64,000 bases of DNA from Thioalkalivibrio thiocyanoxidans ARh2 (GTDB taxonomy: Bacteria > Pseudomonadota > Gammaproteobacteria > Ectothiorhodospirales > Ectothiorhodospiraceae), in NCBI RefSeq assembly GCF_000385215.1, contig NZ_ARQK01000044.1, positions 1 through 64,000 on the forward strand. The letters are read 5' to 3'. Shown here in pieces: positions 1 to 64,000 of the stretch (within the stretch, counting starts at the first letter, position 1; each line of letters starts with the position of its first letter). The position numbers and the translations under genes are program-made. The notes below the pieces were generated by a model, which saw only the letters and a list, made by a program, of their open reading frames with translations, made no database searches and was not told the origin of the DNA.

Positions 1-354
1 GCGTTGCGCCGCTTGCGGGTAGAACCACTACCCGCTGCACGACGCGCCTTGTCTCGGAAAACCTGGGGTACCAACGCGAGTGTGTACATGAATCAGTGTT
101 TCCCTAGGTGCGACCTCTCAATAGGTTGTCCACGGGACCGTCCGAATACTCGGGTGGTTCTGCATGCCCGCTTGCCCACCCGTCCAGCCCGGCGAGTATT
201 CTGAGCTTCAGCCGTGCCGAGCGTGGATAAACGGGAGGATCTCCTGTCGCCGCTGAGCAGGGCGCGAACCCATGGGGGCGGTCAGGACCGGATACGACCG
301 AAAAAGGCCCCGCGCCGGGCGGGGCCTTGTGAAGGTTGGGCCCTGGGGGACTGC
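1..354. other. gene-less left edge
   Basis: No convincing gene is seen. Short open frames here lack a ribosome binding site and recognisable protein character. A perfect 8-bp inverted repeat with a 5-nt loop occurs at 15-22/28-35 (GCGGGTAG / CTACCCGC). It has no T-run, so it may be the remnant of a terminator for a gene off the left edge. The only other structure is the terminator at 304-328. Confidence 0.5.
304..328 (-). terminator. Rho-independent terminator of the host-attachment family gene
   Basis: A perfect 10-bp GC-rich stem (AAGGCCCCGC / GCGGGGCCTT) with a 5-nt loop. Read on the minus strand, the stem runs straight into five T residues. It lies 27 bp past the stop codon of the minus-strand gene at 355-804. 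Confidence 0.85.
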
Positions 355-804
355 CTAGTAGAGAAAGTCCGGCAGGTGATTGCGCAGGGCGGCCGGGTCC
401 TGAACCTTGGACACGTTCTTGGCGATCTGGGCGGTGACGATCTGCGTGACCTGTGGGTCCAGCAGTTCGCGCAGTGCACCCAAAAACTGCGGCGCGGCCA
501 GGATCACCAGCCGCTGGTAGGTGCCGGCGTGATAGGCCGACTTGAGATGATCGGCCACCTGGCGGGCAAAGCGGTTGCGTTCATTGACGCTCGGATCGGT
601 AGTCTCCTGCATGGCGTGGCGGCCATCACCCCCAGCGCTGCTCCAGCTGCGGCCGGGCCGGTCGCTAACCAGCTCTCGAGGATGTACGCGGGATTCGGTG
701 TGCGTCAGGGTCTCGGTCTCGTGCAGACCCTGGCAGGCGCGACCTTCACAACTGAGGATGCGCGCGCGGGCGGCATCGGCGACAACGATCCATACGGTAT
801 CCAT
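355..804 (-). CDS. host attachment protein family (PF10116, release-factor-like fold)
   Basis: Protein of 149 aa resembling the Host_attach family (PF10116), which is named from plant-attachment phenotypes and is related to bacterial archaeo-eukaryotic release-factor-like domains. It starts MDTVWIVVADAARARIL, the usual beta strand of this family, and ends with the family-typical segment VTAQIAKNVSKVQD. No signal peptide or membrane segment is visible, so it is probably cytoplasmic. An upstream in-frame ATG exists, but the ATG at 804 has an ideal AGGAGG about 6 nt before it. It appears monocistronic with its own terminator. The molecular function is not established; stress or ribosome-related roles have been proposed for relatives. 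Confidence 0.8.
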   Translation of the reverse strand: MDTVWIVVADAARARILSCEGRACQGLHETETLTHTESRVHPRELVSDRPGRSWSSAGGDGRHAMQETTDPSVNERNRFARQVADHLKSAYHAGTYQRLVILAAPQFLGALRELLDPQVTQIVTAQIAKNVSKVQDPAALRNHLPDFLY

Positions 805-1214
805 ACAGTGCCTCCTGTTGGACGGACGTGGATGCCCCGAAGGGCGAAACGGAACACAGCATCCGCAAGCGGGTCGGGCTCTGCACTCGCACCCGCGCGG
901 GAATTCGGCAGCCTTCAACGTTTAGTGTAGATCGTTGTGGCCGAGTTTCCTGACCCCCTGCAGCGTCAACCTCACCCGCTCGATGCGCGTCACAGGATCG
1001 CAGGCAGCGCAGACACGAGTACGCGATGCCGTCGTGCCTGGGGGCGGTCTTGCAGGACGCCGGGAGGCCCTTGTCCGGAAGCATGGCGAGGGCCTTTCCG
1101 GGCGGGTCTGCCGGTGTGGGAGCGGGATCCATTGATCACTGCCTCCGTGGTTGTGATGGCAAGGGCTCCGGGCCCTCGCGTGGTGACCGATTCAGGCAGC
1201 CGCCTGGCAAGGGG
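805..1214. other. gene-less stretch between the host-attachment and HNH genes
   Basis: About 410 bp with no supported gene. Open frames on both strands are shadows without ribosome binding sites. The part next to 804 must hold the promoter of the minus-strand gene, but I see no clear -35/-10 pair. A weak 5-bp inverted repeat near 1165-1180 could terminate the HNH gene. Confidence 0.4.
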
Positions 1215-1580
1215 CTACTTGGGGTCGTCCTTGCGTTTCAGCAGGTCGGCGAGCTCGGCGAAGGGGTTGTGGGTTGCCGACGTGCCCGCGCTTTGACCAC
1301 TGCCGGGGGTCGCGTCGGTGTAGCGCTGGTGCTCGTTGTCGTGGCAGTACAGGCACAGCAGCTCCCAGTTGCTGCCATCGGACGGGTTGTTGTCGTGGTC
1401 GTGGTCGCGGTGGTGCACGGTCAGTTCGTGCAGGTTGGCTCGTGTGAACTCGCGCCCGCAGCGCCCACAAACCCAGGGATACATCTTCAGTGCCTGCTCG
1501 CGGTAGCCGCGTTCGCGTTCTGCGCGCGAGCGCTGCGTCTGCGCAACCAGTTGATCCAGCCGGTCACTCGAATGGTTCAT
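1215..1580 (-). CDS. yajD: HNH endonuclease family protein, YajD-like
   Basis: Protein of 121 aa with a compact HNH domain in its middle. Two CxxC pairs (WVCGRCG and LLCLYCH) flank HHRDHDHDN, followed by N and H (CHDNEH), as expected for a zinc-supported beta-beta-alpha-metal nuclease fold. The architecture matches E. coli YajD, whose substrate is unknown. The N-terminus is a charged helix and the C-terminus is disordered and Lys/Asp-rich. The ATG at 1580 was chosen because GGAGGG lies just upstream; a longer open frame starts inside the upstream GGDEF gene. Only 13 bp separate it from that gene's stop, so it may be co-transcribed. Confidence 0.8.
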   Translation of the reverse strand: MNHSSDRLDQLVAQTQRSRAERERGYREQALKMYPWVCGRCGREFTRANLHELTVHHRDHDHDNNPSDGSNWELLCLYCHDNEHQRYTDATPGSGQSAGTSATHNPFAELADLLKRKDDPK

Positions 1581-1593
1581 GCTGCCCTCCACG

Positions 1594-2763
1594 CTACCCG
1601 GCGTTCTCCTGCGCGGTGACCCGCGTATCGATGATGCGATCACCGCCCTCTTTCTTGGCACGATACATCCGAAGGTCGGCTTCGTGCACCAGGGCCTCGG
1701 CGCCCGTGGCCAGTGTCTCTTCGGGGTAGCTGGCGATCCCGGTGCTGGCGGTCAGGGGGTCGCCGTCCGGGGTGTAGCACGCCGGTTCGCGCAACACCCG
1801 TTCCATGGCCTCGCGGGCGCCCGCGCGATCGGTTTCGGGCATCAGGACCAGGAACTCCTCGCCGCCCCAGCGAATCACGCTGTCGATACCGCGCAGGCGT
1901 TCGGTCAGGGCGGTGGCAACCGCACGCAGGGCCCGGTCGCCTTGCTCGTGTCCGAAGCGGTCGTTCAGTGCCTTGAAGTTGTCGAGGTCGACAAAGGCCA
2001 CCGCGAGCGGGCGACTCTGACGCTGTGACCGTGCCATCTCGCGCTCCAGAAGCGACTCGCCGCTGCGGCGGGTGTAGCAGCCGGTCAGGGCATCGCGCGA
2101 GGATTCGCGCACGAGGGCGGCCAGGAACTGCAGCTGGCTCATGCTGGCCAGTGCAGCGACCGAGGCGATCAGCAGCAACAGCCAGAAGGCACCGGCGTGC
2201 GTGGTCCATTCCATGCCGTCCAGTTGCAGGGCGGCCGCTACCGCCTGTCCGGCCAGTACGGGGGCCGCGTACGCGACTGCCTCGGTGACGGTCAGCGGAA
2301 AGATCGCCAGCCCCGCGATCATCACGAAGGGCAGGAAGGCGTAGCCGGCCGCGATCGCGGCCTCGAGCCCGGCCATGTCGCGGAACGCCAGGAGCGGATG
2401 GGAGTAGAGGAAGAAGACGGTCGGGATCGCGAACAGCAGGGCCAGTGCGACCCAAGCACGGGGCATGCTCTCCGATGGCCGGAAGCGCAGGGCCATGGCC
2501 AGAAAGGCCGCACTGGTCAACAGCCGTGCCAGGGCAAGCTCGCCCCAGACCGGCCAGGGCAGAAACACGAGGTCCACCAGGATCCAGAGGGGGGTGAGGA
2601 GTGCAAACAGAAACGCAACCAGGCGCACTCGCGAGATGATCAGACGCGCTCGCTGATGCTCCAGCAAGGCGTGATGACGCCAGGGCAACAGCAACAGGTC
2701 ACGGTTCGGGCTGCCCAGCTGCTGCTTCAGCCCCTCGATCAGGGTGGGCCGCCCACCGCTCAT
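1594..2763 (-). CDS. membrane-bound diguanylate cyclase (GGDEF)
   Basis: Protein of 389 aa. Several hydrophobic segments fill residues about 45-215, forming an integral-membrane sensor with no clear named match. A complete GGDEF domain occupies about 225-375. The active-site motif is GGEEF, and an RxxD inhibitory site (RGID) sits exactly five residues before it, so product inhibition is likely. The predicted reaction is 2 GTP to cyclic-di-GMP. The start codon overlaps the stop of the upstream GGDEF-EAL gene (ATGA at 2760-2763), so the pair is translationally coupled. What the membrane part senses is not evident. Confidence 0.9.
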   Translation of the reverse strand: MSGGRPTLIEGLKQQLGSPNRDLLLLPWRHHALLEHQRARLIISRVRLVAFLFALLTPLWILVDLVFLPWPVWGELALARLLTSAAFLAMALRFRPSESMPRAWVALALLFAIPTVFFLYSHPLLAFRDMAGLEAAIAAGYAFLPFVMIAGLAIFPLTVTEAVAYAAPVLAGQAVAAALQLDGMEWTTHAGAFWLLLLIASVAALASMSQLQFLAALVRESSRDALTGCYTRRSGESLLEREMARSQRQSRPLAVAFVDLDNFKALNDRFGHEQGDRALRAVATALTERLRGIDSVIRWGGEEFLVLMPETDRAGAREAMERVLREPACYTPDGDPLTASTGIASYPEETLATGAEALVHEADLRMYRAKKEGGDRIIDTRVTAQENAG

Positions 2764-5342
2764 GCTGGTGGGTTGCCTAGTTGCGGGCCGGGATGGCCAA
2801 CATGGAAGCCTTGGGCGTAGTGGATGCCGATCGACTGCACCGCCTCGAGGATCTCCTGGTCCTCGACGAACTCGGCGATGGTGCGCACGTCCAGGTCACG
2901 GGCCAGCGCAGCGATGGAGCGAACGAACGCCTGGTCGCGCAGGTCGTGGACCATGTTGCGTACGAAGTCGCCCTCGATTTTCACGAAGTCGATCGGGAAC
3001 CGCTTGAGATAGTGGAATGACGAGAAGCCGGAGCCGAAGTCGTCGACGGCAAACTGGAAGCCCTGATGCTTGAGATCCAGGACGAATTTCTCCAGTACGG
3101 CCATGTTCTTCACCGTGTCGCGCTCGGTGATCTCGAATACGACCTTGGCCGGGTCGATGTCATGATCCTGCGCCAGCTGGCGGACCTTGCCGATGAACTC
3201 GCCGATGATCAGGGCGCGCGGTGACAGATTGATGAACAGGAGCCCGGTGTAGCCTGAACGCTGTACCTCGGCAAAGGCCTGTTCGATCAGCACGTAGTCG
3301 AGCTGATGCATCACGCCCATGGTCTCGGCCACCTCGACGAACTGTCCGGCCGGAATCAGTTCGTCGCCGACGCGGATGCGCATCAGCAGTTCGTGGATCC
3401 GCGCCTCGCCCGTGCGGACGTCCATGATGGGCTGGAAGAACGGTATGATGCGCCGGTCTTCCAGTGCCTCCATGATCATGATGCCGGTCTCGCCCGCTTC
3501 GCGGAATACCTCGGCCACTTCCTCGTCGCTGGGCACGCAGACCGCGTTTTTCCCCTCGCGCTTGGCCTTGTACATCATGTTGTCGGCCACCAGGAACAGA
3601 TCACGCGTGTCCTTGCCGTGGCGCGGATAGGCCGCGATGCCGATGCAGGTGGTGGCCTTGACGCGCGAGCCATCCGGGGCCGGGAGCGACAGTCGATCGG
3701 TGGCCTCGGCCATGTGGGCGGCCAGCTGCCAGGCGGACTGCTGGTCGGTTTCGGGCAGGATCAGCGCGAACTCGTCCCCGCCGTAGCGGGCCAGGATGTC
3801 CTCGTTGCGGATCGCATCCTGGATGGTGTTCGCATAGGCCTGCAGGAAGCGGTCACCGAAGGCATGGCCATAGCGGTCGTTGATGGTCTTGAAGTTGTCG
3901 AGGTCCACGACCATGACCGCGAAGGGGTAGGCATGCCCCTCGGCGCGCTTGATCTCGTAGTTGAGTAGCTCCCAGAACACCCGCTGGTTGTACAGGTTCG
4001 TCAGCGGGTCGCGGGTGGCGTAGTACTCCAGGTCCTGGGTGTACTTGTAGATTGCTTTCACAGAGCCCACCAGGTTCAGCAGGGTCGACAGGATGCTCTC
4101 GATCACCACGTGCCGCACCGGATCGCGCACCAGCTCGGACTGCACCCCGATCCCGACTACACCGCCGATGCGCGGGGCCTCCAGGACCAGGGACTTGGTC
4201 GCCATCTCGATAGTGTGCGGGGATAGCTCCGGCAACGCGCGGCTGGTGTCCGCGACGTTGTGACGGATGGTCAGGTTGGCGTCCATCGCGAACTGCTCCG
4301 CGCCGCGGATGCGGTGGGCGGCCAGGTGCTCCACCGTGCGCCGGGTGGTCTCGGTCGGCTCGGCGCGCCAGAAGATCTCCAGTTCGTAGACCTCGTCGTT
4401 GGCCTTGAACAGGGTAAACAGCGTGTAGGCGTCGATGATCGTGTTGATCTCGGTGAGCAGCACGCCGATGTATTCGCGCCAGTCGCGCACCACGTCCGAG
4501 GTGATGATGAATTTGTCCAGGAGCTTCAGCTCGAACTCGAGGATGTCCTTGTCCACTGCGACCGAACGCAGCTTGCGCACCAGGTCATCCACTTGATCGA
4601 CCACCTGGTTGAGTTCCACGAAGCCGGTGTCGATGGCCTGCGTCTCGACGTGATTGAGATCCTTGATTGCGTTGACCTGGGTCACCTGGTCCTGGAACCG
4701 GCGCACCGAGCGGGTGATTGGGGCCGTGGCCCAGGCGGCAATCAGGGAGCCCAGAAGCAGCGTGCCCAGCCCGGTCCCGAGGAAGGTCCAGACCTGCTGG
4801 TTGCGCGCCTCGCTGATGGCCGTGCCCAGGTCCTGACGCACTTCCATCACCCCGAGCACGTCGCCGCTGGACGCGTTGTCGTGACAGCTCAGGCACTCGT
4901 TGCGGGCGCGCAGGGGGAAGGTGTAGCGCAGCTCGCCGTTATCCTGGCGACTGTCGATGGCACCGGTCTTGAAGGCCTGCTCGATACGTTCGTGCCAGTT
5001 GGCCTGGTCCACGTCGCCGTACAGGGCCGAGACCTTCTCGCCGCGATAGAGATCCAGCTGCAACGGCGTATCCGCCAGCGATTCCTCGATCCCCGCCGAA
5101 AACGCCTCCAGCTGCTCGCGGGTCCAGCCCTCGCGCATGATCTGGAACATGGAGGCGAAGGTCTGGTGGGCGATGCCGCTGGCGGTCTGCTCCGCCTGGC
5201 GCGTCATCGTGCGCTCGTAGATCAGGGTGGAGGTGATGTGGACGGCCAGAAAGACGAGCAGGGCCACCCCCATGATGGCCGCGATGATGAACAGCCGCAG
5301 TCGCAAAGCCCGGCGAGGGGATGCGGGACGTTCCGCGGACAT
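2760..5342 (-). CDS. GGDEF-EAL protein with periplasmic haem-c sensor
   Basis: Protein of 860 aa. One membrane helix is at about 15-38, a periplasmic domain follows to about 184, and a second helix at about 185-208 leads to a HAMP-like linker. The periplasmic domain contains CLSCH at residues 150-154, a CxxCH haem-c attachment motif, followed by VLGVMEV as in Cache-type haem sensors. A PAS/GAF-like region precedes a GGDEF domain (active GGDEF, I-site RNED five residues before it). The C-terminal EAL domain keeps the expected residues: ELLMR, INLSP, EITERD, DDFGSG, VKIEGD, AEFVED, AQGF. Both activities are therefore plausible. It is the first gene of a two-gene overlapping unit. A redox- or gas-responsive switch of c-di-GMP level is inferred. 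Confidence 0.88.
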   Translation of the reverse strand: MSAERPASPRRALRLRLFIIAAIMGVALLVFLAVHITSTLIYERTMTRQAEQTASGIAHQTFASMFQIMREGWTREQLEAFSAGIEESLADTPLQLDLYRGEKVSALYGDVDQANWHERIEQAFKTGAIDSRQDNGELRYTFPLRARNECLSCHDNASSGDVLGVMEVRQDLGTAISEARNQQVWTFLGTGLGTLLLGSLIAAWATAPITRSVRRFQDQVTQVNAIKDLNHVETQAIDTGFVELNQVVDQVDDLVRKLRSVAVDKDILEFELKLLDKFIITSDVVRDWREYIGVLLTEINTIIDAYTLFTLFKANDEVYELEIFWRAEPTETTRRTVEHLAAHRIRGAEQFAMDANLTIRHNVADTSRALPELSPHTIEMATKSLVLEAPRIGGVVGIGVQSELVRDPVRHVVIESILSTLLNLVGSVKAIYKYTQDLEYYATRDPLTNLYNQRVFWELLNYEIKRAEGHAYPFAVMVVDLDNFKTINDRYGHAFGDRFLQAYANTIQDAIRNEDILARYGGDEFALILPETDQQSAWQLAAHMAEATDRLSLPAPDGSRVKATTCIGIAAYPRHGKDTRDLFLVADNMMYKAKREGKNAVCVPSDEEVAEVFREAGETGIMIMEALEDRRIIPFFQPIMDVRTGEARIHELLMRIRVGDELIPAGQFVEVAETMGVMHQLDYVLIEQAFAEVQRSGYTGLLFINLSPRALIIGEFIGKVRQLAQDHDIDPAKVVFEITERDTVKNMAVLEKFVLDLKHQGFQFAVDDFGSGFSSFHYLKRFPIDFVKIEGDFVRNMVHDLRDQAFVRSIAALARDLDVRTIAEFVEDQEILEAVQSIGIHYAQGFHVGHPGPQLGNPPA

Positions 5343-5494
5343 AGGCCAGCGCCTTTCTGGACGATAGAAAAGGGCCTCGAGTGTGAGACATCTAATACCT
5401 GTGTACCTTGATCTGGATCACACTCCCGGGCAGGCACGTCGTATCGCGTCGGGGCTCCGGGTGGCTATTGTGCGGCCAGCAAGGATCAGCGCGG

Positions 5495-6499
5495 CTAATC
5501 GAGTTCTTGCAGGTTCTTCACCATGGTGTCCGGTTCGCGTTCGTGGCCCGATGGCAGGCTGGCCTCGGGGTCCAGCATCCATGCGGCGAGGTCGCCGAAG
5601 GTGTCGGCGGACCGCGTATAGCGTGTGAGCATGTGATAGCCCTCGGGGTAGAGCACCATGCGGTGGCCCGTGTCGCCGGTTGCGGCCAGGCGTTCGGCCA
5701 GTATCGCCATCGGGCCGGGGGGCACGAGATCGTCCTTCGCGCCATACAGCAGCAGGCTTGGTGCGGGGAGGGCATCCCCGGCGCTCAATGCCCGGCCCAT
5801 CAGAGTGGTCAGGCCGTCCAGGACGTCGATGCGGGCATCACGCAGGACCAGCGGGTCCTCGCGCATCTGATCCAGGACTGCGGGATCGTCGGTGGGGTGG
5901 ATATCAAACTCCGCGGCCATCTCGCCCGACAGGCGCATCCCCGGGACCAGACGTGCACCCAGCCAGAGGCCGAAGCGCTGATACCAGGGCATTTGCTCGC
6001 GGCTCCAGACGGCGGGGCTGATCAGGATCGTCCCGCGCAGGGGTGGACGGTCGTGCCCGGTCGCAGCCAGCAGGGCCACGCCACCGCCCATGCTCTTGCC
6101 AACCAGATAGGGCGGCTGGTCCGGATAGCGATCTGCCAGCAGACGCAGCCCGTCGCGGGCATCCTCGGCCAGGGTCCCGTAGCCCGCCCAGCGACCGGCA
6201 TCGCGGTTGGCGCCAAAGCCGCGCTGGTCATAGGCGTAGACGGCGATCTCGCGCTCGCCGAGGGCCTCGCCGAGCGCCGCCATGCTGCCGCCGTGGTCAT
6301 TGAACCCGTGCAGGACGAGTGCCACCCGACGGGGGTTCTCCGGGCCCCAGCGGTGGAGTGGCAGGCGGGTCCCGTCGGCGGTCTCGAGGACCTTGGCGGG
6401 CGGGCGTTCGTCCGGGGGATCGTCCGCGGCCGGGTATGGCGGGCTGCCGGCACAGGAGGCCAGCCAAAGGGCTGCGAGCACCACCCCCCAAACGCGCAT
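5495..6499 (-). CDS. lipoprotein alpha/beta hydrolase (monoacylglycerol lipase-like)
   Basis: Protein of 334 aa in the Hydrolase_4/PldB group. The N-terminus MRVWGVVLAALWLASC is a lipoprotein signal with lipobox LASC, so it is probably anchored to a membrane facing the periplasm. Early in the domain is LVLHGFNDHG (oxyanion region). The nucleophile lies in GKSMGGG (GxSxG). A candidate acid is in YGAKDDLVPP and the catalytic His in YPEGYHML. It probably hydrolyses acylglycerols or lysophospholipids. A longer frame starts at 6550, but the ATG at 6499 gives the signal sequence and has GGTGAGG upstream. It ends 10 bp before the neighbouring PF10136 gene's stop region on the same strand, so the two may share a transcript. 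Confidence 0.85.
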   Translation of the reverse strand: MRVWGVVLAALWLASCAGSPPYPAADDPPDERPPAKVLETADGTRLPLHRWGPENPRRVALVLHGFNDHGGSMAALGEALGEREIAVYAYDQRGFGANRDAGRWAGYGTLAEDARDGLRLLADRYPDQPPYLVGKSMGGGVALLAATGHDRPPLRGTILISPAVWSREQMPWYQRFGLWLGARLVPGMRLSGEMAAEFDIHPTDDPAVLDQMREDPLVLRDARIDVLDGLTTLMGRALSAGDALPAPSLLLYGAKDDLVPPGPMAILAERLAATGDTGHRMVLYPEGYHMLTRYTRSADTFGDLAAWMLDPEASLPSGHEREPDTMVKNLQELD

Positions 6500-6509
6500 C
6501 ACAGCGACC

Positions 6510-8531
6510 TCACCTGGGGGGAGTCTCGTCACCTTCCCGTGCCTCGCCATCCCGGGGCGGGAGCAGGAACTGCGTCGGGTGTCGACGCAGGTGCTGGCCG
6601 TATGCCTTCAGCACGCGGTCGAAGGCCCCGATCCGCACGCCGCGGGCACGCAGGGCGACGTACAGGGCCAGGCCGAAGCTGACCCACAGGTTCACCGCGC
6701 CGATCAGCAGCACGAACACCAGGAACAGCAGGAAGGTGAACACGCCGATGGGCTCGCTGGCGGTCACGTAGCCGAGGTTGGCGGAGGCGAAGGCCACGTG
6801 CTGGATGTCCAGCGGAAGGTTCAGCAGGTAGCCGACAAAGCCGGTCATGCCCAGCAGCATGCCGAACAGGAAGTTGCCCAGCACCGCGCCGTAGTTGTAC
6901 CCGACCCAGTCCGCGAGGCGGTGGCGCGTCGGGGTCGGCAGCAGGCGCTGCAAGAGCGGGTGCTCGCGCAGGCGCCCGGGCAGGTCGAGATAGGCGCAGC
7001 GGTTGTCGAAGAAACCGGCTATCAGGCCGGAGACGAACAGCCAGACCCCGGCGATGGCTGCAAAGAACAGCGCCAGGCCCATGATCGGGCGCAGGCCGTC
7101 CAGCAGGTAATCCGTCTCGGTGCCCGACAGGATCGGAGTGCCGAAACCCCAGGCGGCGAGGACCCCGACCAGCAGTGCGGTGGGGAGTGCGACACCGACA
7201 TTGCCCAGCACGGCGGCGAACTGGGAACGGCCCACCCGTACCAGAAGATCGGCGAGCTTCGAGGCGTCGGCCGTGCCGCGTTCGCTCTCCTCGATCGCGG
7301 CTGCCAGGCGCGCGGCGGTCATCGCCGGCTGCTTCGTCGCCACGGTAAAGTGCAGGATGTGGATCAGCACGAAACCCAGGCCATAGTTCAGGCTGACCCA
7401 CAACGCGTTCCAGCCCTCGGACAGCCCCAGCGACTCCACCTGGATCTTGATCAGCGCCATGAAGGCGATGATCAGACCCGCCCCGGCCCCCGAACGCAGC
7501 ATCTTCAGATATTCGCCGCGGTCGCGGGTGATGTAGTGCTCGCCGGTATCGGAGACGTGCTGCGTGATGCTGCGCGAGACCAGGCGGATGTTGTCCTGCC
7601 ACAGGGCCCGCAGGCCATGGCGGCGGGCACTGGCCGTGACCAGCTCGCGAAACACGCCGACCGCGGTAGCGCGGGTGTGCGCCTCCTCGCGCGGTTCCAG
7701 CAGGTCCAGCAGCTTGTGGATGCGCGACAGCGTCTGGTCCAGGCGCTCCAGCAGGTGGGTCAGCGACAGGCTGCTGCCATGCGTGATCGCCCGCTGGCGC
7801 AGGCGCAGGATCTGCTCCGCGCACTGCTCCAGCAACACCCGCGCATGGGCGTCGTCCATGCGTTCGTGGGCGGGGTCCTGCAGCCAGGCACGGTAGTCGC
7901 GCACATAGGCGGAGATCTCGCGTTCCTGCGCGACGAACGCGGAGTTGCGCTCGGCAATCGACGGGTCCAGGCGCAGCAGTTCCGGCTCCAGTTCCTCGGC
8001 TGCAATCCAGATCGAGAGCATCTCCAGGGCATAGAGCGTCTCGCTGCGGGCGCGCTCCAGTACACCGGGGTGTTCGCCGGACAGGCAGCCCAGCGCCTCG
8101 AGCAGGCGGGACCAGGCATCATCCGGCAGGGCCGAGACCCAGATCGTGTCATCGGGGTCGTGGAATACGTGGTACAGCACGTCTCGGAGATCGGTGCGGT
8201 CCATCGGGTGCGGGTTGATGCGCTCGTACAGCAGTTCCGCCGCTTCGCGGAAGAATCCCTTGCGGGAGAACAGGCCCACACCGGTGTAGAGCGTCAGGTG
8301 GCGGGCGTCCTCCAGTCCGGCCTCGAGTCGCTCGCGCAGGCGTTCCCGCACCTCGGGGCGCTCGTGCAGGGCCAGGGTCAGGCTCTCGATCCGGGCAATG
8401 ACCGGCGCGACGTTGCGCGGGTTGTCCGGGCGCAGCCAGTCCACGATACGGCGCAGGGTCCCGGCGAGATCGAACTGGCTGTCATCCTGCAGGGTGTCGA
8501 GCAGCTGTGCGGCATCGTCCGGGTTCTGCAT
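6510..8531 (-). CDS. PF10136 family membrane protein ('site-specific recombinase Gcr')
   Basis: Protein of 673 aa matching the family catalogued as SpecificRecomb (PF10136, gcr). Residues 1 to about 340 are soluble and helical. The C-terminal half has several long hydrophobic segments (for example around LIIAFMALIKI, LPTALLVGVLAAWGF and FTFLLFLVFVLLIGAVNLW), so it is a polytopic membrane protein. No recombinase catalytic motif is visible, and the database name is probably misleading. The start at 8531 has GGGAG 8 nt upstream. It overlaps nothing and sits just upstream of the lipoprotein hydrolase. Confidence 0.8.
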   Translation of the reverse strand: MQNPDDAAQLLDTLQDDSQFDLAGTLRRIVDWLRPDNPRNVAPVIARIESLTLALHERPEVRERLRERLEAGLEDARHLTLYTGVGLFSRKGFFREAAELLYERINPHPMDRTDLRDVLYHVFHDPDDTIWVSALPDDAWSRLLEALGCLSGEHPGVLERARSETLYALEMLSIWIAAEELEPELLRLDPSIAERNSAFVAQEREISAYVRDYRAWLQDPAHERMDDAHARVLLEQCAEQILRLRQRAITHGSSLSLTHLLERLDQTLSRIHKLLDLLEPREEAHTRATAVGVFRELVTASARRHGLRALWQDNIRLVSRSITQHVSDTGEHYITRDRGEYLKMLRSGAGAGLIIAFMALIKIQVESLGLSEGWNALWVSLNYGLGFVLIHILHFTVATKQPAMTAARLAAAIEESERGTADASKLADLLVRVGRSQFAAVLGNVGVALPTALLVGVLAAWGFGTPILSGTETDYLLDGLRPIMGLALFFAAIAGVWLFVSGLIAGFFDNRCAYLDLPGRLREHPLLQRLLPTPTRHRLADWVGYNYGAVLGNFLFGMLLGMTGFVGYLLNLPLDIQHVAFASANLGYVTASEPIGVFTFLLFLVFVLLIGAVNLWVSFGLALYVALRARGVRIGAFDRVLKAYGQHLRRHPTQFLLPPRDGEAREGDETPPR

Positions 8532-8716
8532 AACGCTCCCTGCGTAATCGGATTGCGCCCATTATACGGACAGTGGATGCCGGTTCAGCTGCCACGGGCT
8601 CTACCGCATCCGTGGTCAGGCCGGGCACTGGCACAGCTGCAGGGCCCGGCGATACCACCGCGGCCTGGCCGCGAATCGCCGCATCGGGCTCAGGCTTGCG
8701 CGGATACTGGTGCGGA

Positions 8717-11700
8717 TCAGGCGGGTGCTCCCGGGTGCCGGCGCAGCCACGCGGCGAACTGTTCGGCCGGCTGGGGGCGGGCGGCGAGATAGCCCTGGTA
8801 CGTGTCACAGCCCATCCGGCGCAGGAGATCCAGGTGCCCCTCGGTTTCGACCCCTTCGGCCAGTACTTCAAGGCCCAGGCCGTGGCCCATCGTAATGATT
8901 GCGGCGGTCAGTTCGCGACTGTCCTGGCGGGCTAGCAGGTCACGGATAAAGCGGGCGTCGATCTTGAGCTTGTCGAGGGGAAACTGCTGGAGATAGGCCA
9001 GCGACGAATAGCCGGTGCCGAAGTCGTCAATCGACAGCCGCAGCCCCAGGGCCCGCAGAGTCTCCAGTGTGTTGCCGGAGGCCTGACCTTGCTGGAAGAA
9101 CGTGGTTTCGGTGAGCTCCAGTTCCAGATGCTGTGCCGGCAGGCCTGTTTCTGCGAGTATGCCGCGGACGACTTCGGGAACGTCCTGCAGCAGGAATTGC
9201 TGGGCCGAGAGGTTGATGGCCAGCGCGTCCAGGTCGACCCCCTCGTCCCGCCAGGCCTTCATCTGGCGGCAGCCATCGCGCAGTACCTGCTCGCCGATGC
9301 CCGCGATCAGGCCGCTGTCCTCGGCCACATCGATGAACGCGGAGGGCGGGATCAGGCCCTGTTCGGGGTCCCGCCAGCGCAGCAGGGCCTCCGCACCGAC
9401 GACCCGGCCGTCCGCGATGCGGATAAACGGCTGATAGTGCAGTTCGAACTCCTGCTCCGAGAGCGCGCGGCGCAATCGGTTTTCCAGGGACAATCGCTCG
9501 ACTGCCCGGAGGGTAAGATCCTCGGTGTAGAAGTGGTAGTGGTTGCGTCCTCGGTCCTTAGCTTCGAACATCGCGCTGTCGGCATTGCGCATCATCTCTT
9601 CCATCGTGCTGCCGTCGTTCGGGAACACGCTGATGCCGATACTGGCGCCGATGAAGACTTCATGCCCGCTGGGCAGGGAGAAGGGGGCGGCCAGATGACT
9701 GATGATGTCATGCGCCACGGTGCCGGCGTCCTCGGGGTGCTCGATTCGGCCCAGCAGCAGTGCGAACTCGTCGCCCCCCAGGCGGGCAAAGGTGTCCTCG
9801 CCCCGTAGCCGCAGGGCAAGGCGTTTCGGGATCGCCGCCAGTAGCTCGTCGCCAACCGAGTGGCCGAGACTGTCGTTGATCGCCTTGAACCGGTCCAGGT
9901 CGATGATCAGCACCGCGATCCTTTCACCGTGGCGCTTGCTGTGCTCGATGGCCTTGTCCAGCTTGAATTCGAACAGGGTGCGGTTGGGGAGATCCGTCAG
10001 GGTATCGTAGTGAGCCAGGTATTCCAGACGTTCCTGGCTCTGCTTGATGTCGGTGATGTCCGTGAATATGCCGATATAGTGAGTGGTTTCGCCGTTGGCG
10101 TCCTGCACCGCATTGACCGTGAGCCACTCGGGGTACTCCTCGCCGTTCTTGCGGCGGTTCCAGATTTCGCCCTGCCAGTATCCGGAGGTGTTCAGGGCCT
10201 TCCACATGGCCCTGTAGAACGAAGGTGGGTGGCGGCTGCTCTGGATCAGGGAGGCCGGTTTCTGACCCAGGGCTTCCGCCCTGGTGTAGCCGGTGATCTC
10301 CGTAAACGCCCTGTTGACCGAGACGATGCAGGTGTCCGGATCGGTGACGATGATCCCGTCCTGGGTGTGGTCGAACACCATGGCGGCCTGGAGGAGAGCG
10401 GCCTCGTTGCGCTTTCTTGCGCTGATGTCCTGAAACGCCCCCTCGACTTTCCGCACGGTGCCCGTTTCGTCGAACACGGGTTCTCCGATGCTGCGCACCC
10501 AGACGCGGTGGCCTTGCGCATCGATGATCTGCAGTTCCTCGTCGAAAGGGATGCCGTCTTCGACACAGGCGGAGAAGACCGCACGGATGCGATCCCGGTA
10601 TTCCGGTGCGTAGTGGTCGATGCCCTGGTCCACCGGTATGGATCTCGCCTGTGGCAGGCCATGGATGCGCGCCACCTGGTCGGACCAGTGCACCAGGCCT
10701 GCGTCCAGGTCCACCTCCCAGCCGCCGACGTTGCCGACGCGCTCGGCGATCTCGAGCAGCCGCTGGCTCGTGGCCAGACGCAGCTCGAATTGTTTGCGGT
10801 CGTGGATGTCCTGGAACGCACCACGCAAACGGACGACCTCTCCGTCGACCATCTCGGGCTGGCAGGTGGCCCGGGTCCAGATCTCGGTGCCATCCGTACG
10901 GGTCAGGCGCAGCTCCAGGTCATAGGGCGTGCCGTTCTCAATCGCCTCGTCGATCGCATGGCGGAGCAGGGGGCGATCATCGGGATGGAAGAGCCCGATG
11001 GCCTCTTCCAGTGGCGGTTCGATTCCGGGTGGCAGGCCGAGAATGCGTTGGGTTTCTCGCGTACAGGCCAACTCCTGAGTCCCCGGATCCAGCTCCCAGC
11101 CGCCGACGCTGGCCAGGCTGCTCGTGGCCTGCAGCAGCGCTTCGCTTTCGCCCAGGGCCTGCTCCGCTTGCCGATGCTGGGTGGCCAGGATCGCCAGTTC
11201 GTGCTGCGCGCGCTCGGCGGCCTCGGTGCGATTGCGTGACTGGTTCAGCTGATACAGGGCCGCAGACAGGGCCAATGCCAGGGCACCGCCAAACGCCAGT
11301 ACAAGCGACTGAAGCTGCAGGTCCTCGACGCCCCTTTGTTGCAGGGCATGAGACAGCGCCTGCCACAGCAGCAGGGCGATGGTGAGGACCGCAATGCCCG
11401 CCGGAATCGGCAGCCAGGCAAACGGGTCCATCTGCAGTTCGATGGCCCTGCGCCAGGCCAGCGCCAGCAGCCCGACACCGAGGATCAATAGCCCGAGGGA
11501 GACCTGAATCGCCATCTGCGTGAGGGCACCCCACCCATAGGCGGCGGGAAGCCCGATCAGGTAGCCGGACAGCGCCACCAGGCCCAGCCCCAGGACGAGG
11601 GCGGCGAGAGCGGCCTTCGCCACGGGCACCCAGGTCTGTTCGCGCAGCCAACCGTTGAGGGCCAGGCCGGTGCCTGCCAGCAAGAAGCCAAGTGCGGTAT

Positions 11701-12061
11701 TCGGTGGCATGCGCCAAGGCTGCGGCGCCTGCATGGCGAGGCCATGCTGAATGAACAGTTCATCGATGCCGGGGTCGACCGCCAGGAGGCGCTGCGACAG
11801 GCTGAACAGCCCCATCAGGGCTGTGATGGCCCCCAGTGCGGCGGCAGCGCGCAGCCGATGCACCAGCACCAGAAGCAGCGAGCCGCCAGCCAGCAGCAAG
11901 GCCAGTGCGGTCTTGTACCGTACTGGTACCCAGTCCGGATGGGCCTGGACCAGCGCGGTCCATCCTGTGTGCCAGCCAGCAAGGACCATGGCGCCCATCG
12001 CCACCAGCAACGCGCCGGTGGCCAGAATCAGGAGGCCAAGGGTATTCAGGGACGTTTTCAT
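8717..12061 (-). CDS. membrane PAS-PAS-PAS-GGDEF-EAL protein
   Basis: Protein of 1114 aa. About eight hydrophobic segments fill residues 1-270. Three PAS/PAC modules then follow (about 305-425, 430-555 and 555-680; each ends near a typical AFQDI or IFTDIT motif). A GGDEF domain has LGGDEF and the I-site RGED five residues before it. The EAL domain keeps EALLR, INLS, ELTET, DDFGTG, KID, EGVE and QGY, so it looks catalytically complete. It should make and/or degrade c-di-GMP under PAS control; the PAS ligands cannot be read from sequence. It is apparently monocistronic, with about 185 bp to the downstream gene. Confidence 0.9.
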   Translation of the reverse strand: MKTSLNTLGLLILATGALLVAMGAMVLAGWHTGWTALVQAHPDWVPVRYKTALALLLAGGSLLLVLVHRLRAAAALGAITALMGLFSLSQRLLAVDPGIDELFIQHGLAMQAPQPWRMPPNTALGFLLAGTGLALNGWLREQTWVPVAKAALAALVLGLGLVALSGYLIGLPAAYGWGALTQMAIQVSLGLLILGVGLLALAWRRAIELQMDPFAWLPIPAGIAVLTIALLLWQALSHALQQRGVEDLQLQSLVLAFGGALALALSAALYQLNQSRNRTEAAERAQHELAILATQHRQAEQALGESEALLQATSSLASVGGWELDPGTQELACTRETQRILGLPPGIEPPLEEAIGLFHPDDRPLLRHAIDEAIENGTPYDLELRLTRTDGTEIWTRATCQPEMVDGEVVRLRGAFQDIHDRKQFELRLATSQRLLEIAERVGNVGGWEVDLDAGLVHWSDQVARIHGLPQARSIPVDQGIDHYAPEYRDRIRAVFSACVEDGIPFDEELQIIDAQGHRVWVRSIGEPVFDETGTVRKVEGAFQDISARKRNEAALLQAAMVFDHTQDGIIVTDPDTCIVSVNRAFTEITGYTRAEALGQKPASLIQSSRHPPSFYRAMWKALNTSGYWQGEIWNRRKNGEEYPEWLTVNAVQDANGETTHYIGIFTDITDIKQSQERLEYLAHYDTLTDLPNRTLFEFKLDKAIEHSKRHGERIAVLIIDLDRFKAINDSLGHSVGDELLAAIPKRLALRLRGEDTFARLGGDEFALLLGRIEHPEDAGTVAHDIISHLAAPFSLPSGHEVFIGASIGISVFPNDGSTMEEMMRNADSAMFEAKDRGRNHYHFYTEDLTLRAVERLSLENRLRRALSEQEFELHYQPFIRIADGRVVGAEALLRWRDPEQGLIPPSAFIDVAEDSGLIAGIGEQVLRDGCRQMKAWRDEGVDLDALAINLSAQQFLLQDVPEVVRGILAETGLPAQHLELELTETTFFQQGQASGNTLETLRALGLRLSIDDFGTGYSSLAYLQQFPLDKLKIDARFIRDLLARQDSRELTAAIITMGHGLGLEVLAEGVETEGHLDLLRRMGCDTYQGYLAARPQPAEQFAAWLRRHPGAPA

Positions 12062-12177
12062 GGAGATTCTATCCAGAGTCTCCGATTGCCGCTGGTGCGG
12101 TGGTCAGTCGCAAGGTAGCAGAGAACAGGTACTTACGGGGATCAAGGGTCAGCCTGTGTCAGTTGTTGCTCCGTCGT

Positions 12178-12807
12178 TCAGGATTTTTTGCTCAGCAGGT
12201 CGGCGAAGCCGTGGTTGACGTCGCGATGACCGGCCTCGTCTTCGCGTACGGCGCGGATTACATCCATCAGGCGTGCGTCCTTCGGCAGGTCCCAGTACTG
12301 GATGGCGCGGTCGGGCGCGGGGATGTTCTCGATCGCGCCGGTTTCCACTTCCTCCAGGTATTCCGTGTAACTGACGATCGCCTCTTCCTCGAAGTAGCCG
12401 ATGATGCGGTGCGCGGTACGCGGGGAGACGACATAGATCAGGAAATACAGGGTGTAGAAGAAACCCTGGGCGAGGATGATCAGAACCCGTTCAAACCAGC
12501 TCGGCGACGCGATCTCGATGAACGTGAGCAGGTGCATCCGCTCGTTCTCGGCCTCGTCCATCAGGGTGCTGATCCAGCCGTGGTCGTCCTCCATGCGCCG
12601 CAGCGAACGCAGGTGCCGTAACGTGGCGCCGACCATGCCGGGGACACCGGCGACCGTCTCCAGTACCACTGCGCGATGGCCGTAGCGGCGAGCAAAGAAA
12701 GTATCCGCGAAAAAGCGCATCAGGGCGGTAAATGCTCGCGCAACACGGTCGGAGACATCGCGTGGTTTGTGGTGGTGCGTCAGGTCCGTTTCCTGGTCGA
12801 TGCTCAT
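12178..12807 (-). CDS. aox: alternative oxidase (di-iron ubiquinol oxidase)
   Basis: Protein of 209 aa with the complete AOX di-iron signature: LETVAG (first Glu), NERMHL (ExxH), FEEEA (third Glu) and DEAGHRD (ExxH). Two hydrophobic stretches (around VLIILAQGFFYTLYFLIYVV and the preceding helix) fit monotopic binding to the inner membrane. It oxidises ubiquinol and reduces oxygen to water without proton pumping. The ATG at 12807 has GGAG about 8 nt upstream; the longer open frame has no AOX character before it. It is divergent from the BMC/Nudix pair across 286 bp. Bacterial AOX is patchily distributed, and horizontal gain is possible. Confidence 0.93.
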   Translation of the reverse strand: MSIDQETDLTHHHKPRDVSDRVARAFTALMRFFADTFFARRYGHRAVVLETVAGVPGMVGATLRHLRSLRRMEDDHGWISTLMDEAENERMHLLTFIEIASPSWFERVLIILAQGFFYTLYFLIYVVSPRTAHRIIGYFEEEAIVSYTEYLEEVETGAIENIPAPDRAIQYWDLPKDARLMDVIRAVREDEAGHRDVNHGFADLLSKKS

Positions 12808-13093
12808 GCAGGCTCCAGGGGTTGGGCGTGAAAAGCGTGAACGCCTTCCCCCTGAGACTAGGGGCCGCCAGGCGGAATGTCGCGGGGGTATTTCACAGAC
12901 TGGGGCCGGTGCCATGTGTCCGGACCGGTCGCCTGACATTGAGCTTCTTGGGCGGGGCGTTCACAATACGCCCCTTTATTCCCGTGTGCGCGAACAAGCC
13001 GGCGGTTTTCTGGCGGCTCAAATTCGTGTGTGCGGAGTCCCGCGCGGGCCCGGGCCGCACGGGGGTTAACGGGGTGTTTCCCTACGCAAATCG

Positions 13094-13708
13094 ATGATCA
13101 AGCTGCGCACCTACGTCTACATGGATTCCCTCCAGCCCCAGCTGGCGGAATACATGGCCACCGTCTCCCAGGGCTTCCTGCCCGTGCCGGGGGATGCGTG
13201 CCTGTGGGTGGAGGTCTCGCCGGGCATGGCCGTGCACCGGCTGACCGATGTCGCGCTGAAGGCCACCCGGGTGCACCTCGCACAGCAGGTGGTGGAGCGC
13301 GAGTTCGGTTCCATGGTGATCCACCATCGCGACCAGAGCGATGTTCAGGAGGCCGGGCGCGTCCTGCTGCAGCGCCTGGGTGCGGATCAGTCCGAGCGCC
13401 AGGCCTGCCGCATCCCGTGGCAGGAAACCATCCGCGGCATGACCCCGGATCACACGGTACTGATCAACCGCCAGAACCGGCGCGGCAACATGATCCTGCC
13501 GGATCAGAGCATGTTCATCCTCGAGGCGGAGCCGGCCGGCTACATCATCTACGCGGCGAATCAGGCCCTGAAGGCCTCCCATGTCTCGCTGATCGACGTG
13601 CGCGCGGTGGGTGCGTTCGGTCGCCTGACGCTGGCGGGCTCCGAGGCGGACGTCGACGAGGCGGCGCGGGCGGCGATCCACGCGCTGCACAACCCCGCCG
13701 GGACGTAG
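13094..13708 (+). CDS. tandem BMC-domain (BMC-T) microcompartment shell protein
   Basis: Protein of 204 aa with two successive BMC-like repeats. Repeat 1 is at about 35-100 ([20 protein letters not shown], then REFGSMVI). Repeat 2 is at about 135-203 ([20 protein letters not shown], then [10 protein letters not shown]). Each shows the beta-alpha-beta pattern with Ala-rich helices and a Gly-containing pore-loop turn that is typical of shell proteins. Tandem BMC proteins form trimeric tiles, as in CsoS1D and CcmP. No signal peptide is present. No other carboxysome or microcompartment gene is in the window, so it is a satellite locus. No clear Shine-Dalgarno sequence precedes the chosen ATG. The Nudix gene starts 1 nt after its stop, so the two are coupled. 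Confidence 0.8.
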
Positions 13709-13709
13709 C

Positions 13710-14291
13710 ATGCATCGCGCGCAACTGCTGGAACTGCTGGCCGGTCATCAGACGCGGTTCATCGAGGAGGCGGGATTCGTGCGCCGTGCGCTGGACTTTG
13801 TCGGGGCGCATCCGGACTGCTTTCACTGCGACCTGCTGCCGGCGCATGTAACCGGATCGGCCTGGGTGGTGAGCCCTGACCGCGAGCGGGTACTGCTGTT
13901 GCTGCATGGCAAGCACCACCGCTGGTTTCAGCCGGGTGGCCATGCCGATGGCCAGGCCGACATCCTGCAGGTCGCCCTGCGCGAGATCCACGAAGAGACC
14001 GGCATTCCCTCGGAGCATATTCACCTGGTGGCCGAGGACATCTTCGACCTCGATATCCATACCATCGCGGCGAGCCCGCACTTCCCCATGCACGAGCACA
14101 TCGACGTGCGCTTCCTGCTGGAGATCGACGACCGCCTGCCGGTGCCGGGCAGCCACGAATCGCACGATATCCTCTGGGTGCCGCTGCAGCACGTCTCGCG
14201 CTACAACAACAGCCGGTCGTTGTGGCGCATGGTGGAAAAGACCCGCCAACTCCGTACCTGGGTGCACACCCACCCGCGTCGTCGGTACTAG
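13710..14291 (+). CDS. Nudix hydrolase
   Basis: Protein of 193 aa with a central Nudix fold. The box spans GGHADGQADILQ and then REIHEETGI: it keeps the REx2EE metal-binding core, but the first box Glu (GX5E) is Ala. Preceding WFQPGGH and following HIDVRFLLEID are typical of the fold. It probably hydrolyses a nucleoside diphosphate linked to another moiety; the substrate is unknown. It is separated from the BMC-T stop by one base, implying joint translation. A role tied to the microcompartment protein is inference only. Confidence 0.85.
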   Translation: MHRAQLLELLAGHQTRFIEEAGFVRRALDFVGAHPDCFHCDLLPAHVTGSAWVVSPDRERVLLLLHGKHHRWFQPGGHADGQADILQVALREIHEETGIPSEHIHLVAEDIFDLDIHTIAASPHFPMHEHIDVRFLLEIDDRLPVPGSHESHDILWVPLQHVSRYNNSRSLWRMVEKTRQLRTWVHTHPRRRY

Positions 14292-14365
14292 CCGGAGGGG
14301 TATGGGCGCTCGCCCGCCCGGCCGAGGGTCCCTGCCGCCCCGACCCCGAGCCTCCTTGCCACCCG

Positions 14366-14992
14366 CTACTGGTGGTTCTCCACTGCGCGCAACAGCCATT
14401 CCGACAGATCCGGCAGGCCCATGTCCGGCATCCAGCCTCCGGCCTCGGCCCAGGTCCACAGGCCAATCAGCAGGAACATGCCGGAAGCGATGTAGCGCAT
14501 CGGGGCGGCCGGGATACGCTCGGCAAAGCGCTTGCCGAGGATCAGGGCGGGGGTAGTGATCAGCAGGATGCCCACCGTGGCCCCCAGCACAACCGGCAGC
14601 AGGGCCCCGGAGGCCCCGGCCAGCGTGATGACCGCCAGCTGGGTCTTGTCGAGCATCTCGAACACGAAGAAGGCAACGGCGGCCGCGAGGAAGGCGCTGC
14701 GCGCGCGGGTGTCTTTCTCGAACTCGTCGTCCTCGGGGATCAGCACCCACACGGCCATGACCAGGAAGGCCGTCCCGACCACCCACAGGTGCCAGTCGGT
14801 CGCGATCACCGCGAACAGCCAGATGCCGGCCACCGCAGACAGCAGCTGATTCAGGAACAGACCGGCGGCCATGCCCCAGAAGACGGCCCAGGTACTGCGG
14901 CAGCGCATGCCGAACAGGGCGGCCAGAAACATCGAACGATCACCGATCTCGGCGATGGCAACCGCCACAATGGAGAGCAGAAAGAGTTCCAT
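14366..14992 (-). CDS. UPF0016/TMEM165/GDT1-family cation exporter (probable Mn2+)
   Basis: Protein of 208 aa with six or seven hydrophobic helices and the two family signatures ExGD[KR]: EIGDRS at residues 15-20 and a second copy EMLDKTQ. Both copies line the transport path in GDT1 relatives. An acidic cytoplasmic loop (IPEDDEFEKDTRAR) separates the two halves. Members export manganese or calcium. The start at 14992 is the only one that gives the N-terminal helix; the upstream open frame covers the riboswitch and is not protein-like. The yybP-ykoY element upstream strongly supports manganese as substrate. It converges with the Nudix gene. Confidence 0.88.
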   Translation of the reverse strand: MELFLLSIVAVAIAEIGDRSMFLAALFGMRCRSTWAVFWGMAAGLFLNQLLSAVAGIWLFAVIATDWHLWVVGTAFLVMAVWVLIPEDDEFEKDTRARSAFLAAAVAFFVFEMLDKTQLAVITLAGASGALLPVVLGATVGILLITTPALILGKRFAERIPAAPMRYIASGMFLLIGLWTWAEAGGWMPDMGLPDLSEWLLRAVENHQ

Positions 14993-15087
14993 GGATGCAA
15001 TCCGGGGCGAGCGGCATGACACAACCGTGTGACACCGCCATCGCCGCCCGCCCACGGGCCAGGCTCGCCAGCAGGCGAACCGGATGT

Positions 15088-15235
15088 CGGTGCCACAGGT
15101 CTCGTCAGGCCGTCCGACGAAGGCGCGCCGAGGCGCCTTCGGGTGGGCTGCACACGCCATGGCCATGCGGCCAAGTCTGTTGACGTGTGCCTCCGGCACG
15201 GGTGGCCGGAGCGACTACTCCCCTGAGGGTGCGCG
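15088..15235 (-). promoter_or_regulatory. yybP-ykoY manganese riboswitch
   Basis: On the minus strand the leader of the UPF0016 gene has the three family hallmarks in the right order. GGGGAGTAG lies at 15215-15223, CGTCAACA at 15178-15185 in the L3 position, and GAGACC near 15100-15106 at the 3' side. The P1 helix can form from CAGG directly 5' of the first motif and CCTG directly 3' of the last. About 95 nt remain between the aptamer and the start codon for an expression platform. yybP-ykoY elements bind Mn2+ and switch on Mn export genes, including UPF0016 members. The exact ends are estimated. Confidence 0.85.
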
Positions 15236-15270
15236 CAATATAGCCAGGCGGCGGCGGAAATGTCCAGGGA

Positions 15271-15615
15271 TCATGTGACGGGGCGCCAGTCCTCGTGGCC
15301 GCAGCTCATGCAGTGATAGCGCCCCTCGAAGTGGCCCGGGTGCCCGGGCTGTTCGCGCAGGGTGTCCGGTTGATAGGCGAAGGCCCGCAGGGTACAGCGC
15401 GGGCATTTGACCGCTTCGGTGTCGGGTTCGCGCGGGGGCTTGCGGGCCGGCGCCGAGGGCGCAGGGGCAGCCGCCTCCGTTGACAGGTGGTCCAGCGTCT
15501 CCTCGATCCGGGCGATCAGGTGGCGGGCTGCCTCCTGCTGATCATCGCGAACGAGGGCGGCCAGCTGCTCCAGCTGCTGGCGGATGGTGGCACGGGCGGG
15601 CGTCGGTTCGGTCAT
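15271..15615 (-). CDS. small zinc-ribbon protein of unknown function
   Basis: Protein of 114 aa. The N-terminal half is a charged helix (about 1-50), followed by an Ala/Pro-rich linker. A C-terminal zinc ribbon is formed by VKCPRC and YHCMSC, two CxxC pairs 26 residues apart. There is no signal peptide, so it is probably cytoplasmic. It lies 56 bp downstream of the GGDEF gene on the same strand and just upstream of the riboswitch. I do not recognise a named family. Confidence 0.65.
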   Translation of the reverse strand: MTEPTPARATIRQQLEQLAALVRDDQQEAARHLIARIEETLDHLSTEAAAPAPSAPARKPPREPDTEAVKCPRCTLRAFAYQPDTLREQPGHPGHFEGRYHCMSCGHEDWRPVT

Positions 15616-15671
15616 GGCGTTATCCGGGATCTCCCTTGAGGACGGTTGGGGCCTGGCGTGGGCCGAAAGAC

Positions 15672-17147
15672 TCAGGCCTCGGCCGGCACGCGGTCATCCA
15701 TGGTGGCAATGCAGGCCCGGTCGCGGCCCTGGTTCTTGGCGCGGTACAGGGCCTGATCCGCGCGGGCGAGAAGCTGGTCCGGCGTTTCCGTCGCTTCGGC
15801 GCAGGCGAGGCCGGCGGACCCGGTCTGGTTGTCGGGTATGCGGTGGCGCAGGCGTTCGACCACGGTGACGGCCTGATCCAGATCGGTGTGGGGAAGCACC
15901 ACGACGAATTCCTCGCCACCGTAACGCGCCAGCGTATCGCTGGGGCGTAACTCCTGGCGCCAGGCGGCGACCACGTCGCGCAACAATCGGTCACCCTGCG
16001 AATGGCCATAAGTATCGTTGTACTGCTTGAAGTGATCCAGGTCGAGGAAGGCGATGCTCAAAGGGGTCTCGAGACGGCGCATACGGGCCAGTTCGTCTGC
16101 CAGAATGGCCTCCAGGTGGCGTCGATTCGCCGCACCGGTCAGTGGGTCGGTTCGCGAGAGCGCTTGCAGTGCGCGTGCCTGGCGCTGGGTTTCCCGGATC
16201 AGGCCGCCCATCCGATGGAGCACCAGCAGAAAGATCAGAATCGAGGCGCCAGCGGCGATCCGCACGGTGTCGTGATCCACTCCGGCCGTGAACAGGATGA
16301 TGGCCGGCACCAGGACGGCGGCGGAGCCCAGGGTGTAGAGCCGGCGCCGCGAGAGCTCTGGGCTGCGTGAGCGTTCATCCCGATCGATCGATGTCGAGGG
16401 GTGCCAGGCGGCGGCTGCAAATAGGGAATAGGCCACAAGCCAGCCGGCGTCAGTGACGCCCCCGGCCTGATACCAGCCGGTGGAGTTGCCATGCGCGTAG
16501 AACAGGTCCGCGGCGAGATAGGCCAGTACGCCGAGCAGCAGGAACAGCTGGCCGTCGATGCGCGTGCTGTGGCGGAACACCAGCCGCAGGACGAGCGGCA
16601 GCAGCATCAGGTCAAAGACCGGGTAGCCTGCCGAGACCAGCAGCTGCATGGAGCTCAGTTCGGGGTCATACAGGTAGGGCTGAATCAGGAGTGCCCAGGC
16701 GAGCACCGCGGCGGAGATGCCGACGATCAGTGCGTCACCCAGGGCCCCATCGTCCTTGCGTGCCGGACCGCCGAGGCGCCACAGGGCAATCATGAACAGC
16801 GGGTATACCGCGAGGTAGAAGAAGTCCGGTGCCGCCGGGAATGGATCGAGGCCGCGTAGATCCAGCACGTACCAGATCAGGTGGCCCGTACCGGCCAGCC
16901 CCAGCGCGACCGCAATCAGGGCCCAGGCCGATCGGCACTGCGGTGGGGTGCGGCGTAGCAGGGCCATGGCGATGAGGGCCGCTGCCCCGAAGGTTGCCAG
17001 CACATACAGGGCCGCCGCCGCGCGTCCGTAGGGCATCAGCACGTAGGCGATGGCCACGGCAGTACCGCCCCCCAGCCAGGCGAGCCAGGGGCGATGGCCG
17101 AAAGAGGGCCTGCCGTTGAGGGCATGCAGGGTGGTCGGATGGTTCAT
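15672..17147 (-). CDS. multi-spanning membrane diguanylate cyclase (GGDEF)
   Basis: Protein of 491 aa. Residues about 25-300 form roughly nine or ten hydrophobic segments, an integral-membrane sensor of unassigned family. A GGDEF domain fills about 320-485 with active motif GGEEF and inhibitory-site RPSD five residues earlier. A short linker helix (LIRETQRQARALQAL) connects the two parts, as is usual for dimeric cyclases. The ATG at 17147 has GGGAG 8 nt upstream; the frame extends further but into the regulatory region shared with tetR. It is divergent from the tetR-DsrE operon, so it could be controlled by the same repressor. Confidence 0.88.
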   Translation of the reverse strand: MNHPTTLHALNGRPSFGHRPWLAWLGGGTAVAIAYVLMPYGRAAAALYVLATFGAAALIAMALLRRTPPQCRSAWALIAVALGLAGTGHLIWYVLDLRGLDPFPAAPDFFYLAVYPLFMIALWRLGGPARKDDGALGDALIVGISAAVLAWALLIQPYLYDPELSSMQLLVSAGYPVFDLMLLPLVLRLVFRHSTRIDGQLFLLLGVLAYLAADLFYAHGNSTGWYQAGGVTDAGWLVAYSLFAAAAWHPSTSIDRDERSRSPELSRRRLYTLGSAAVLVPAIILFTAGVDHDTVRIAAGASILIFLLVLHRMGGLIRETQRQARALQALSRTDPLTGAANRRHLEAILADELARMRRLETPLSIAFLDLDHFKQYNDTYGHSQGDRLLRDVVAAWRQELRPSDTLARYGGEEFVVVLPHTDLDQAVTVVERLRHRIPDNQTGSAGLACAEATETPDQLLARADQALYRAKNQGRDRACIATMDDRVPAEA

Positions 17148-17210
17148 TGGCGGGTCTCCCTGAGCCAATGGTGGCAGAACGCCGCGTATTTCGCCCGTTT
17201 TTGGTGCGGG

Positions 17211-17240
17211 GTGACAACGCCCGATGATTCGGCATAAAGT
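17211..17240 (+). promoter_or_regulatory. candidate sigma-70 promoter of the tetR-DsrE operon
   Basis: GTGACA at 17211-17216 (5 of 6 to TTGACA) and TAAAGT at 17235-17240 (4 of 6 to TATAAT) are separated by 18 bp. The predicted transcription start falls inside the operator palindrome that follows, giving a very short leader. This agrees with the absence of a clear Shine-Dalgarno sequence before the tetR ATG. Confidence 0.45.
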
Positions 17241-17258
17241 AGAATGAACGTTCGTTCT
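17241..17258. promoter_or_regulatory. candidate TetR operator
   Basis: AGAATGAACGTTCGTTCT is an 18-bp near-perfect palindrome (one mismatched pair) centred on ACGT. It ends 10 bp before the tetR start codon and directly follows the candidate -10. Its position and symmetry are typical of TetR-family autoregulatory sites. The divergent GGDEF gene starts 94 bp away on the other side. Confidence 0.65.
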
Positions 17259-17268
17259 GGTTTTGCTC

Positions 17269-17907
17269 ATGTCGACGGTTGCGAACAAGAAGCTGCGCGG
17301 TGAGGGGTTGCGCCAGCGTGTGCTGGAAACGGCCCTGGGGCTGTTCAGTACGCGTGGCTACTTCAACACGTCGATCCACGACATCCGTCGAGAGGCGGAT
17401 GTCTCGATCGGTTCCATCTACCACCACTTCGGCAACAAGGAGGCGCTGGCCAAGGCGCTCTACGACGATCTGCTGGAGCGCATGGATGCCGGGCTGCGCG
17501 AGGTCATGGAGCGCGAGCAGGATTGCCGGGCGCGCTGCGACGGCATTATCGCCTTCCTGTTTCAGGCGGCGACGGAGGAGCCTCGCACCATGCGCTTCGT
17601 GCTCGAGTCGCGCCATCGCGAGTTCCTGCCGGACGAGCCGCCGGTGTGCTCTTCGCAGCCCTTCATGCGCATGCGCGAGTGCATCGAGCAGGGCATCGCC
17701 TCGGGCGAGGTCCGCCCCATCGAGATTCCGGTCGCCGCCACCGCAGCGTTTGGCGGGGCGATTCGACTGGTCCACCTGCATCTGGACGGTGTCCTCGAAC
17801 AGCCCCTGTTGCGCTACCTGACGTCGATGCAGGACACGGCCTGGCGGGCGGTTGCGACCGACTCGTCGAACCCCACAAGCAACACCATCAAGGAGACTGA
17901 AGAATGA
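17269..17907 (+). CDS. TetR/AcrR family transcriptional regulator
   Basis: Protein of 212 aa. The N-terminal helix-turn-helix is canonical: TRGYFNTSIHDIRREADVS, then IGSIYHHFGNKEALAKALYDD. The C-terminal ligand/dimer domain is helical with a Cys in EQDCRARCDG and another in PVCSS; the ligand is unknown. The ATG at 17269 is preferred over an upstream TTG. The stop overlaps the ATG of the first DsrE gene (ATGA at 17904-17907), so regulator and target are one operon. It probably represses itself through the palindrome at 17241-17258. Confidence 0.9.
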   Translation: MSTVANKKLRGEGLRQRVLETALGLFSTRGYFNTSIHDIRREADVSIGSIYHHFGNKEALAKALYDDLLERMDAGLREVMEREQDCRARCDGIIAFLFQAATEEPRTMRFVLESRHREFLPDEPPVCSSQPFMRMRECIEQGIASGEVRPIEIPVAATAAFGGAIRLVHLHLDGVLEQPLLRYLTSMQDTAWRAVATDSSNPTSNTIKETEE

Positions 17908-18392
17908 AAATGCTGGCCGTCCTTTCCCTGATCCTCGCGCTGTCCGTCGCGTCGCTTTCCGCGCATGCGGAACCGACCGATGCCCGGGCACTGGAGGGCG
18001 TCGACCAGGGCCGGGTCGTGTTCGACCTGAACAACAACGACCCCGAACTGCTCGCGCTGTATCTGATGGTGATCCGCGAGACCTTCGAGGACCTGACCGA
18101 GCAGGGCGTGGAGCCCGACATGATCCTCGCCTTCCGGGGGCAGGCGGTGACCATGCTCAGCGAGGACCGCGAGCGCTTCGAGCTGACCGAGTTCGACCAC
18201 CTGGACGCGATCGAGGCGCACATTGCCGCGTTGAAGGAGAAGGGGGTGCGGATGGAGTCCTGCTCCGTGGCCACCCGCCTGTTCGGGGTCGATCACGGCG
18301 AACTGCTGCCGGGCATCGAGCCGGTGCGCAACACCTTCGTGTCGCTGACCGGCTACCAGGCCCAGGGCTACGCGGTGATCCCGATCTACTGA
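17904..18392 (+). CDS. secreted DsrE/F-like protein 1
   Basis: Protein of 162 aa with a cleavable signal peptide (MKMLAVLSLILALSVASLSAHA). The mature part has the DsrE-like alpha/beta pattern: GRVVFDLNNNDPELLALYL, MILAFRGQAVTML, LKEKGVRMESCSVATR and FVSLTGYQAQGYAVIPIY. A single Cys sits in MESCSVA at the position where related proteins carry the reactive cysteine. Periplasmic location and a sulfur-relay or thiol-carrier role are inferred from the family. It overlaps tetR by 4 nt and is followed 71 bp later by a close paralogue. Confidence 0.8.
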   Translation: MKMLAVLSLILALSVASLSAHAEPTDARALEGVDQGRVVFDLNNNDPELLALYLMVIRETFEDLTEQGVEPDMILAFRGQAVTMLSEDRERFELTEFDHLDAIEAHIAALKEKGVRMESCSVATRLFGVDHGELLPGIEPVRNTFVSLTGYQAQGYAVIPIY

Positions 18393-18463
18393 GTCGCGTA
18401 ATGCGGCCACACCGGGTCCGAAAACAAGACAACCGGGCCCCAACCCCAAAGGAGACATAGCTG

Positions 18464-18964
18464 ATGCGAAACCGAATCATGATCCTGGTGCTGGCCCTGC
18501 TGCTCCCCCTCGGGTTGATCTCGAAGGCGAATGCAGAGGGTCTGGACAACCGCGAGGCCACCCAGGGCATCGAGACCATGCGCGCGGTCTACGACATGCG
18601 CAAGTCCGACCCCGACGTGATGCTCGCCTACCTCCGTGGCATCGCCACCAATCACGAGAATCTGGTGAAGGAAGGCGTGGAACCGGACCTGCGCATGGTG
18701 TTCATCGCCGAGGCGGTCAAGTTCATCACCACCGACCCGGAGCCCGAGATCGCGATGGACCATGGCGACACGCTGGAGGAGATCGCGAAGGCTGTCGAAC
18801 GCCTGGACGAGCTGGGCGTGCGCATGGAGGTTTGTGCCGCGGCGACGCGTGCCTATGGCGTGGACAACGACAAGGTCCTCGATGCGATCAAGCCGGTGCG
18901 CAGCGGTTTCATCGCCGTGATGGGCTACCAGAACCAGGGCTACGCGCTGGTCCCGGTCTACTGA
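18464..18964 (+). CDS. secreted DsrE/F-like protein 2
   Basis: Protein of 166 aa, clearly a duplicate of the preceding gene. It shares a signal peptide (ending SKANA), GVEPDLRMVFIAEAV, LDELGVRMEVCAAATRAYGVD and VMGYQNQGYALVPVY. The single conserved Cys is in MEVCAAA. A strong ribosome binding site (AAGGAG) lies 10 nt upstream, so it is translated independently within the tetR operon. Two secreted paralogues may form a hetero-oligomer, as DsrE and DsrF do in the cytoplasm; this is inference. No terminator is obvious after it. Confidence 0.8.
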   Translation: MRNRIMILVLALLLPLGLISKANAEGLDNREATQGIETMRAVYDMRKSDPDVMLAYLRGIATNHENLVKEGVEPDLRMVFIAEAVKFITTDPEPEIAMDHGDTLEEIAKAVERLDELGVRMEVCAAATRAYGVDNDKVLDAIKPVRSGFIAVMGYQNQGYALVPVY

Positions 18965-19070
18965 ACACCTCCGAGACCCCGCACACGGGCCCGGTTTGCC
19001 GTCACAGGGAGGTGGCGGCCTTTGGGGCAGGGTCACCGGAGTCGCCTCCCGGCGCCGCCGCGGGCGCCCC

Positions 19071-19304
19071 TTACAGCCCGATCAGCTCCGCGGTTACCCC
19101 GTTTGCCGTCACCGTATCCAGCAACTGCCGACTGTTGACCCGTTCCGGGTCGTATTCCACCACCAGCAGGTGAGGCCGGTTGTCGTGGCTGGAAGCGGCC
19201 ATGACGCCGTCCAGACCCCGTAACTCGTCCTGAATGCGCAGGCGGATTGCGCGTTCGATGTCCTCGTCAATGTGGATGGTGACATCCGCCATGTGCTGAC
19301 TCAT
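19071..19304 (-). CDS. HMA-like small protein lacking CxxC
   Basis: Protein of 77 aa with the beta-alpha-beta-beta-alpha-beta pattern of heavy-metal-associated domains (VTIHIDEDIERAIRLRIQDE, HLLVVEYDP, LLDTVTANGVTAELIGL). It has no Cys, so the metal-binding CxxC of true HMA domains is absent. It is very acidic and has no signal peptide. The ATG at 19304 has GGAGGAGG 5 nt upstream, and an in-frame TTG directly precedes it. It converges with the DsrE operon and diverges from the rhodanese-MBL gene. Confidence 0.7.
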   Translation of the reverse strand: MSQHMADVTIHIDEDIERAIRLRIQDELRGLDGVMAASSHDNRPHLLVVEYDPERVNSRQLLDTVTANGVTAELIGL

Positions 19305-19557
19305 CAAGACCTCCTCCCGGTCATGCCGCTCTGGCTTATGCCTCGACTATAGACCCGCCATTGGCGATGGACCGTACGATTGGCTCCATAACGGGTTTCG
19401 AGCGTGCCCGAGCTCCGCCTCTGCAGGGCTTTGGGTCGCCGCTCACGGCCCGTTCCTTCCGGGAATACGGCCGGAAAACGGTATGGGTCGACGTGGAAGT
19501 GGGTGCAAAGCCTGTCTATGTTCTGGGAATGACCTCTTCCATCGGCAGGTGAACGAT

Positions 19558-20874
19558 ATGCGGGCACACTGGCTGGTCCTGACGCTGTTCGCGGTGGGTG
19601 GTGTCGCCCAGGGCGAAACCATCACTGCGGACGCGCTGGTCGACGATGCGCGCGCGGCGACCACGGAGGTTGACCGCGAAGGGCTGGAGGACATGATCGC
19701 GAACGAACCGGATCACGTGCTGATCGATGTCCGTTCGCACCAGGAGATCGAGCTGGGTGGTGGCCAGATCCGCTCGCACCTCACGCTGAATATCCCGCGC
19801 GGGGAGCTGGAGTTTCGAATCCCGGGCGAGGTCTCCGACCTGGACACGCCCATCGTCGTCTACAGCGACGAGAACCGCCGTTCGGCCCTCGCGGCCCAGA
19901 CGCTGCAGCGCATGGGCTATACCAACGTGCACAACTACGCGGGCGGCTTCCCCGAATGGAAGGAGGCCGGTGGCCCCCTGTATGTGCTCGACAAGGCGCT
20001 GGATTCCTTCCTCTACGACATGCCGCAGGAGGTGACTGATGGCGTGTTGTCCGCGATCGGTGCCACTCAGCCATCGACTTACGAGAACTCGGGCCACAAC
20101 AACAACCTGTCGTTCATCATCACTGACGATGGCGTGGTGGTGATGAACGCCGGCGACAACTACCTGCTGGCCCAGTCCCTGCACGAGGAGATCAAGAAGC
20201 GCACCGAGCAGCCGGTGAAGTACGTAGTGCTGGAAAACGCCCAGGGGCATGCGATGCTCGGCATGACCTACTGGCAGGAGCAGGGCGCCACCGTGATCGC
20301 GCACGAGGACGCCGCGCGCGAGATCGAGCAGAACGGCCAGCGCAGCCTGGAGAGCGCACCGAACCGTACCCGCGACAAGGCGTTCCTGACCGAGCTCGGC
20401 ACGCCGGACAAGATCTTCGAGGATCGCGTCGACCTCGACATGGGTGGCGAGACCATTGAGGTGCTCTACCTCGGCCCCGCGCACGCCCCGGGGGATATCG
20501 CCCTGTGGGCCCCGGACCGCAAGACGCTGATCACCGGCGATCTCGCCTTCCACGAGCGCATGCTGCCGATCTTCGAGTACACCGACACCGCCGGCTGGAT
20601 CGAGACCTGGGACAAGCTGGAGGCGATTGAGGCCGACTACATCATTCCGGGGCACGGTGGTCCGGTGACCGACTTCGAGCAACTGCGCAAGTACACCCTC
20701 GATTACCTCGTTTTCCTGCGCGCGGAGGTGCAGGAGATCCTCGATACCGGCGGCACGCTGAACGACGCCTACAACATCGACCAGTCGGCCTACCGCCACC
20801 TGGACACCTACGACGAGCTCAACCGGCAGAACGCCGGTCGCGTCTTCCGCGCCATGGAGTTCGAGGACTTCTGA
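19558..20874 (+). CDS. secreted rhodanese / metallo-beta-lactamase fusion with substituted active sites
   Basis: Protein of 438 aa with signal peptide MRAHWLVLTLFAVGGVAQG. A rhodanese-like domain spans about 40-135; its active-site loop reads IVVYSDENRRSA, so the usual Cys is Ser. An MBL-fold domain (about 165-400) resembles the SoxH-like quinoprotein-relay hydrolases. It keeps GPAHAPGD, ITGDLAF and IIPGHGGP, but the HxHxDH loop is replaced by ENAQGHAML, so at least one metal site is degraded. The ATG at 19558 has AGGTGA 6 nt upstream. A binding, chaperone or redox-sensing role is more likely than standard sulfurtransferase or hydrolase activity, but this is untested. Confidence 0.82.
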   Translation: MRAHWLVLTLFAVGGVAQGETITADALVDDARAATTEVDREGLEDMIANEPDHVLIDVRSHQEIELGGGQIRSHLTLNIPRGELEFRIPGEVSDLDTPIVVYSDENRRSALAAQTLQRMGYTNVHNYAGGFPEWKEAGGPLYVLDKALDSFLYDMPQEVTDGVLSAIGATQPSTYENSGHNNNLSFIITDDGVVVMNAGDNYLLAQSLHEEIKKRTEQPVKYVVLENAQGHAMLGMTYWQEQGATVIAHEDAAREIEQNGQRSLESAPNRTRDKAFLTELGTPDKIFEDRVDLDMGGETIEVLYLGPAHAPGDIALWAPDRKTLITGDLAFHERMLPIFEYTDTAGWIETWDKLEAIEADYIIPGHGGPVTDFEQLRKYTLDYLVFLRAEVQEILDTGGTLNDAYNIDQSAYRHLDTYDELNRQNAGRVFRAMEFEDF

Positions 20875-21048
20875 CCCGCTCGAATCCACTGGGGCAATCG
20901 CCTCTGGTGGGGACAATTTCGGCAAGCCGCGGATCGCCGCACTCTGAGGCTTGACTCGCGTGTCCTTCCGGCGTGACTCTGAATATAGATGTATGGGGAA
21001 TCAATGTTTTTCGGGCCGGCGATCAGTCGATCCAACGGAGGTCGGGCA

Positions 21049-22545
21049 ATGAAAAGGACGCAGACAGAAGCAGCAGCTTCGGCCATCGGCCGCAGCCATC
21101 CGGGCACACGCCTTGCGCTTTGGTGCTTGATCGGCCTGTTGTGGTGGGTGGCTTCCGCGGCCCAGGCCTCGACAGGACCGGACTTCAGCGAACTGTTCGG
21201 TGACAGCGACTTTATCGAGATCATCGAGCGCGACGAGGGGCTGGAGACGCGGCCGACCGGGTACGTCTCGCAGGATGTCGAGCCGGATCATGTGTTCCGG
21301 ATCGACCTCAACGAGGGCCAGGTGCCGATCGGGCAGGGCGTGGTCTACGACGGCTTTCTGACCGACGGCAAGTTGCCGGGCCCGACCCTGCGCGTGACCG
21401 AGGGCGACATCGTGCGCATGGAGATCACCAACAGCGGGGCGGTGATGCACGGGGCATCCATCCATGCCGCCTATACCCAGACCTCGAAGCACGTCGGCTC
21501 GATCATGCCCGGCCAGACCAAGTCGGTCACCTTCCGCGCGACCACGCCAGGGGTCTTCATGTATCACTGTGCGCCGGGCGGCCATGCCATCCCGATGCAT
21601 GTGATGTTCGGCCAGTACGGGATGATCGTCGTCGAGCCGCGCGACGAGCCCTACAAGCTGGAAGAGGACCTGGGCCAGGAACCCGATCTGAAGCTCTACA
21701 TGCTGCAGCACGAGCTGTACGCCAGCGGCAAGGAGGCGGTGGAGGGCGATGTCAGCTACACCGCCTTCAATGGCGAGCTGTTCCGCTACGTGGAAAACCC
21801 GATCCCGGTGCGTCCCGGTGATTACGTGCGCATGTACTTCCTGAACGTGGGGCCCAACCTGCTTTCGACCTTCCATATCGTCGGCATCGTCTGGGACTAC
21901 GTGTACTGGCAGGGCCACCCCGAGGCCATCTGGCCGGGCGGACAGACGGTTACCGCGGGTCCCTCGGACTCCTGGGTGATCGAGTTCCGGATACCGCCTG
22001 AGGAAGGCGTCTACACCATGCTGGATCATGGCGTGGGGGCCACCAGCCGTGGCGCTATCGGGTTGCTGGATGCCCGCGCGGATGCCGATACGCCTTCCGA
22101 GATCCTGGCCGAGGGCCCGTCCTACGAATCGGAGGAACTTGAAGAACGGATCGGTGAAGCGCAGCGGATCATTTCGCCGTTCGGCATCCCCGATGCGGAT
22201 GCCAGTCCGGTACCCGCGCGGGCGGATCGGCCCGTTCGGTTCAGCTCCGACATCGAGGAAGTCGTGATCGAGATGAAGGGCAATGCCTTCTACCCGAAGG
22301 TCGTCGAGGTGGCACCGGGCACAAAGATCACCTGGGTCAACGAGGATGTCTTCACCTACGGACAAGGCGAGCCCTCGGGGGCGCACAACGCCGTAGCCAT
22401 GAGCGGTCCGGAGTCGTTCGCGACCTCAATGCTGGCGCACGCCGAGAGCGACAGCGTCACCCTGACCGAGCCGGGCACCTACGACTACATCTGCGCCCCG
22501 CACCCCTACATGCAGGGCCGCATCATCGTGCGCGACAGCGACTGA
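21049..22545 (+). CDS. NirK/AniA-like multicopper protein with C-terminal cupredoxin
   Basis: Protein of 498 aa with a signal peptide ending AAQA. Two NirK-type cupredoxin domains fill about 55-365. Type 2 copper His ligands are present (SIH, YHC, LDHG), as is the catalytic-type His (TFHIVG). The catalytic Asp position (DFH in NirK) is Ser (HGASIH). At the type 1 site His, Cys and His are kept, but the axial Met (GMYG in AniA) is Gln (FGQYG). A third, plastocyanin-like domain (about 405-498) has ligands in GAHN, ICAP and HPYM. It could be a nitrite reductase variant or another copper oxidoreductase. GGAGG precedes the ATG. It lies between the rhodanese-MBL gene and a haem protein gene. Confidence 0.82.
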   Translation: MKRTQTEAAASAIGRSHPGTRLALWCLIGLLWWVASAAQASTGPDFSELFGDSDFIEIIERDEGLETRPTGYVSQDVEPDHVFRIDLNEGQVPIGQGVVYDGFLTDGKLPGPTLRVTEGDIVRMEITNSGAVMHGASIHAAYTQTSKHVGSIMPGQTKSVTFRATTPGVFMYHCAPGGHAIPMHVMFGQYGMIVVEPRDEPYKLEEDLGQEPDLKLYMLQHELYASGKEAVEGDVSYTAFNGELFRYVENPIPVRPGDYVRMYFLNVGPNLLSTFHIVGIVWDYVYWQGHPEAIWPGGQTVTAGPSDSWVIEFRIPPEEGVYTMLDHGVGATSRGAIGLLDARADADTPSEILAEGPSYESEELEERIGEAQRIISPFGIPDADASPVPARADRPVRFSSDIEEVVIEMKGNAFYPKVVEVAPGTKITWVNEDVFTYGQGEPSGAHNAVAMSGPESFATSMLAHAESDSVTLTEPGTYDYICAPHPYMQGRIIVRDSD

Positions 22546-22970
22546 CTCCGGCCCGAGCGGGGCAGCGCCTAAAACAGGCGGCGGTGATCGTCGCGCCAGA
22601 ACGACAGCGACAGCACCTTGCCCGGCTGGCTCAGGCTTCAGGGAGACACTGGTTTGTGTACTCGCTCGTGTGGGTGACCCATGTTTTCCGAGACAAGGCT
22701 TGTCGTGCTGTCGGTAGTGGTGCTACCGGCCAGCGGCGCAACGCAGGATCGGGGAACATGGGGCACCAACCCCTTGCGGACTCGGCCGAGCGCTGCCTGG
22801 ACTTTCAGTGGCAGCAAACCAGGGCGCCAGACAGGGCGATGGTGGGTCGGACTGCGTTGCGGTGCCTCTGGCCAGAGCCCATGCCGGGGCACCCGGCAGG
22901 AACTTGTTAATTCCCCTCATGGTCGCAAGGGATCCAATGGTGATTCGAAACCGCGTATAGGGAGAAGCGC
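22546..22970. other. gene-less stretch before the EB_dh gene
   Basis: About 425 bp without a supported gene; short open frames on both strands lack start signals. A weak inverted repeat (CGCCT / AGGCG, 5-nt loop) near 22568 could end the copper-protein transcript. I see no convincing promoter. GGGAG at the right end serves the next gene. Confidence 0.4.
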
Positions 22971-24302
22971 ATGAAGAAAACACTGATGGCCCTTGCGGTC
23001 GCAGCCGCCTTCCCGGCTCTGGCGCTGGCCGAACCGCGTCTCGTGGACACGGATCGTAATGTCTTTATTCCCGCCGAAGAGGATGCCCGCGCCGTCCTGC
23101 GGGTTGCCGCGGTCTATAACGACGAAGACTTCCGCATCCACTACGAGTACGAGACCGATACCCCCAGCTGGTATCACCAGGTCTGGCGCTACGAGGATGG
23201 CGAGTGGGTGCGCTACGGCTCCGGCGGCCCGGGGCCGGACGAGCACGGCCTGTACGAGGACCGGATCTCCATGATGCTGGACGACGGCAAGGTGGAAGGC
23301 TTCGACCGCATGGGCGGGTGGATGACCGCGCACGACGGTATGCGCAGCTTGACCTCCGAGGTGGACGCGGATGCCGTTCGCGAGCATCCCAAGCTGGGCG
23401 GCGAACTCGGGCGCAGCGACGTACGCAAGTACCTCCCGCAGACCCGCGTCACGGACGACCCGGAAGAGACCTCTTGGGATCAGATTCTTGATGATGACGC
23501 CGTGGATCAGCTGCAGTCCGATGGCGTTTTCCTCGACCTGTGGCAGTGGCGCTCGCACCGCAGCCATCCGATGGGTTATGCGGACAACAATTACGTGCTG
23601 CATTACCGCCTGTCGTCCGAGGGCACCAGCATGTTCACGACCAACTGGGACGATGACGCGGATCAACCCGCCTGGATGTTCGATCCGGAGAAGGTCGGTG
23701 CCCCCGCCCTGGAGTGGGGGGCCCTGATCGCCCGCGAGTACGGGCAGGACGACGCCTATTACATCCACGAGGGCAACGCGGTCGCCTTTGATCCGGACCA
23801 CGACTGGCAGGAAGGCGACGTGATCCCGCAGCGGTTCCTGCAAGAGCCGAGCGGCGCCCGCGGCGCGATCCGTGCCGAGGGTGGCTACGAAGACGGCGCC
23901 TGGCGGATTGCGCTGACCCGTTCGCTCGAGGCCCCCAACGCCCGGGACAGCAAGACCCTGGAACACGGAGAGTCCTACAACGTCGCCTTCGCGGTTCACA
24001 GTGCCGCGGGCGCGCGCTGGCACCTGGTCTCGCTGCCGATGACCCTGGGGCTGGAAGACGAGGAGGCCGACATCGTGGCCCGGCGCGTCGATGGGGATCT
24101 GGACGACGCCGATCTGGAATGGACCGAGGTCGAGGTGTTCTACCCCGGTCAGATCACCTATCAGTTCCTGCACAGCGACGACCACCCTGGCCGCGAGCTG
24201 GTGCTTGAGGGCGAGCAGGGTGTGCGTGACCAGCACGATCTCGACACCCTGCCGGGCTTCATTGTCGACATGGAGCAGCAGCTTCTGCGCGACGCGGACT
24301 GA
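22971..24302 (+). CDS. ethylbenzene dehydrogenase-related haem-binding protein
   Basis: Protein of 443 aa with signal peptide MKKTLMALAVAAAFPALALA. It resembles the EB_dh family (PF09459), the haem-b-binding gamma subunit fold of ethylbenzene/dimethylsulfide/selenate dehydrogenases. Recognisable parts are VFLDLWQWRSHRSHPMGYAD, the central Trp/His-rich segment, WRIALTRSL and AFAVHSAAGARWHLVSLPM. Met and His near these segments are candidate axial ligands. No molybdenum catalytic subunit is present in the window, so it probably works alone as an electron carrier. The mature protein is very acidic. GGGAG is 7 nt upstream of the ATG. Confidence 0.78.
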   Translation: MKKTLMALAVAAAFPALALAEPRLVDTDRNVFIPAEEDARAVLRVAAVYNDEDFRIHYEYETDTPSWYHQVWRYEDGEWVRYGSGGPGPDEHGLYEDRISMMLDDGKVEGFDRMGGWMTAHDGMRSLTSEVDADAVREHPKLGGELGRSDVRKYLPQTRVTDDPEETSWDQILDDDAVDQLQSDGVFLDLWQWRSHRSHPMGYADNNYVLHYRLSSEGTSMFTTNWDDDADQPAWMFDPEKVGAPALEWGALIAREYGQDDAYYIHEGNAVAFDPDHDWQEGDVIPQRFLQEPSGARGAIRAEGGYEDGAWRIALTRSLEAPNARDSKTLEHGESYNVAFAVHSAAGARWHLVSLPMTLGLEDEEADIVARRVDGDLDDADLEWTEVEVFYPGQITYQFLHSDDHPGRELVLEGEQGVRDQHDLDTLPGFIVDMEQQLLRDAD

Positions 24303-24413
24303 GTCGGCGCTGACCGGCACCCGGCGCGCTCAGAACAGGGGCGCGCCCGACGCCCTTGCGCCACCAGGCGTGGAGGGTAAGGCACAAAGTCTGACGTCGC
24401 GTTTCCTGTCCTC

Positions 24414-24534
24414 CGTCGTCCCGGACACCGCGCAGCGGTGATCCAGGATCTCTGCAGCAGGGATGGAGCATGGTCGCCGGATAATGCCGGTGCGGGAGAT
24501 CCCCGCTCTGCGCTTTGCTGCGGCCGGGGTGACG
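24414..24534. repeat. MITE-like element of 121 bp
   Basis: The ends CGTCGTCCCGGAC (24414-24426) and GGCCGGGGTGACG (24522-24534) form an inverted pair matching at 10 of 13 positions. Internal CGCGCAGCGGTGATCC resembles the element at 32120-32240, which has the same length. There is no coding capacity. It lies between convergent genes, a typical site for small non-autonomous repeats. Confidence 0.55.
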
Positions 24535-24591
24535 GCGCGGGTTGGACGGTGCCCGGTCGGTTGATCGGGCTTGGGTGGCTGCGGGTGCGTG

Positions 24592-24894
24592 TCAGGCCGT
24601 TTCTGGGTTGCTGGTGGGGGCGGTTTCGCGGCGGATCAGGTGGTCCACGTAGAGGAAGCCGAACGGGACCACTCCGAGGAACAGGACCAGCAACCATTTC
24701 CAGACCGGCCAGCCGCTCAGATGGCTGGCGATCAGCGAGCTCGCGCCATAGATGATGAACAGGATGCCGTGCACCCAGCCGGCATAGGTGACGGCCAGGG
24801 GCATGTCCGCATACGTGCGCAGCGGCATCGCGATAAACAGCAGGGTGATGAGCGACAGACCCTCGAGCACGCTGATGAGGCGGAAGAATTTCAT
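24592..24894 (-). CDS. DUF3817 family membrane protein
   Basis: Protein of 100 aa with three hydrophobic helices and the family signature FRLISVLEGLSLITLLFIAMP, followed by WVHGILFIIYG. Function is unknown; relatives are inner-membrane proteins such as YdzA. The ATG at 24894 begins the first helix; no good ribosome binding site precedes it. It is divergent from the methyltransferase gene, with about 110 bp between them. Confidence 0.78.
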   Translation of the reverse strand: MKFFRLISVLEGLSLITLLFIAMPLRTYADMPLAVTYAGWVHGILFIIYGASSLIASHLSGWPVWKWLLVLFLGVVPFGFLYVDHLIRRETAPTSNPETA

Positions 24895-25004
24895 GAAATG
24901 CGGACCGGTGGCGCGGGAAACGTGGCGCAGGGTAGCACAGACGACCCGCGGCGCTTGCCAGCGGGCTGGCGCAAGCGGTACCCGCCCAGGCAAAAGGGAC
25001 GCGT

Positions 25005-25622
25005 ATGAGCAACAAGCTGCACTGGGAACAGGTCTACCAGACTCGTGATACCGAGGCTGTGGGCTGGTACGAATCGGAGGCCCGCACATCCCGGGCGTTG
25101 ATTCGGGATGTGGCACCGAATGCCAATGCCGAGATTGCCGATATTGGGGGTGGTGCCTCGGTCCTGGTGGATGAGCTCCTGGCGGAGGGCTATCGCCACC
25201 TGACGGTCTTCGATCTGTCCGGGGTGGCTCTCGAGAAGGCGCGCGAGCGGATCGGAGAGCGCGCCGAGGCCGTTACCTGGCAGGAGGCGGATGTGCTGGA
25301 CTATGCGTTCCCGAAGGACGCGCTGGATGTCTGGCACGATCGCGCAGTGTTTCACTTCCTGACGGGCGCGGATCAGCGAGCGGCCTACGTGCGGCAGATG
25401 CAGCATGCCCTGCGCCCGGGCGGGCATGTGGTGATCGGTACCTTTGCACTGGATGGTCCGAAACAGTGTACCGGCCTGCCGGTCCAGCGACACTCGCCGG
25501 AGACCCTGCAGGAAGCGTTCGGCCCGGCGTTTGCGCTAGTGATGTCCCGGCGGGAGGTTCATGTGACCCCGGGCGGGACCGAGCAGCCGTATAACTGGTG
25601 CGTGTTCCGCCGGGAGCTCTGA
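25005..25622 (+). CDS. class I SAM-dependent methyltransferase
   Basis: Protein of 205 aa starting WEQVYQTRDTEAVGWYE, a common start in a TehB/UbiE-like group. SAM-binding motif I is IADIGGGAS and the acidic post-I residue is in LTVFDLSG. Motif II/III regions are VWHDRAVFHFL and LRPGGHVVIGTF. The substrate cannot be told from sequence. Cys occurs in KQCTGLP and NWCVF. AGGGA precedes the ATG. It appears to be a single-gene unit and converges with the next small gene. Confidence 0.85.
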   Translation: MSNKLHWEQVYQTRDTEAVGWYESEARTSRALIRDVAPNANAEIADIGGGASVLVDELLAEGYRHLTVFDLSGVALEKARERIGERAEAVTWQEADVLDYAFPKDALDVWHDRAVFHFLTGADQRAAYVRQMQHALRPGGHVVIGTFALDGPKQCTGLPVQRHSPETLQEAFGPAFALVMSRREVHVTPGGTEQPYNWCVFRREL

Positions 25623-25642
25623 CCCGGGCCGCGACGAGCCGG

Positions 25643-25912
25643 TCAGCCGCCTTTGGCCTTGGTGGCATGCGCCTTGGCTCGCGCACGAATTTCCTCGAAG
25701 AACAGTGCCTCCCAGCGCGTATTGCGCTCGTCCGGGGACAGGGTCCCATCGGCCTGTTCGTTCTTCAGGCGGGTATCGGCCGCCGACTCGGCCTCGTCCA
25801 GGATCTTGTTGAACACCTCCTGGGCCGCGGCGGCCTTGGGGTCGATCCCGTTGCGCTCGAGCACCTCGGCCAGCAGCGAACCGCCTTTTTTCCACTTCGA
25901 CCAGAGCCTCAC
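25643..25912 (-). CDS. hypothetical small protein
   Basis: Probable 89-aa protein with GTG start at 25912, chosen for GAGGAGG about 4 nt upstream. It is charged and helical (AEVLERNGIDPKAAAAQEVF, then DERNTRWEALFFEEIRARA) with a Lys/Ala tail and no membrane segment. I do not recognise the family. An alternative frame from 25916 gives a less natural composition and runs into the methyltransferase gene. Confidence 0.55.
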   Translation of the reverse strand: MRLWSKWKKGGSLLAEVLERNGIDPKAAAAQEVFNKILDEAESAADTRLKNEQADGTLSPDERNTRWEALFFEEIRARAKAHATKAKGG

Positions 25913-26072
25913 GCATCCTCCTCGGGCAGGGCGCAAGAAATTTGTGGCAGCCCCGCTACTGCATGATTGTGCCCACAGCCTTGCGCGAAGTTGAAGAGGC
26001 AGGACACGGGTATGGTATTCCGGCCTGATGAAAAGCCTGCCGGGGCGCAAACCTCCGGCAGGCATGTATGGA

Positions 26073-26486
26073 TCATTGGTCTGGATCCTGCCCCGGTGCC
26101 AGTATCTCGATCACCAGGAATCGCAGTCGGCTGCGGAGCAGCGTGATTTCGGCCAGCGCGTTCTTGCGCATCCCCAGCAGACGCGCGCCCAGAGGGGACA
26201 GGATTGATATCTTGCCGCGCTCCGGCTGGGCATGCTCCGGCTCGCAAAGCTCGACCCGATAGGTTTCCTCGGTTTGCAGGTCCAGCAGGCGGACGCAGCA
26301 GCCTGTCTGGATGACTTTTCCGCATCGGGGGGCGGTGTCTGTATGGGGTGTCTCGCTCTCGATCTTTTCGAGTAGCGAGGCCAGGTCGACTGGTGTGCCA
26401 ATCGCGCCCCAGTAGTCCTGGCGGACCCAGCGATTGACCTGGGAATCGTAGGCTTGACGAAGGTAAGACGAATTCTTGCGCGCCAC
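26073..26486 (-). CDS. GreA/GreB C-terminal domain protein, Rnk-like
   Basis: Protein of 137 aa. The C-terminal half is the FKBP-like domain shared by GreA, GreB and Rnk: VRLLDLQTEETYRVELCEP, then ISILSPLGARLLGMRKN. The N-terminal half (about 1-60) lacks the acidic-tipped coiled coil of GreA, so it should bind RNA polymerase without transcript-cleavage activity, as proposed for Rnk-type regulators. GTG start at 26486 with AGGAG 9 nt upstream. It is divergent from the rhodanese gene. Confidence 0.75.
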   Translation of the reverse strand: MARKNSSYLRQAYDSQVNRWVRQDYWGAIGTPVDLASLLEKIESETPHTDTAPRCGKVIQTGCCVRLLDLQTEETYRVELCEPEHAQPERGKISILSPLGARLLGMRKNALAEITLLRSRLRFLVIEILAPGQDPDQ

Positions 26487-26523
26487 GGTCGCATCTCCTG
26501 TTCAGGTGTTAGAAGAAGGCATG

Positions 26524-26553
26524 GGCCGGGCGCGGAACATTCGGCGCCCGGCC
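26524..26553. other. strong hairpin in the intergenic region
   Basis: A perfect 10-bp GC-rich stem (GGCCGGGCGC / GCGCCCGGCC) with a 10-nt loop. It lies 38 bp upstream of the Rnk-like start codon, so on the minus strand it would be in that leader. It has no T-run on either strand, so it is not a standard terminator. The AT-rich stretch at 26585-26625 next to it is the likely promoter zone for the divergent genes. Confidence 0.5.
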
Positions 26554-26725
26554 TAAGTGAGGGTTCCCGTCATCGTGTACTCCATCGTTTGTTAAGTGTC
26601 TGTTAGAATTAAAGAAATAAGGATGCTACCCAGGCGCCCCAAAAAAGGCAAATCCATGTGAATCGTGGCATTTTTAGTGTGCCTAATCCCGATCTTTCCG
26701 ACCCCGTAACTGCAAAGGAGCCTTC

Positions 26726-27133
26726 ATGGCCAACGAGACGAACGACCCGCAACTGGAAATCAGCGCCAGCTCGGCGCGCGAACTGGTCGACATCGGCCTG
26801 GCCGTGTTGCTGGATATCCGCCAGCCCTTCGAGCTGGAGCTGGAGGGCGAGGTGGAAGGCGCGGTGTCGGTGCCGCTGTTCCGGCTGAAGCAGCTGCTGG
26901 GGCGGGAGATCTCGGAGGAGGAGCAGGAACTGCTGGACGCCGACGAGCCGGATGATCGCGACTTTCAGCACTTCCTCTCGCTGATCAATCGCTACCACGT
27001 GACGCAGGATCAGATCCTGCTGTGCCTGTGCAACAGCGGTCGCCGCAGCCTGCGCGCCGCCGAGCTGCTGCGGGAGCTGGGGTATGCGCGCTGCCTGTCC
27101 GTTCGGGAGGGCTTTCGCGGCTGGAAGGAATAG
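26726..27133 (+). CDS. rhodanese-like sulfurtransferase
   Basis: Protein of 135 aa without signal peptide, so cytoplasmic. A single rhodanese domain runs from ISASSARELVDIGLAVLLDI to EGFRGWKE. The active-site loop is CLCNSGRRS with the catalytic Cys followed by the usual Gly-Arg-Arg. A negatively charged insert (SEEEQELLDADEPDDRDF) separates the first and second halves, longer than in GlpE-type proteins. It should transfer sulfane sulfur from thiosulfate or a persulfide. AGGAG precedes the ATG by about 6 nt. Confidence 0.85.
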   Translation: MANETNDPQLEISASSARELVDIGLAVLLDIRQPFELELEGEVEGAVSVPLFRLKQLLGREISEEEQELLDADEPDDRDFQHFLSLINRYHVTQDQILLCLCNSGRRSLRAAELLRELGYARCLSVREGFRGWKE

Positions 27134-27243
27134 GCGCCTGTCGGGTGTGGGCGATTCGTTGACTGGCAGCCGTTTCCCGGCCTCGTCGGGAACCCGTGGG
27201 CGCTTGTGGCTGTCGCTGGTGCAGCATGTAACGGGAGACAGGT

Positions 27244-29361
27244 ATGCAGTCCACGAGTGAGCGTTCGGCGAGTCACTGGATCACGAAGCTGCGCAGGCCG
27301 CCTGCGGCCATCGCGCTGAGCGTGTCGCTGGCGTTGTTCGCCGTACCGGCCGTTGGCGCTGCCGAGACCGAGGTCGAGGCTGAATTCGTGGAAGGTAATG
27401 AAGGCCCCTGGGCCGAGGGCGAGGCGCCCCCGCTGCCTGAACTGGAGCAGTTCTTCCGCGATCCGCAGCATGCCGCCGGGCGCATCTCGCCGGATGGCGA
27501 CTACGTGGCACTGGTGAGCGCCCACGAGGGCGCGATGAACCTGCACCTGATGGAGCGGGGCGAGCCCCTGGAGTCGGCACGCCCGCTGACCGCGGAGCCG
27601 CGTTCCATCATGGGCTTTTTCTGGTCTCGTGACGGGCGCCACCTGATCTTCGTCCGCGATCGCGACGGCGACGAGAATCTGGAGCTGCGCGTAATCGCGC
27701 TGGAGGATGCGGTCGGGGAGGAGGGCATCCCCGAGTCGCGCCGGCTCGCCGGGGGCGATGGCGTGCAGGCGCGGGTGCAGCATGTCCCGCGCTCGACCCC
27801 GGAGTACATCTTCGTCGGGCTGAACGAACGCGACCCGCGGCTGCACGACGTCTATCGGGTATCGCTGGAGACCGGCGAGAAGACCCGCGTGGCGAAGAAC
27901 ACCGCCGAGATTGAGGGATGGGGCTTCCACGAAGGCGAGCTGCGCAAGGCGGTGCGCACCACGGACGACGCGGGCACCGAGATCCTGCGCGTGAAGTCGC
28001 AGGACGAATTCGAGTCCATCTACACCTGTGCATTCGGCGAGACCTGCTCGATCGCCAACTTCCACCCCGACGGCGAGCGGCTCTACCTGCGCACCAACGC
28101 GGGGGACGACCGCGACCTGATCGAGCTGGTCCTGTTCGACCCGGCCACCGGCGATGAAGAGCTGGTGCATCGCGATCCGGAAGGCGAAGTCGACCTCGGC
28201 GGCGCGAAGTTCTCGGATCAGGACCATCGCCTGCTGGCCACGGTCTACACCGGGGATCGCCAGCGCATCTACGCCCATGACGAGGACTTCGAGTCACATC
28301 TGGACTGGCTGCGCGACGAGCTGGGCGAGGGCGAGCTGGAGATTACCTCGCGCACCCGCGACGAGTCCCTGTGGACGGTCGGGGTCATCCGGGACACCGA
28401 CCCGGGCAGCGTGTATCTCGCGAACGTCGAGGCGCGCGAGATCGAACGGCTGTACGAGGGGCGCCCGGACCTGCCGCGCGAGCACCTCGCGCCGATGGAG
28501 CCGATCCGCTACACCGCGCGCGACGGCCAGGAGATCCCCGGCTACCTCACCCTGCCGCACGGCGCCGAGCCGGAGGGCCTGCCGCTGGTGGTGATGCCGC
28601 ACGGCGGCCCGTGGATTCGCGATACCTGGGGCTACAGCGGCACGGTGCAGTTCCTCGCCAACCGCGGCTATGCGGTGTTTCAGCCCAACTTCCGTGGTTC
28701 CTCCGGCTTCGGCAAGGAGTTCCTCAACGCCGGCAACCAGGAGTGGGGCACGGGCGTGATGCAGCACGACGTCACCGACGGCGTGAAATACCTGATCGAC
28801 CAGGGCATCGCCGATCCCGACCGGGTCGCGATCTTCGGCGCCTCCTACGGGGGCTACTCGGCCCTGGCCGGCCTCACCTGGACACCGGAGCTGTACGCCG
28901 CCGGCATCTCCATGGTGGGGCCGTCCAACCTGATTACGCTGATGGAATCCATCCCGCCGTACTGGGAGGCCGGCATCCGCCGCATGCACGGCCGCGTCGG
29001 TGACCCGGAAGACCCGGACGACCGCGAGCGCCTCAAGGCGCAGTCGCCGCTGTTCCACGTCGGGAACATCCAGGCCCCGCTGATGGTCGGGCAGGGCGCG
29101 AATGACCCGCGCGTGAAGCAGCAGGAGTCCGATCAGATCGTCGCCGCGCTGCGCGAGGCCGGGCACCCGGTCGAGTACCTGCTGGCCCCGGACGAGGGCC
29201 ACGGCCTGGTCGACCAGACCAACCGCCTGGCCTTCTTCGCCGGAATGGAAACCTTCCTGGCCGAACACCTGGGCGGCCGCCACCAGGCCGACTACCGCGA
29301 GGCGGTGCAGGAGCGCCTGGAACTGCTGCGCCAGGACGTCGACGAGGTGGAGGCCCCGTAA
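27244..29361 (+). CDS. exported S9-family peptidase (prolyl oligopeptidase type)
   Basis: Protein of 705 aa with a signal peptide (hydrophobic core IALSVSLALFAVPAVG, cleavage near GAA), probably periplasmic. A beta-propeller fills about 60-440. The C-terminal alpha/beta hydrolase domain has the nucleophile in FGASYGGYS, Asp in GANDPRV and His in DEGHG. The conserved HGGPW lies before it. It should cleave short peptides, as acylaminoacyl- or dipeptidyl-peptidases do. GGGAGA precedes the ATG. Mature parts are strongly acidic, in line with a halophilic or alkaline periplasm. Confidence 0.9.
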   Translation: MQSTSERSASHWITKLRRPPAAIALSVSLALFAVPAVGAAETEVEAEFVEGNEGPWAEGEAPPLPELEQFFRDPQHAAGRISPDGDYVALVSAHEGAMNLHLMERGEPLESARPLTAEPRSIMGFFWSRDGRHLIFVRDRDGDENLELRVIALEDAVGEEGIPESRRLAGGDGVQARVQHVPRSTPEYIFVGLNERDPRLHDVYRVSLETGEKTRVAKNTAEIEGWGFHEGELRKAVRTTDDAGTEILRVKSQDEFESIYTCAFGETCSIANFHPDGERLYLRTNAGDDRDLIELVLFDPATGDEELVHRDPEGEVDLGGAKFSDQDHRLLATVYTGDRQRIYAHDEDFESHLDWLRDELGEGELEITSRTRDESLWTVGVIRDTDPGSVYLANVEAREIERLYEGRPDLPREHLAPMEPIRYTARDGQEIPGYLTLPHGAEPEGLPLVVMPHGGPWIRDTWGYSGTVQFLANRGYAVFQPNFRGSSGFGKEFLNAGNQEWGTGVMQHDVTDGVKYLIDQGIADPDRVAIFGASYGGYSALAGLTWTPELYAAGISMVGPSNLITLMESIPPYWEAGIRRMHGRVGDPEDPDDRERLKAQSPLFHVGNIQAPLMVGQGANDPRVKQQESDQIVAALREAGHPVEYLLAPDEGHGLVDQTNRLAFFAGMETFLAEHLGGRHQADYREAVQERLELLRQDVDEVEAP

Positions 29362-29374
29362 GGGTCGAGCGAGG

Positions 29375-29407
29375 CTGCGGGCGCGCTCGTTTGTCTGCCG
29401 CCCGCAG
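29375..29407. terminator. candidate bidirectional terminator
   Basis: A perfect 9-bp stem (CTGCGGGCG / CGCCCGCAG) with a 15-nt loop lies in the 58-bp gap between the convergent S9 peptidase and SLC13 genes. T-runs are weak on both sides, so efficiency is uncertain. Confidence 0.45.
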
Positions 29408-29419
29408 TCGGTCGGCGGG

Positions 29420-31240
29420 CTAGGGCGGCCAGATCCACAGGATCAGCGGCACGGCGGTCACGATCACCAGCAGCGACAGCGGCAGCCCCATGCGCCAGTA
29501 GTCGCGGAACTCGTAGCCGCCCGGTGCCATCACCAGCGTGTTCGACTGGTGCCCGATGGGCGTCAGGAAGGCGCAGGAGGCGCCGATGGCCACCGCCATC
29601 AGGAACGGGTCCGGCGCGGCCTCCATCGACCGCGCCAGCGCCAGCCCGACCGGCGCGGCCAGCACCGCTGCTGCGGCGTTGTTGATCACGTTCGACAGCA
29701 GCATCACCACGCCCATCAGCAGCGCCAGCATCACGGCAGGGGAGGCGGCCTCGCCCAGCGCGAACAGGCCATCGGCGATCAACTGCGAGCCGCCGGTCGT
29801 CTCCAGCGCCTGGCCCACCGGCAGCAGCGCGGCCAGCAGCACGATCACTGGCCACTCGATCCCGCGATACACCTCGCTCGGTCCGATCAGCCCGACCAGC
29901 ACCATCGCTACCGCGGCCCCGACCAGCGCCGGGGCCGCCGGCACCCAACCCAGCGCTACCGCGCCCAGCGCCAGGGCAAACAGGCTGCTGGCGAGGATCA
30001 CCTTGCGCGGCCGCGTGATGCGCAGCCCGCGCGAGGCCAGGGGCAGGCAGCCGAGCTCGCTCAGTGCGCCCGGCAGTTCCTCCTCACCGCCCTGCACCAG
30101 CAGGATGTCCCCGGCCCGAAACCGCACCTTGTCCAGGCGCTCGCGCAGGCGCACACCCTGGCGCGCAACGGCCAGCACATTCACCGCGTAGCGCTGGCGC
30201 AGTTCCAGGGCGCTGGCCGTGGTGCCGACCAGGCGCGAGGCGGGTGTCACGATCGCCTCCTCCAGCGCCAGTTCGCCCAGGGCACTCTCGCGCTTCTCGC
30301 CGTTGTCTTCCTGTGCGGCCTGCTCCTGCTCTTCCGCCTCCTCGACCCGCGCCTCCAGCTCCATCTTCGTGACGTCCAGCAGCGTCTTCAGGCTGTCGGG
30401 GTCCGCCTCGACCAGCAGGATGTCGTCCGCGCGCAGCACCTCGTAGATGGCGGGCATCGGTTCGCGGCGTTCCCCGCGCACCAGGCCGACCACGACCACC
30501 TCGGCCTCGCCGCGCAGTTCGCGCATCAACTCGTAGACGGTGTGGCCGACATAGCGGTTGCCCTCCGGCACCCGTACCTCGGTCAGGTAGGCGCTGATCT
30601 CGAACAGCTCGCCGCTGGCAGCCGGGCGCTCGCGCTTTGGCGTCAGCCGCCAGCCGATCAGCGCGATGAAGATCACGCCGACCACCGTCACCCCCAGCCC
30701 CACCGGCAGGAAGTCGAACATCGCAAACGCGGTGCCCGTCGCCTCGGCGCGGTACTCGGCAATGATGATGTTCGGCGGCGTGCCGATCATGGTCAGCATC
30801 CCGCCCAGGAGCGAGCCGAACGCCAGCGGCATCAGCAGGAACGAGGGCGAGCGCCCGCTCTGCCGCGCCATCCAGATGGCCACGGGCATCAGCAGCGCCA
30901 GCGCGCCGACGTTGTTCATGAACCCCGAGGCCAGCGCCACGACCCCCGTCAGTGCCGCAACCTGCACCCAGGGCTGGTCGCCCACACGGGTGAGCTGGCG
31001 CGCCACCGTGTCCACGACCCCGGCGTTCAGCAACCCCCGGCTCAGCACCAGCACCGCGGCGACCGTGATCACCGCCGGGTGACCGAACCCGGAGAACATC
31101 TCGCGAAACGGGACCAGCCCGAGAAAGGCCGCCGCCAGCAGCGCCCCGATCGCCACGATGTCGTAGCGCCAGCGGTTCCATACGAACAACACAAGGGTCA
31201 CCGCCAGTAACCCGAAGATCATCCACTGCTCGGCTGTCAC
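29420..31240 (-). CDS. SLC13-family permease with two TrkA-C (RCK_C) domains
   Basis: Protein of 606 aa. Hydrophobic segments fill residues 1-200 and 400-606. Both halves carry family signatures: SGFMNNVGALALLMP and IGTPPNIIIA in the first, LSNVINNAAAAVLAAP and TPIGHQSNTLVM in the second. The cytoplasmic insert (about 205-390) holds two TrkA-C-like folds ending in AIYEVLRADDILLVEAD and VRFRAGDILLVQGG, separated by an acidic Glu/Gln-rich stretch. It imports an anion such as sulfate or a dicarboxylate with Na+; the exact substrate is not determinable. The start is GTG at 31240 with GGGAG upstream. Confidence 0.88.
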   Translation of the reverse strand: MTAEQWMIFGLLAVTLVLFVWNRWRYDIVAIGALLAAAFLGLVPFREMFSGFGHPAVITVAAVLVLSRGLLNAGVVDTVARQLTRVGDQPWVQVAALTGVVALASGFMNNVGALALLMPVAIWMARQSGRSPSFLLMPLAFGSLLGGMLTMIGTPPNIIIAEYRAEATGTAFAMFDFLPVGLGVTVVGVIFIALIGWRLTPKRERPAASGELFEISAYLTEVRVPEGNRYVGHTVYELMRELRGEAEVVVVGLVRGERREPMPAIYEVLRADDILLVEADPDSLKTLLDVTKMELEARVEEAEEQEQAAQEDNGEKRESALGELALEEAIVTPASRLVGTTASALELRQRYAVNVLAVARQGVRLRERLDKVRFRAGDILLVQGGEEELPGALSELGCLPLASRGLRITRPRKVILASSLFALALGAVALGWVPAAPALVGAAVAMVLVGLIGPSEVYRGIEWPVIVLLAALLPVGQALETTGGSQLIADGLFALGEAASPAVMLALLMGVVMLLSNVINNAAAAVLAAPVGLALARSMEAAPDPFLMAVAIGASCAFLTPIGHQSNTLVMAPGGYEFRDYWRMGLPLSLLVIVTAVPLILWIWPP

Positions 31241-31435
31241 TCACGGCTCCCTCGGTCGTCCCTTTCGTCCAATGTAGGGCCTTCGCGGCGCGACTGCATC
31301 GCCCCGTTGTGCGGATACGTGGCGGCATTGCCGTCGTGGGGAAAGACGTGGGAGGGGGCGTGTGATGTCCGCAGGCATGCGGCAGGGCGCCGGTGCGGGG
31401 AGGTCGGACCCAAAAACAACGAGGCCCAAAACAAC

Positions 31436-31457
31436 AGGGCCCTCCGAAGAGGGCCCT
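31436..31457 (-). terminator. terminator of the third DsrE-like gene
   Basis: A perfect 9-bp stem (AGGGCCCTC / GAGGGCCCT) closed by a 4-nt CGAA loop (TTCG on the minus strand, a very stable tetraloop). It is followed on the minus strand by GTTGTTTTG. It lies 22 bp beyond the stop at 31479. Confidence 0.8.
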
Positions 31458-31478
31458 GACGTGATCCTGCGCGGGGGA

Positions 31479-31913
31479 TCAGTTGGAGAAGAAGCGCACG
31501 CTCGGGTCGGCCATGTAGGCGCCGACTTCTTCCGGATCGGCGGGGGTGATGCCGTCCAGCAGGTCTGCCTCGGTGTAGTCGGTGTTGGGCAGGAAGATCG
31601 CGCAGGTTTCCACCTTGGCGCCGTTGTTGATCAGGTTCATCAGCAGCTGCTGGGCGTTACGTCCGGCGGGCTCCAGGGTCGGACCATCGAAGTCGTCGGT
31701 GGCCATGGTGGCGGCCGGACCACACAGCAGCACGCGGATCTCCTGACCCTGACGCATGGTCTGGTTTGCCAGCACCATGGACATGAACTGGGTGTGCTCG
31801 TCGGCCGAGGTCAGGCTCACGAACAGCTTGTTGGGTTCGGCAGCCTGGGCCGCGCCACTGGCGCCGGCAATGGCGAGAACGGCGGAAGCAGCGAGGGTCT
31901 TGAGGGTTCGCAT
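31479..31913 (-). CDS. secreted DsrE-family protein 3
   Basis: Protein of 144 aa with signal peptide MRTLKTLAASAVLAIAGASG and cleavage near AQA. The mature part follows the DsrE pattern: LFVSLTSADEHTQFMSMVLA, IRVLLCGPAA, then NNGAKVETCAIFLPN. Cys residues occur in VLLCGPA and ETCAIF, the second matching the usual reactive position. It is more distant from the 17.9-18.9 kb pair than those two are from each other. AAGGAG lies 7 nt before the ATG. It is monocistronic with its own strong terminator. A periplasmic thiol or sulfur-handling role is inferred. Confidence 0.8.
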   Translation of the reverse strand: MRTLKTLAASAVLAIAGASGAAQAAEPNKLFVSLTSADEHTQFMSMVLANQTMRQGQEIRVLLCGPAATMATDDFDGPTLEPAGRNAQQLLMNLINNGAKVETCAIFLPNTDYTEADLLDGITPADPEEVGAYMADPSVRFFSN

Positions 31914-32020
31914 AGGATCTCCTTTGGACTGGGTATAAGCGAATCACAAGATCAGCACACACTAATGTGTTGGGCAAGGGCTACTCGCAAGGCCGGGGAT
32001 ATATAAAGCACGCACATTCG

Positions 32021-32037
32021 AAAGTGGGTGTCCCTCC
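32021..32037 (+). repeat. dispersed GTGGGTGTCC motif, divergent copy
   Basis: AAAGTGGGTGTCCCTCC resembles the short motif seen intact at 37807, 38514 and 40264. The 363-bp region 31914-32276 contains no gene; it holds this motif, the MITE-like element and the upstream region of the DsrE gene. Confidence 0.4.
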
Positions 32038-32119
32038 ACAGCTCCTCCACAGCTCGTTCTCCGCGCGCAAGAAGGCAGGTGCCCCTGCAAGATTTCGCCA
32101 CGGCGGGACGAGTAATCAC

Positions 32120-32240
32120 CGTCATCGCGAGGCGCGCAGCGCCGTGGCGATCTCTGTGGATGTCCCCGGCAATGATCGAGGCGGACGTCTGGGATTGCAT
32201 TCGGAGAAGGCCGCGGCCCCTGCGGGACCTCGCCATGACG
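32120..32240. repeat. MITE-like element of 121 bp
   Basis: Terminal inverted repeats CGTCATCGCGAGG (32120-32132) and CCTCGCCATGACG (32228-32240) differ at one of 13 positions. Just inside the left end is CGCGCAGCGCCGTGGCGATC, characteristic of a repeat type widespread in proteobacterial intergenic DNA. There is no coding capacity. A related element of equal length is at 24414-24534 and a partial copy is near 51403-51441. Confidence 0.65.
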
Positions 32241-32276
32241 CGGCAGGGAAGAAGGGTGTGTTCTTGTTGTCCTTGT

Positions 32277-33734
32277 TCAGGTATGTCCTGGTGCGTCTCC
32301 CCGGCGGGGGCTGTCGAGTTCGAGCAGTTCCAGGCGGTGGTTGCCGGCCGGGTTGGGGGCCGAGGGGCCCTGAACGAGAAGGACGAGGCCGTCATTGATG
32401 TCGTTCTCGGCGAGCCACTCCCGGGCGAAGTCGTTCCAGTCGCTGCGGTCTTCGGTGACCTCCACTGGCTGTACGCCGTAGGAGAACTGCAGGCCCTGGG
32501 CGGTTGCGGGGTTCGGGGTGAAAGCGACCGTCCAGCAGGGCAGGCGCAGGCAGGCGATGCGCCGGGCGGTGGCACCGCTGAGCGTGGGCGCGAGGGTCAC
32601 GTGGGGCAGGCGCCTTTGCGCGGTGTGGAATACGCTGCGCACGATCAGGTCGACGGCGCGGTCGCGCCCGGCCTCGTCATGGTCGTTCGGACCATCAGGA
32701 ATCATGCCCGTGTCGCGTTCCGGTTCGATGGAGCGGGCAATGGCCGCGAGCATCGCCACGGCCTCCACCGGATAGCGCCCCATTGCGGATTCACCGGAGA
32801 GCATCACGCAGTCGGTGCCGCCGAGGATGGCATTCGCCACGTCGGTCGCCTCGGCGCGGGTCGGGCGGCGCGAGGTGACCATGGACTCCAGCATCTGGGT
32901 CGCGGTGATCACCGGGCGGTGGTACTGGTTGGCGCGGCGGGTGATGCGGCGCTGGGCGAGGGCGATGCTCGCGATCGGGATCTCCACCCCCAGATCCCCG
33001 CGCGCCACCATGATGCCGTCCGCCGCCTCCAGGATGCTGTCGAGCTGCTCCAGCGCCGCGGCCCGCTCGATCTTGGCGACGATGAAGGGGGCATAGCCCA
33101 GCGCCTCCGCCGCCTTGCGCACGGCCAGGATGTCGTCGCCATCGACGACGAAGCTCTGGCTGACGGCATCCACGCCGTGTTCCGCCGCGAAGCGCAGCCA
33201 CTCGTGGTCGTCCAGGGTAAAGGCGCGGATACCCAGATCGATGCCCGGCAGGTTCAGCCCCTTGCGCGAGCGCAGCTCACCGCCGGTATGCACGCGGCAG
33301 GCCACATCGCGGCCCTCGATCGACACCACCTCCAGCTCGATGTAGCCATCGTTCAGGAACAGCGCATCGCCCGGCTGCACCGCCTCCGGCAGCCCGGAGA
33401 ACGACACGCTAACGCGCGAGGCGTCACCGGTGCAGTCCTCCGTGGTCAGTGTGATGGCCTGGCCGGGCTCCAGTTCGATCCGCTCCTCACCCAGCTCGCC
33501 GATGCGCATCTTCGGTCCCGGCAGGTCTCCCAGGATCGCAATGCGGCTGCCGGTCTCGCGGGCGGCTTCGCGGATATGGCCGATCACCTCGGCGTGGTAG
33601 TCGGCATCGCCGTGCGAGAAGTTCAGCCGTGCCACGTTGAGGCCGGCCCGCACCATCTGTCGCAGCGTCTCCGGGGAATCGGACGCCGGCCCGATCGTGG
33701 CCACGATCTTCGTCTTGTGCGCGGGAAACGGCAT
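32277..33734 (-). CDS. pyk: pyruvate kinase
   Basis: Protein of 485 aa, usual length for bacterial pyruvate kinase. It starts TKIVATIGPASDSPE, then has LNVARLNFSHGD and DLPGPKMRIG. The catalytic signature is IMVARGDLGVEIP, preceded by VAKIER (the catalytic Lys and Glu). Substrate-site motifs ITATQMLESM and VMLSGESAMGRYP follow. The C-terminal domain is present. It transfers phosphate from PEP to ADP in lower glycolysis. It appears monocistronic; AAGGG precedes the ATG. A short tail (about 15 aa) extends past the usual end. Confidence 0.92.
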   Translation of the reverse strand: MPFPAHKTKIVATIGPASDSPETLRQMVRAGLNVARLNFSHGDADYHAEVIGHIREAARETGSRIAILGDLPGPKMRIGELGEERIELEPGQAITLTTEDCTGDASRVSVSFSGLPEAVQPGDALFLNDGYIELEVVSIEGRDVACRVHTGGELRSRKGLNLPGIDLGIRAFTLDDHEWLRFAAEHGVDAVSQSFVVDGDDILAVRKAAEALGYAPFIVAKIERAAALEQLDSILEAADGIMVARGDLGVEIPIASIALAQRRITRRANQYHRPVITATQMLESMVTSRRPTRAEATDVANAILGGTDCVMLSGESAMGRYPVEAVAMLAAIARSIEPERDTGMIPDGPNDHDEAGRDRAVDLIVRSVFHTAQRRLPHVTLAPTLSGATARRIACLRLPCWTVAFTPNPATAQGLQFSYGVQPVEVTEDRSDWNDFAREWLAENDINDGLVLLVQGPSAPNPAGNHRLELLELDSPRRGDAPGHT

Positions 33735-33835
33735 GGGCGGGCCCTTATGCGTTCACTCCCTCCGAGGGTAAACCGTCCGTGTCAGCCTGTCGCCGCGGGC
33801 CCGGCGGCCTGCTATCGAGATGTATGCCCGCAGCC

Positions 33836-33860
33836 GGAAAAGAAAGGTGTCCTCTTCCTC
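33836..33860 (+). repeat. dispersed GGTGTCCTCTTC motif, variant copy
   Basis: GAAAAGAAAGGTGTCCTCTT, followed by CCTCC, is a shortened version of the repeat seen at 38514 and 40264, lying in the gap between two minus-strand genes. Confidence 0.4.
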
Positions 33861-33891
33861 CGTTACTGCGCCGCCCGTTGGGTCGCGGTGA

Positions 33892-34362
33892 TCAGGGACG
33901 TTGCCAGTCCAGGGTGGCCCGTACCTCGCGATCGTCTTCCGGCAGGCGGATCTTGAGGTCAATGTCGTATGGGGCGCTTCCGGTCAGGTCGAAGTAATTG
34001 CCGTATGTCTCGGCATCGGCAATCACCATAAGCTCGAGATCCTTGCGAACCTCGGCCATCTCCTCGCTGCTGATCGTGGCTTCCACGTCCGCGTCGGTGA
34101 TGCGGTCGCCCGTCTTTTCGTCAAACAGGGCAATCATCACGTGGTAGCCGTCATCGGGAACGCCGTCGTGCATCTCGGCCTCCGGGTGATCGGGCGGATG
34201 GTGATCACGCACGACCGCGGCCGGCACCACACCCAGGTAGATGGTTAGCCCGTCGACGGTTTCTGCGGCGCGCGCGTCGCTGGCCAGCGCTCCCATGCCG
34301 AGCACCATGAGGCCTGCCACCAAGCTGACCATCCAGGCGGAAAGAGAAGAAGTCTTGCGCAT
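33892..34362 (-). CDS. secreted hypothetical protein, His/Asp-rich
   Basis: Protein of 156 aa with a signal peptide (core WMVSLVAGLMVLGMGALA, cleavage after ARA). The mature domain looks like an all-beta periplasmic fold. It opens with LTIYLGVVPAAVVRDHHPPD, has a His/Met/Asp-rich loop (HHPPDHPEAEMHDG) and later VMIALFDEKTGDRITDADV and YDIDLKIRLP. The pattern recalls FixH/YtkA-like or copper-handling proteins, and the His/Met cluster could bind metal, but I cannot assign a family. AGGAG precedes the ATG. Confidence 0.65.
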   Translation of the reverse strand: MRKTSSLSAWMVSLVAGLMVLGMGALASDARAAETVDGLTIYLGVVPAAVVRDHHPPDHPEAEMHDGVPDDGYHVMIALFDEKTGDRITDADVEATISSEEMAEVRKDLELMVIADAETYGNYFDLTGSAPYDIDLKIRLPEDDREVRATLDWQRP

Positions 34363-34542
34363 CGCGTGCTCTCCTGTAGCCGAAACGGTTCGCTTACCTG
34401 GAGTCTAGTTCAGATAGAGCGATGGACCAGCCTCGATTGCCGTGCCGCCTGGGCGATCGTCCTCCCATTTCAGGCAGGGCGGCATCATCGTGTACCGTTT
34501 CGGTGTCCGAACAGCCCGAGCCAACACCAACGGGAGGCTCCC

Positions 34543-35010
34543 ATGTCACGGCAGCGCATCCTGGCCCTACCCGAGTTCAACGTGGCCGTGTTCGCGTTCC
34601 TGCTGAACTACCCATGGGAGTTTCTGCAGGTGCCCTTCTTCGACGACATGCCTACCATGCCGCACTGGGAGGCCGTGGTGTTCTGCACCCGGGCAACGCT
34701 TGGCGATGTACTGATCGCGCTCGCGGCCTTCTGGGGCGTGGCGGCGCTCACCCGGAACCGGAGCTGGATTCTCCAGCCCACCCTGCGCACCGTGCTGCTG
34801 TTCGTGGCGATCGGGGTCGTGATCACCATCGGCCTGGAGTGGCACGCAACGGCAATCGACGACCGCTGGCAATACGCCGACACCATGCCCACCTTGCCGA
34901 TCCTGGGCACGGGCCTGCTGCCGCTCATTCAGTGGATGATCCTGCCGCTCCTGCTGATCTGGTTCGTCCGCCGCCAGGTGAGGGGGCAGCTGGCGTTGAA
35001 CGACGCGTAG
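34543..35010 (+). CDS. uncharacterised four-helix membrane protein
   Basis: Protein of 155 aa. Hydrophobic segments are at about 10-25, 48-70, 78-100 and 118-145. Conserved-looking features are LLNYPWEFLQVPFFDDMP, HWEAVVFCTRATLGD and EWHATAIDDRWQY. Similar proteins occur in many environmental proteobacteria and cyanobacteria without known function. The ATG at 34543 has GGGAGG 5 nt upstream; earlier in-frame starts have no such signal. Confidence 0.75.
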   Translation: MSRQRILALPEFNVAVFAFLLNYPWEFLQVPFFDDMPTMPHWEAVVFCTRATLGDVLIALAAFWGVAALTRNRSWILQPTLRTVLLFVAIGVVITIGLEWHATAIDDRWQYADTMPTLPILGTGLLPLIQWMILPLLLIWFVRRQVRGQLALNDA

Positions 35011-35021
35011 CTACCGCGTCC

Positions 35022-35043
35022 AGAAGGTCGGTGTCGCCTTCTT
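35022..35043 (+). repeat. dispersed repeat, AGAAGG-arm variant
   Basis: AGAAGG / CCTTCT arms flank TCGGTGTCG plus one base. It is related to the GTGGGTGTCC motif with different but still complementary arms, and lies just after the stop of the membrane-protein gene. Confidence 0.45.
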
Positions 35044-35121
35044 CGTGGCTGGCAGTAGGTGTGCTTTTCTTCGTGATGTCGCCTTTTTGCACTGTCGCGC
35101 CCTAAAGGAGCCAAAACGACG

Positions 35122-36027
35122 CTACGGCGCGTCTTCGGCTGAAACGATTGAATCCATCTGAGCGCGGGCCGTACGTACGAGGATCCTGAAGTCGGACTCC
35201 CGAATGATCCTGATTCGCTGACCTTCAGCAACCAATTGCTCCGCTCTGCGATGCTTTGAACTCTTTTCGTGACCCGCGAGTTTGGTGACATCTTGGTCAC
35301 CTACAATCAAGATCGTGGTTTTCTTCGTCACGCTGCTCGTGACCCGACAGCCAACACTAGCCGCAAGGTCTGCCGCTTGGCTGCGCGGGAGTTCGAGTGC
35401 CCCTGTGAAGACGACGACTTCACCATATAAATCGCCTTCAGGGTTGCCGTCTCTTTTTATGCGTGCGCCAGAGAGCGCGCTCGCGGGATCAATGGGTTGG
35501 TTGACCCTACGGAGCCAGTGATCTAAGTCTTGCCGTGATTCTTTCAGAGCGGCAAGCAAGACAAAGCCAGCTGCCTTTGCGTCTTCGAGCGCATCATGAT
35601 GCCGAAATTCGTATCCGATCCTGTTACAAACGTTGGCAAGGCCGTAGCCTTTCCACGCCAGGTCTTTCCAGGTGCGGCGGACTACTCTGGCCGAGTCCAG
35701 CCAAGTGGTGCAAATGGGATTCAGGTTATACTTTGCGTAGGCCCGGTCGATAGCGATCCGATCAAAATGGGTGTGACAAACGCTGATTGTATTTTCGAGA
35801 GTAAAGCGTATTCGGTCGGCAATCTGGGGTAGTATTGGACGGCCTCTTACCAGATGCGGTTTGATGCCGTGTATGCTGACGTTGACCTCGTCGAAATGCT
35901 CTTCAGGGTCGACAAGCGTGCACCACTCTTCGGTGAGTTTTCCATCGACAAACTTCGCGACGCCGATTTGGCAAATCGATCCCATGTCAGCATTGGCAGT
36001 CTCGACGTCGATGGCAACAAACTGCAT
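35122..36027 (-). CDS. DnaQ-like 3'-5' exonuclease with C-terminal BRCT domain
   Basis: Protein of 301 aa. The N-terminal DEDDh exonuclease has FVAIDVETAN (D, E), CHTHFDRIAIDRA (D) and HHDALEDAKA (H, D), so the catalytic set is complete. A BRCT domain follows at about 205-290 (GEVVVFTGALELPRSQAADL, GCRVTSSVTKKTTILIVGDQ). This pairing is known in stand-alone repair or defence-associated exonucleases. It probably trims single-stranded or damaged DNA ends. The ATG at 36027 was chosen for GGAG 9 nt upstream. Codon use is more AT-rich than in core neighbours, suggesting acquisition. Confidence 0.85.
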   Translation of the reverse strand: MQFVAIDVETANADMGSICQIGVAKFVDGKLTEEWCTLVDPEEHFDEVNVSIHGIKPHLVRGRPILPQIADRIRFTLENTISVCHTHFDRIAIDRAYAKYNLNPICTTWLDSARVVRRTWKDLAWKGYGLANVCNRIGYEFRHHDALEDAKAAGFVLLAALKESRQDLDHWLRRVNQPIDPASALSGARIKRDGNPEGDLYGEVVVFTGALELPRSQAADLAASVGCRVTSSVTKKTTILIVGDQDVTKLAGHEKSSKHRRAEQLVAEGQRIRIIRESDFRILVRTARAQMDSIVSAEDAP

Positions 36028-36046
36028 CGGCTCGTCTCCAATGGGT

Positions 36047-36412
36047 TTACGCTTCCGCGTACTTTTTATTGTCGGCGGTGAAGACAACGGCCATTCCGGT
36101 GGCGGTGCACGTCAGTGTAATATCCTCGGCAGTGTCGATGTTCAGGTCTTCGCCCCTCAGGCCCTGCCACATGGCGAGGTAGAAGAGTGTTCCGAACTTG
36201 TGTTTCTTCTTTATAGCTTTTTCGACACCGCCTTTCCAAGGGAGAACCACGAGCTTCCCATCCGCGGCTCGCGCGGCCAGCTCTGGATCTTCAAGCCGTT
36301 TCTCTCGACCCCGTTCCCAGCATGCGATGAGCCCATTATCTTCGGAATTCCAACGTTCATCCCAATTTGCGCCGTCGCGAATCGGCTCGCTAATCGATCG
36401 GTATATCTTCAT
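36047..36412 (-). CDS. hypothetical protein
   Basis: Protein of 121 aa, soluble and basic, with MKIYRSISEPI at the start, a Lys/Glu-rich centre (VEKAIKKKHKFGTLFYLAMWQ) and IDTAEDITLTCTATGMAVVFT near the end. I do not recognise it. GAGGGG lies 7 nt before the chosen ATG. It ends 19 bp upstream of the exonuclease start on the same strand, so they may be co-transcribed. Confidence 0.6.
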   Translation of the reverse strand: MKIYRSISEPIRDGANWDERWNSEDNGLIACWERGREKRLEDPELAARAADGKLVVLPWKGGVEKAIKKKHKFGTLFYLAMWQGLRGEDLNIDTAEDITLTCTATGMAVVFTADNKKYAEA

Positions 36413-36514
36413 GCGGTGCCCCTCGAGAGTCATGAGTAAGGGTCTAACAGCAAAAGGCAACGGTCGGACCCCGTGGCCGATACCCCCTTCTTGCGGCTCG
36501 TTGGCTGAAGACTC

Positions 36515-36724
36515 CTACAAGCCCTCCGGGTTACCGTCGCGGATCTCGCCCGTCCCTGCCATCTCGCCGTGGCGTAGCCAGGTAATGCTGTTGCCTTCGA
36601 TCGAGAGGCGCCAGCAGTCCGAACTCCTATTGAACGTCATGCACAGCGCATCGTCCTCGACCTTCCAACTGGACTCGGTCTCGTCCGCGTTACGCATTCC
36701 CCCATCTTCAGCGAAGTAGTCCAC
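36515..36724 (-). pseudogene. probable C-terminal gene fragment
   Basis: An open frame of 69 codons whose product (SSWKVEDDALCMTFNRSSDCWRL as two pieces of a two-Cys motif, ending IRDGNPEGL) resembles the tail of small secreted proteins with a WxxxxDxLC...C pattern. It begins with no signal peptide or clear ribosome binding site, so the 5' part is probably lost. It could instead be a short intact gene. Confidence 0.4.
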
Positions 36725-37257
36725 CGTTCGCCCCGCGCCGTGGATCTTGGAATCAACGGTATTTCAGGAGACGGCGGCTTCTACCTCCGAACTCGTCGCA
36801 GGTTCGAGATCCGCAGCCGCGGTGTGACTGCGAGGGCAAGGAGTTCAGGATGATGACACGCATGGTGGCCTCCCTGATCAACACGTTCAGGGGCTCGCAA
36901 GCCCTCAGCCTCGTATAACATCGGGCACACGCCCGAAACAATCATGCTGCATGCCGAACACAGTGCCGACAAGCGTGAGTTCCCCTGCAATCGTGTTTTT
37001 CACCTTCCAGTATCCCCGTGGACGACCCGGGCGTTGGCTGAGAGGCGCGCCGGGGTTGCGTCCGGGCGGGGCCTCGCCCTAACGGGCCAGAAAATGATGC
37101 TATCGAGATCCGAGCCCTTTTCCCGCTGGTTTTCGCGTTTCGTTCAGGCGGAACCCGGATTTCTCGCAATGGTCCATCGGTATAAGTATCGGGGCAGGGT
37201 ATCCGGCAGGCCGACAAACACCGGCTGTCAGCGCATCAAGCCGGAAGGACGGTGGAC
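36725..37257. other. gene-less stretch
   Basis: About 530 bp with no supported gene. One hairpin is present at 36920-36935 (TCGGGC / GCCCGA, 4-nt loop) without a T-run. The right end supplies the ribosome binding site AAGGA of the DsbC-like gene. The irregular base composition and the broken gene on its left suggest decayed sequence. Confidence 0.4.
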
Positions 37258-37797
37258 GTGATACGGAACAGGATCTGCGCATGCCCCATGGTTCTGGTGG
37301 CCGTGGCGTTTCTCGTGTTCGGCCTGAGCGGCAACGCGGCCGCCGGGGAACGGGACGCCGAGATCGCGCAACTGGTGGAGGGCCTGGACGAGGACGAGCT
37401 CATCGTCTTTGAGCCGGACGACGCCCAGTACACCGTGACGGTCTTTACCGACGTCAACTGCCCCTATTGCCGCGAGTTCCACCAGCAAATCGACGACTAC
37501 CTCTTATGGGACATTCGCATTCGGTATGCGGCGTTCCCCGTCATCGGCAACGCCTTCGAGCAGATGGAGGCGGTGTGGTGCAGCGACGACCGGCAGAATG
37601 CCATCACTCGGGCCAAGCTGGGCGAGACCATAAAGGCGGAAGACTGCCCGAACCCCGTGGCCGATCATCTGGCCATCGCCCGGGAGCAGCGGTTCCGGGG
37701 CACTCCCACCATCATCACCCCCCAGGGCCGGATCAGGTACGGCCTTGTCTCCGCCGCCGAACTCGTGGATATGCTGGAAGCCGAGGCGGCCCGGTAA
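37258..37797 (+). CDS. DsbC-like thiol:disulfide isomerase domain protein
   Basis: Protein of 179 aa with a signal peptide (core MVLVAVAFLVFGLSG, cleavage near AAA). The mature thioredoxin-fold domain has VNCPYCREFH (CPYC active site) and the cis-Pro loop GTPTI, placing it with DsbC/DsbG C-terminal domains. The N-terminal dimerisation domain of DsbC is absent, so it may act as a monomeric oxidase or reductase in the periplasm. Further Cys in VWCSDD and EDCPN are typical of DsbC. GTG at 37258 is 8 nt from GGAAGGA; an upstream GTG is too close to it. Confidence 0.8.
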   Translation: MIRNRICACPMVLVAVAFLVFGLSGNAAAGERDAEIAQLVEGLDEDELIVFEPDDAQYTVTVFTDVNCPYCREFHQQIDDYLLWDIRIRYAAFPVIGNAFEQMEAVWCSDDRQNAITRAKLGETIKAEDCPNPVADHLAIAREQRFRGTPTIITPQGRIRYGLVSAAELVDMLEAEAAR

Positions 37798-37806
37798 GCA
37801 GCGTTT

Positions 37807-37831
37807 CAAGAAGGTGGGTGTCCTCATCTTG
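37807..37831 (+). repeat. dispersed GGTGGGTGTCCTC repeat
   Basis: CAAGA and TCTTG arms enclose AGGTGGGTGTCCTCA. The copy sits immediately after the DsbC-like stop codon. Confidence 0.55.
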
Positions 37832-38312
37832 ACCCCTCGTCGCTCTCCTCCAGCCCCAGTCGTTGGTGCCATTCGGCGATGCTCTCTTCCGGGAAACCGG
37901 AGAAACATCGGCTGGTGTCGTCTGCCTCCACCTCCACCCAGTTGGCCTTGCTGTCGAGCAGGATATGGACGTGCTCGGGTGGGGTCGGCAGTTCGCTGTC
38001 GATGGCGGACGCAAAGGGGTGGACGAGGGCGGGCCAGCGGGGATCATAGACCCATAGGGCACTGGCGCAGTGGCGGCAGAAATGGCGCTCGCCGAGGCTC
38101 GGCTCGCCATCGATCACTGCATGGTAGATACCCGTGTGATCGGCGCCCTCGACCTCCAGCGTCTCGGCTCGACCGCTCAGGTTGATGGCATAGCCGCCGC
38201 CCCCGGCGGTCTTGCGGCAGATCGAGCAGTAGCAGCGCTGGTAGGGATATGGATGCGGCGATTCCACGCGAAAACGCACCGCGCCGCAGTGACAGGAACC
38301 TTCGAGCAGCAT
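37824..38312 (-). CDS. GFA-family zinc protein (glutathione-dependent formaldehyde-activating enzyme-like)
   Basis: Protein of 162 aa with the full GFA zinc signature: CHCGAV near the N-terminus, RCYCSICRK and FCRHCAS. These Cys hold two zinc ions in Gfa. True Gfa speeds S-hydroxymethylglutathione formation; most homologues are of unknown substrate. GGAGGAGA precedes the ATG. The 3' end overlaps the short repeat that follows the convergent DsbC-like gene. Confidence 0.85.
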   Translation of the reverse strand: MLLEGSCHCGAVRFRVESPHPYPYQRCYCSICRKTAGGGGYAINLSGRAETLEVEGADHTGIYHAVIDGEPSLGERHFCRHCASALWVYDPRWPALVHPFASAIDSELPTPPEHVHILLDSKANWVEVEADDTSRCFSGFPEESIAEWHQRLGLEESDEGSR

Positions 38313-38736
38313 GGCCTCTCCTCCCGAATCGGGTGGCTACCCTAAGTCTAGTGCACTGGGGAAGGGCGGCAGGCCTTCGCTTTCGCCACTGGAGGGTACG
38401 AGGCAGAGGGCGCTGCGTCGCGTATGGCGAACATAGCAACAAGCAAGGTCTGACCGCGTACCCTCGCCTGGTCATGAAGGACGCTTGGCCCCCCCCACAT
38501 CAAGCCAGTGGCCAAGAAGGTGGGTGTCCTCTTCTTCCCCGCATGGAATGTCTCTCCGCGGGCGGTTGATATCTGCCTGGTGGATCCTCCGACAGGGCGC
38601 GGTGGGGTTCCGCGTTACAACCCTGATCGAATCGGGGTTGGTTGTGGGTCGGACCACATCTACCGAAGGTCTAAGGCGGTTTTTGGGCCGTTCGGGCCAG
38701 CCGGCTGTCAGGAGACGCCGTTCGGGGAGGGATCTC
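38313..38736. other. gene-less stretch with dispersed repeats
   Basis: About 420 bp with no supported gene. It contains GCAAGGTCTGACC at 38443-38455, found again at 47789-47801, and the repeat at 38514-38536. The ribosome binding site GGGAGGG at the right end belongs to mltF. The start of a long open frame at 38485 is an upstream extension of mltF. Confidence 0.5.
38514..38536 (+). repeat. dispersed GGTGGGTGTCCTC repeat, intact copy
   Basis: AAGAAGG, TGGGTGT and CCTCTTCTT in succession, so a 6-bp AAGAAG / CTTCTT inverted pair encloses the invariant GTGGGTGTCC core. Confidence 0.6.
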
Positions 38737-40197
38737 ATGTCCACTGATTCGTACATCCATTCACTGCATCCGCTTCCCTGGTGGCGTTCAGGTCTGGTGA
38801 CCGCGTCGGCGGTCGTGCTCATGGCCTGCGGTCCCGGGGAGGGGCAGTCGGAAGTGCCGGGGGTGACGGGCTCTTCGCTGGAACATCCGGAGGGCACCGG
38901 CGAACTGGTGGTGGTAACCCGCAATGCCCCCACCGCCTGGTTCTACGATCGCCACACCGAGAGCGCAGGCCCGGAACATGACCTGGTGGAAGCCTTCGCA
39001 GCCGCGCGTGGCTGGGAGGTCGAATGGAAGGTGGTGGACTCGGTGGGCGAGGTGCTGAAGACCCTGGCCTCCGGCGAGGTCCATATGGCGGCGGCCGGTC
39101 TCACGCATCTGGAATCGCGTGATGCGGATTTCCTCCGCGGGCCGCAGCATACCGAGGTGACCGAGCAGGTCGTGTGTCACCGCGATCGCGGCTCGCTGCC
39201 GGAGTCGATCGCCGACCTGGACGGGCTGGAGCTGGCGGTCAGTGCCGGCAGCGCCTACGTCGAAACCCTGCAGGCGCTGGACGAGCCGGTGGCCCATCGC
39301 GCCGAGCCGGAGGGCACCGAGCGGCTGCTGGCGGCCGTGGAAGAGGGCAAACTCGACTGTACGGTGGCCGACTCGCATATCGTCGACCTCAACCAGCGGA
39401 TCTTCCCGCACCTGGAAGTGGCCTTCGACGTGAGTGATGAACGCGCGATCGGCTGGTATCTGCACCCCGATTTCGAGGAACTTGCGGCGCAGGCGGGTGC
39501 GTGGATGGACACCGACGAGGGGACGCAGGTGCGTGCCCGGGTGGACGAGCAGTACTATGCCTACGTCCCGGAATTCGACTTCGTGGACCTGCGTGCACTG
39601 ACCCGGCGCATCGACCAGCGGCTGCCGGATTTCCGCCCGGTGTTCGAGGAGGCCGCTGACGACTACGAACTGCCCGCCGACCTGCTGGCCGCGTTGGCCT
39701 ACCAGGAGTCGCACTGGGATCCGCAGGCGCGCAGTCCCACCGGGGTGCGCGGGATGATGATGCTGACCCAGCGCACCGCGCAGGAGCTGGGGATCGAGGA
39801 TCGCCTGGATCCGGAGCAGAGCATTCGCGGCGGCGCGCGGTACCTGCAACAGATGCACGAGCGCCTGGACGAGGACATCCCGGAACCGGACCGTACCTAT
39901 CTCGCGCTGGCCAGCTACAACATCGGCCGCGGGCATCTGCTGGATGCGCGGCGCCTGGCGAGAGAACTGGATCGCGATCCAGACCGCTGGGCGGACATGC
40001 GCGAGGTGTTGCCCCTGCTGACCGAGGAACGCTATTACCGCGATCTGCAGTTCGGCTACGCGCGCGGTTACCAGCCGGTGTACTACGTGCAGCGCATCCG
40101 CAACTACCGAGCCGTGATCCGGCCCGCCTTCGTGGGGGACGAGGTCGCCGTGGACGGACCGGCGCCGTCTATCTTCTCGCGGCTGCTGTCGGACTAA
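38737..40197 (+). CDS. mltF: membrane-bound lytic murein transglycosylase F
   Basis: Protein of 486 aa. The N-terminus has a hydrophobic segment ending LMACG, a plausible lipobox. A solute-binding-protein-like domain fills about 50-290 (GELVVVTRNAPTAWFY, HDLVEAFAAARGW). The C-terminal lytic transglycosylase domain (about 300-450) carries the catalytic Glu in AYQESHWDPQA, then GVRGMMMLT and LASYNIGRGH. It cuts the MurNAc-GlcNAc bond in peptidoglycan at the outer membrane. The ATG at 38737 has GGGAGGG 5 nt upstream. Confidence 0.9.
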   Translation: MSTDSYIHSLHPLPWWRSGLVTASAVVLMACGPGEGQSEVPGVTGSSLEHPEGTGELVVVTRNAPTAWFYDRHTESAGPEHDLVEAFAAARGWEVEWKVVDSVGEVLKTLASGEVHMAAAGLTHLESRDADFLRGPQHTEVTEQVVCHRDRGSLPESIADLDGLELAVSAGSAYVETLQALDEPVAHRAEPEGTERLLAAVEEGKLDCTVADSHIVDLNQRIFPHLEVAFDVSDERAIGWYLHPDFEELAAQAGAWMDTDEGTQVRARVDEQYYAYVPEFDFVDLRALTRRIDQRLPDFRPVFEEAADDYELPADLLAALAYQESHWDPQARSPTGVRGMMMLTQRTAQELGIEDRLDPEQSIRGGARYLQQMHERLDEDIPEPDRTYLALASYNIGRGHLLDARRLARELDRDPDRWADMREVLPLLTEERYYRDLQFGYARGYQPVYYVQRIRNYRAVIRPAFVGDEVAVDGPAPSIFSRLLSD

Positions 40198-40263
40198 GCA
40201 GGCCGCCGGTCAATTCTTCCAGCGCCTGCGCCAGGCGGGCAGCAGGCGCGCCTAGCGAAGGGC

Positions 40264-40290
40264 AACAAGGTGGGTGTCCTCTTCTTCCCC
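40264..40290 (+). repeat. dispersed GGTGGGTGTCCTC repeat, intact copy
   Basis: AACAAGGTGGGTGTCC followed by TCTTCTTCCCC, matching the 38514 copy over the core and right arm. It lies between the convergent mltF and hsdR genes. Confidence 0.6.
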
Positions 40291-40332
40291 TTCTTCCTGC
40301 ACTTCTTCGACGGGGATACTCGTGGTCTTACA

Positions 40333-42747
40333 TCAGTACAAATACTGCTGAAAGTCCACGAACACTTCTCGGATGTTGCTCACCGGCCCCAGCTCGTGCA
40401 CCGCGTCACCGAGGCTGTGGTACTTCAATTCAATCAGCTGGGGGAGCTTCGCCGTATCCAGTTCGCTTACGCCCTGAGCGACATAGTGATCGAGCACGAA
40501 TCTCAGAAATTCCTGCTGTCTGTAGTCGTGTCCCTGGAAGATGCGCTCCTTGTGGGCATCGACTCGTTCCGCCCGGGTGACCGGCGCCATGTTGAAGGCG
40601 ATGTAGGCCAGGACGTCGTATAGATCGCTGTTTTCGGCCTCGATCAGCTTGCCGACCTCGGCCAACTGTTGCGTGCCATAGCCCTTTTCCTCCAGCCCCT
40701 CCAGCAGGCTCTTCCGGGTATCCGGGCGGCTCCACAGGCGGCGAAGCTCATCTTCGTCCTGGAAGAGCTCTGGTAGATCGCCGAACAGGCGCTGGATGAA
40801 TTCAGCGGCAGAGATGGGCTTGCCGTCCGGGCCCCAGAAGCTGGTCGCCGTCATGTGCTGGATGGCGCGTTCCTTGCCGTCGCCCAGGCGGATCTTCACC
40901 TTGCGGCGTTTCTCGCAGATGCAGGGCCATTCGCCGCAGACCTCGCAAGGTTCCGGCGGCTCCTTCTCGCAAACACAAGGCCGCTCGCCGCAAACAGGGC
41001 AGGGCTGCGGAGGCTCCGTGGTGCAACTACAAGGGCTGTTGCCGCATCGCTCGCAGGGTTCGGGCGGCAAGGGCTCGCCATCCCACTCCGGATCGTTAAA
41101 GTGCTCGTAGGCCTTCACGAAGTCGTAGATCGTGAAGTAGTCCTTGCCCTCAAACAGGCGCGTACCGCGACCGATGATCTGCTTGAACTCGATCATGCTG
41201 TTCACCGGCCGCATCAGCACGATGTTGCGCACGTTGCGGGCATCCACGCCGGTGGAGAGCTTCTGCGAGGTGGTGAGGATGGTCGGGATGGTCTTTTCGT
41301 TGTCCTGGAACTGCTTCAGGAAGCGCTCGCCCTCCTTGCCGTCGTTGGCGGTGACGCGCTCGCAGTAGTGCGGGTCCTTGCTGGTCTTGAGCTGGTTGAT
41401 CAGGTCGCGCACTGCCAGCGCGTGTTCCTGGGTGGCGCAGAACACCAGCGTCTTCTCGCGCGGGTCGATCTGCTTCATGAACAGCTTCACGCGGTAGCGC
41501 TCGCGCTCCTGGATCTCGATGACCCGGTTGAAGTCGTCCTCGGTGTAGCGCCGCCCTTGCTCCACCTCGCCCTCGATGATCTCGTCATCCGCCGTGTAGA
41601 CGTATTCATCCAGCGTGGTGGCGATCTGCCGCACCTTGAACGGGGTCAGGAAGCCATCGTTGATGCCATCCTTCAGCGAGTAGATGTAGACCGGCTCGCC
41701 GAAGTAGGCGTAGGTGTCGGCGTTCACCGTGCGCTTCGGCGTGGCGGTCAGGCCAAGCTGCACGGCGGGCTGGAAATACTCGAGGATGCCGCGCCAGTTG
41801 CTCTCGTCGTTGGCGCCGCCCCGGTGGCACTCGTCGATGATGATGAAATCGAAGAAATCCGGCGGGTAGTCGCCAAAATTCGGTGCGGGGTGGCCCGCGG
41901 CATCGCGCCCGGTCATAAAAGTTTGGAAGATGGTGAAGAACACATTGCCGTTCTTCGGCACCCGACCTTTCTTGCGGATCACCTCCGGATCGATCCGCAC
42001 CAGCGCATCCTCGGGAAAGGCGGAAAAGTCGTTGAAGGCCTGATTGGCCAGGATGTTGCGATCCGCCAGAAACAGGATGCGCGGCTGCCGCCCCGGCGTG
42101 CCGGCAGCACGCGCCGCCAGACTCCAGCGCGCATGGAACAGCTTCCAGGCAATCTGGAAGGCGATGGCCGTCTTGCCGGTCCCGGTCGCCAGGGTCAGCA
42201 GAATGCGATCCCGCCCCGCGGCAACCGCCTCCAGCGCCTGGTTGATGGCGTTGTGCTGGTAGTAGCGCGCCTGCCAGAAGCCGCCCTTGTCCTCGAACGG
42301 CACGGCCCCGAAGCGCTCCCGCCAGGTGTCCTGCGCGTCGCCGCCCGCGCCGAAGGTCTCCACCCACAGATCATCCGGCGACGGCCAGGCCTCCACAGGG
42401 CCCTCCACGCCGGTTGCCATGTCCACCCGGTAGATGGCGTCACCATTGGTGCAGTAGGCGAAGCGCGCCTGCAGGCGCTCGGCATAGCGCTTGGCCTGGG
42501 CGAGCCCCTCGGTCACCGGCAGGCTGCGCTTCTTGGCCTCGATCACCGCCAGCTTCTGGCCGCGGTAGGTCAGCACGTAGTCGGCAATGTCCTGCCTGGC
42601 TCGCTTGCCGCCACCCTGCAGCCGGCCGAGGGTGATCACCTCGCGCCGCACCCGGCTGGCCTCCACCACGCCCCAGCCGGCCTCCTTCAAGGCCGGGTCG
42701 ATCAGTTCGGCGCGGGTGTCTGCCTCATTGAGGCCGGCCTCGTTCAT
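40333..42747 (-). CDS. hsdR: type I restriction enzyme R subunit
   Basis: Protein of 804 aa, EcoEI-like size. The N-terminal nuclease region has DYVLTYRGQKLAVIEAKK (D...ExK). The translocase has Walker A TLATGTGKTAIA, motif II IIDECHRGG, SNWRGILEYF, LGLTATP and the late motif MRPVNSMIEFKQIIGRGTR. A Cys-rich insert at about 560-615 holds three repeats of the form CxxCGxxPCxC, possibly zinc-binding. It translocates and cleaves unmodified DNA with HsdM2S. Its start overlaps the RhuM-Fic stop (ATGA at 42744-42747). Confidence 0.93.
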   Translation of the reverse strand: MNEAGLNEADTRAELIDPALKEAGWGVVEASRVRREVITLGRLQGGGKRARQDIADYVLTYRGQKLAVIEAKKRSLPVTEGLAQAKRYAERLQARFAYCTNGDAIYRVDMATGVEGPVEAWPSPDDLWVETFGAGGDAQDTWRERFGAVPFEDKGGFWQARYYQHNAINQALEAVAAGRDRILLTLATGTGKTAIAFQIAWKLFHARWSLAARAAGTPGRQPRILFLADRNILANQAFNDFSAFPEDALVRIDPEVIRKKGRVPKNGNVFFTIFQTFMTGRDAAGHPAPNFGDYPPDFFDFIIIDECHRGGANDESNWRGILEYFQPAVQLGLTATPKRTVNADTYAYFGEPVYIYSLKDGINDGFLTPFKVRQIATTLDEYVYTADDEIIEGEVEQGRRYTEDDFNRVIEIQERERYRVKLFMKQIDPREKTLVFCATQEHALAVRDLINQLKTSKDPHYCERVTANDGKEGERFLKQFQDNEKTIPTILTTSQKLSTGVDARNVRNIVLMRPVNSMIEFKQIIGRGTRLFEGKDYFTIYDFVKAYEHFNDPEWDGEPLPPEPCERCGNSPCSCTTEPPQPCPVCGERPCVCEKEPPEPCEVCGEWPCICEKRRKVKIRLGDGKERAIQHMTATSFWGPDGKPISAAEFIQRLFGDLPELFQDEDELRRLWSRPDTRKSLLEGLEEKGYGTQQLAEVGKLIEAENSDLYDVLAYIAFNMAPVTRAERVDAHKERIFQGHDYRQQEFLRFVLDHYVAQGVSELDTAKLPQLIELKYHSLGDAVHELGPVSNIREVFVDFQQYLY

Positions 42748-43739
42748 CCCTGGCCTCCAGCCAGCATGTTCATGATCAGACGGATCATGGTCTCCTTGTT
42801 GGCAGGGTCGGACTCGGCCACCAGCAGCGTCAAGGCCGCGAGGCCGACATCGTTGATCACCGGCTCGCCGTACTCATCCAGCAGGCGACCGTTGCGGTGG
42901 AGGAAGTCCACGAACAAGAAGGCGGCGCTGCGCTTGTTGCCATCGGAAAACGGGTGGTTCTTCACCACGAAATAGAGCAGGTGCGCCGCCTTGGATTCGA
43001 CGCTGGGATAGGCGGGCTCACCAAACACACTCTGATCGAGATTGCCCAGCAGCGAGGTCAGACCATCGCCCCGGTCGCGGGCGAACATATCGGTGGCTTC
43101 GCCCCGCGCCATGAGGTCCGATTTCAGCCCGTCCAGCGCGGCCCGCGCCTGTTCCCAGGAGGGCAGCGCGCCTCCGGTCTGGGCGCGAGGTTCGGTCAGC
43201 AGGCCTTCGTCATAGCGTTGCAGCAACAGAAAGGTCTGGGCGTAGCGGCTGACGATATCCACCAGACCACGACCGCTGCCCGCATCCAGCTCCGGGCTCT
43301 GCGCCGCCTTGCGCACCAGCGCCAGGGCCGCCTCCAGCTCTCGCGCGTTTTCCTCAAAGCGCTGGCGGTTCAGGGTCCAGCCCTGGGTCAGGTGTTCGCG
43401 CAGCACGCGGGTGGCCCACTGGCGGAAGCGGGTGGCACGGCTGGAGTTGACCCGGTAGCCCACCGAGATGATGACATCGAGATTGTAATACTCCACCTGG
43501 TAGGTTTTGCCGTCCGCAGCAGTTGTTGCATTTTTTGCAACAACTGAATCTCGCTGTAACTCCTCGTCACTAAAGACGTTCTTCAGGTGCCGCGAAATCA
43601 CCGACTTGTCCCGGCCGAACAACTCCGCCAGCTGTTGCAGGCTCAGCCAGACAGTTTCCTGGTTAGCATCCAACCGCACCTCGACGGCCTTGTCGGCATC
43701 CTCGAAGATGACGATCGGACCCTTGGTTTCGGCAGTCAC
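42744..43739 (-). CDS. RhuM-Fic fusion protein
   Basis: Protein of 331 aa. The N-terminal half is of the virulence RhuM family (WLSLQQLAELFGRDKSVISR, then YYNLDVIISVGYRV, RATRFRQWATRVLREH). The C-terminal Fic/DOC domain has HPFSDGNKRSA at residues 262-272, the complete HPFxxGNxR motif. An inhibitory motif was not identified. It may AMP-ylate or phosphorylate a target, as Fic/Doc proteins do; here it is encoded inside the restriction operon. GTG start at 43739 overlaps the hsdS stop (GTGA). Confidence 0.85.
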   Translation of the reverse strand: MTAETKGPIVIFEDADKAVEVRLDANQETVWLSLQQLAELFGRDKSVISRHLKNVFSDEELQRDSVVAKNATTAADGKTYQVEYYNLDVIISVGYRVNSSRATRFRQWATRVLREHLTQGWTLNRQRFEENARELEAALALVRKAAQSPELDAGSGRGLVDIVSRYAQTFLLLQRYDEGLLTEPRAQTGGALPSWEQARAALDGLKSDLMARGEATDMFARDRGDGLTSLLGNLDQSVFGEPAYPSVESKAAHLLYFVVKNHPFSDGNKRSAAFLFVDFLHRNGRLLDEYGEPVINDVGLAALTLLVAESDPANKETMIRLIMNMLAGGQG

Positions 43740-44974
43740 GCAACTTCCTCCGCCTTGCGGATGGCATCGGATCCTTGCTTCTCTGCGGTGAGCTCGCCGG
43801 AGAAGGCTTTTTTCAGGAGGGATTGTTTGAGTTCAGCCAAAACGACGAGTTTTCGTTGATAGATGTTCTGGAGTCGACGGATCTCCTCACTTAACTCATC
43901 AAGAATCGCGACGATGCGCTTTTGTTCAGGCAGGGATGGAAGAGAAACTTCCCATTCCCTAAGCACCCTCGTGTTAACAACCTGCTGCGCAGATCCAACC
44001 CGACGGTCCAAGAGGTATTGCTGAGCGCTCGGGGAGTTAACGCAATAGTATAGAAAAGTACTGTCCAGCCCTTCTCGAGGCCGTAGCAAAATAATGTTTG
44101 CACAGTTGGCCTCTCCCAAATCAGGGGGAAAGATAGCGCACCTCATTTCATCAGTAACTACTCGAGATATGAGAACATCTCCAGCCAAAACCTGTGATTT
44201 TTTCAGTGAATTATGGAATTCCGGGGTTACGAATTTCACGTCAGTTAGATCGAGCCCATGTTTCCCCACATTTTGGGTGCGCAGAAATAAAACCCCCTCG
44301 CCAGAATAGTAGGCAGAAGTCTTTCCGACATGCCCGACAGTTACCTTTTGGCATGCCTCTTGGAGTTTTTTTCGCGACCATCCCTGCTTCGTTGCATCCC
44401 CAGAATCTTGCTGGTCGAACGCCGCATTCAAATAACTATCAAAAAGCTCCCGGGCGTTCTCGAGATTCTTTTCGGTGTTGGCGACCGCAGTGGCGATGCC
44501 CGCGAAGGCTTCATCGAGGATGGCGACGATGCGCTTTTGTTCGGGGAGGTGTGGTACTGGAAACTCGATCGCCTTGATCTGTTTGGCGGAAAGATGCTTT
44601 ACGGTCGTAAAGGTCGTTACGTCCTCTATTTCTTTAAGGAACTTGTTGATTCCATAGAACAGGAACCGCGGCAACAGACTAGATGAAAAATTATGAAGTC
44701 GGCAGACTCGCTGATTGAGTAGTGCTGGACCTCCCTTCCATTGGTGACAGGCGAATTCACCGTCCATTCCTATCAGGAGGTCACCGGCACGAACGACATA
44801 CTTCGACTCATACGCTCCTGAGTATCTTGTCGCCGTGGTTACGCCATTCTTCAAGTCGCGGATGCGAATAAGGGGCATATCACCATCATCAGCGAACTTC
44901 TTGGAATCGAAGGCAAATCCGTTCTGAACATCGAGCAGCTCTCCCAGCGTTATCCTCTTCCACCCCTCCCTCAT
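43736..44974 (-). CDS. hsdS: type I restriction enzyme specificity subunit
   Basis: Protein of 412 aa with two target-recognition domains (about 1-165 and 215-375). Each is followed by a conserved spacer starting LPEQKRIVAILDE (VPHLPEQKRIV at about 160, LPSLPEQKRIV at about 370) and a helical repeat. It determines the bipartite DNA site; the sequence recognised cannot be read. Base composition is noticeably more AT-rich than in hsdM or hsdR, usual for shuffled hsdS genes. The ATG at 44974 overlaps the hsdM stop (ATGA). Confidence 0.9.
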   Translation of the reverse strand: MREGWKRITLGELLDVQNGFAFDSKKFADDGDMPLIRIRDLKNGVTTATRYSGAYESKYVVRAGDLLIGMDGEFACHQWKGGPALLNQRVCRLHNFSSSLLPRFLFYGINKFLKEIEDVTTFTTVKHLSAKQIKAIEFPVPHLPEQKRIVAILDEAFAGIATAVANTEKNLENARELFDSYLNAAFDQQDSGDATKQGWSRKKLQEACQKVTVGHVGKTSAYYSGEGVLFLRTQNVGKHGLDLTDVKFVTPEFHNSLKKSQVLAGDVLISRVVTDEMRCAIFPPDLGEANCANIILLRPREGLDSTFLYYCVNSPSAQQYLLDRRVGSAQQVVNTRVLREWEVSLPSLPEQKRIVAILDELSEEIRRLQNIYQRKLVVLAELKQSLLKKAFSGELTAEKQGSDAIRKAEEVA

Positions 44975-46446
44975 AACATCCCCCGAATCCCTTCCAGGAT
45001 CTCCTCGCTCTCCCTGTCGAGCGTCTCGATCTCGTTGATGATCACCTCGGGATCGCGCAGTGGCTCGGCTTCGGCCTTGTTGGGGTTCTTCACCGACAGA
45101 TCGACGCTGTCCGGGTCGATGGCCTTGACGTCCACCGTCCAGGAGTTGTCGGAGTCCTCGAACCCGGCTTGGCGCGCAACGAAGTCCTTGAGGTCGTTGT
45201 CGTTGAGGGGGTTGGTCTTGCCCAGGCTCCGGCCGGGGTCGAGCTGGTAGTACCAGATCTTCTGGGTCGGGGCGCCCTTTTCGAAGAAGAGCACCACGGT
45301 CTTGACGCCGGCGCCCAGGAAGGTGCCGCCCGGGCAGTCGAGGATGGTGTGCAGGTTGCAGCTCTCCAGCAGCTCCTTGCGCAGCGCACGCGAGGCGTTG
45401 TCGCTGTTGGACAGGAAGGTGTTCTTGATGACGACGGCCGCGCGGCCACCGGCCTTCAGGTACTTTATGAAGTGCTGCAGGAACAGGAACGCCGTCTCGC
45501 CGGTCTTGATGGGGAAGTTCTGCTGGATCTCCTTGCGCTCCTTGCCGCCGAAGGGCGGGTTGGCGAGGATCACGTCGAAGCGGTCCTTCTCCTGGATGTC
45601 GCTCAGGTTCTCCGTGAGGCTGTTGGTGTGGACGACGTTGGGGGCCTCGATGCCGTGCAGGATCAGATTCATGATCCCGATGACATAGGGAAGGCTCTTC
45701 TTCTCCTTGGCGTAGAAGGTGCCGGTCTGGAGGGTATGCAGGTCGCTGGTGGAGAGATGGCTGCCGTCGCCCTGGCCGTCCGGCCCGTAACGCAGGTAGT
45801 CGTGCGCCTCGCACAGAAAGCCCGCTGATCCGGCGGCGGCGTCGTAGATGCGCTCGCCGATGCGCGGCTTCACGATCTGGATCATCGCGCGGATCAACGG
45901 GCGCGGTGTGTAGTACTCCCCGCCGTTGCGCCCCGCATTGCCCATGTTGCGGATCTTCGCCTCGTACAGATGGGAGAGCTCGTGCTTCTCCTTCTGCGAG
46001 CGGAAGCTCAGGCCGTCGATCAGCTCCAGCGCATCGCGCAGGCTGTAGCCACTGGAGAACTTGTTGCGGATCTCGCTGAAGATCTCCCCGATCTTGTACT
46101 CGAGGGTGTCCGGCCCTGTCGCGCGCGTACGGAAGCCCTGCAGATAGGGAAACAGCTCGTCGTTGACGAAGGCGATCAGATCCGCGCCCGTCAGCGCCTC
46201 GTCATGGTCGAACGCGCCATCGGCCGTCTTCGGCGCAGCCCACTCCGACCAGCGATACGGCTCATCGATGATGTACCGGTAGGACTTGCCCACCAGCTCC
46301 GCCTCCTGCGCGCGCTCGTACTCCAGATCATCCAGATACTTGAGGAACAGCATCCACGACGTCTGCTCCGTATAGTCCAGCTCCGTCGCGCAGCCGGCCT
46401 CTTTCCAGAGCACATCATCGATATTGCGGAAGGTTTGCTCGAACAT
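44971..46446 (-). CDS. hsdM: type I restriction enzyme M subunit (N6-adenine methyltransferase)
   Basis: Protein of 491 aa. An N-terminal HsdM_N helical domain (FRNIDDVLWKEAGCATELDY) precedes the methyltransferase. SAM motif I is DAAAGSAGF, preceded by GEYYTPRPLIRAM, and the catalytic motif is NPPFGGKE. It methylates adenine in the HsdS site and is needed for restriction. First gene of the operon hsdM-hsdS-rhuM/fic-hsdR. The ATG at 46446 lacks a strong ribosome binding site. Confidence 0.93.
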   Translation of the reverse strand: MFEQTFRNIDDVLWKEAGCATELDYTEQTSWMLFLKYLDDLEYERAQEAELVGKSYRYIIDEPYRWSEWAAPKTADGAFDHDEALTGADLIAFVNDELFPYLQGFRTRATGPDTLEYKIGEIFSEIRNKFSSGYSLRDALELIDGLSFRSQKEKHELSHLYEAKIRNMGNAGRNGGEYYTPRPLIRAMIQIVKPRIGERIYDAAAGSAGFLCEAHDYLRYGPDGQGDGSHLSTSDLHTLQTGTFYAKEKKSLPYVIGIMNLILHGIEAPNVVHTNSLTENLSDIQEKDRFDVILANPPFGGKERKEIQQNFPIKTGETAFLFLQHFIKYLKAGGRAAVVIKNTFLSNSDNASRALRKELLESCNLHTILDCPGGTFLGAGVKTVVLFFEKGAPTQKIWYYQLDPGRSLGKTNPLNDNDLKDFVARQAGFEDSDNSWTVDVKAIDPDSVDLSVKNPNKAEAEPLRDPEVIINEIETLDRESEEILEGIRGML

Positions 46447-46497
46447 TCAGTCACCCGTTCTCCTTGGACGCCGCATTATCCCTTCGCGCGCAGGTCA

Positions 46498-46521
46498 GGA
46501 GAAAGGTGGGCGCCACTTCCC
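46498..46521 (+). repeat. dispersed repeat, divergent copy
   Basis: GGAGAAAGGTGGGCGCCACT followed by TCCC resembles the GGTGGGTGTCC repeat with base changes. It lies in the gap upstream of hsdM. A further divergent copy, AAGATGGGTGTCCACTTA, is near 46904-46921. Confidence 0.4.
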
Positions 46522-46540
46522 TGGCGTACTTCCTGCGGTG

Positions 46541-46858
46541 CTAAGCGACAGGTTGCCCGCCGTCGCCAGGCCCATCGAACCGCACCGGGCGCCCGGTGTC
46601 CAGCTTCACGCGCTTTCGTGCACACCAGAGGTCGTGCCGGCCCTGCATGGCCAGCCAGCTTTCCGGCGAACGGCCGAGCGCCTTAGAAAGCCGCAGCGCC
46701 ATCTCGGCGCTGACCCCACGGCGCCCCTGCAGGACACGCCCCAAGGTGGAAGGCGACACATCGAGCTTGCTGGCCAGCTGGCGGGCACTCAGTTCAAACG
46801 GCTCCAGAAAGACCTCGCGAATGAACTCGCCCGGGTGCGGAGGGTTGTGCATGGTCAT
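46541..46858 (-). CDS. higA: HigA-family antitoxin (XRE), orphan
   Basis: Protein of 105 aa. It starts with the HigA signature NPPHPGEFIREVFLEP. The helix-turn-helix is LSARQLASKLDVSPSTLGRVLQGRRG, and SAEMALRLSKALGRSPESWL follows. Such antitoxins bind DNA and neutralise the RelE-like toxin HigB, normally encoded just upstream. No HigB-like frame is present in the 85 bp before the next gene, so it is an orphan. ATG at 46858 (GAGG upstream) is preferred to a TTG; ATG 46852 is also possible. Confidence 0.82.
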   Translation of the reverse strand: MTMHNPPHPGEFIREVFLEPFELSARQLASKLDVSPSTLGRVLQGRRGVSAEMALRLSKALGRSPESWLAMQGRHDLWCARKRVKLDTGRPVRFDGPGDGGQPVA

Positions 46859-46942
46859 CTGTGGCAATCCTCATAGCCTACGGCAGTCGTCGAAATCCCG
46901 AAGGAAGATGGGTGTCCACTTAGCTTGCGCTCGTTAGCCAAT

Positions 46943-47617
46943 TTATCTCGTATTGCCATCGGCATCAGTGACTGTAACCGATGCGGACATAGTCAGCTTG
47001 ATTGGCCCTCCCGCTTCTTTTTTCGAATTCACATCAAAGGCTGGATACAGACTGGCTACAACGCGGTATGCCCCATCAAGTAGAGCATTCAAGCTGAGAG
47101 TCCCCATGCTTAACTTTCTAAACTTGATGGATTTCCCCTCATCGCCGAAGACAATAGATATTGGTCCGCCGCCTGTCTCGGCGGCGGTAACCTGAGAATG
47201 CATGTGATCAAATTGATTTCTTACTAGGCGAAGATCTTCAATTGAAGTGTGGAAATTGCTGGAGAATTTCCGTGCCTCCTGGCAGGAGTCTAGCCTTCTG
47301 ATTGCCATACAAGCTCGATACGTTGCCGCTACGCAATCCTCTATCTGCTCTGACACATCAAGAATGTGAAATATCGCGCCACCGTCTCGTGACTGATCCG
47401 CGTTATCTTGGAGTTCGACCAGCTCTCTAGCTCTTGTGTAATGTCTTGAAGCACTGATAATTGTATGAAGAAGCCAAGCCCGAATCCTTCTGTCATCTGG
47501 CGATAGTGTCGGCTCAGGAGCGAAGACGCACATAAATGAATGCCGCTTCAAGCCCTCAATATTCCCGGAAAGATCCGGAATGTTCTCGGCGGTCGGAAAG
47601 TTTTCGGCTGATTTCAT
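46943..47617 (-). CDS. hypothetical protein
   Basis: Protein of 224 aa without signal peptide or membrane segment. It is mostly helical with IRAWLLHTIISASRHYTRAR, LDVSEQIEDCVAATYRACMA and VRNQFDHMHSQVTA. The last motif (RNxxDHxxxQ) recalls HEPN-like or abortive-infection helical proteins but is not a proper RxxxxH signature. A later segment (GTLSLNALLDGAYRVVASL) is beta/alpha. Codon use is clearly AT-richer than core genes. Function unknown; position next to the restriction operon suggests an accessory or defence gene. Confidence 0.65.
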   Translation of the reverse strand: MKSAENFPTAENIPDLSGNIEGLKRHSFMCVFAPEPTLSPDDRRIRAWLLHTIISASRHYTRARELVELQDNADQSRDGGAIFHILDVSEQIEDCVAATYRACMAIRRLDSCQEARKFSSNFHTSIEDLRLVRNQFDHMHSQVTAAETGGGPISIVFGDEGKSIKFRKLSMGTLSLNALLDGAYRVVASLYPAFDVNSKKEAGGPIKLTMSASVTVTDADGNTR

Positions 47618-47698
47618 TGCGCCACCTGTCTATAGCCTTGTCTAACAGTGATCCGGTATCGGGCATAGATATTGATTGAACGTGCGGAGTAGCAAAGG

Positions 47699-47769
47699 GG
47701 CCAGACCTAGCCTTTTGTCCCTGTCGGGGGGGGGCGCCGAAGGGGGCAGGTCTTGCCTTTTCCCCTGTC
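47699..47769. repeat. two diverged copies of an intergenic repeat
   Basis: GGCCAGACCTAGCCTTTTG followed by TCCCTGTCG (47699-47726) and GGGGCAGGTCTTGCCTTTTC followed by CCCTGTCG (47744-47770) are near-copies with related cores. GCAAGGTCTGACCCC follows at 47788-47802. The 237-bp gap 47618-47854 has no gene and is made up largely of such repeats. Confidence 0.5.
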
Positions 47770-47854
47770 GTGGTACGGAGGCAAAATGCAAGGTCTGACC
47801 CCCCATGGCTCCCCAGAAACAGCGCCGCTTTTGGGGGTCGCTTGGAGCCGATTG

Positions 47855-48451
47855 TTAGGTATTACGTTCTGCGACTTGAAAGCGGCCACCTTCTGTATGC
47901 ATTTTTTCGAGATGGGCATGAACGAAGAGAATCTCATCAGCCACAGGCTCTATCAAGAACTCCTCATCTAGTAACCGGAACTCACCCGTATCTACGAAGA
48001 ACGCGCGAAAGAAATGCCCAGGGACGCCATCCTCTTGGGGTTTGGGGCCAACATACTCAGGAAAAAAGTAACCGACTGCCCCCTGCGAAAAATATCTGTC
48101 TATCCGTTCATCGAAATGCTCAATCGCGTTCCGGAGGTCACGGTTGAAAAGCGGGCTATCTTCCGCCATTGCGAAATACTTGCTGAGCAGCTTGCCTCTG
48201 GGTTTGTGGTCTGGGCGCACCGGCCAAAAGTACCTCGACAATGCACCGGCGTGCACGATCATGTTCTGTAGCTCGTTCAGTATTAGCTTCGTCGGCAAGT
48301 GCTCGACATCCGCTATCGTCGGGTTGTCCGGCAGCTTCCCAAAGACGGCTTCGAGCCTAAGTATCGAGCGGACAGCAGACGTACTGTTGAAAAGCATGCT
48401 CTCGATGTAGAACGCTTCATACGGTGGTGATGTGGGCGAGTCTGCGTCCAT
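47855..48451 (-). CDS. hypothetical protein
   Basis: Protein of 198 aa, AT-rich in codon use. It starts MDADSPTSPPYEAFYIESM and contains LQNMIVHAGALSRYFWPVR and FNRDLRNAIEHFDERIDRYF. The latter RNxxEHFDER motif resembles the RNxxxH core of HEPN-like proteins. No signal peptide or membrane segment. Together with 46943-47617 it forms a small accessory pair next to the restriction operon. Family not recognised. Confidence 0.65.
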   Translation of the reverse strand: MDADSPTSPPYEAFYIESMLFNSTSAVRSILRLEAVFGKLPDNPTIADVEHLPTKLILNELQNMIVHAGALSRYFWPVRPDHKPRGKLLSKYFAMAEDSPLFNRDLRNAIEHFDERIDRYFSQGAVGYFFPEYVGPKPQEDGVPGHFFRAFFVDTGEFRLLDEEFLIEPVADEILFVHAHLEKMHTEGGRFQVAERNT

Positions 48452-48525
48452 TGGGGTCCTAACAGTGAGTAGGTGGCGCGGACGGTTATTGGTTGGACGT
48501 GCGCGCTATAAATCCCGGATGAGGC

Positions 48526-48647
48526 GGCGTCGCGAATGGGCGATTATTCAGCAGGTTATGGTGGATAGGCGACGATGGATCCTGGAGGCGTCGCGAATGG
48601 GCGATTATTCAGCAGGTTATGGTGGATAGGCGACGATGGATCCTGGA
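48526..48647. repeat. perfect 61-bp tandem duplication
   Basis: Two identical 61-bp units, 48526-48586 and 48587-48647, each starting GGCGTCGCGAATGGGCGATT and ending GATGGATCCTGGA. No third copy or spacer structure is present. The whole gene-less region 48452-48791 (340 bp) contains only this duplication and the tail of modC on its right. It may be a recent slippage event. Confidence 0.95.
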
Positions 48648-48791
48648 TATGTTGCGGCGGAGACAGCTTGCGGGTGGGGGCCGGTAGAGTCTGCGCCGTC
48701 TTCCATGGTGGTCGGGTGGATTGTGTCACACGCTGTGTGGTTATGGCGAACGTGTCGATGTCGGGGCGATTCCCACTGCAGGCGAGGCGGT

Positions 48792-49898
48792 TCAGTCCAG
48801 GAAAGCGACGGATTTGACCAGGGCGTGCGCGCGCGTGCCGGGCTTCAGGCGGAGGCGTTTGGTAGATAGATGCGTGAGCTCCGCCATCAACGTCTGCCCA
48901 TCGTCCTGCCGGCACACTGCAAGTACGCGCGCTGGCCCGTGGTGCCCAGGCGCCTCATCCAGCGACTCGATGGTGACGGGGATGATGTTGAGGATGGATA
49001 CGTCCTGGGGCGGGGACAGGGCGATGGACACGTCCCGGGCGTCGATGCGCAGACGGGCCGGGCGGCCGGCGCTGTTGGTGGCGCTTGGTGTTGACGGTAC
49101 GCGGTAGCGGGCCTCGGGAGGGCCGAAGGGGTGCAGTCCGTGTTCGTCGGCCGGTCCCAGTTCGCCTTGCAGGACGGAGACGGCGCCTTCGTCGCGGAAC
49201 AGGGGGGAGTCGGCGCGGGCGAGGGCCTCGCGCAGGGGTTCCAGGCGTTCGAGCTGGCCGTCGTGCATGAAGGCGACGCGGGTGGCGAGGCGTTCGACCT
49301 CGTCCGGGGCGTGGGTGACGAGCAGGCTGGGGATGCCGGTCTCCTCCGACAGGCGAGCGAGGAAGGGCATGATCTCGCGCTTGGTCTGGGTGTCCAGGGC
49401 GTTCAGCGGTTCGTCGAGCAGGAGCAGGTCGGGGCTGGTGAGCAGGGCGCGGCCGAGGGCGACGCGCTGGCGCTGGCCGCCGGAGAGCTGGTCGGCGCGG
49501 CGCTCCAGCAGGTCGTCGATGCCGAGCAGGCGGGCGACCTCGTCCAGGTGCAGGCGGCGCAGGGGCTCCGGCGTGCGCTTGTAGCCGTAGAGCAGGTTGC
49601 CGCGTACGGACAGGTGCGGGAGCAGGGTGGATTCCTGGAACACGAGGCCGACGCGGCGCCGATGCAGCGGGATGAAGGTCTTGCCGGACTGCCAGGCGGT
49701 ATCGCGAAAGTGCACCTCGCCGCCGGGCGGGTGTTCCAGCCCGGCGATGATGCGCAGCAGGGTGGTCTTGCCGCAGCCGGAGCGGCCGAACAGGGCGGTG
49801 ACGCCTTCCAGCGGGAAGGCGGTGTCCACGTCCAGCGCGAAGCCGGGGCGTTCCAGCCGGGCCTTTATGCGCAGCGTGTCGGGGTCGGGCCGGGTCAC
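48792..49898 (-). CDS. modC: molybdate ABC transporter ATP-binding protein
   Basis: Protein of 368 aa. ABC domain: Walker A FGRSGCGKTTLL, signature LSGGQRQRVAL, Walker B LLLLDEPL, H-loop VTHAPDE. The C-terminal molybdate-binding TOBE domain (about 295-365) includes RLRIDARDVSIAL. It powers molybdate uptake with ModB and ModA. The start is GTG overlapping the modB stop (GTGA at 49895-49898). Confidence 0.93.
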   Translation of the reverse strand: MTRPDPDTLRIKARLERPGFALDVDTAFPLEGVTALFGRSGCGKTTLLRIIAGLEHPPGGEVHFRDTAWQSGKTFIPLHRRRVGLVFQESTLLPHLSVRGNLLYGYKRTPEPLRRLHLDEVARLLGIDDLLERRADQLSGGQRQRVALGRALLTSPDLLLLDEPLNALDTQTKREIMPFLARLSEETGIPSLLVTHAPDEVERLATRVAFMHDGQLERLEPLREALARADSPLFRDEGAVSVLQGELGPADEHGLHPFGPPEARYRVPSTPSATNSAGRPARLRIDARDVSIALSPPQDVSILNIIPVTIESLDEAPGHHGPARVLAVCRQDDGQTLMAELTHLSTKRLRLKPGTRAHALVKSVAFLD

Positions 49899-50587
49899 AG
49901 GCGCACCGTGTCGAAGCGGCGGTTGATCGCGTAGACGATGAACAGCACGGCGAAGGCGAAGATGAGCAGCCCGAAGGACAGGCGGTGGGCGGAGTCGAAG
50001 TCCATCGCCTCGGCGTGGTCGTAAATCAGGATGGACAGCACCTGGGTCTCGCCGGGGATTGCGCCGCCCAGCATCAGGATCACGCCGAACTCGCCGAGGG
50101 TGTGGGCGAAGGCGAGCGTGGCGGCGACGATGAAGCCGCCGCGGGTCATCGGCAGGATCACGGTCACGAAGCGGTCGATGCGCCCGGCGCCCAGCGAGCC
50201 GGCGATCTCCACCGGGCGGCGGCCGAGGTTGGCGAAGGCCTGCTGCAGCGGCTGCACCGCGAACGGCAGGGAGTAGATCACCGAGCCGATCAGGATGCCC
50301 TGAAAGGTAAAGGCCAGGTGGTTCAGGCCCCAGCTCTCCAGCGTGCTGCCGACCGGCCCGGCCGGGCCGAGCAGGACCAGCAGGTAGAAGCCGAGTACGG
50401 TGGGCGGCAGCACCAGCGGCAGGGCGACGAGGGCCTGCACCGCGGTGCGCACGCCGGGGGAGCCGCGCCCGTTGGCCAGCCACCAGGCGATCGGCGTGGC
50501 GATCACCAGAAGGATCAGCGTGGTATAGAGCGCGAGCTTGAGGGTGACCTCGATCGCCATCCAGTCCGTGGGGCTCAGGTCGAACAT
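49895..50587 (-). CDS. modB: molybdate ABC transporter permease
   Basis: Protein of 230 aa with five hydrophobic helices. It carries the ABC permease EAA-type loop (EIAGSLGAGRIDRFVTVILP) and ALPLVLPPTVLGFYLL, as in ModB. It forms the inner-membrane channel. The start lies 4 bp after the modA stop. Confidence 0.93.
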   Translation of the reverse strand: MFDLSPTDWMAIEVTLKLALYTTLILLVIATPIAWWLANGRGSPGVRTAVQALVALPLVLPPTVLGFYLLVLLGPAGPVGSTLESWGLNHLAFTFQGILIGSVIYSLPFAVQPLQQAFANLGRRPVEIAGSLGAGRIDRFVTVILPMTRGGFIVAATLAFAHTLGEFGVILMLGGAIPGETQVLSILIYDHAEAMDFDSAHRLSFGLLIFAFAVLFIVYAINRRFDTVRL

Positions 50588-50590
50588 CCG

Positions 50591-51349
50591 TTATTCGCCC
50601 TCGGGCATCTCGAAGCCGTAACGCTGCATGATCTCGCGGGCGCTGTCGCGGCCCATGAACCCGGCGAAGCGGTGCGCGGTGTCCTTGTCCGCGCCGCGGC
50701 GGGTGATCACGAAGCCCTGGGTCAGGGGTTCGTGCAGCGCGTCGTCGATCAGGTAGTGCGGGTGCTCGGCGAGATCGGGAAACTCCGCGAGCGACAGGGC
50801 AATGATGCCGATGTCCGCGCCGCCGGCCTGCACCATGCGCGCGGTCTGGGCGATGTTGTCGCCGTTGACGATCCTGGGCTGCAGCTCCTCCCAGACGCCG
50901 GCGGCCTTCAGCGCCTCCATCGCGCGCACGCCGTAGGGGGCGTGCGTGGGCGAGGCGATGGCCACGCGGCGGATGTCGTCGCGCGCCAGGTCTTCCAGTG
51001 TCAGCTCCGAGGCATCCATGCGGTTGCTCCAAAGCACGATGCGGCCGATCGCGTAGACGGACGGCTCGGTGACGGCGGCACCCTCTGCGTAGAGCCGCTT
51101 CGGGTAGGCGATGTCGGCGGAGAAGAAGAGGTCGTAGGGCGCGCCGTTGAGGATCTGCGTGGTCATGCGCCCGGAAGAGCCGTAGGTCACGCGCACGCGG
51201 TCGTCCGGATATTCCTCGCGGTAGGCCTCCACGATCTCGTCCAGGGCAAAGCGCAGGTCGGAGGCGGCGGCGATGGTCAGCGGGCTAGAGGCGTGCGCCA
51301 GGCCGGGCAGCAGCAGGGCGAGGGTCAGGAGCAGTAGGCGCAGGTGCAT
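50591..51349 (-). CDS. modA: molybdate-binding periplasmic protein
   Basis: Protein of 252 aa with a signal peptide ending AHA. The mature N-terminus LTIAAASDLRFALDEIV and TYGSSGRMTTQI are typical oxyanion-binding motifs, as is GAPYDLFFSADIAYPKRL. It captures molybdate for ModBC. First gene of modABC. A candidate ModE site lies 115 bp upstream of the start. Confidence 0.93.
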   Translation of the reverse strand: MHLRLLLLTLALLLPGLAHASSPLTIAAASDLRFALDEIVEAYREEYPDDRVRVTYGSSGRMTTQILNGAPYDLFFSADIAYPKRLYAEGAAVTEPSVYAIGRIVLWSNRMDASELTLEDLARDDIRRVAIASPTHAPYGVRAMEALKAAGVWEELQPRIVNGDNIAQTARMVQAGGADIGIIALSLAEFPDLAEHPHYLIDDALHEPLTQGFVITRRGADKDTAHRFAGFMGRDSAREIMQRYGFEMPEGE

Positions 51350-51402
51350 GGGTGGGGATAGTTCCCTGTGGGTACGGGTTGTGGTTGGCTCGGGTGGTTT
51401 CG

Positions 51403-51441
51403 TTCGGCGACTGCTTCGTCGCGGTGCTCCTCGCAGTGACG
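51403..51441. repeat. partial copy of the MITE-like repeat
   Basis: Read on the minus strand this gives CGTCACTGCGAGGAGCACCG, then CGACGAAGCAGTC. It matches the end of the family seen whole at 32120-32240. Only one end is present. It lies between the ModE-like site and modA, so it would be in the modA leader. Confidence 0.45.
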
Positions 51442-51463
51442 GTGAGGCTGGGGATGTGCGCTT

Positions 51464-51487
51464 CGTTATATTTCAGTTTGCATATCG
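51464..51487 (-). promoter_or_regulatory. candidate ModE operator
   Basis: CGTTATAT at 51464-51471 and ATATCG at 51482-51487 make an imperfect inverted pair resembling the ModE box (CGnTATATA half-sites). It is in the correct place, upstream of modA. No modE gene is in the window, and the left half is imperfect. Confidence 0.45.
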
Positions 51488-51551
51488 CCAGGCAGAAGCC
51501 TACACCGGAACGGCCCCCGGCTGCCAACCGTTTGGCAGAGCCAGCCGCGCG

Positions 51552-52805
51552 TCAGGCGATGTGCACGATCCCGACCACGGCTCCGGTCATCAGCGTGGCC
51601 AGCGTGCCGGCGACGATGGCGCGGATGCCCAGGCTCACGATCTCGCTGCGCCGCTCCGGCACCAGCGCGCCGAGGCCGCCGATCAGGATGCCGAGGCTGC
51701 CCAGGTTGGCAAAGCCGCTGAGCGCATAGATCAGGATCAGCTCGCTGCGCGCGGACAGCGCGTCGTCGCCCAGCTCGGCCATCTGCAGGAAGGCGACCAT
51801 CTCGTTGAGGATGGTCTTGACGCCCAGCAGCGAGCCGGCCGTGGTGGCCTCGGCCCAGGGGATGCCCATCAGCCAGGCCAGCGGGGCAAAGACCCAGCCC
51901 AGGATGCGCTCCAGGCTCAGCGCGGCCCCCGCGACCTCGGGCAGCGCACCCAGCATCACGTTGACCAGCGCGACCAGGGCGATCACCACGATCAGCAGCG
52001 CGATGATCTGCAGTAGCAGTTCCAGCCCGCGCAGGGTGCCGCGGGTGATCGCGTCCATCGAGCTGGTCGCACCCTCGGTCTCGGGGAGCAGCTCGCCGGC
52101 GGTGGAGGGCGCGGTCGGCGGGATCATCACGGTGGCGATCAGCAGCGCGGCCGGCAGGCTGATCAGCGAGGCGACGATCAGGTGGCCCAGCGCGTCGTCC
52201 AGCACCGTGCCGATGATGGTGGAGTACAGCACCAGCATCGTGCCGGCCAGCGTCGCCATGCCCACGCTCATCAGCGCGAACAGCTCGCTGCGCGTCATCT
52301 GGCGCAGGTACGGGCGGATCACCAGCGGCGATTCGACCATGGAGAGGAACACATTCGACGCCGTACCCACGCCCAGGGCACCGCCAATGCCGAACGCCCG
52401 CTGCAGCACCAGCGAGGCCCCGCGGATCAGCACCGGCAGCACGCGCCAGTAGAACAGCAGCGCCGACAGGGCCGAGAGCACTAGTATCAGCGGCAGCGCC
52501 TGGAACGCGAGGATGAAGTTGTTGGCCGGGTCGTCGACCGCGAACGGCGGGTCGTCCCCGCCGATATAGCCGAACACGAACGAGGTGCCGGCCTGCGTGG
52601 CATCGGTCAGCGCGATCACGACCTGGTTCAGCCACAGGAACGCATGCTGCGCGCCGGGGACGCTCAACAGCAGAACGGCGATCCCGAACTGCAGTGCCAG
52701 CCCGGCCAGCACCTCGCGCCAGGGGAAGCGTGTCTTGTGTTCGCTCAGCAGCCAGGCGATGGCCACGAATACGAGCAGTCCCAGCCCGGCTTGCAGTGCG
52801 AGCAT
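51552..52805 (-). CDS. concentrative nucleoside transporter (NupC/CNT family)
   Basis: Protein of 417 aa, typical CNT length, with about ten hydrophobic helices. Family motifs are GVGTASNVFLSMVESPLVI, KTILNEMVAFLQM and ALSGFANLGSLGIL. It imports nucleosides with protons or sodium; its precise selectivity is not readable. The starting ATG opens the first helix. It is divergent from recC. Confidence 0.9.
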   Translation of the reverse strand: MLALQAGLGLLVFVAIAWLLSEHKTRFPWREVLAGLALQFGIAVLLLSVPGAQHAFLWLNQVVIALTDATQAGTSFVFGYIGGDDPPFAVDDPANNFILAFQALPLILVLSALSALLFYWRVLPVLIRGASLVLQRAFGIGGALGVGTASNVFLSMVESPLVIRPYLRQMTRSELFALMSVGMATLAGTMLVLYSTIIGTVLDDALGHLIVASLISLPAALLIATVMIPPTAPSTAGELLPETEGATSSMDAITRGTLRGLELLLQIIALLIVVIALVALVNVMLGALPEVAGAALSLERILGWVFAPLAWLMGIPWAEATTAGSLLGVKTILNEMVAFLQMAELGDDALSARSELILIYALSGFANLGSLGILIGGLGALVPERRSEIVSLGIRAIVAGTLATLMTGAVVGIVHIA

Positions 52806-52941
52806 GCAGCCCCCTTTGATTCTGTGACGGCGTTCAAAAACCGCACAGGATACCGGCTTTTACACGGATGCCAATGGGGGCGGGCGCAGGGGCGTGCACA
52901 TTGGTAGGGTAGGCCCATTAAACGAAGTGCAAGGAGCAGGG

Positions 52942-55900
52942 GTGGCGGAGTCCGGCGAGCTAGAGCCAGGGATGGTGGTGCTGCACGGCAACCATCTGGA
53001 GTCGCTGCGTGCCCTGGTGGTCGAGTGGATGCAGCGCGCACCGCTCGGCCCGCTGGAGAACGAGACCCTGCTCGTGCAGAGCAACGGCATGGCGCAGTGG
53101 CTGCGCTATGCGCTGGCCGCGCACCCGGATGCCGACCCGCCCGGCTGCGGCATCGCCGCCGCGCTGGATATGCAGTTGCCGTCGCGCTTTGTCTGGTCGG
53201 CCTATCGCGCGGTGCTCGGGCTCGAGGCCGTGCCGCTGGAATCCCCGTATGCCAAGCGCCCGCTGATCTGGCGTCTGATGCGTCTGCTGCCGGAGTGTCT
53301 GACGCGCCCCGAGTTCGCCCCGCTGGCGCGCTTTCTCGCCGATGACGACCCGCGCGACGGCGGCGATCTGCGCAAGCGCCACCAGCTCGCCGAGCGCCTG
53401 GCCGACCTGTTCGACCAGTACCAGGTCTACCGCGCCGACTGGCTGACCTCCTGGGCCGCCGGGCGCGATGTCTTGCGCGACGCCCGTGGCCGCGAGACGC
53501 CGCTGGGGGAGGACGACCGCTGGCAGGCCGCGCTGTGGCGCCTGCTGCGCGAGGACATCGGCGAGGGCGCGGCCGACACCAGCCGGGCCACGGTCCACGC
53601 CCGCTACCGCGAGGCCGTGCAGAGCCTGAGCGAGCGCCCGGCGGGGCTGCCGCGGCGGCTGATCGTGTTCGGCATCTCCTCCATGCCCGGGCAGATCCTG
53701 GAGGCGCTGGAGGGGCTGGCCGGCGTGTGCCAGATCCTCGTCTGCGTGCACAACCCCTGCGAGCACTACTGGGCCGACATTGTCGCCGACAAGGATTTGC
53801 TGCGCGCGACGCGCCAGCGCCAGGCGCGCAAGGCCGGGATGCCCAGCGTGCTGGACGACGCCGAGCTGCACCAGCACGCGCACCCGCTGCTGGCCGCCTG
53901 GGGCAAGCAGGGTCGCGACTACATCGGCCTGCTGGACGAACACGACGACCCCACCGCCTACGACGCCGTGCTGCAGACCCTCGCCTGGAAGCGGGTCGAC
54001 TACTTCGAGCCGCACGGCGGCGACTGCCTGCTGCACCAGTTGCAGGAGGACATCCGCGAGCTGCGCCCGCTGGGCGAGACCCGCGAGGCCTGGCCGGCGG
54101 TGGCGCCGGACGACGACTCCATCCAGTTCCACGTCGCCCATGGCCCGCTGCGCGAGGTGGAGATCCTGCACGACCGGCTGCTCGCGCACTTCGACGCCGA
54201 CCCGAACCTGCGCCCGCGCGACGTGATCGTGATGGTCCCGGACATCGACGCCTACGCCCCGCATATCGAGGCCGTGTTCGGCCAGCTCCCGCCGGACGAC
54301 CCGCGCTACATCTCCTACACCCTGTCCGACCAGGGGCCGCGCGGGCGCGACCCGGTGCTGATCGCGCTGGAGCGCCTGCTGTCGCTGCCGGAGAGCCGGA
54401 TGGGCGTGGCCGAGGTGCTGGACCTGCTGGACGTGCCCGCGCTGCGGCGGCGGTTCGGGATCGCGGAGGAAGACCTGACCACGCTGCACCGCTGGGCCGA
54501 GGGCTCGGGCGTGCGCTGGGGGCTGGATGCCGAGCAGCGCGCGGGGCTCGGCCTGCCGGAGGGGCTGGAGCAGAACACCTGGCGCTTCGGCCTGCGGCGG
54601 ATGCTGCTGGGCTATGCGTCCGGGGGTGCCGGGGCCTGGCAGGGGTTGGAGCCGTTCGACGAGATCGGCGGGCTGGATGCCGTGCTGCTGGGCCCGATGG
54701 ATGACCTGATCACCGCGCTGGCGGAGGCCTGGGGCTGGCTGCGCCACGCCCATACCCCCGGCGAATGGAACACCCGGCTGCGCGAGCTGCTGGATACCTT
54801 CTTCGCTGGCGAGACCGATGCCGAGCTGTTCACGCTGGGGCGCCTGCGCGAGGCGCTGGACCAGTGGCAGGCCGACTGCGCAGAGGCGGAGCTGGACGAT
54901 CCCCTGCCGCTGGGTGTTGTGCGCGAGCAATGGCTGGCCAGCCAGGAGGACAGCGGGCTGGGGCAGCGTTTCCTGGCCGGTTCGGTCAACTTCGGCACGC
55001 TGATGCCGATGCGCGCGATCCCGTTTCGCATCGTCTGCCTGCTGGGCATGAATGACGGCGACTATCCGCGCAGCCCGACGCCGGTGGACTTCGACCTGAT
55101 GCGCCGCGACTACCGCCCGGGCGATCGCTCGCGGCGCGAGGACGACCGCTACCTGTTCCTGGAGGCATTGCTGTCCGCGCGGCGGCAGCTGCATGTCAGC
55201 TGGGTCGGCCACAGCGCGCGCGACAACGAGTCGCAGCCGCCCTCGGTGCTGGTCGCGCAGCTGCGCGATCACCTGGTTGCTGGCTGGCGGCTCCAGGGTG
55301 CAGAGGAGGGCGACGGGCAGGCCCGGAAGGAGCCACTACTGGACCACCTGACTACCGTGCACACCCTGCAGCCGTTCTCGCCGGCCAATTTCCCGCCCGA
55401 CCCGGCACACGCCCGGCACTTCACCTACGCGCGCGAGTGGGAGGCGGTCCACCACGCCGACGAGACGCCGGCGCCGGACGCGCTCGACCTGCCGCCGCCG
55501 GACGAAGCCGACGATGAACGCGTGCTGGGCCCGGATACGCTGATGCGCTTCCTGCGCGATCCGGCGGAGGCGTTCTTCCGCCACCGGCTGGGCGTGGTGT
55601 TCGATCGCGAGGAGGCCCCGAGCGAGGACCTGGAGCCGTTCACCCTGGCCGGGCTGGAACAGTGGCAGGTGCGCGAGGCCCTGGTCGCGGCCGCGCTGGA
55701 CCATGGCGAGGACCCCGACGCCTGGGGCCCGGTGCTGGAGGCCGAGGCCGCGCGGCTGCAGCGCGCCGGTGCGCTGCCGCTCGGCGCGGCTGGCGAGCTG
55801 GAACGCGAGGCGATGATCGCCGAGGCCGCACGTCTGCTGGAGCGCATCGGCCTGCGCCTGGCCGTCTGGCCGGAACGGCTGCCGCCATCGCCCGCCGTGC

Positions 55901-56457
55901 GTCTGGGGCAGGGTGGCTGGATGCTGGAGGGTGCCGCCCCGCCCCTGCGCGGCGGGGCCGGGCAGGCCGTGCTGCTGGACTACACCGTGAGCCGGCTGAG
56001 ACAGAAAAAGGACTGGCGCGTGGACAAGGTGGCCAAGCCCTGGCTTGAACACCTCCTGGCGAACCAGGGCGAGGGCGGCCCGGTCGCCACCGAGGTGATC
56101 GGGCTGGATACCGGGATGCGCCTGCCGGGCGTGGGGCCGGAGCAGGCCCGCGAGCATCTCGGGGCCCTGGTCGAGGGCTGGGTGGCCGGGCTGGAACGCC
56201 CGCTGCCGGTGGCCTGCGCCACCGCCTTCGCCTGGCTGCAGGCCGAGGCGAAGGACGACCCCGACCCGCTGGCGCGGGCCCGCAAGGTGCTGGTCGGGGA
56301 CGACTTCAGCCCCGGTGAATGGGCGCGCAGCCCGGCCCTGGCGCGTGCCTGGCCGGACCCGGAGGCGCTGCTGCAGGATCCGGCGTTCGGGCACTGGCGC
56401 GACCGGCTGTACCGGCCGCTGTTCGAGGCGCTGGCCGCCGGGGAGGAGATGGAATGA
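52942..56457 (+). CDS. recC: exodeoxyribonuclease V gamma subunit
   Basis: Protein of 1171 aa. It starts near LHGNHLESLRALVVEWM and contains LLVQSNGMAQWLRYALA, LIVFGISSMPGQILEALEGL and FRIVCLLGMNDGDYPRS, all characteristic of RecC, an inactivated helicase/nuclease scaffold that reads Chi. The GTG at 52942 was chosen for AGGAG 7 nt upstream; the frame opens at 52894 but has no signal there. It overlaps recB by 4 nt (ATGA). Confidence 0.92.
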   Translation: MAESGELEPGMVVLHGNHLESLRALVVEWMQRAPLGPLENETLLVQSNGMAQWLRYALAAHPDADPPGCGIAAALDMQLPSRFVWSAYRAVLGLEAVPLESPYAKRPLIWRLMRLLPECLTRPEFAPLARFLADDDPRDGGDLRKRHQLAERLADLFDQYQVYRADWLTSWAAGRDVLRDARGRETPLGEDDRWQAALWRLLREDIGEGAADTSRATVHARYREAVQSLSERPAGLPRRLIVFGISSMPGQILEALEGLAGVCQILVCVHNPCEHYWADIVADKDLLRATRQRQARKAGMPSVLDDAELHQHAHPLLAAWGKQGRDYIGLLDEHDDPTAYDAVLQTLAWKRVDYFEPHGGDCLLHQLQEDIRELRPLGETREAWPAVAPDDDSIQFHVAHGPLREVEILHDRLLAHFDADPNLRPRDVIVMVPDIDAYAPHIEAVFGQLPPDDPRYISYTLSDQGPRGRDPVLIALERLLSLPESRMGVAEVLDLLDVPALRRRFGIAEEDLTTLHRWAEGSGVRWGLDAEQRAGLGLPEGLEQNTWRFGLRRMLLGYASGGAGAWQGLEPFDEIGGLDAVLLGPMDDLITALAEAWGWLRHAHTPGEWNTRLRELLDTFFAGETDAELFTLGRLREALDQWQADCAEAELDDPLPLGVVREQWLASQEDSGLGQRFLAGSVNFGTLMPMRAIPFRIVCLLGMNDGDYPRSPTPVDFDLMRRDYRPGDRSRREDDRYLFLEALLSARRQLHVSWVGHSARDNESQPPSVLVAQLRDHLVAGWRLQGAEEGDGQARKEPLLDHLTTVHTLQPFSPANFPPDPAHARHFTYAREWEAVHHADETPAPDALDLPPPDEADDERVLGPDTLMRFLRDPAEAFFRHRLGVVFDREEAPSEDLEPFTLAGLEQWQVREALVAAALDHGEDPDAWGPVLEAEAARLQRAGALPLGAAGELEREAMIAEAARLLERIGLRLAVWPERLPPSPAVRLGQGGWMLEGAAPPLRGGAGQAVLLDYTVSRLRQKKDWRVDKVAKPWLEHLLANQGEGGPVATEVIGLDTGMRLPGVGPEQAREHLGALVEGWVAGLERPLPVACATAFAWLQAEAKDDPDPLARARKVLVGDDFSPGEWARSPALARAWPDPEALLQDPAFGHWRDRLYRPLFEALAAGEEME

Positions 56458-59400
56458 GTGCAGGCGCGCAGCCGCTGGAGCTGATGGAACTGCCGCTGCA
56501 CGGCAGCCGCCTGATCGAGGCCAGTGCCGGCACCGGCAAGACCTACACCATCGCCGCGCTGTATCTGCGGCTGGTGCTGGGCCACGGCGAGCTGCCGGAG
56601 GGCACCGGCGAGCTGACCCCGCCGCAGATCCTGGTGATGACCTTTACCGAGGCGGCCACCCGCGAGCTGCGCGAGCGCATCCGCGCGGTGCTGGCGCGCG
56701 GGGCGCGCGTCCTGCGCGGGGAGCCGGCCCCAGCCCACGAGGCGTTGTGGCCGGCGCTGCTGGCCGCCTACCCGGACCCGGCCGCGCGCGCCGGGGCCGC
56801 GCGGCGGCTGGAGCTGGCCGCCGAGTGGATGGACGAGGCGGCGGTCTCGACCATCCACTCGTGGTGCTATCGCATGCTGCGCGAGCATGCGTTCGACAGC
56901 GGCAGCCTGTTCAACCAGCGCCTGGAGGCGGACCAGAGCGAGCTGCAGGCCGAGGCGGCACGCGACTACTGGCGCCGCTTTGTCTACCCGCAGCCGGCGG
57001 ATCACCTGAAGCTGCTGCGCCAGGCCTTTGGCGAGGGGCCCGACGAGCTGCAGGCCCGGGTGCGGCCGCTTCTGGGGCACCTGACGGACACGGCGGGGCT
57101 GGAGCCTTACCGCACGCCGGACGGGCTGTACGCGGAGCTGGCCACGCGTCTGGCGCGCCTGGCCGAACTGAAGGCCGTCTGGCGCGACGATGCCGCCGAG
57201 GTGGAGCGCCAGTTCCGCGAGTTGCGCGCGAACGTGCTCCATGGCCAGAAGTACAGTAACCCGGACAAGTTGATCGAGGCGATGCACGCCTGGGCCGAGG
57301 ACCCGGCCGCACTGCTGCCGGACAAAGTCGGCGATACCCCGGTGCTGGAGCGCATGTGCGCGGCGGGGATGGCCGAGCGGCTGAAGAAGGACAAGTCCCT
57401 GCCGGACGACCTGCACCCGGCCTTTACGGCGCTCAATGCCGCCGCCGAGGTCTGCGCGGACGACAGCGAGCGCCTGCTGCAGGCGGCGGCCGTGGAGATC
57501 GATCTCCAGTTCCGCCAGGCCCAGCGTGTGCGGGTGCAGATGGGGTTCAACGACCTGCTGCTGCGCCTGCGCGATGCCCTGGAGGGTCCCGGTGGCGAGG
57601 CGCTGGCCGAGACCCTGCGGCGTCAGTTCCCGGTCGCGCTGGTGGACGAATTCCAGGACACCGACCCGGTGCAGTACCGCATCCTCGAACGCGTCTACCG
57701 CATCGAGGACAACCCGGGCGAGCAGGGCCTGCTGCTGATTGGTGACCCGAAGCAGGCGATCTACGGCTTTCGCGGCGCGGACATCCACAGCTACCTGAAG
57801 GCACGCCGCGCGACCGCCGGGCGCCACTACACGCTGCCGCGCAACTTCCGCTCGACCGCGCGCCTGGTCGGCGCGGTAAACCGCCTGTTCGCCCATGCCG
57901 ACGGCTGGTCGGAGGGCGCGTTCCTGTTCGGCCAGGGCGATGCCGGCGAGCTGCCGTTCCACGCGGTGGATGCCCAGGATCGCGGCGAACGCCTGGAACA
58001 GGACGGAGCCGAGGTGACGGCCCTGACCCTGTGGTGCATGGATCCGGGCACACCGGTCGGCACCGGTGTCTATCGCGAGCAGATGGCCACGGCCGCCGCC
58101 GAGCAGATGGTGCGGCTGCTCAATGGCGGGACGGACGGGACCTGCGGCTTTCGGGATTCAAAAGGGGAACAGCGGCCGGTACGCCCGCGGGATATTGCCG
58201 TGCTGGTGCGTAGCAAGGTCGAGGCCCGCATCATGCAGGAGGCGCTGCGCGCGCGGGGGGTGCGCAGCGTGTACCTGTCCGAGGGCGAGTCGGTGTTCGC
58301 GACGCCGGAGGCAGGGGACCTGCTGCGCTGGCTGCGGGCCTGTGCCGAGCCGACCAGCGAGCGCCTGCTGCGCGCGGCGCTGGCGACCCCGACACTGGGG
58401 CAGTCGCTGGCCGATCTGCACCGGCTGACCACCGACGAGCTGCGCTGGGAGCACCGGGTCGAGCAGTTCCGCGAGTACCGCCGCCTGTGGCAGACGCGCG
58501 GTGTACTGCCGATGCTGCGCCGCCTGCTGCACGACTTCGACGTGCCGCGCCGGCTGTTGGCCAGTGCCGATGGCGAGCGCGCGCTGACCAACCTGCTGCA
58601 CCTGAGCGAACTCCTGCAGCGCGCGGCCGCGGAGCTGGATGGCGAGCAGGCCCTGATCCGGCACCTGGTGGAGCACCGCGAGGGGGACCGGGCGAAGGCC
58701 GACGAGCAGGTGCTGCGCCTGGAGAGCGACGAGGACCTGGTCAAGGTGGTCACGCTGCACAAGTCCAAGGGTCTGGAGTACCCGCTGGTGTTCCTGCCGT
58801 TTGTCTGCGCGTTTCGCGCGGTCGACCCGAAGAAGGACGTGCCGCGTATCGATCGCCCGCCGGGCGGCAGGCCGCGCTGGATCTTCCATATGGATACCCG
58901 CGCCCAGGAGCGCGCCGATCGCGAGCGCCTCGCCGAGGACCTGCGCCTGCTGTATGTGGGCATGACCCGTGCGCGCCACGCCTGCTGGATGGGGCTGGTG
59001 CCAATCGTGTCGGGGCGAAGCAAGGAGAACGAGCTGCATCGTAGTGCGGTCGGCTATCTGCTGAATGGCCCGGAGCCGATGCCGAATGGCGAGCTGGAGG
59101 ACCGGCTGCAGGCGGCCCGTGGCGACGAGGCGGCCATCGCGATCGAACCCCTGCCCGAGATCACGGGCGCGGGCGTGCGACTGGCACAGCAGACGGCCGC
59201 CCCCGGGCGGGCGCGCACCCCGACACGCCCGGTACGCGAGCCCTGGTGGGTGGCCAGCTACAGCGCCATTGCGCACCCGGACGACGCGGATGCGCCGGCG
59301 CCGCTGGTTGCCGACCCGGTGGCCCCGGACTCCGCGCTAGAGGACATGCTGCGCGAGAGTGCGGCCGAACCCACTGCTGACTCTCGGACCGGGCATGACC

Positions 59401-60176
59401 CGTTGCCCGAGGTGCCAGTGGCCGGCGGGTTGCACGACTTCCCGCGTGGCCCGGCGCCGGGGACCTTCCTGCACGGCCTGCTGGAATGGGCAGCCGAGCA
59501 GGGCTGGTCGGCCGTGGTTGCCGATCGCGCCCGACTGGACGACGAGGTGCAAAAGCGCTGCGAGCAGCGCGACTGGGGCGACTGGACCCCCGTCGTGCAG
59601 GACTGGATGCGCCGGCTGATCACGGCCGAGTACGCGCTGGCCTCCGGTGGTTCGTTCCGCCTGTACGGGCTGGGCGTGTATCAGCCGGAGCTCGAGTTCC
59701 TGTTCGAGACACGCTGGCTGCAGAGCCGGCGGCTGGATGCCGCCGTGCGCGAGCAGTTGCTGCCCGGACAGCCCCGGCCGCCGGCGGGCGACCGGCTGCT
59801 GAACGGGATGCTCAAGGGCTTTGTCGATCTCGTCTTCGAGCACGAGGGCCGCTATTACGTCGCCGACTACAAGTCCAACTGGCTGGGGCCCGGCCCCGAG
59901 GCCTATGTGCCCGAGCGCCTGCGCGACGCCGTGCTGGAACACCGCTACGACCTGCAGCTGGTGATCTACACCCTGGCCCTGCATCGCCAGCTTCAGGCAC
60001 GGATGCCGGAGTACGACTACGACCGACACATGGGGGGCGGGGTGTACCTGTTTCTGCGCGGGATCGATGCGCCGGGGCGCGGTGTGTTCCATGACTGCCC
60101 GCCGCGGGCGCTAATCGAGCAGCTGGACGGCTGGTTTGCCGAGGGGCCGGACCGGCCGCGGGAGGCCCGGGCATGA
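56454..60176 (+). CDS. recB: exodeoxyribonuclease V beta subunit
   Basis: Protein of 1240 aa. The UvrD-type helicase has Walker A LIEASAGTGKTYTIAALYLR, motif II LVDEFQDTDPVQYRILER and GDPKQAIYGFRGADIHSYLK. Helicase motif V/VI is VVTLHKSKGLEYPLVFLPF. The C-terminal nuclease has GFVDLVFEHEGRYYVADYKS (D and DYK). It unwinds and degrades double-strand ends with RecC and RecD. It starts inside the recC stop and overlaps recD (ATGA). Confidence 0.95.
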   Translation: MSAGAQPLELMELPLHGSRLIEASAGTGKTYTIAALYLRLVLGHGELPEGTGELTPPQILVMTFTEAATRELRERIRAVLARGARVLRGEPAPAHEALWPALLAAYPDPAARAGAARRLELAAEWMDEAAVSTIHSWCYRMLREHAFDSGSLFNQRLEADQSELQAEAARDYWRRFVYPQPADHLKLLRQAFGEGPDELQARVRPLLGHLTDTAGLEPYRTPDGLYAELATRLARLAELKAVWRDDAAEVERQFRELRANVLHGQKYSNPDKLIEAMHAWAEDPAALLPDKVGDTPVLERMCAAGMAERLKKDKSLPDDLHPAFTALNAAAEVCADDSERLLQAAAVEIDLQFRQAQRVRVQMGFNDLLLRLRDALEGPGGEALAETLRRQFPVALVDEFQDTDPVQYRILERVYRIEDNPGEQGLLLIGDPKQAIYGFRGADIHSYLKARRATAGRHYTLPRNFRSTARLVGAVNRLFAHADGWSEGAFLFGQGDAGELPFHAVDAQDRGERLEQDGAEVTALTLWCMDPGTPVGTGVYREQMATAAAEQMVRLLNGGTDGTCGFRDSKGEQRPVRPRDIAVLVRSKVEARIMQEALRARGVRSVYLSEGESVFATPEAGDLLRWLRACAEPTSERLLRAALATPTLGQSLADLHRLTTDELRWEHRVEQFREYRRLWQTRGVLPMLRRLLHDFDVPRRLLASADGERALTNLLHLSELLQRAAAELDGEQALIRHLVEHREGDRAKADEQVLRLESDEDLVKVVTLHKSKGLEYPLVFLPFVCAFRAVDPKKDVPRIDRPPGGRPRWIFHMDTRAQERADRERLAEDLRLLYVGMTRARHACWMGLVPIVSGRSKENELHRSAVGYLLNGPEPMPNGELEDRLQAARGDEAAIAIEPLPEITGAGVRLAQQTAAPGRARTPTRPVREPWWVASYSAIAHPDDADAPAPLVADPVAPDSALEDMLRESAAEPTADSRTGHDPLPEVPVAGGLHDFPRGPAPGTFLHGLLEWAAEQGWSAVVADRARLDDEVQKRCEQRDWGDWTPVVQDWMRRLITAEYALASGGSFRLYGLGVYQPELEFLFETRWLQSRRLDAAVREQLLPGQPRPPAGDRLLNGMLKGFVDLVFEHEGRYYVADYKSNWLGPGPEAYVPERLRDAVLEHRYDLQLVIYTLALHRQLQARMPEYDYDRHMGGGVYLFLRGIDAPGRGVFHDCPPRALIEQLDGWFAEGPDRPREARA

Positions 60177-62218
60177 CGGCGGATCGCGCATTGCAGGACA
60201 CCGGGGCGCTGCTGGATCTGCTCGGGGAGTGGGAGCATGCGGGTTGGCTGCGCGGCGTCGACCGTGTGCTGGTGCGTTTTCTGCGCGAACAGGTGCCCGC
60301 CGCACCGCCGCTGACGCTGCTGCTGGCGGCGCTGACCAGCCACCAGGCCGGGCGCGGGCATGTCTGCCTGGACCTCGACGGCCTGCTGGAGGCCCCGGAC
60401 CGGATGCTGTCGCTGCCGCCGGAGGGCGCGGAGCGGGGACTGCCGCGGCCCTCGGATGTCCTGCGCGGCCTGGACCGTGCGGCACTCGACACCGCGCTGG
60501 AAGGCCATCGGATCTGCGGTGTCGATGAGGATGCGGGGACCCCGCTGGTGCGGGCACAGGACCGGCTGTATCTGCGCCGCTACCGCGAGGCCGAGCGCCG
60601 AATCGGGGAGGGGGTGGCCGGGCGCCTGTGCGAGCAGCCGGCCTGGCGCGAAGGGCTGGATGCGCACGCGCTGCGCACCTGGCTGGATCGGCTGTTCGGT
60701 CTGGCCGAGGAGGGCGATGGCGAACCGGACTGGCAGCGCCTGGCCTGTGTACTGGCGGCCGGGTCCGCGTTCAGCGTGATTACCGGCGGGCCGGGTACCG
60801 GCAAGACCTACACGGTGTTGCAACTGCTCGCGCTGTTGCAGGGCCTGCAGGGCGAGGGCGAGCCGCTGCGCATCCGTCTGGCGGCGCCGACCGGCAAGGC
60901 GGCCGCCCGGCTGAACGCCTCGGTCGCCGGGGCAGTGGACGCGCTGGGGCTCGAACGTTTCCCCGGTGGCGAGCGCCTGCGCGCCGCGATCCCGCGCGAG
61001 GTGGTCACACTCCACCGCCTGCTGGGCGCGCGACCCGATACCCGGCGCTTCCGCCACGATGCGCGCAATCCGCTGCCGGTGGATGTGCTGGTGGTGGACG
61101 AGGCCTCGATGGTGGATCTGGAGCTGATGGCCAGCCTGATGGCCGCGGTGCCGGCGCATGCGCGGCTGGTGCTGCTGGGGGATCGCGACCAGCTCGCCTC
61201 GGTAGAGGCCGGGGCGGTGCTGGGCGAGCTGTGCGCGCGGGCGGACGGCGGGCATTACGCGCCGCAGACGGTCGCCTGGCTGCGCGAGGTAGCCGGGCTG
61301 GCGCTGCCGGCCGGCTACGTGGACGAGGGCGGGCAGGCACTGGACCAGCACGTGGCGATGCTGCGCCGCAGCCGACGCTTCGGAGCGGACAGCGGGATCG
61401 GCCGTCTGGCCGCGGCGGTGAACGACGGCACGGCCGAGGTGACGGGCCACCCGGGCGAGGATGTCCATGCGGCGGTGCTACAGGGCCCGGATGATCCGGC
61501 CCTGCTGCGGCGCGTGCTGGACGGGGCCGGGCATGCCGATGCGGCACCGTTCGGGGTGGTCCGCTATCTGGAGCATTTGACGGCCGGACGCCCGGCATCC
61601 CGCGATGCGCGTGACGCATGGGAGGAATGGGCGCGCGGCACCCTGCGCGAGCACGGGCGCTTCCAGTTGCTGTGCGCCGTGCGCGAGGGGCCCTGGGGTG
61701 TGGACCGGATGAACCGCCGAGTCGCCGGGGCGCTGACGGCCCGTGGTGTATTGCAGGCGGAGGGTGCCTGGTACGAGGGGCGCCCGGTGATCGTCACGCG
61801 CAACGACTACGCGCTGGGACTGATCAACGGCGACATCGGCGTGACCCTGCGCGTGCCCGCCTGGCTGGCCCGGGGCGATGCCGAACCGGGTGCGGACGAT
61901 GCGACGGAAACGGCCCTGCGGGTCGCCTTCGTCGCGGCGGACGGGCATGTGCGCTGGATGATCCCGCAGCGCCTGGAGTCCGTGGAGACGGCGTTCGCGC
62001 TGACGGTGCACAAGTCCCAGGGCTCGGAGTTCGAGCATGTGGCCTTCCTGCTGCCCCCGCCGGAGAGCCCGTTGCTGACGCGCGAGCTGGCCTACACCGC
62101 GATCACGCGCGCAAGCGGCTGGCTGAGCCTGTTCGAGCCACAGGCGGGGGTGCTGCAGCAGGCGAGCCGCCAGCCGACCCGACGCAGCGGCGGCCTGCGC
62201 ACCTGGTTGTCCCCCTAA
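60173..62218 (+). CDS. recD: exodeoxyribonuclease V alpha subunit
   Basis: Protein of 681 aa. Walker A is ITGGPGTGKTYTVLQLLAL, followed by APTGKAAARL, Walker B VVDEASMVDLELM, LLGDRDQLASVEAG and a late VHKSQGSEFEHV. It is the 5'-3' helicase of RecBCD. The order recC-recB-recD with 4-nt overlaps implies stoichiometric translation. The stop overlaps the mutS stop on the other strand by 4 nt. Confidence 0.95.
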   Translation: MTADRALQDTGALLDLLGEWEHAGWLRGVDRVLVRFLREQVPAAPPLTLLLAALTSHQAGRGHVCLDLDGLLEAPDRMLSLPPEGAERGLPRPSDVLRGLDRAALDTALEGHRICGVDEDAGTPLVRAQDRLYLRRYREAERRIGEGVAGRLCEQPAWREGLDAHALRTWLDRLFGLAEEGDGEPDWQRLACVLAAGSAFSVITGGPGTGKTYTVLQLLALLQGLQGEGEPLRIRLAAPTGKAAARLNASVAGAVDALGLERFPGGERLRAAIPREVVTLHRLLGARPDTRRFRHDARNPLPVDVLVVDEASMVDLELMASLMAAVPAHARLVLLGDRDQLASVEAGAVLGELCARADGGHYAPQTVAWLREVAGLALPAGYVDEGGQALDQHVAMLRRSRRFGADSGIGRLAAAVNDGTAEVTGHPGEDVHAAVLQGPDDPALLRRVLDGAGHADAAPFGVVRYLEHLTAGRPASRDARDAWEEWARGTLREHGRFQLLCAVREGPWGVDRMNRRVAGALTARGVLQAEGAWYEGRPVIVTRNDYALGLINGDIGVTLRVPAWLARGDAEPGADDATETALRVAFVAADGHVRWMIPQRLESVETAFALTVHKSQGSEFEHVAFLLPPPESPLLTRELAYTAITRASGWLSLFEPQAGVLQQASRQPTRRSGGLRTWLSP

Positions 62219-64000
62219 CCTCGCAGGGCGTCCTTCATGCGGTAAAGGGCGTCCAGGGCCTCGCGCGGGGTCATCTCGTCCGGGTCGAGTGTGTCGAACA
62301 GGGCCTTCAGGGCGCGTTCCTCGGGCCTGGGCGGCTCGGGTTCCGGGGTCGCCTCGGCGACCTCGGAGGCGACTGACGCGGGCTCGGGTGTGAACAGGCC
62401 CAGTTGTGGCGAATCGGTCGCCGCGGCCCGGTCCTCCAGCTCGCGCAGGTGGGCGCGGGCGAGCTTCAGTACATCGGCTGGCACACCGGCCAGCTGCGCG
62501 ACCTGCAACCCGTAACTCTGGTTCGCCGGACCTTCGCGGACCTGGTGCAGGAACACGATGCTGTGTTCGTGCTCCATCGCGTCCGTGTGCACGTTGGCCA
62601 CGGCTGCTTCGCGCTCGGCCAGCGCGGTCAGTTCGAAGTAATGGGTGGCGAACAGGGTCAGCGCGCGGTTGTGGCGCGTCAGGCGCTCGGCGCAGGCCAG
62701 GGCGAGGGCCAGCCCGTCGAAGGTGCTGGTGCCGCGGCCGATCTCGTCCATCAGCACCAGGCTCTCCGGGCCCGCGTTGTGCAGGATGTTCGCGGCCTCG
62801 GTCATCTCCACCATGAACGTCGAGCGCCCCGAGGTCAGGTCGTCGGAGGCGCCGATGCGCGTGAAGATGCGGTCCACCGGGCCGATCTGCGCACGCGCGG
62901 CGGGCACGAAGCTGCCCATGCAGGCGAGCAGCACGATCAGCGCGGTCTGGCGCATGTAGGTGGACTTGCCGCCCATGTTGGGGCCGGTGATCACCAGCAG
63001 CCGGCGCGTTTCCGGATCCAGCTCGGTGTCGTTGGCGACGAACGGGGTGTCGAGCCCGGCCTCGACCACCGGGTGCCGGCCCTGCTCGATATGGATGCCG
63101 GGTTCGCCGACCAGCTCCGGGCAGTGCCAGTCGAGGCGGGCGGCGCGCTCGGCCAGGCAGGCGAGCACGTCCAGCTCGGCCACGGCGTCCGCAATGGTGC
63201 GCAGGCGCGGGGCACGCGCCTGCAGGTCGGCGATCAGATCGTCGAACAGCGCGCGCTCGCGGAGCATGGCCTGCTCGCGGGCGGACAGGATCTCGTCCTC
63301 GAAGCGCTTGAGTTCCTCGGTGGTGTAGCGCTCGGCGTTCTTCAGCGTCTGACGGCGCATGAAGCGGCCGGGGAGCTCGGCCGATCGGCTGCGCGAGACC
63401 TCGATGTAGTACCCGTGCACGCGGTTGTACGCGACCTTGAGCGTGGGGATGCCGGTGGCCTCGCGTTCGCGGGCCTCGATCTCGCGCAGGAAGGTATCGG
63501 CGTCGCTTTCCAGCGCGCGCAGGCGATCCAGCTCGGGGTCGTAGCCCGCGCGGATCATGCCGCCGTCGGTTACGCGCAGCGGGGGCTCCTCCACCAGGGC
63601 GGCGCCGAGTCGGGCGGTCAGCTCATCCTCTGGCGCCAGCGCCGCATGCAGCGCGGACAGGCGTTCGGCGGCATCGGCCAGCGGCGCCAGGGCCGCGTGC
63701 AGGGCCGGCAGGCGTTCCAGGCTGGCGAGCAGGGCGGTCAGGTCGCGCGGGCGCGCGCTGCCCAGCACGATGCGCGAGAGGATGCGTTCGCTGTCGGCAC
63801 TGCCGGCCAGGGCGTCGCGGATCGGGGTGACGGCCTCCTGCTCCAGCAGGGCGGTGATCGCGGTCTGGCGCTCGCGGATGATCGCGCGCTCGCGCAGCGG
63901 CTGGTGCAGCCACTGCATCAGGCGGCGGGCGCCCATCGCGGATTGCGTCGTGTCCAGCAGGGCGAGCAGGGAGCCGCGGCGCTCGCCCGTCAGGGTGCGC
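62215..64000 (-). CDS. mutS: DNA mismatch repair protein MutS, partial (5' end outside the window)
   Basis: The frame runs off the right edge; 595 codons are present, covering core/lever, clamp and ATPase. Clamp region: AYNRVHGYYIEVSRSRS. ATPase: Walker A VITGPNMGGKSTYMRQTALI, Walker B LMDEIGRGTSTFDGLAL, and LFATHYFELTAL. A C-terminal helical tail (MTPREALDALYRMKD) gives the usual tetramerisation helix. It recognises mismatches with MutL. It converges on recD. Confidence 0.95.
   Translation of the reverse strand, partial: RTLTGERRGSLLALLDTTQSAMGARRLMQWLHQPLRERAIIRERQTAITALLEQEAVTPIRDALAGSADSERILSRIVLGSARPRDLTALLASLERLPALHAALAPLADAAERLSALHAALAPEDELTARLGAALVEEPPLRVTDGGMIRAGYDPELDRLRALESDADTFLREIEAREREATGIPTLKVAYNRVHGYYIEVSRSRSAELPGRFMRRQTLKNAERYTTEELKRFEDEILSAREQAMLRERALFDDLIADLQARAPRLRTIADAVAELDVLACLAERAARLDWHCPELVGEPGIHIEQGRHPVVEAGLDTPFVANDTELDPETRRLLVITGPNMGGKSTYMRQTALIVLLACMGSFVPAARAQIGPVDRIFTRIGASDDLTSGRSTFMVEMTEAANILHNAGPESLVLMDEIGRGTSTFDGLALALACAERLTRHNRALTLFATHYFELTALAEREAAVANVHTDAMEHEHSIVFLHQVREGPANQSYGLQVAQLAGVPADVLKLARAHLRELEDRAAATDSPQLGLFTPEPASVASEVAEATPEPEPPRPEERALKALFDTLDPDEMTPREALDALYRMKDALRG

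Follow-up and report, generated by a model that had tools for sequence, protein, structure and literature searches.

Does a NirK-like protein that lacks both the catalytic aspartate (AspCAT) and the axial methionine of the type 1 copper, and carries a third cupredoxin domain at its C-terminus, still reduce nitrite? This question is raised by a gene in the window, that is, the whole stretch of 64,000 nucleotides of Thioalkalivibrio thiocyanoxidans ARh2 DNA analyzed here. With high probability, our results indicate that this gene encodes an exported, copper-containing nitrite reductase of the same type as TsNirK from Thermus scotoductus SA-01 (PDB 6hbe; Opperman et al. 2019, PMC6400189), which would convert nitrite to NO. 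The unusual residues are shared with TsNirK, which is both structurally solved and active, so that the window protein appears to add one more member to an established type.

Gene model and domain architecture

The nirK-type gene, encoding a three-domain protein of 498 amino acids, occupies positions 21049-22545 on the forward strand, an exact reading frame without internal stops. The sequence GGAGGT (21037-21042, forward strand), separated by six bases from the ATG at 21049, is a probable ribosome-binding site; an alternative in-frame ATG is present upstream, at 20989, and inspection of the sequence upstream of both candidate starts detected no GGAGGT-like site before it. Approximately the first 41 residues (21049-21171, forward strand) probably comprise an export signal, the boundary of which was set by eye and not with a prediction tool. 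The gene is single-copy in the host genome, where the sole other match scores 23 bits.

The protein consists of two NirK domains followed by a C-terminal cupredoxin, with Pfam matches to Cu-oxidase_3 (residues 95-199) and Copper-bind (residues 412-494). The third domain (22243-22530, forward strand), recognized from the Pfam match, from alignment and from a search with this domain alone that retrieved 6hbe first and amicyanins after it, is amicyanin-like, with His446, Cys482, His485 and Met488 as the copper ligands by alignment. An added cupredoxin with its own His/Cys/His/Met set, as described in the first-pass annotation, is indeed present. Among the solved structures compared by sequence, 6hbe is the best match (425 bits, residues 82-494), the runner-up scoring 141 bits. 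The scores against the NCBIfam models for copper nitrite reductase (TIGR02376; 137.3 bits, cut-off 296.3) and amicyanin (65 bits, cut-off 110) both fall below the curated thresholds and were counted against assigning the window protein to the TsNirK type.

Structure prediction, one of the checks that the first-pass annotation had asked for, led to the same protein. In a fold search with a model built from a 29-row alignment (mean pLDDT 76.9, pTM 0.76), the predicted fold matched 6hbe first, both listed chains of this structure leading with E-values of 5e-51 and 1e-49 and 46% identity, followed in third place by 9cck (E 1e-29). Around the copper loops (residues 140-146 and 178-185), the pLDDT drops below 50, and the model is therefore uninformative on copper geometry.

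Copper ligands and active-site residues

Residues were assigned by aligning the window protein first with 28 relatives and then, in an enlarged alignment, also with 6hbe and additional homologs. All the features in this section are on the forward strand. The sensing loop H134-G-A-S137-I-H139 (21448-21465), of the H-X4-H form, comprises a type 1 copper ligand (His134), a type 2 copper ligand (His139) and, between them, Ser137 in the place of AspCAT. The next group, H173-C174...H184...Q189 (21565-21615), provides a type 2 His, the type 1 Cys, a type 1 His and the axial ligand. The HisCAT place is filled by His276, which is accompanied by Val278 (21874-21882), and His327 (22027-22029) would be the type 2 ligand donated to the adjacent subunit, by analogy with His267 of TsNirK (PMC6400189).

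The alignment yields His134/Cys174/His184/Gln189 as the type 1 copper set, in which Gln189 is the predicted axial ligand, and His139/His173/His327 as the type 2 set. Both features of class I and II NirKs, AspCAT and the axial Met, are missing in the window protein. The first-pass annotation had read these changes correctly: DFH is replaced with SIH and the axial Met with Gln, according to the alignment with the family and 6hbe, and the type 2 histidines and the catalytic-type His are retained. The window protein and 6hbe are the same at 17 of the 17 active-site and ligand positions compared. Residues, domains, homology and fold match are all observed for the window protein itself.

Conservation and spread of the three-domain form

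We compared 33 distinct three-domain rows, namely the window protein, 28 loci (L003-L030), L033, L034, L083 and 6hbe. One of the 29 loci originally collected, L031, was dropped because it matched in the third domain only (33% identity), and same-genome repeats (L032, L035-L038, L101 and L105) were left out of the residue counts and the tree. The rows that lack the third cupredoxin came from Gammaproteobacteria, and were taken from the 30 best-scoring loci of 48 class-wide matches plus L041 and L042 from the genus search.

Ser at position 137 and Gln at position 189 are present in all 33 three-domain rows, which places these swaps beyond chance; this is a clade-wide state and not a one-off. The SIH motif varies to SFH in one subgroup and to SLH in one row. 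The third-domain ligand set is found in 31 of the 33 rows, the two exceptions (L029 and L030) being cut by contig ends. By contrast, the distinct homologs without a third cupredoxin have Asp at position 137 in 30 of 30 rows and Met at position 189 in 28 of 30, with Gln in L091 and Leu in L094. L091 (955-2154, forward strand) is a gammaproteobacterial NirK without the third domain in which AspCAT is present and the axial place is taken by Gln. Gln-ligated type 1 copper may thus occur outside the TsNirK clade, and we rejected Gln alone as a marker of the third domain.

A tree built from domains I and II places all 33 three-domain rows on one side of a single branch with 100/100 support, so that the window protein groups with 6hbe apart from other NirKs; the root is the midpoint, which gives no direction, and the long-branch warning includes 6hbe. 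In a class-wide sample of 369 genomes, 46 had matches at an E-value of 1e-20 or better, and the match extended into the third domain in only two of them, the host's own genome and G395. Relatives are encoded by four named Thioalkalivibrio strains (85-93% identity) and a Thioalkalivibrio metagenome-assembled genome (MAG; 80%). The other carriers are MAGs of Wenzhouxiangellaceae, Lysobacteraceae, a gammaproteobacterium, Balneolaceae and other Bacteroidetes, Salinibacteraceae, Kiritimatiellae, Opitutia/Opitutales, Verrucomicrobiales and Myxococcales. Many of these MAGs have isolate names in CSSed, which we take to denote soda-lake sediment. The presence of carriers in several phyla suggests that the three-domain nirK has been exchanged between phyla.

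The placement of the genus is not new. In the NirK phylogeny of Pold et al. 2024, Thioalkalivibrio, Caldalkalibacillus and Thermus fall together in clade 5 (PMC10999283). In the passages and sections of that paper considered here, there is no mention of the Ser, the Gln or the third domain. As far as these sources go, the three-domain architecture and the genus placement are both already in print (PMC6400189, PMC10999283).

Proposed reaction and alternatives to nitrite reduction

In its structure report, TsNirK is described as having Ser78 in place of AspCAT, a first type 1 copper with Gln130 as axial ligand, and an amicyanin-like copper in the third domain; the values given are 3.2 Cu per monomer and, for nitrite, a turnover of 65 per second and a KM of 27 uM (PMC6400189). 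The distance between the third-domain copper and the first type 1 copper is ~14 A. A relay T1CuC -> T1CuN -> T2Cu was proposed from the structure and is not proven (PMC6400189). The same authors suggest that three-domain NirKs form a group of their own (PMC6400189).

Activity, trimeric state and copper distances would be carried over to the window protein from TsNirK. The expected enzyme is a trimer in which an outside donor, which we infer to be a cytochrome c or a small cupredoxin, would reduce the copper of the C-terminal cupredoxin. From this site, the Gln-ligated type 1 copper in domain I would receive the electron and hand it on, with Cys174-His173 as the bridge, to the type 2 copper at the interface of two subunits. 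There, nitrite would be reduced to NO, with Ser137 and His276 standing in the AspCAT and HisCAT places. The proposal in the first-pass annotation that the third domain could be a built-in electron donor is supported by this analogy, given the spacing of the coppers and the relay put forward for TsNirK.

The expectation of weak nitrite reduction or a different substrate, which the first-pass annotation had attached to the same residue changes, fared less well. The window protein could be a NirK relative that is weak on nitrite or acts mainly on another substrate, for instance, oxidizing hydroxylamine to NO, as the missing AspCAT might suggest, and the NirK of Nitrososphaera viennensis is indeed reported to oxidize hydroxylamine besides reducing nitrite (PMC6308003). 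However, the N. viennensis enzyme is described as less efficient on hydroxylamine than on nitrite (PMC6308003), the genes of the relatives of the window protein lie near nosZ, RIC and napA-type genes, and TsNirK, with the same Ser, Gln, HisCAT and third domain, is fast and has a low KM (PMC6400189), so that weak or changed activity need not be invoked. We consider this alternative very unlikely and, because TsNirK is active, reject loss of nitrite activity as the default; loss of the Asp alone does not imply lost or changed activity, which removes a false lead. The names of the Pfam families (Cu-oxidase) and the third place in the fold search of 9cck, which is termed a multi-copper oxidase with a C-terminal cupredoxin, might instead indicate a laccase-like, oxygen-reducing multicopper oxidase with a trinuclear copper cluster. 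Such a cluster would be expected to require HxH motifs. There is none in the 498 residues of the window protein, for which reason this candidate was rejected, and 9cck is far behind 6hbe in the fold search, making a multicopper oxidase the least credible of the readings considered.

Gene neighborhoods

Across the neighborhoods of the 28 relatives (L003-L030), the tested member of a gene cluster found in 8 loci (c1) is the RIC iron-sulfur repair protein (226 bits, cut-off 205), and the tested member of another (c8), found in 5 loci, is nitrous oxide reductase (NosZ; 891 bits, cut-off 625). One locus (L014) has a napA-type gene slightly under both NapA cut-offs (867 of 904 and 834 of 931). Cluster c5 adjoins nirK in L009-L013; of its three tested members, that of L009 is above the Pfam cytochrome c cut-off, and those of L010 and L013 are weak cytochrome c matches. 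A separate cupredoxin gene adjoins nirK in L020 and L028, scoring below the azurin cut-off in both, and lies ~3 kb away in L019, where it is above the Pfam cut-off. To judge from these matches, the neighbor genes of the relatives appear suitable as sources, donors and sinks serving a nitrite reductase.

In the window, a rhodanese fused to a SoxH-related metallo-hydrolase is encoded before nirK (19516-20874, forward strand), preceded by two DsrE-family genes and a TetR-type regulator, and an ethylbenzene dehydrogenase-like protein is encoded after it (22971-24302, forward strand; EB_dh, 172 bits). The comparison of 10 genome stretches does not support an operon of nirK with the flanking genes: the rhodanese/metallo-hydrolase gene that precedes nirK in the window is present in 6 of the stretches, one of which (G005) has no nirK, and the ethylbenzene dehydrogenase-like gene is limited to the window and G024, the latter without nirK. 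The gene order around nirK is shared and is kept without nirK in G005 and G024, which identifies nirK as an accessory gene.

The 174 bases upstream of nirK contain no FNR box with at most two mismatches, and the nearest FNR-like match (21211-21224) falls inside nirK. Over the entire window (1-64000), the FNR-like pattern TTGATNNNNATCAA has 18 matches with at most two mismatches, against 7.3 expected; none of 100 shuffles reaches 18, and many of the matches are within open frames. Elsewhere in the window, there is a manganese (yybP-ykoY) riboswitch (15104-15228, reverse strand; 53 bits, gathering score 45) and the R subunit of a type I restriction enzyme (40333-42747, reverse strand).

Nitrogen oxide genes in the host and the genus

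At least 78% identical nirK genes are present in 8 of 30 genomes of the genus. In the host genome, profile searches gave no nosZ propeller, NirS-type or cytochrome c552-type matches, and no narG match above the cut-off (the best reaching 103 of 1084 bits); the lack of a full narG was counted against the TsNirK-type assignment. Thus, nirK is the only nitrite reductase type found in the host among NirK, NirS and cytochrome c552. A 1191-aa protein with weak narG similarity is encoded on host contig 58 (L059:8867-12442, forward strand), has counterparts in G005 and G010 and matched no NCBIfam family.

Neither NirS nor cytochrome c552 was found in any of the 8 members of the genus that have nirK. 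According to Pold et al., a formate-dependent nitrite reductase is frequent in clade 5 genomes (PMC10999283), and its absence from all 8 nirK genomes, unlike that trend, was also counted against the TsNirK-type assignment. Cytochrome c552 matches occur in 9 of the 30 genomes, none of the 8 with nirK and 9 of the 22 without (p 0.067). They are absent from all close-kin genomes, so that kinship alone may explain the pattern, and mutual exclusion of nirK and cytochrome c552 was rejected.

Candidate genes for an NO reductase of the sNOR type lie on host contig 26 (L057:822-3558, reverse strand) and encode a CuA-type subunit, a COX1-like protein and a senC-like product. The CuA-type subunit gene precedes the COX1-like gene and reaches 69 of 148 bits with the CoxB model; the senC-like gene matched no NCBIfam family. 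The heme-copper oxidase-type protein has Asn in place of the HPEVY Tyr of the aligned oxidases. The pattern norSY-senC-orf1 presumably denotes an sNOR-type NO reductase, and we take the contig 26 genes to be of this type on the strength of the gene order and the missing Tyr. The candidate is present in G000, G001 and G029, all with nirK, and in G021 without nirK, that is, in 3 of 8 nirK genomes against 1 of 22 others (p 0.048; p 1.0 and 0.28 among close kin). In the five remaining nirK genomes, among them the 66% complete G019, there is no second large heme-copper oxidase-type gene that might serve as an NO reductase; each has one larger COX1 match (partial in G019) and short fragments. This, too, was counted against the TsNirK-type assignment.

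Alternative oxidase and the possible role of the enzyme

An alternative oxidase gene (12178-12939, reverse strand; PF01786, 280 bits) is located 8.3 kb from nirK and is a possible partner only. Among the 30 genomes of the genus, alternative oxidase is present in 7 of 8 with nirK and 2 of 22 others (p 0.0001), and wherever a genome has both genes (7 of 7), they lie 4.0-8.3 kb apart within a shared syntenic locus. G019, the eighth genome with nirK, is the incomplete one; its nirK contig spans 9,850 bases, and it has no RecC match. Among genomes with at least 73% RecC identity (n = 11), the counts are 7 of 7 with nirK and 2 of 4 without (p 0.11), and with the RecC cut at 70% (n = 15), 7 of 7 and 2 of 8 (p 0.007), both cuts having been set after inspection of the data. 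Shared ancestry and shared gene order may explain the association, so we treat the linkage between nirK and alternative oxidase as no more than a lead.

As with the external donor, we infer the role of the enzyme in the host. One role that would be compatible with its TsNirK-type identity lies outside denitrification: with the nearby alternative oxidase, the enzyme would form part of an aerobic or micro-oxic electron sink that tolerates NO, which seems possible but less likely than not. In favor of this role, the host genome lacks nosZ, NirS and a full narG, and alternative oxidase, whose distribution and proximity to nirK point the same way, is reported to belong to the NsrR regulon of Vibrio fischeri (PMC1274295), with work on its induction by NO cited elsewhere (PMC5156696). 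The case is weakened by kinship, since the association among close relatives depends on the RecC cut, by the candidate NO reductase in the host and two further nirK genomes, and by the missing FNR-type box in the 174 bases before nirK (up to two mismatches). A more elaborate proposal, which we regard as rather unlikely, is that haloalkaliphilic sulfur bacteria possess a small exchangeable NO module, in which the TsNirK-type enzyme would make NO under oxygen, the nearby alternative oxidase, taken as NO-tolerant, would keep the quinone pool oxidized, and a CuA-type NO reductase would remove NO in some strains. Such a module would put NirK to use outside denitrification proper, and the alternative oxidase link, if real, would point to NO production under oxygen in sulfur bacteria.

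Relationship to known copper proteins

The two-domain NirKs, such as AniA (1kbv) and those of Geobacillus (3wkq) and Nitrosomonas europaea (4kns), share with the window protein domains I and II, the type 2 histidines and HisCAT; the Asp and Met contrast rests on the gammaproteobacterial homologs without the third cupredoxin, not on these PDB entries. The heme-copper NirK of Ralstonia pickettii (3ziy and others) likewise has a redox domain tethered to the C-terminus of its NirK core, but its third domain is a cytochrome c, and the matches span the core only. The Nitrosopumilus maritimus copper protein 9cck also has a cupredoxin fused at the C-terminus but differs in showing only 22% identity and an rmsd of 10 A over the whole protein. 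NirK clade 5 includes Thioalkalivibrio by name, a match at the level of the genus name (PMC10999283).

The closest known system is TsNirK, with which the window protein shares the domain order, Ser at AspCAT, the axial Gln, the amicyanin-like third copper site, the type 2 ligands, HisCAT, the Val and the Gln/Thr pair, and from which it differs in sequence (46% identity in the fold alignment), host and gene neighborhood. Given that Ser for Asp and Gln for Met accompany the third domain across several phyla, the TsNirK chemistry is that of a stable lineage rather than a peculiarity of Thermus.
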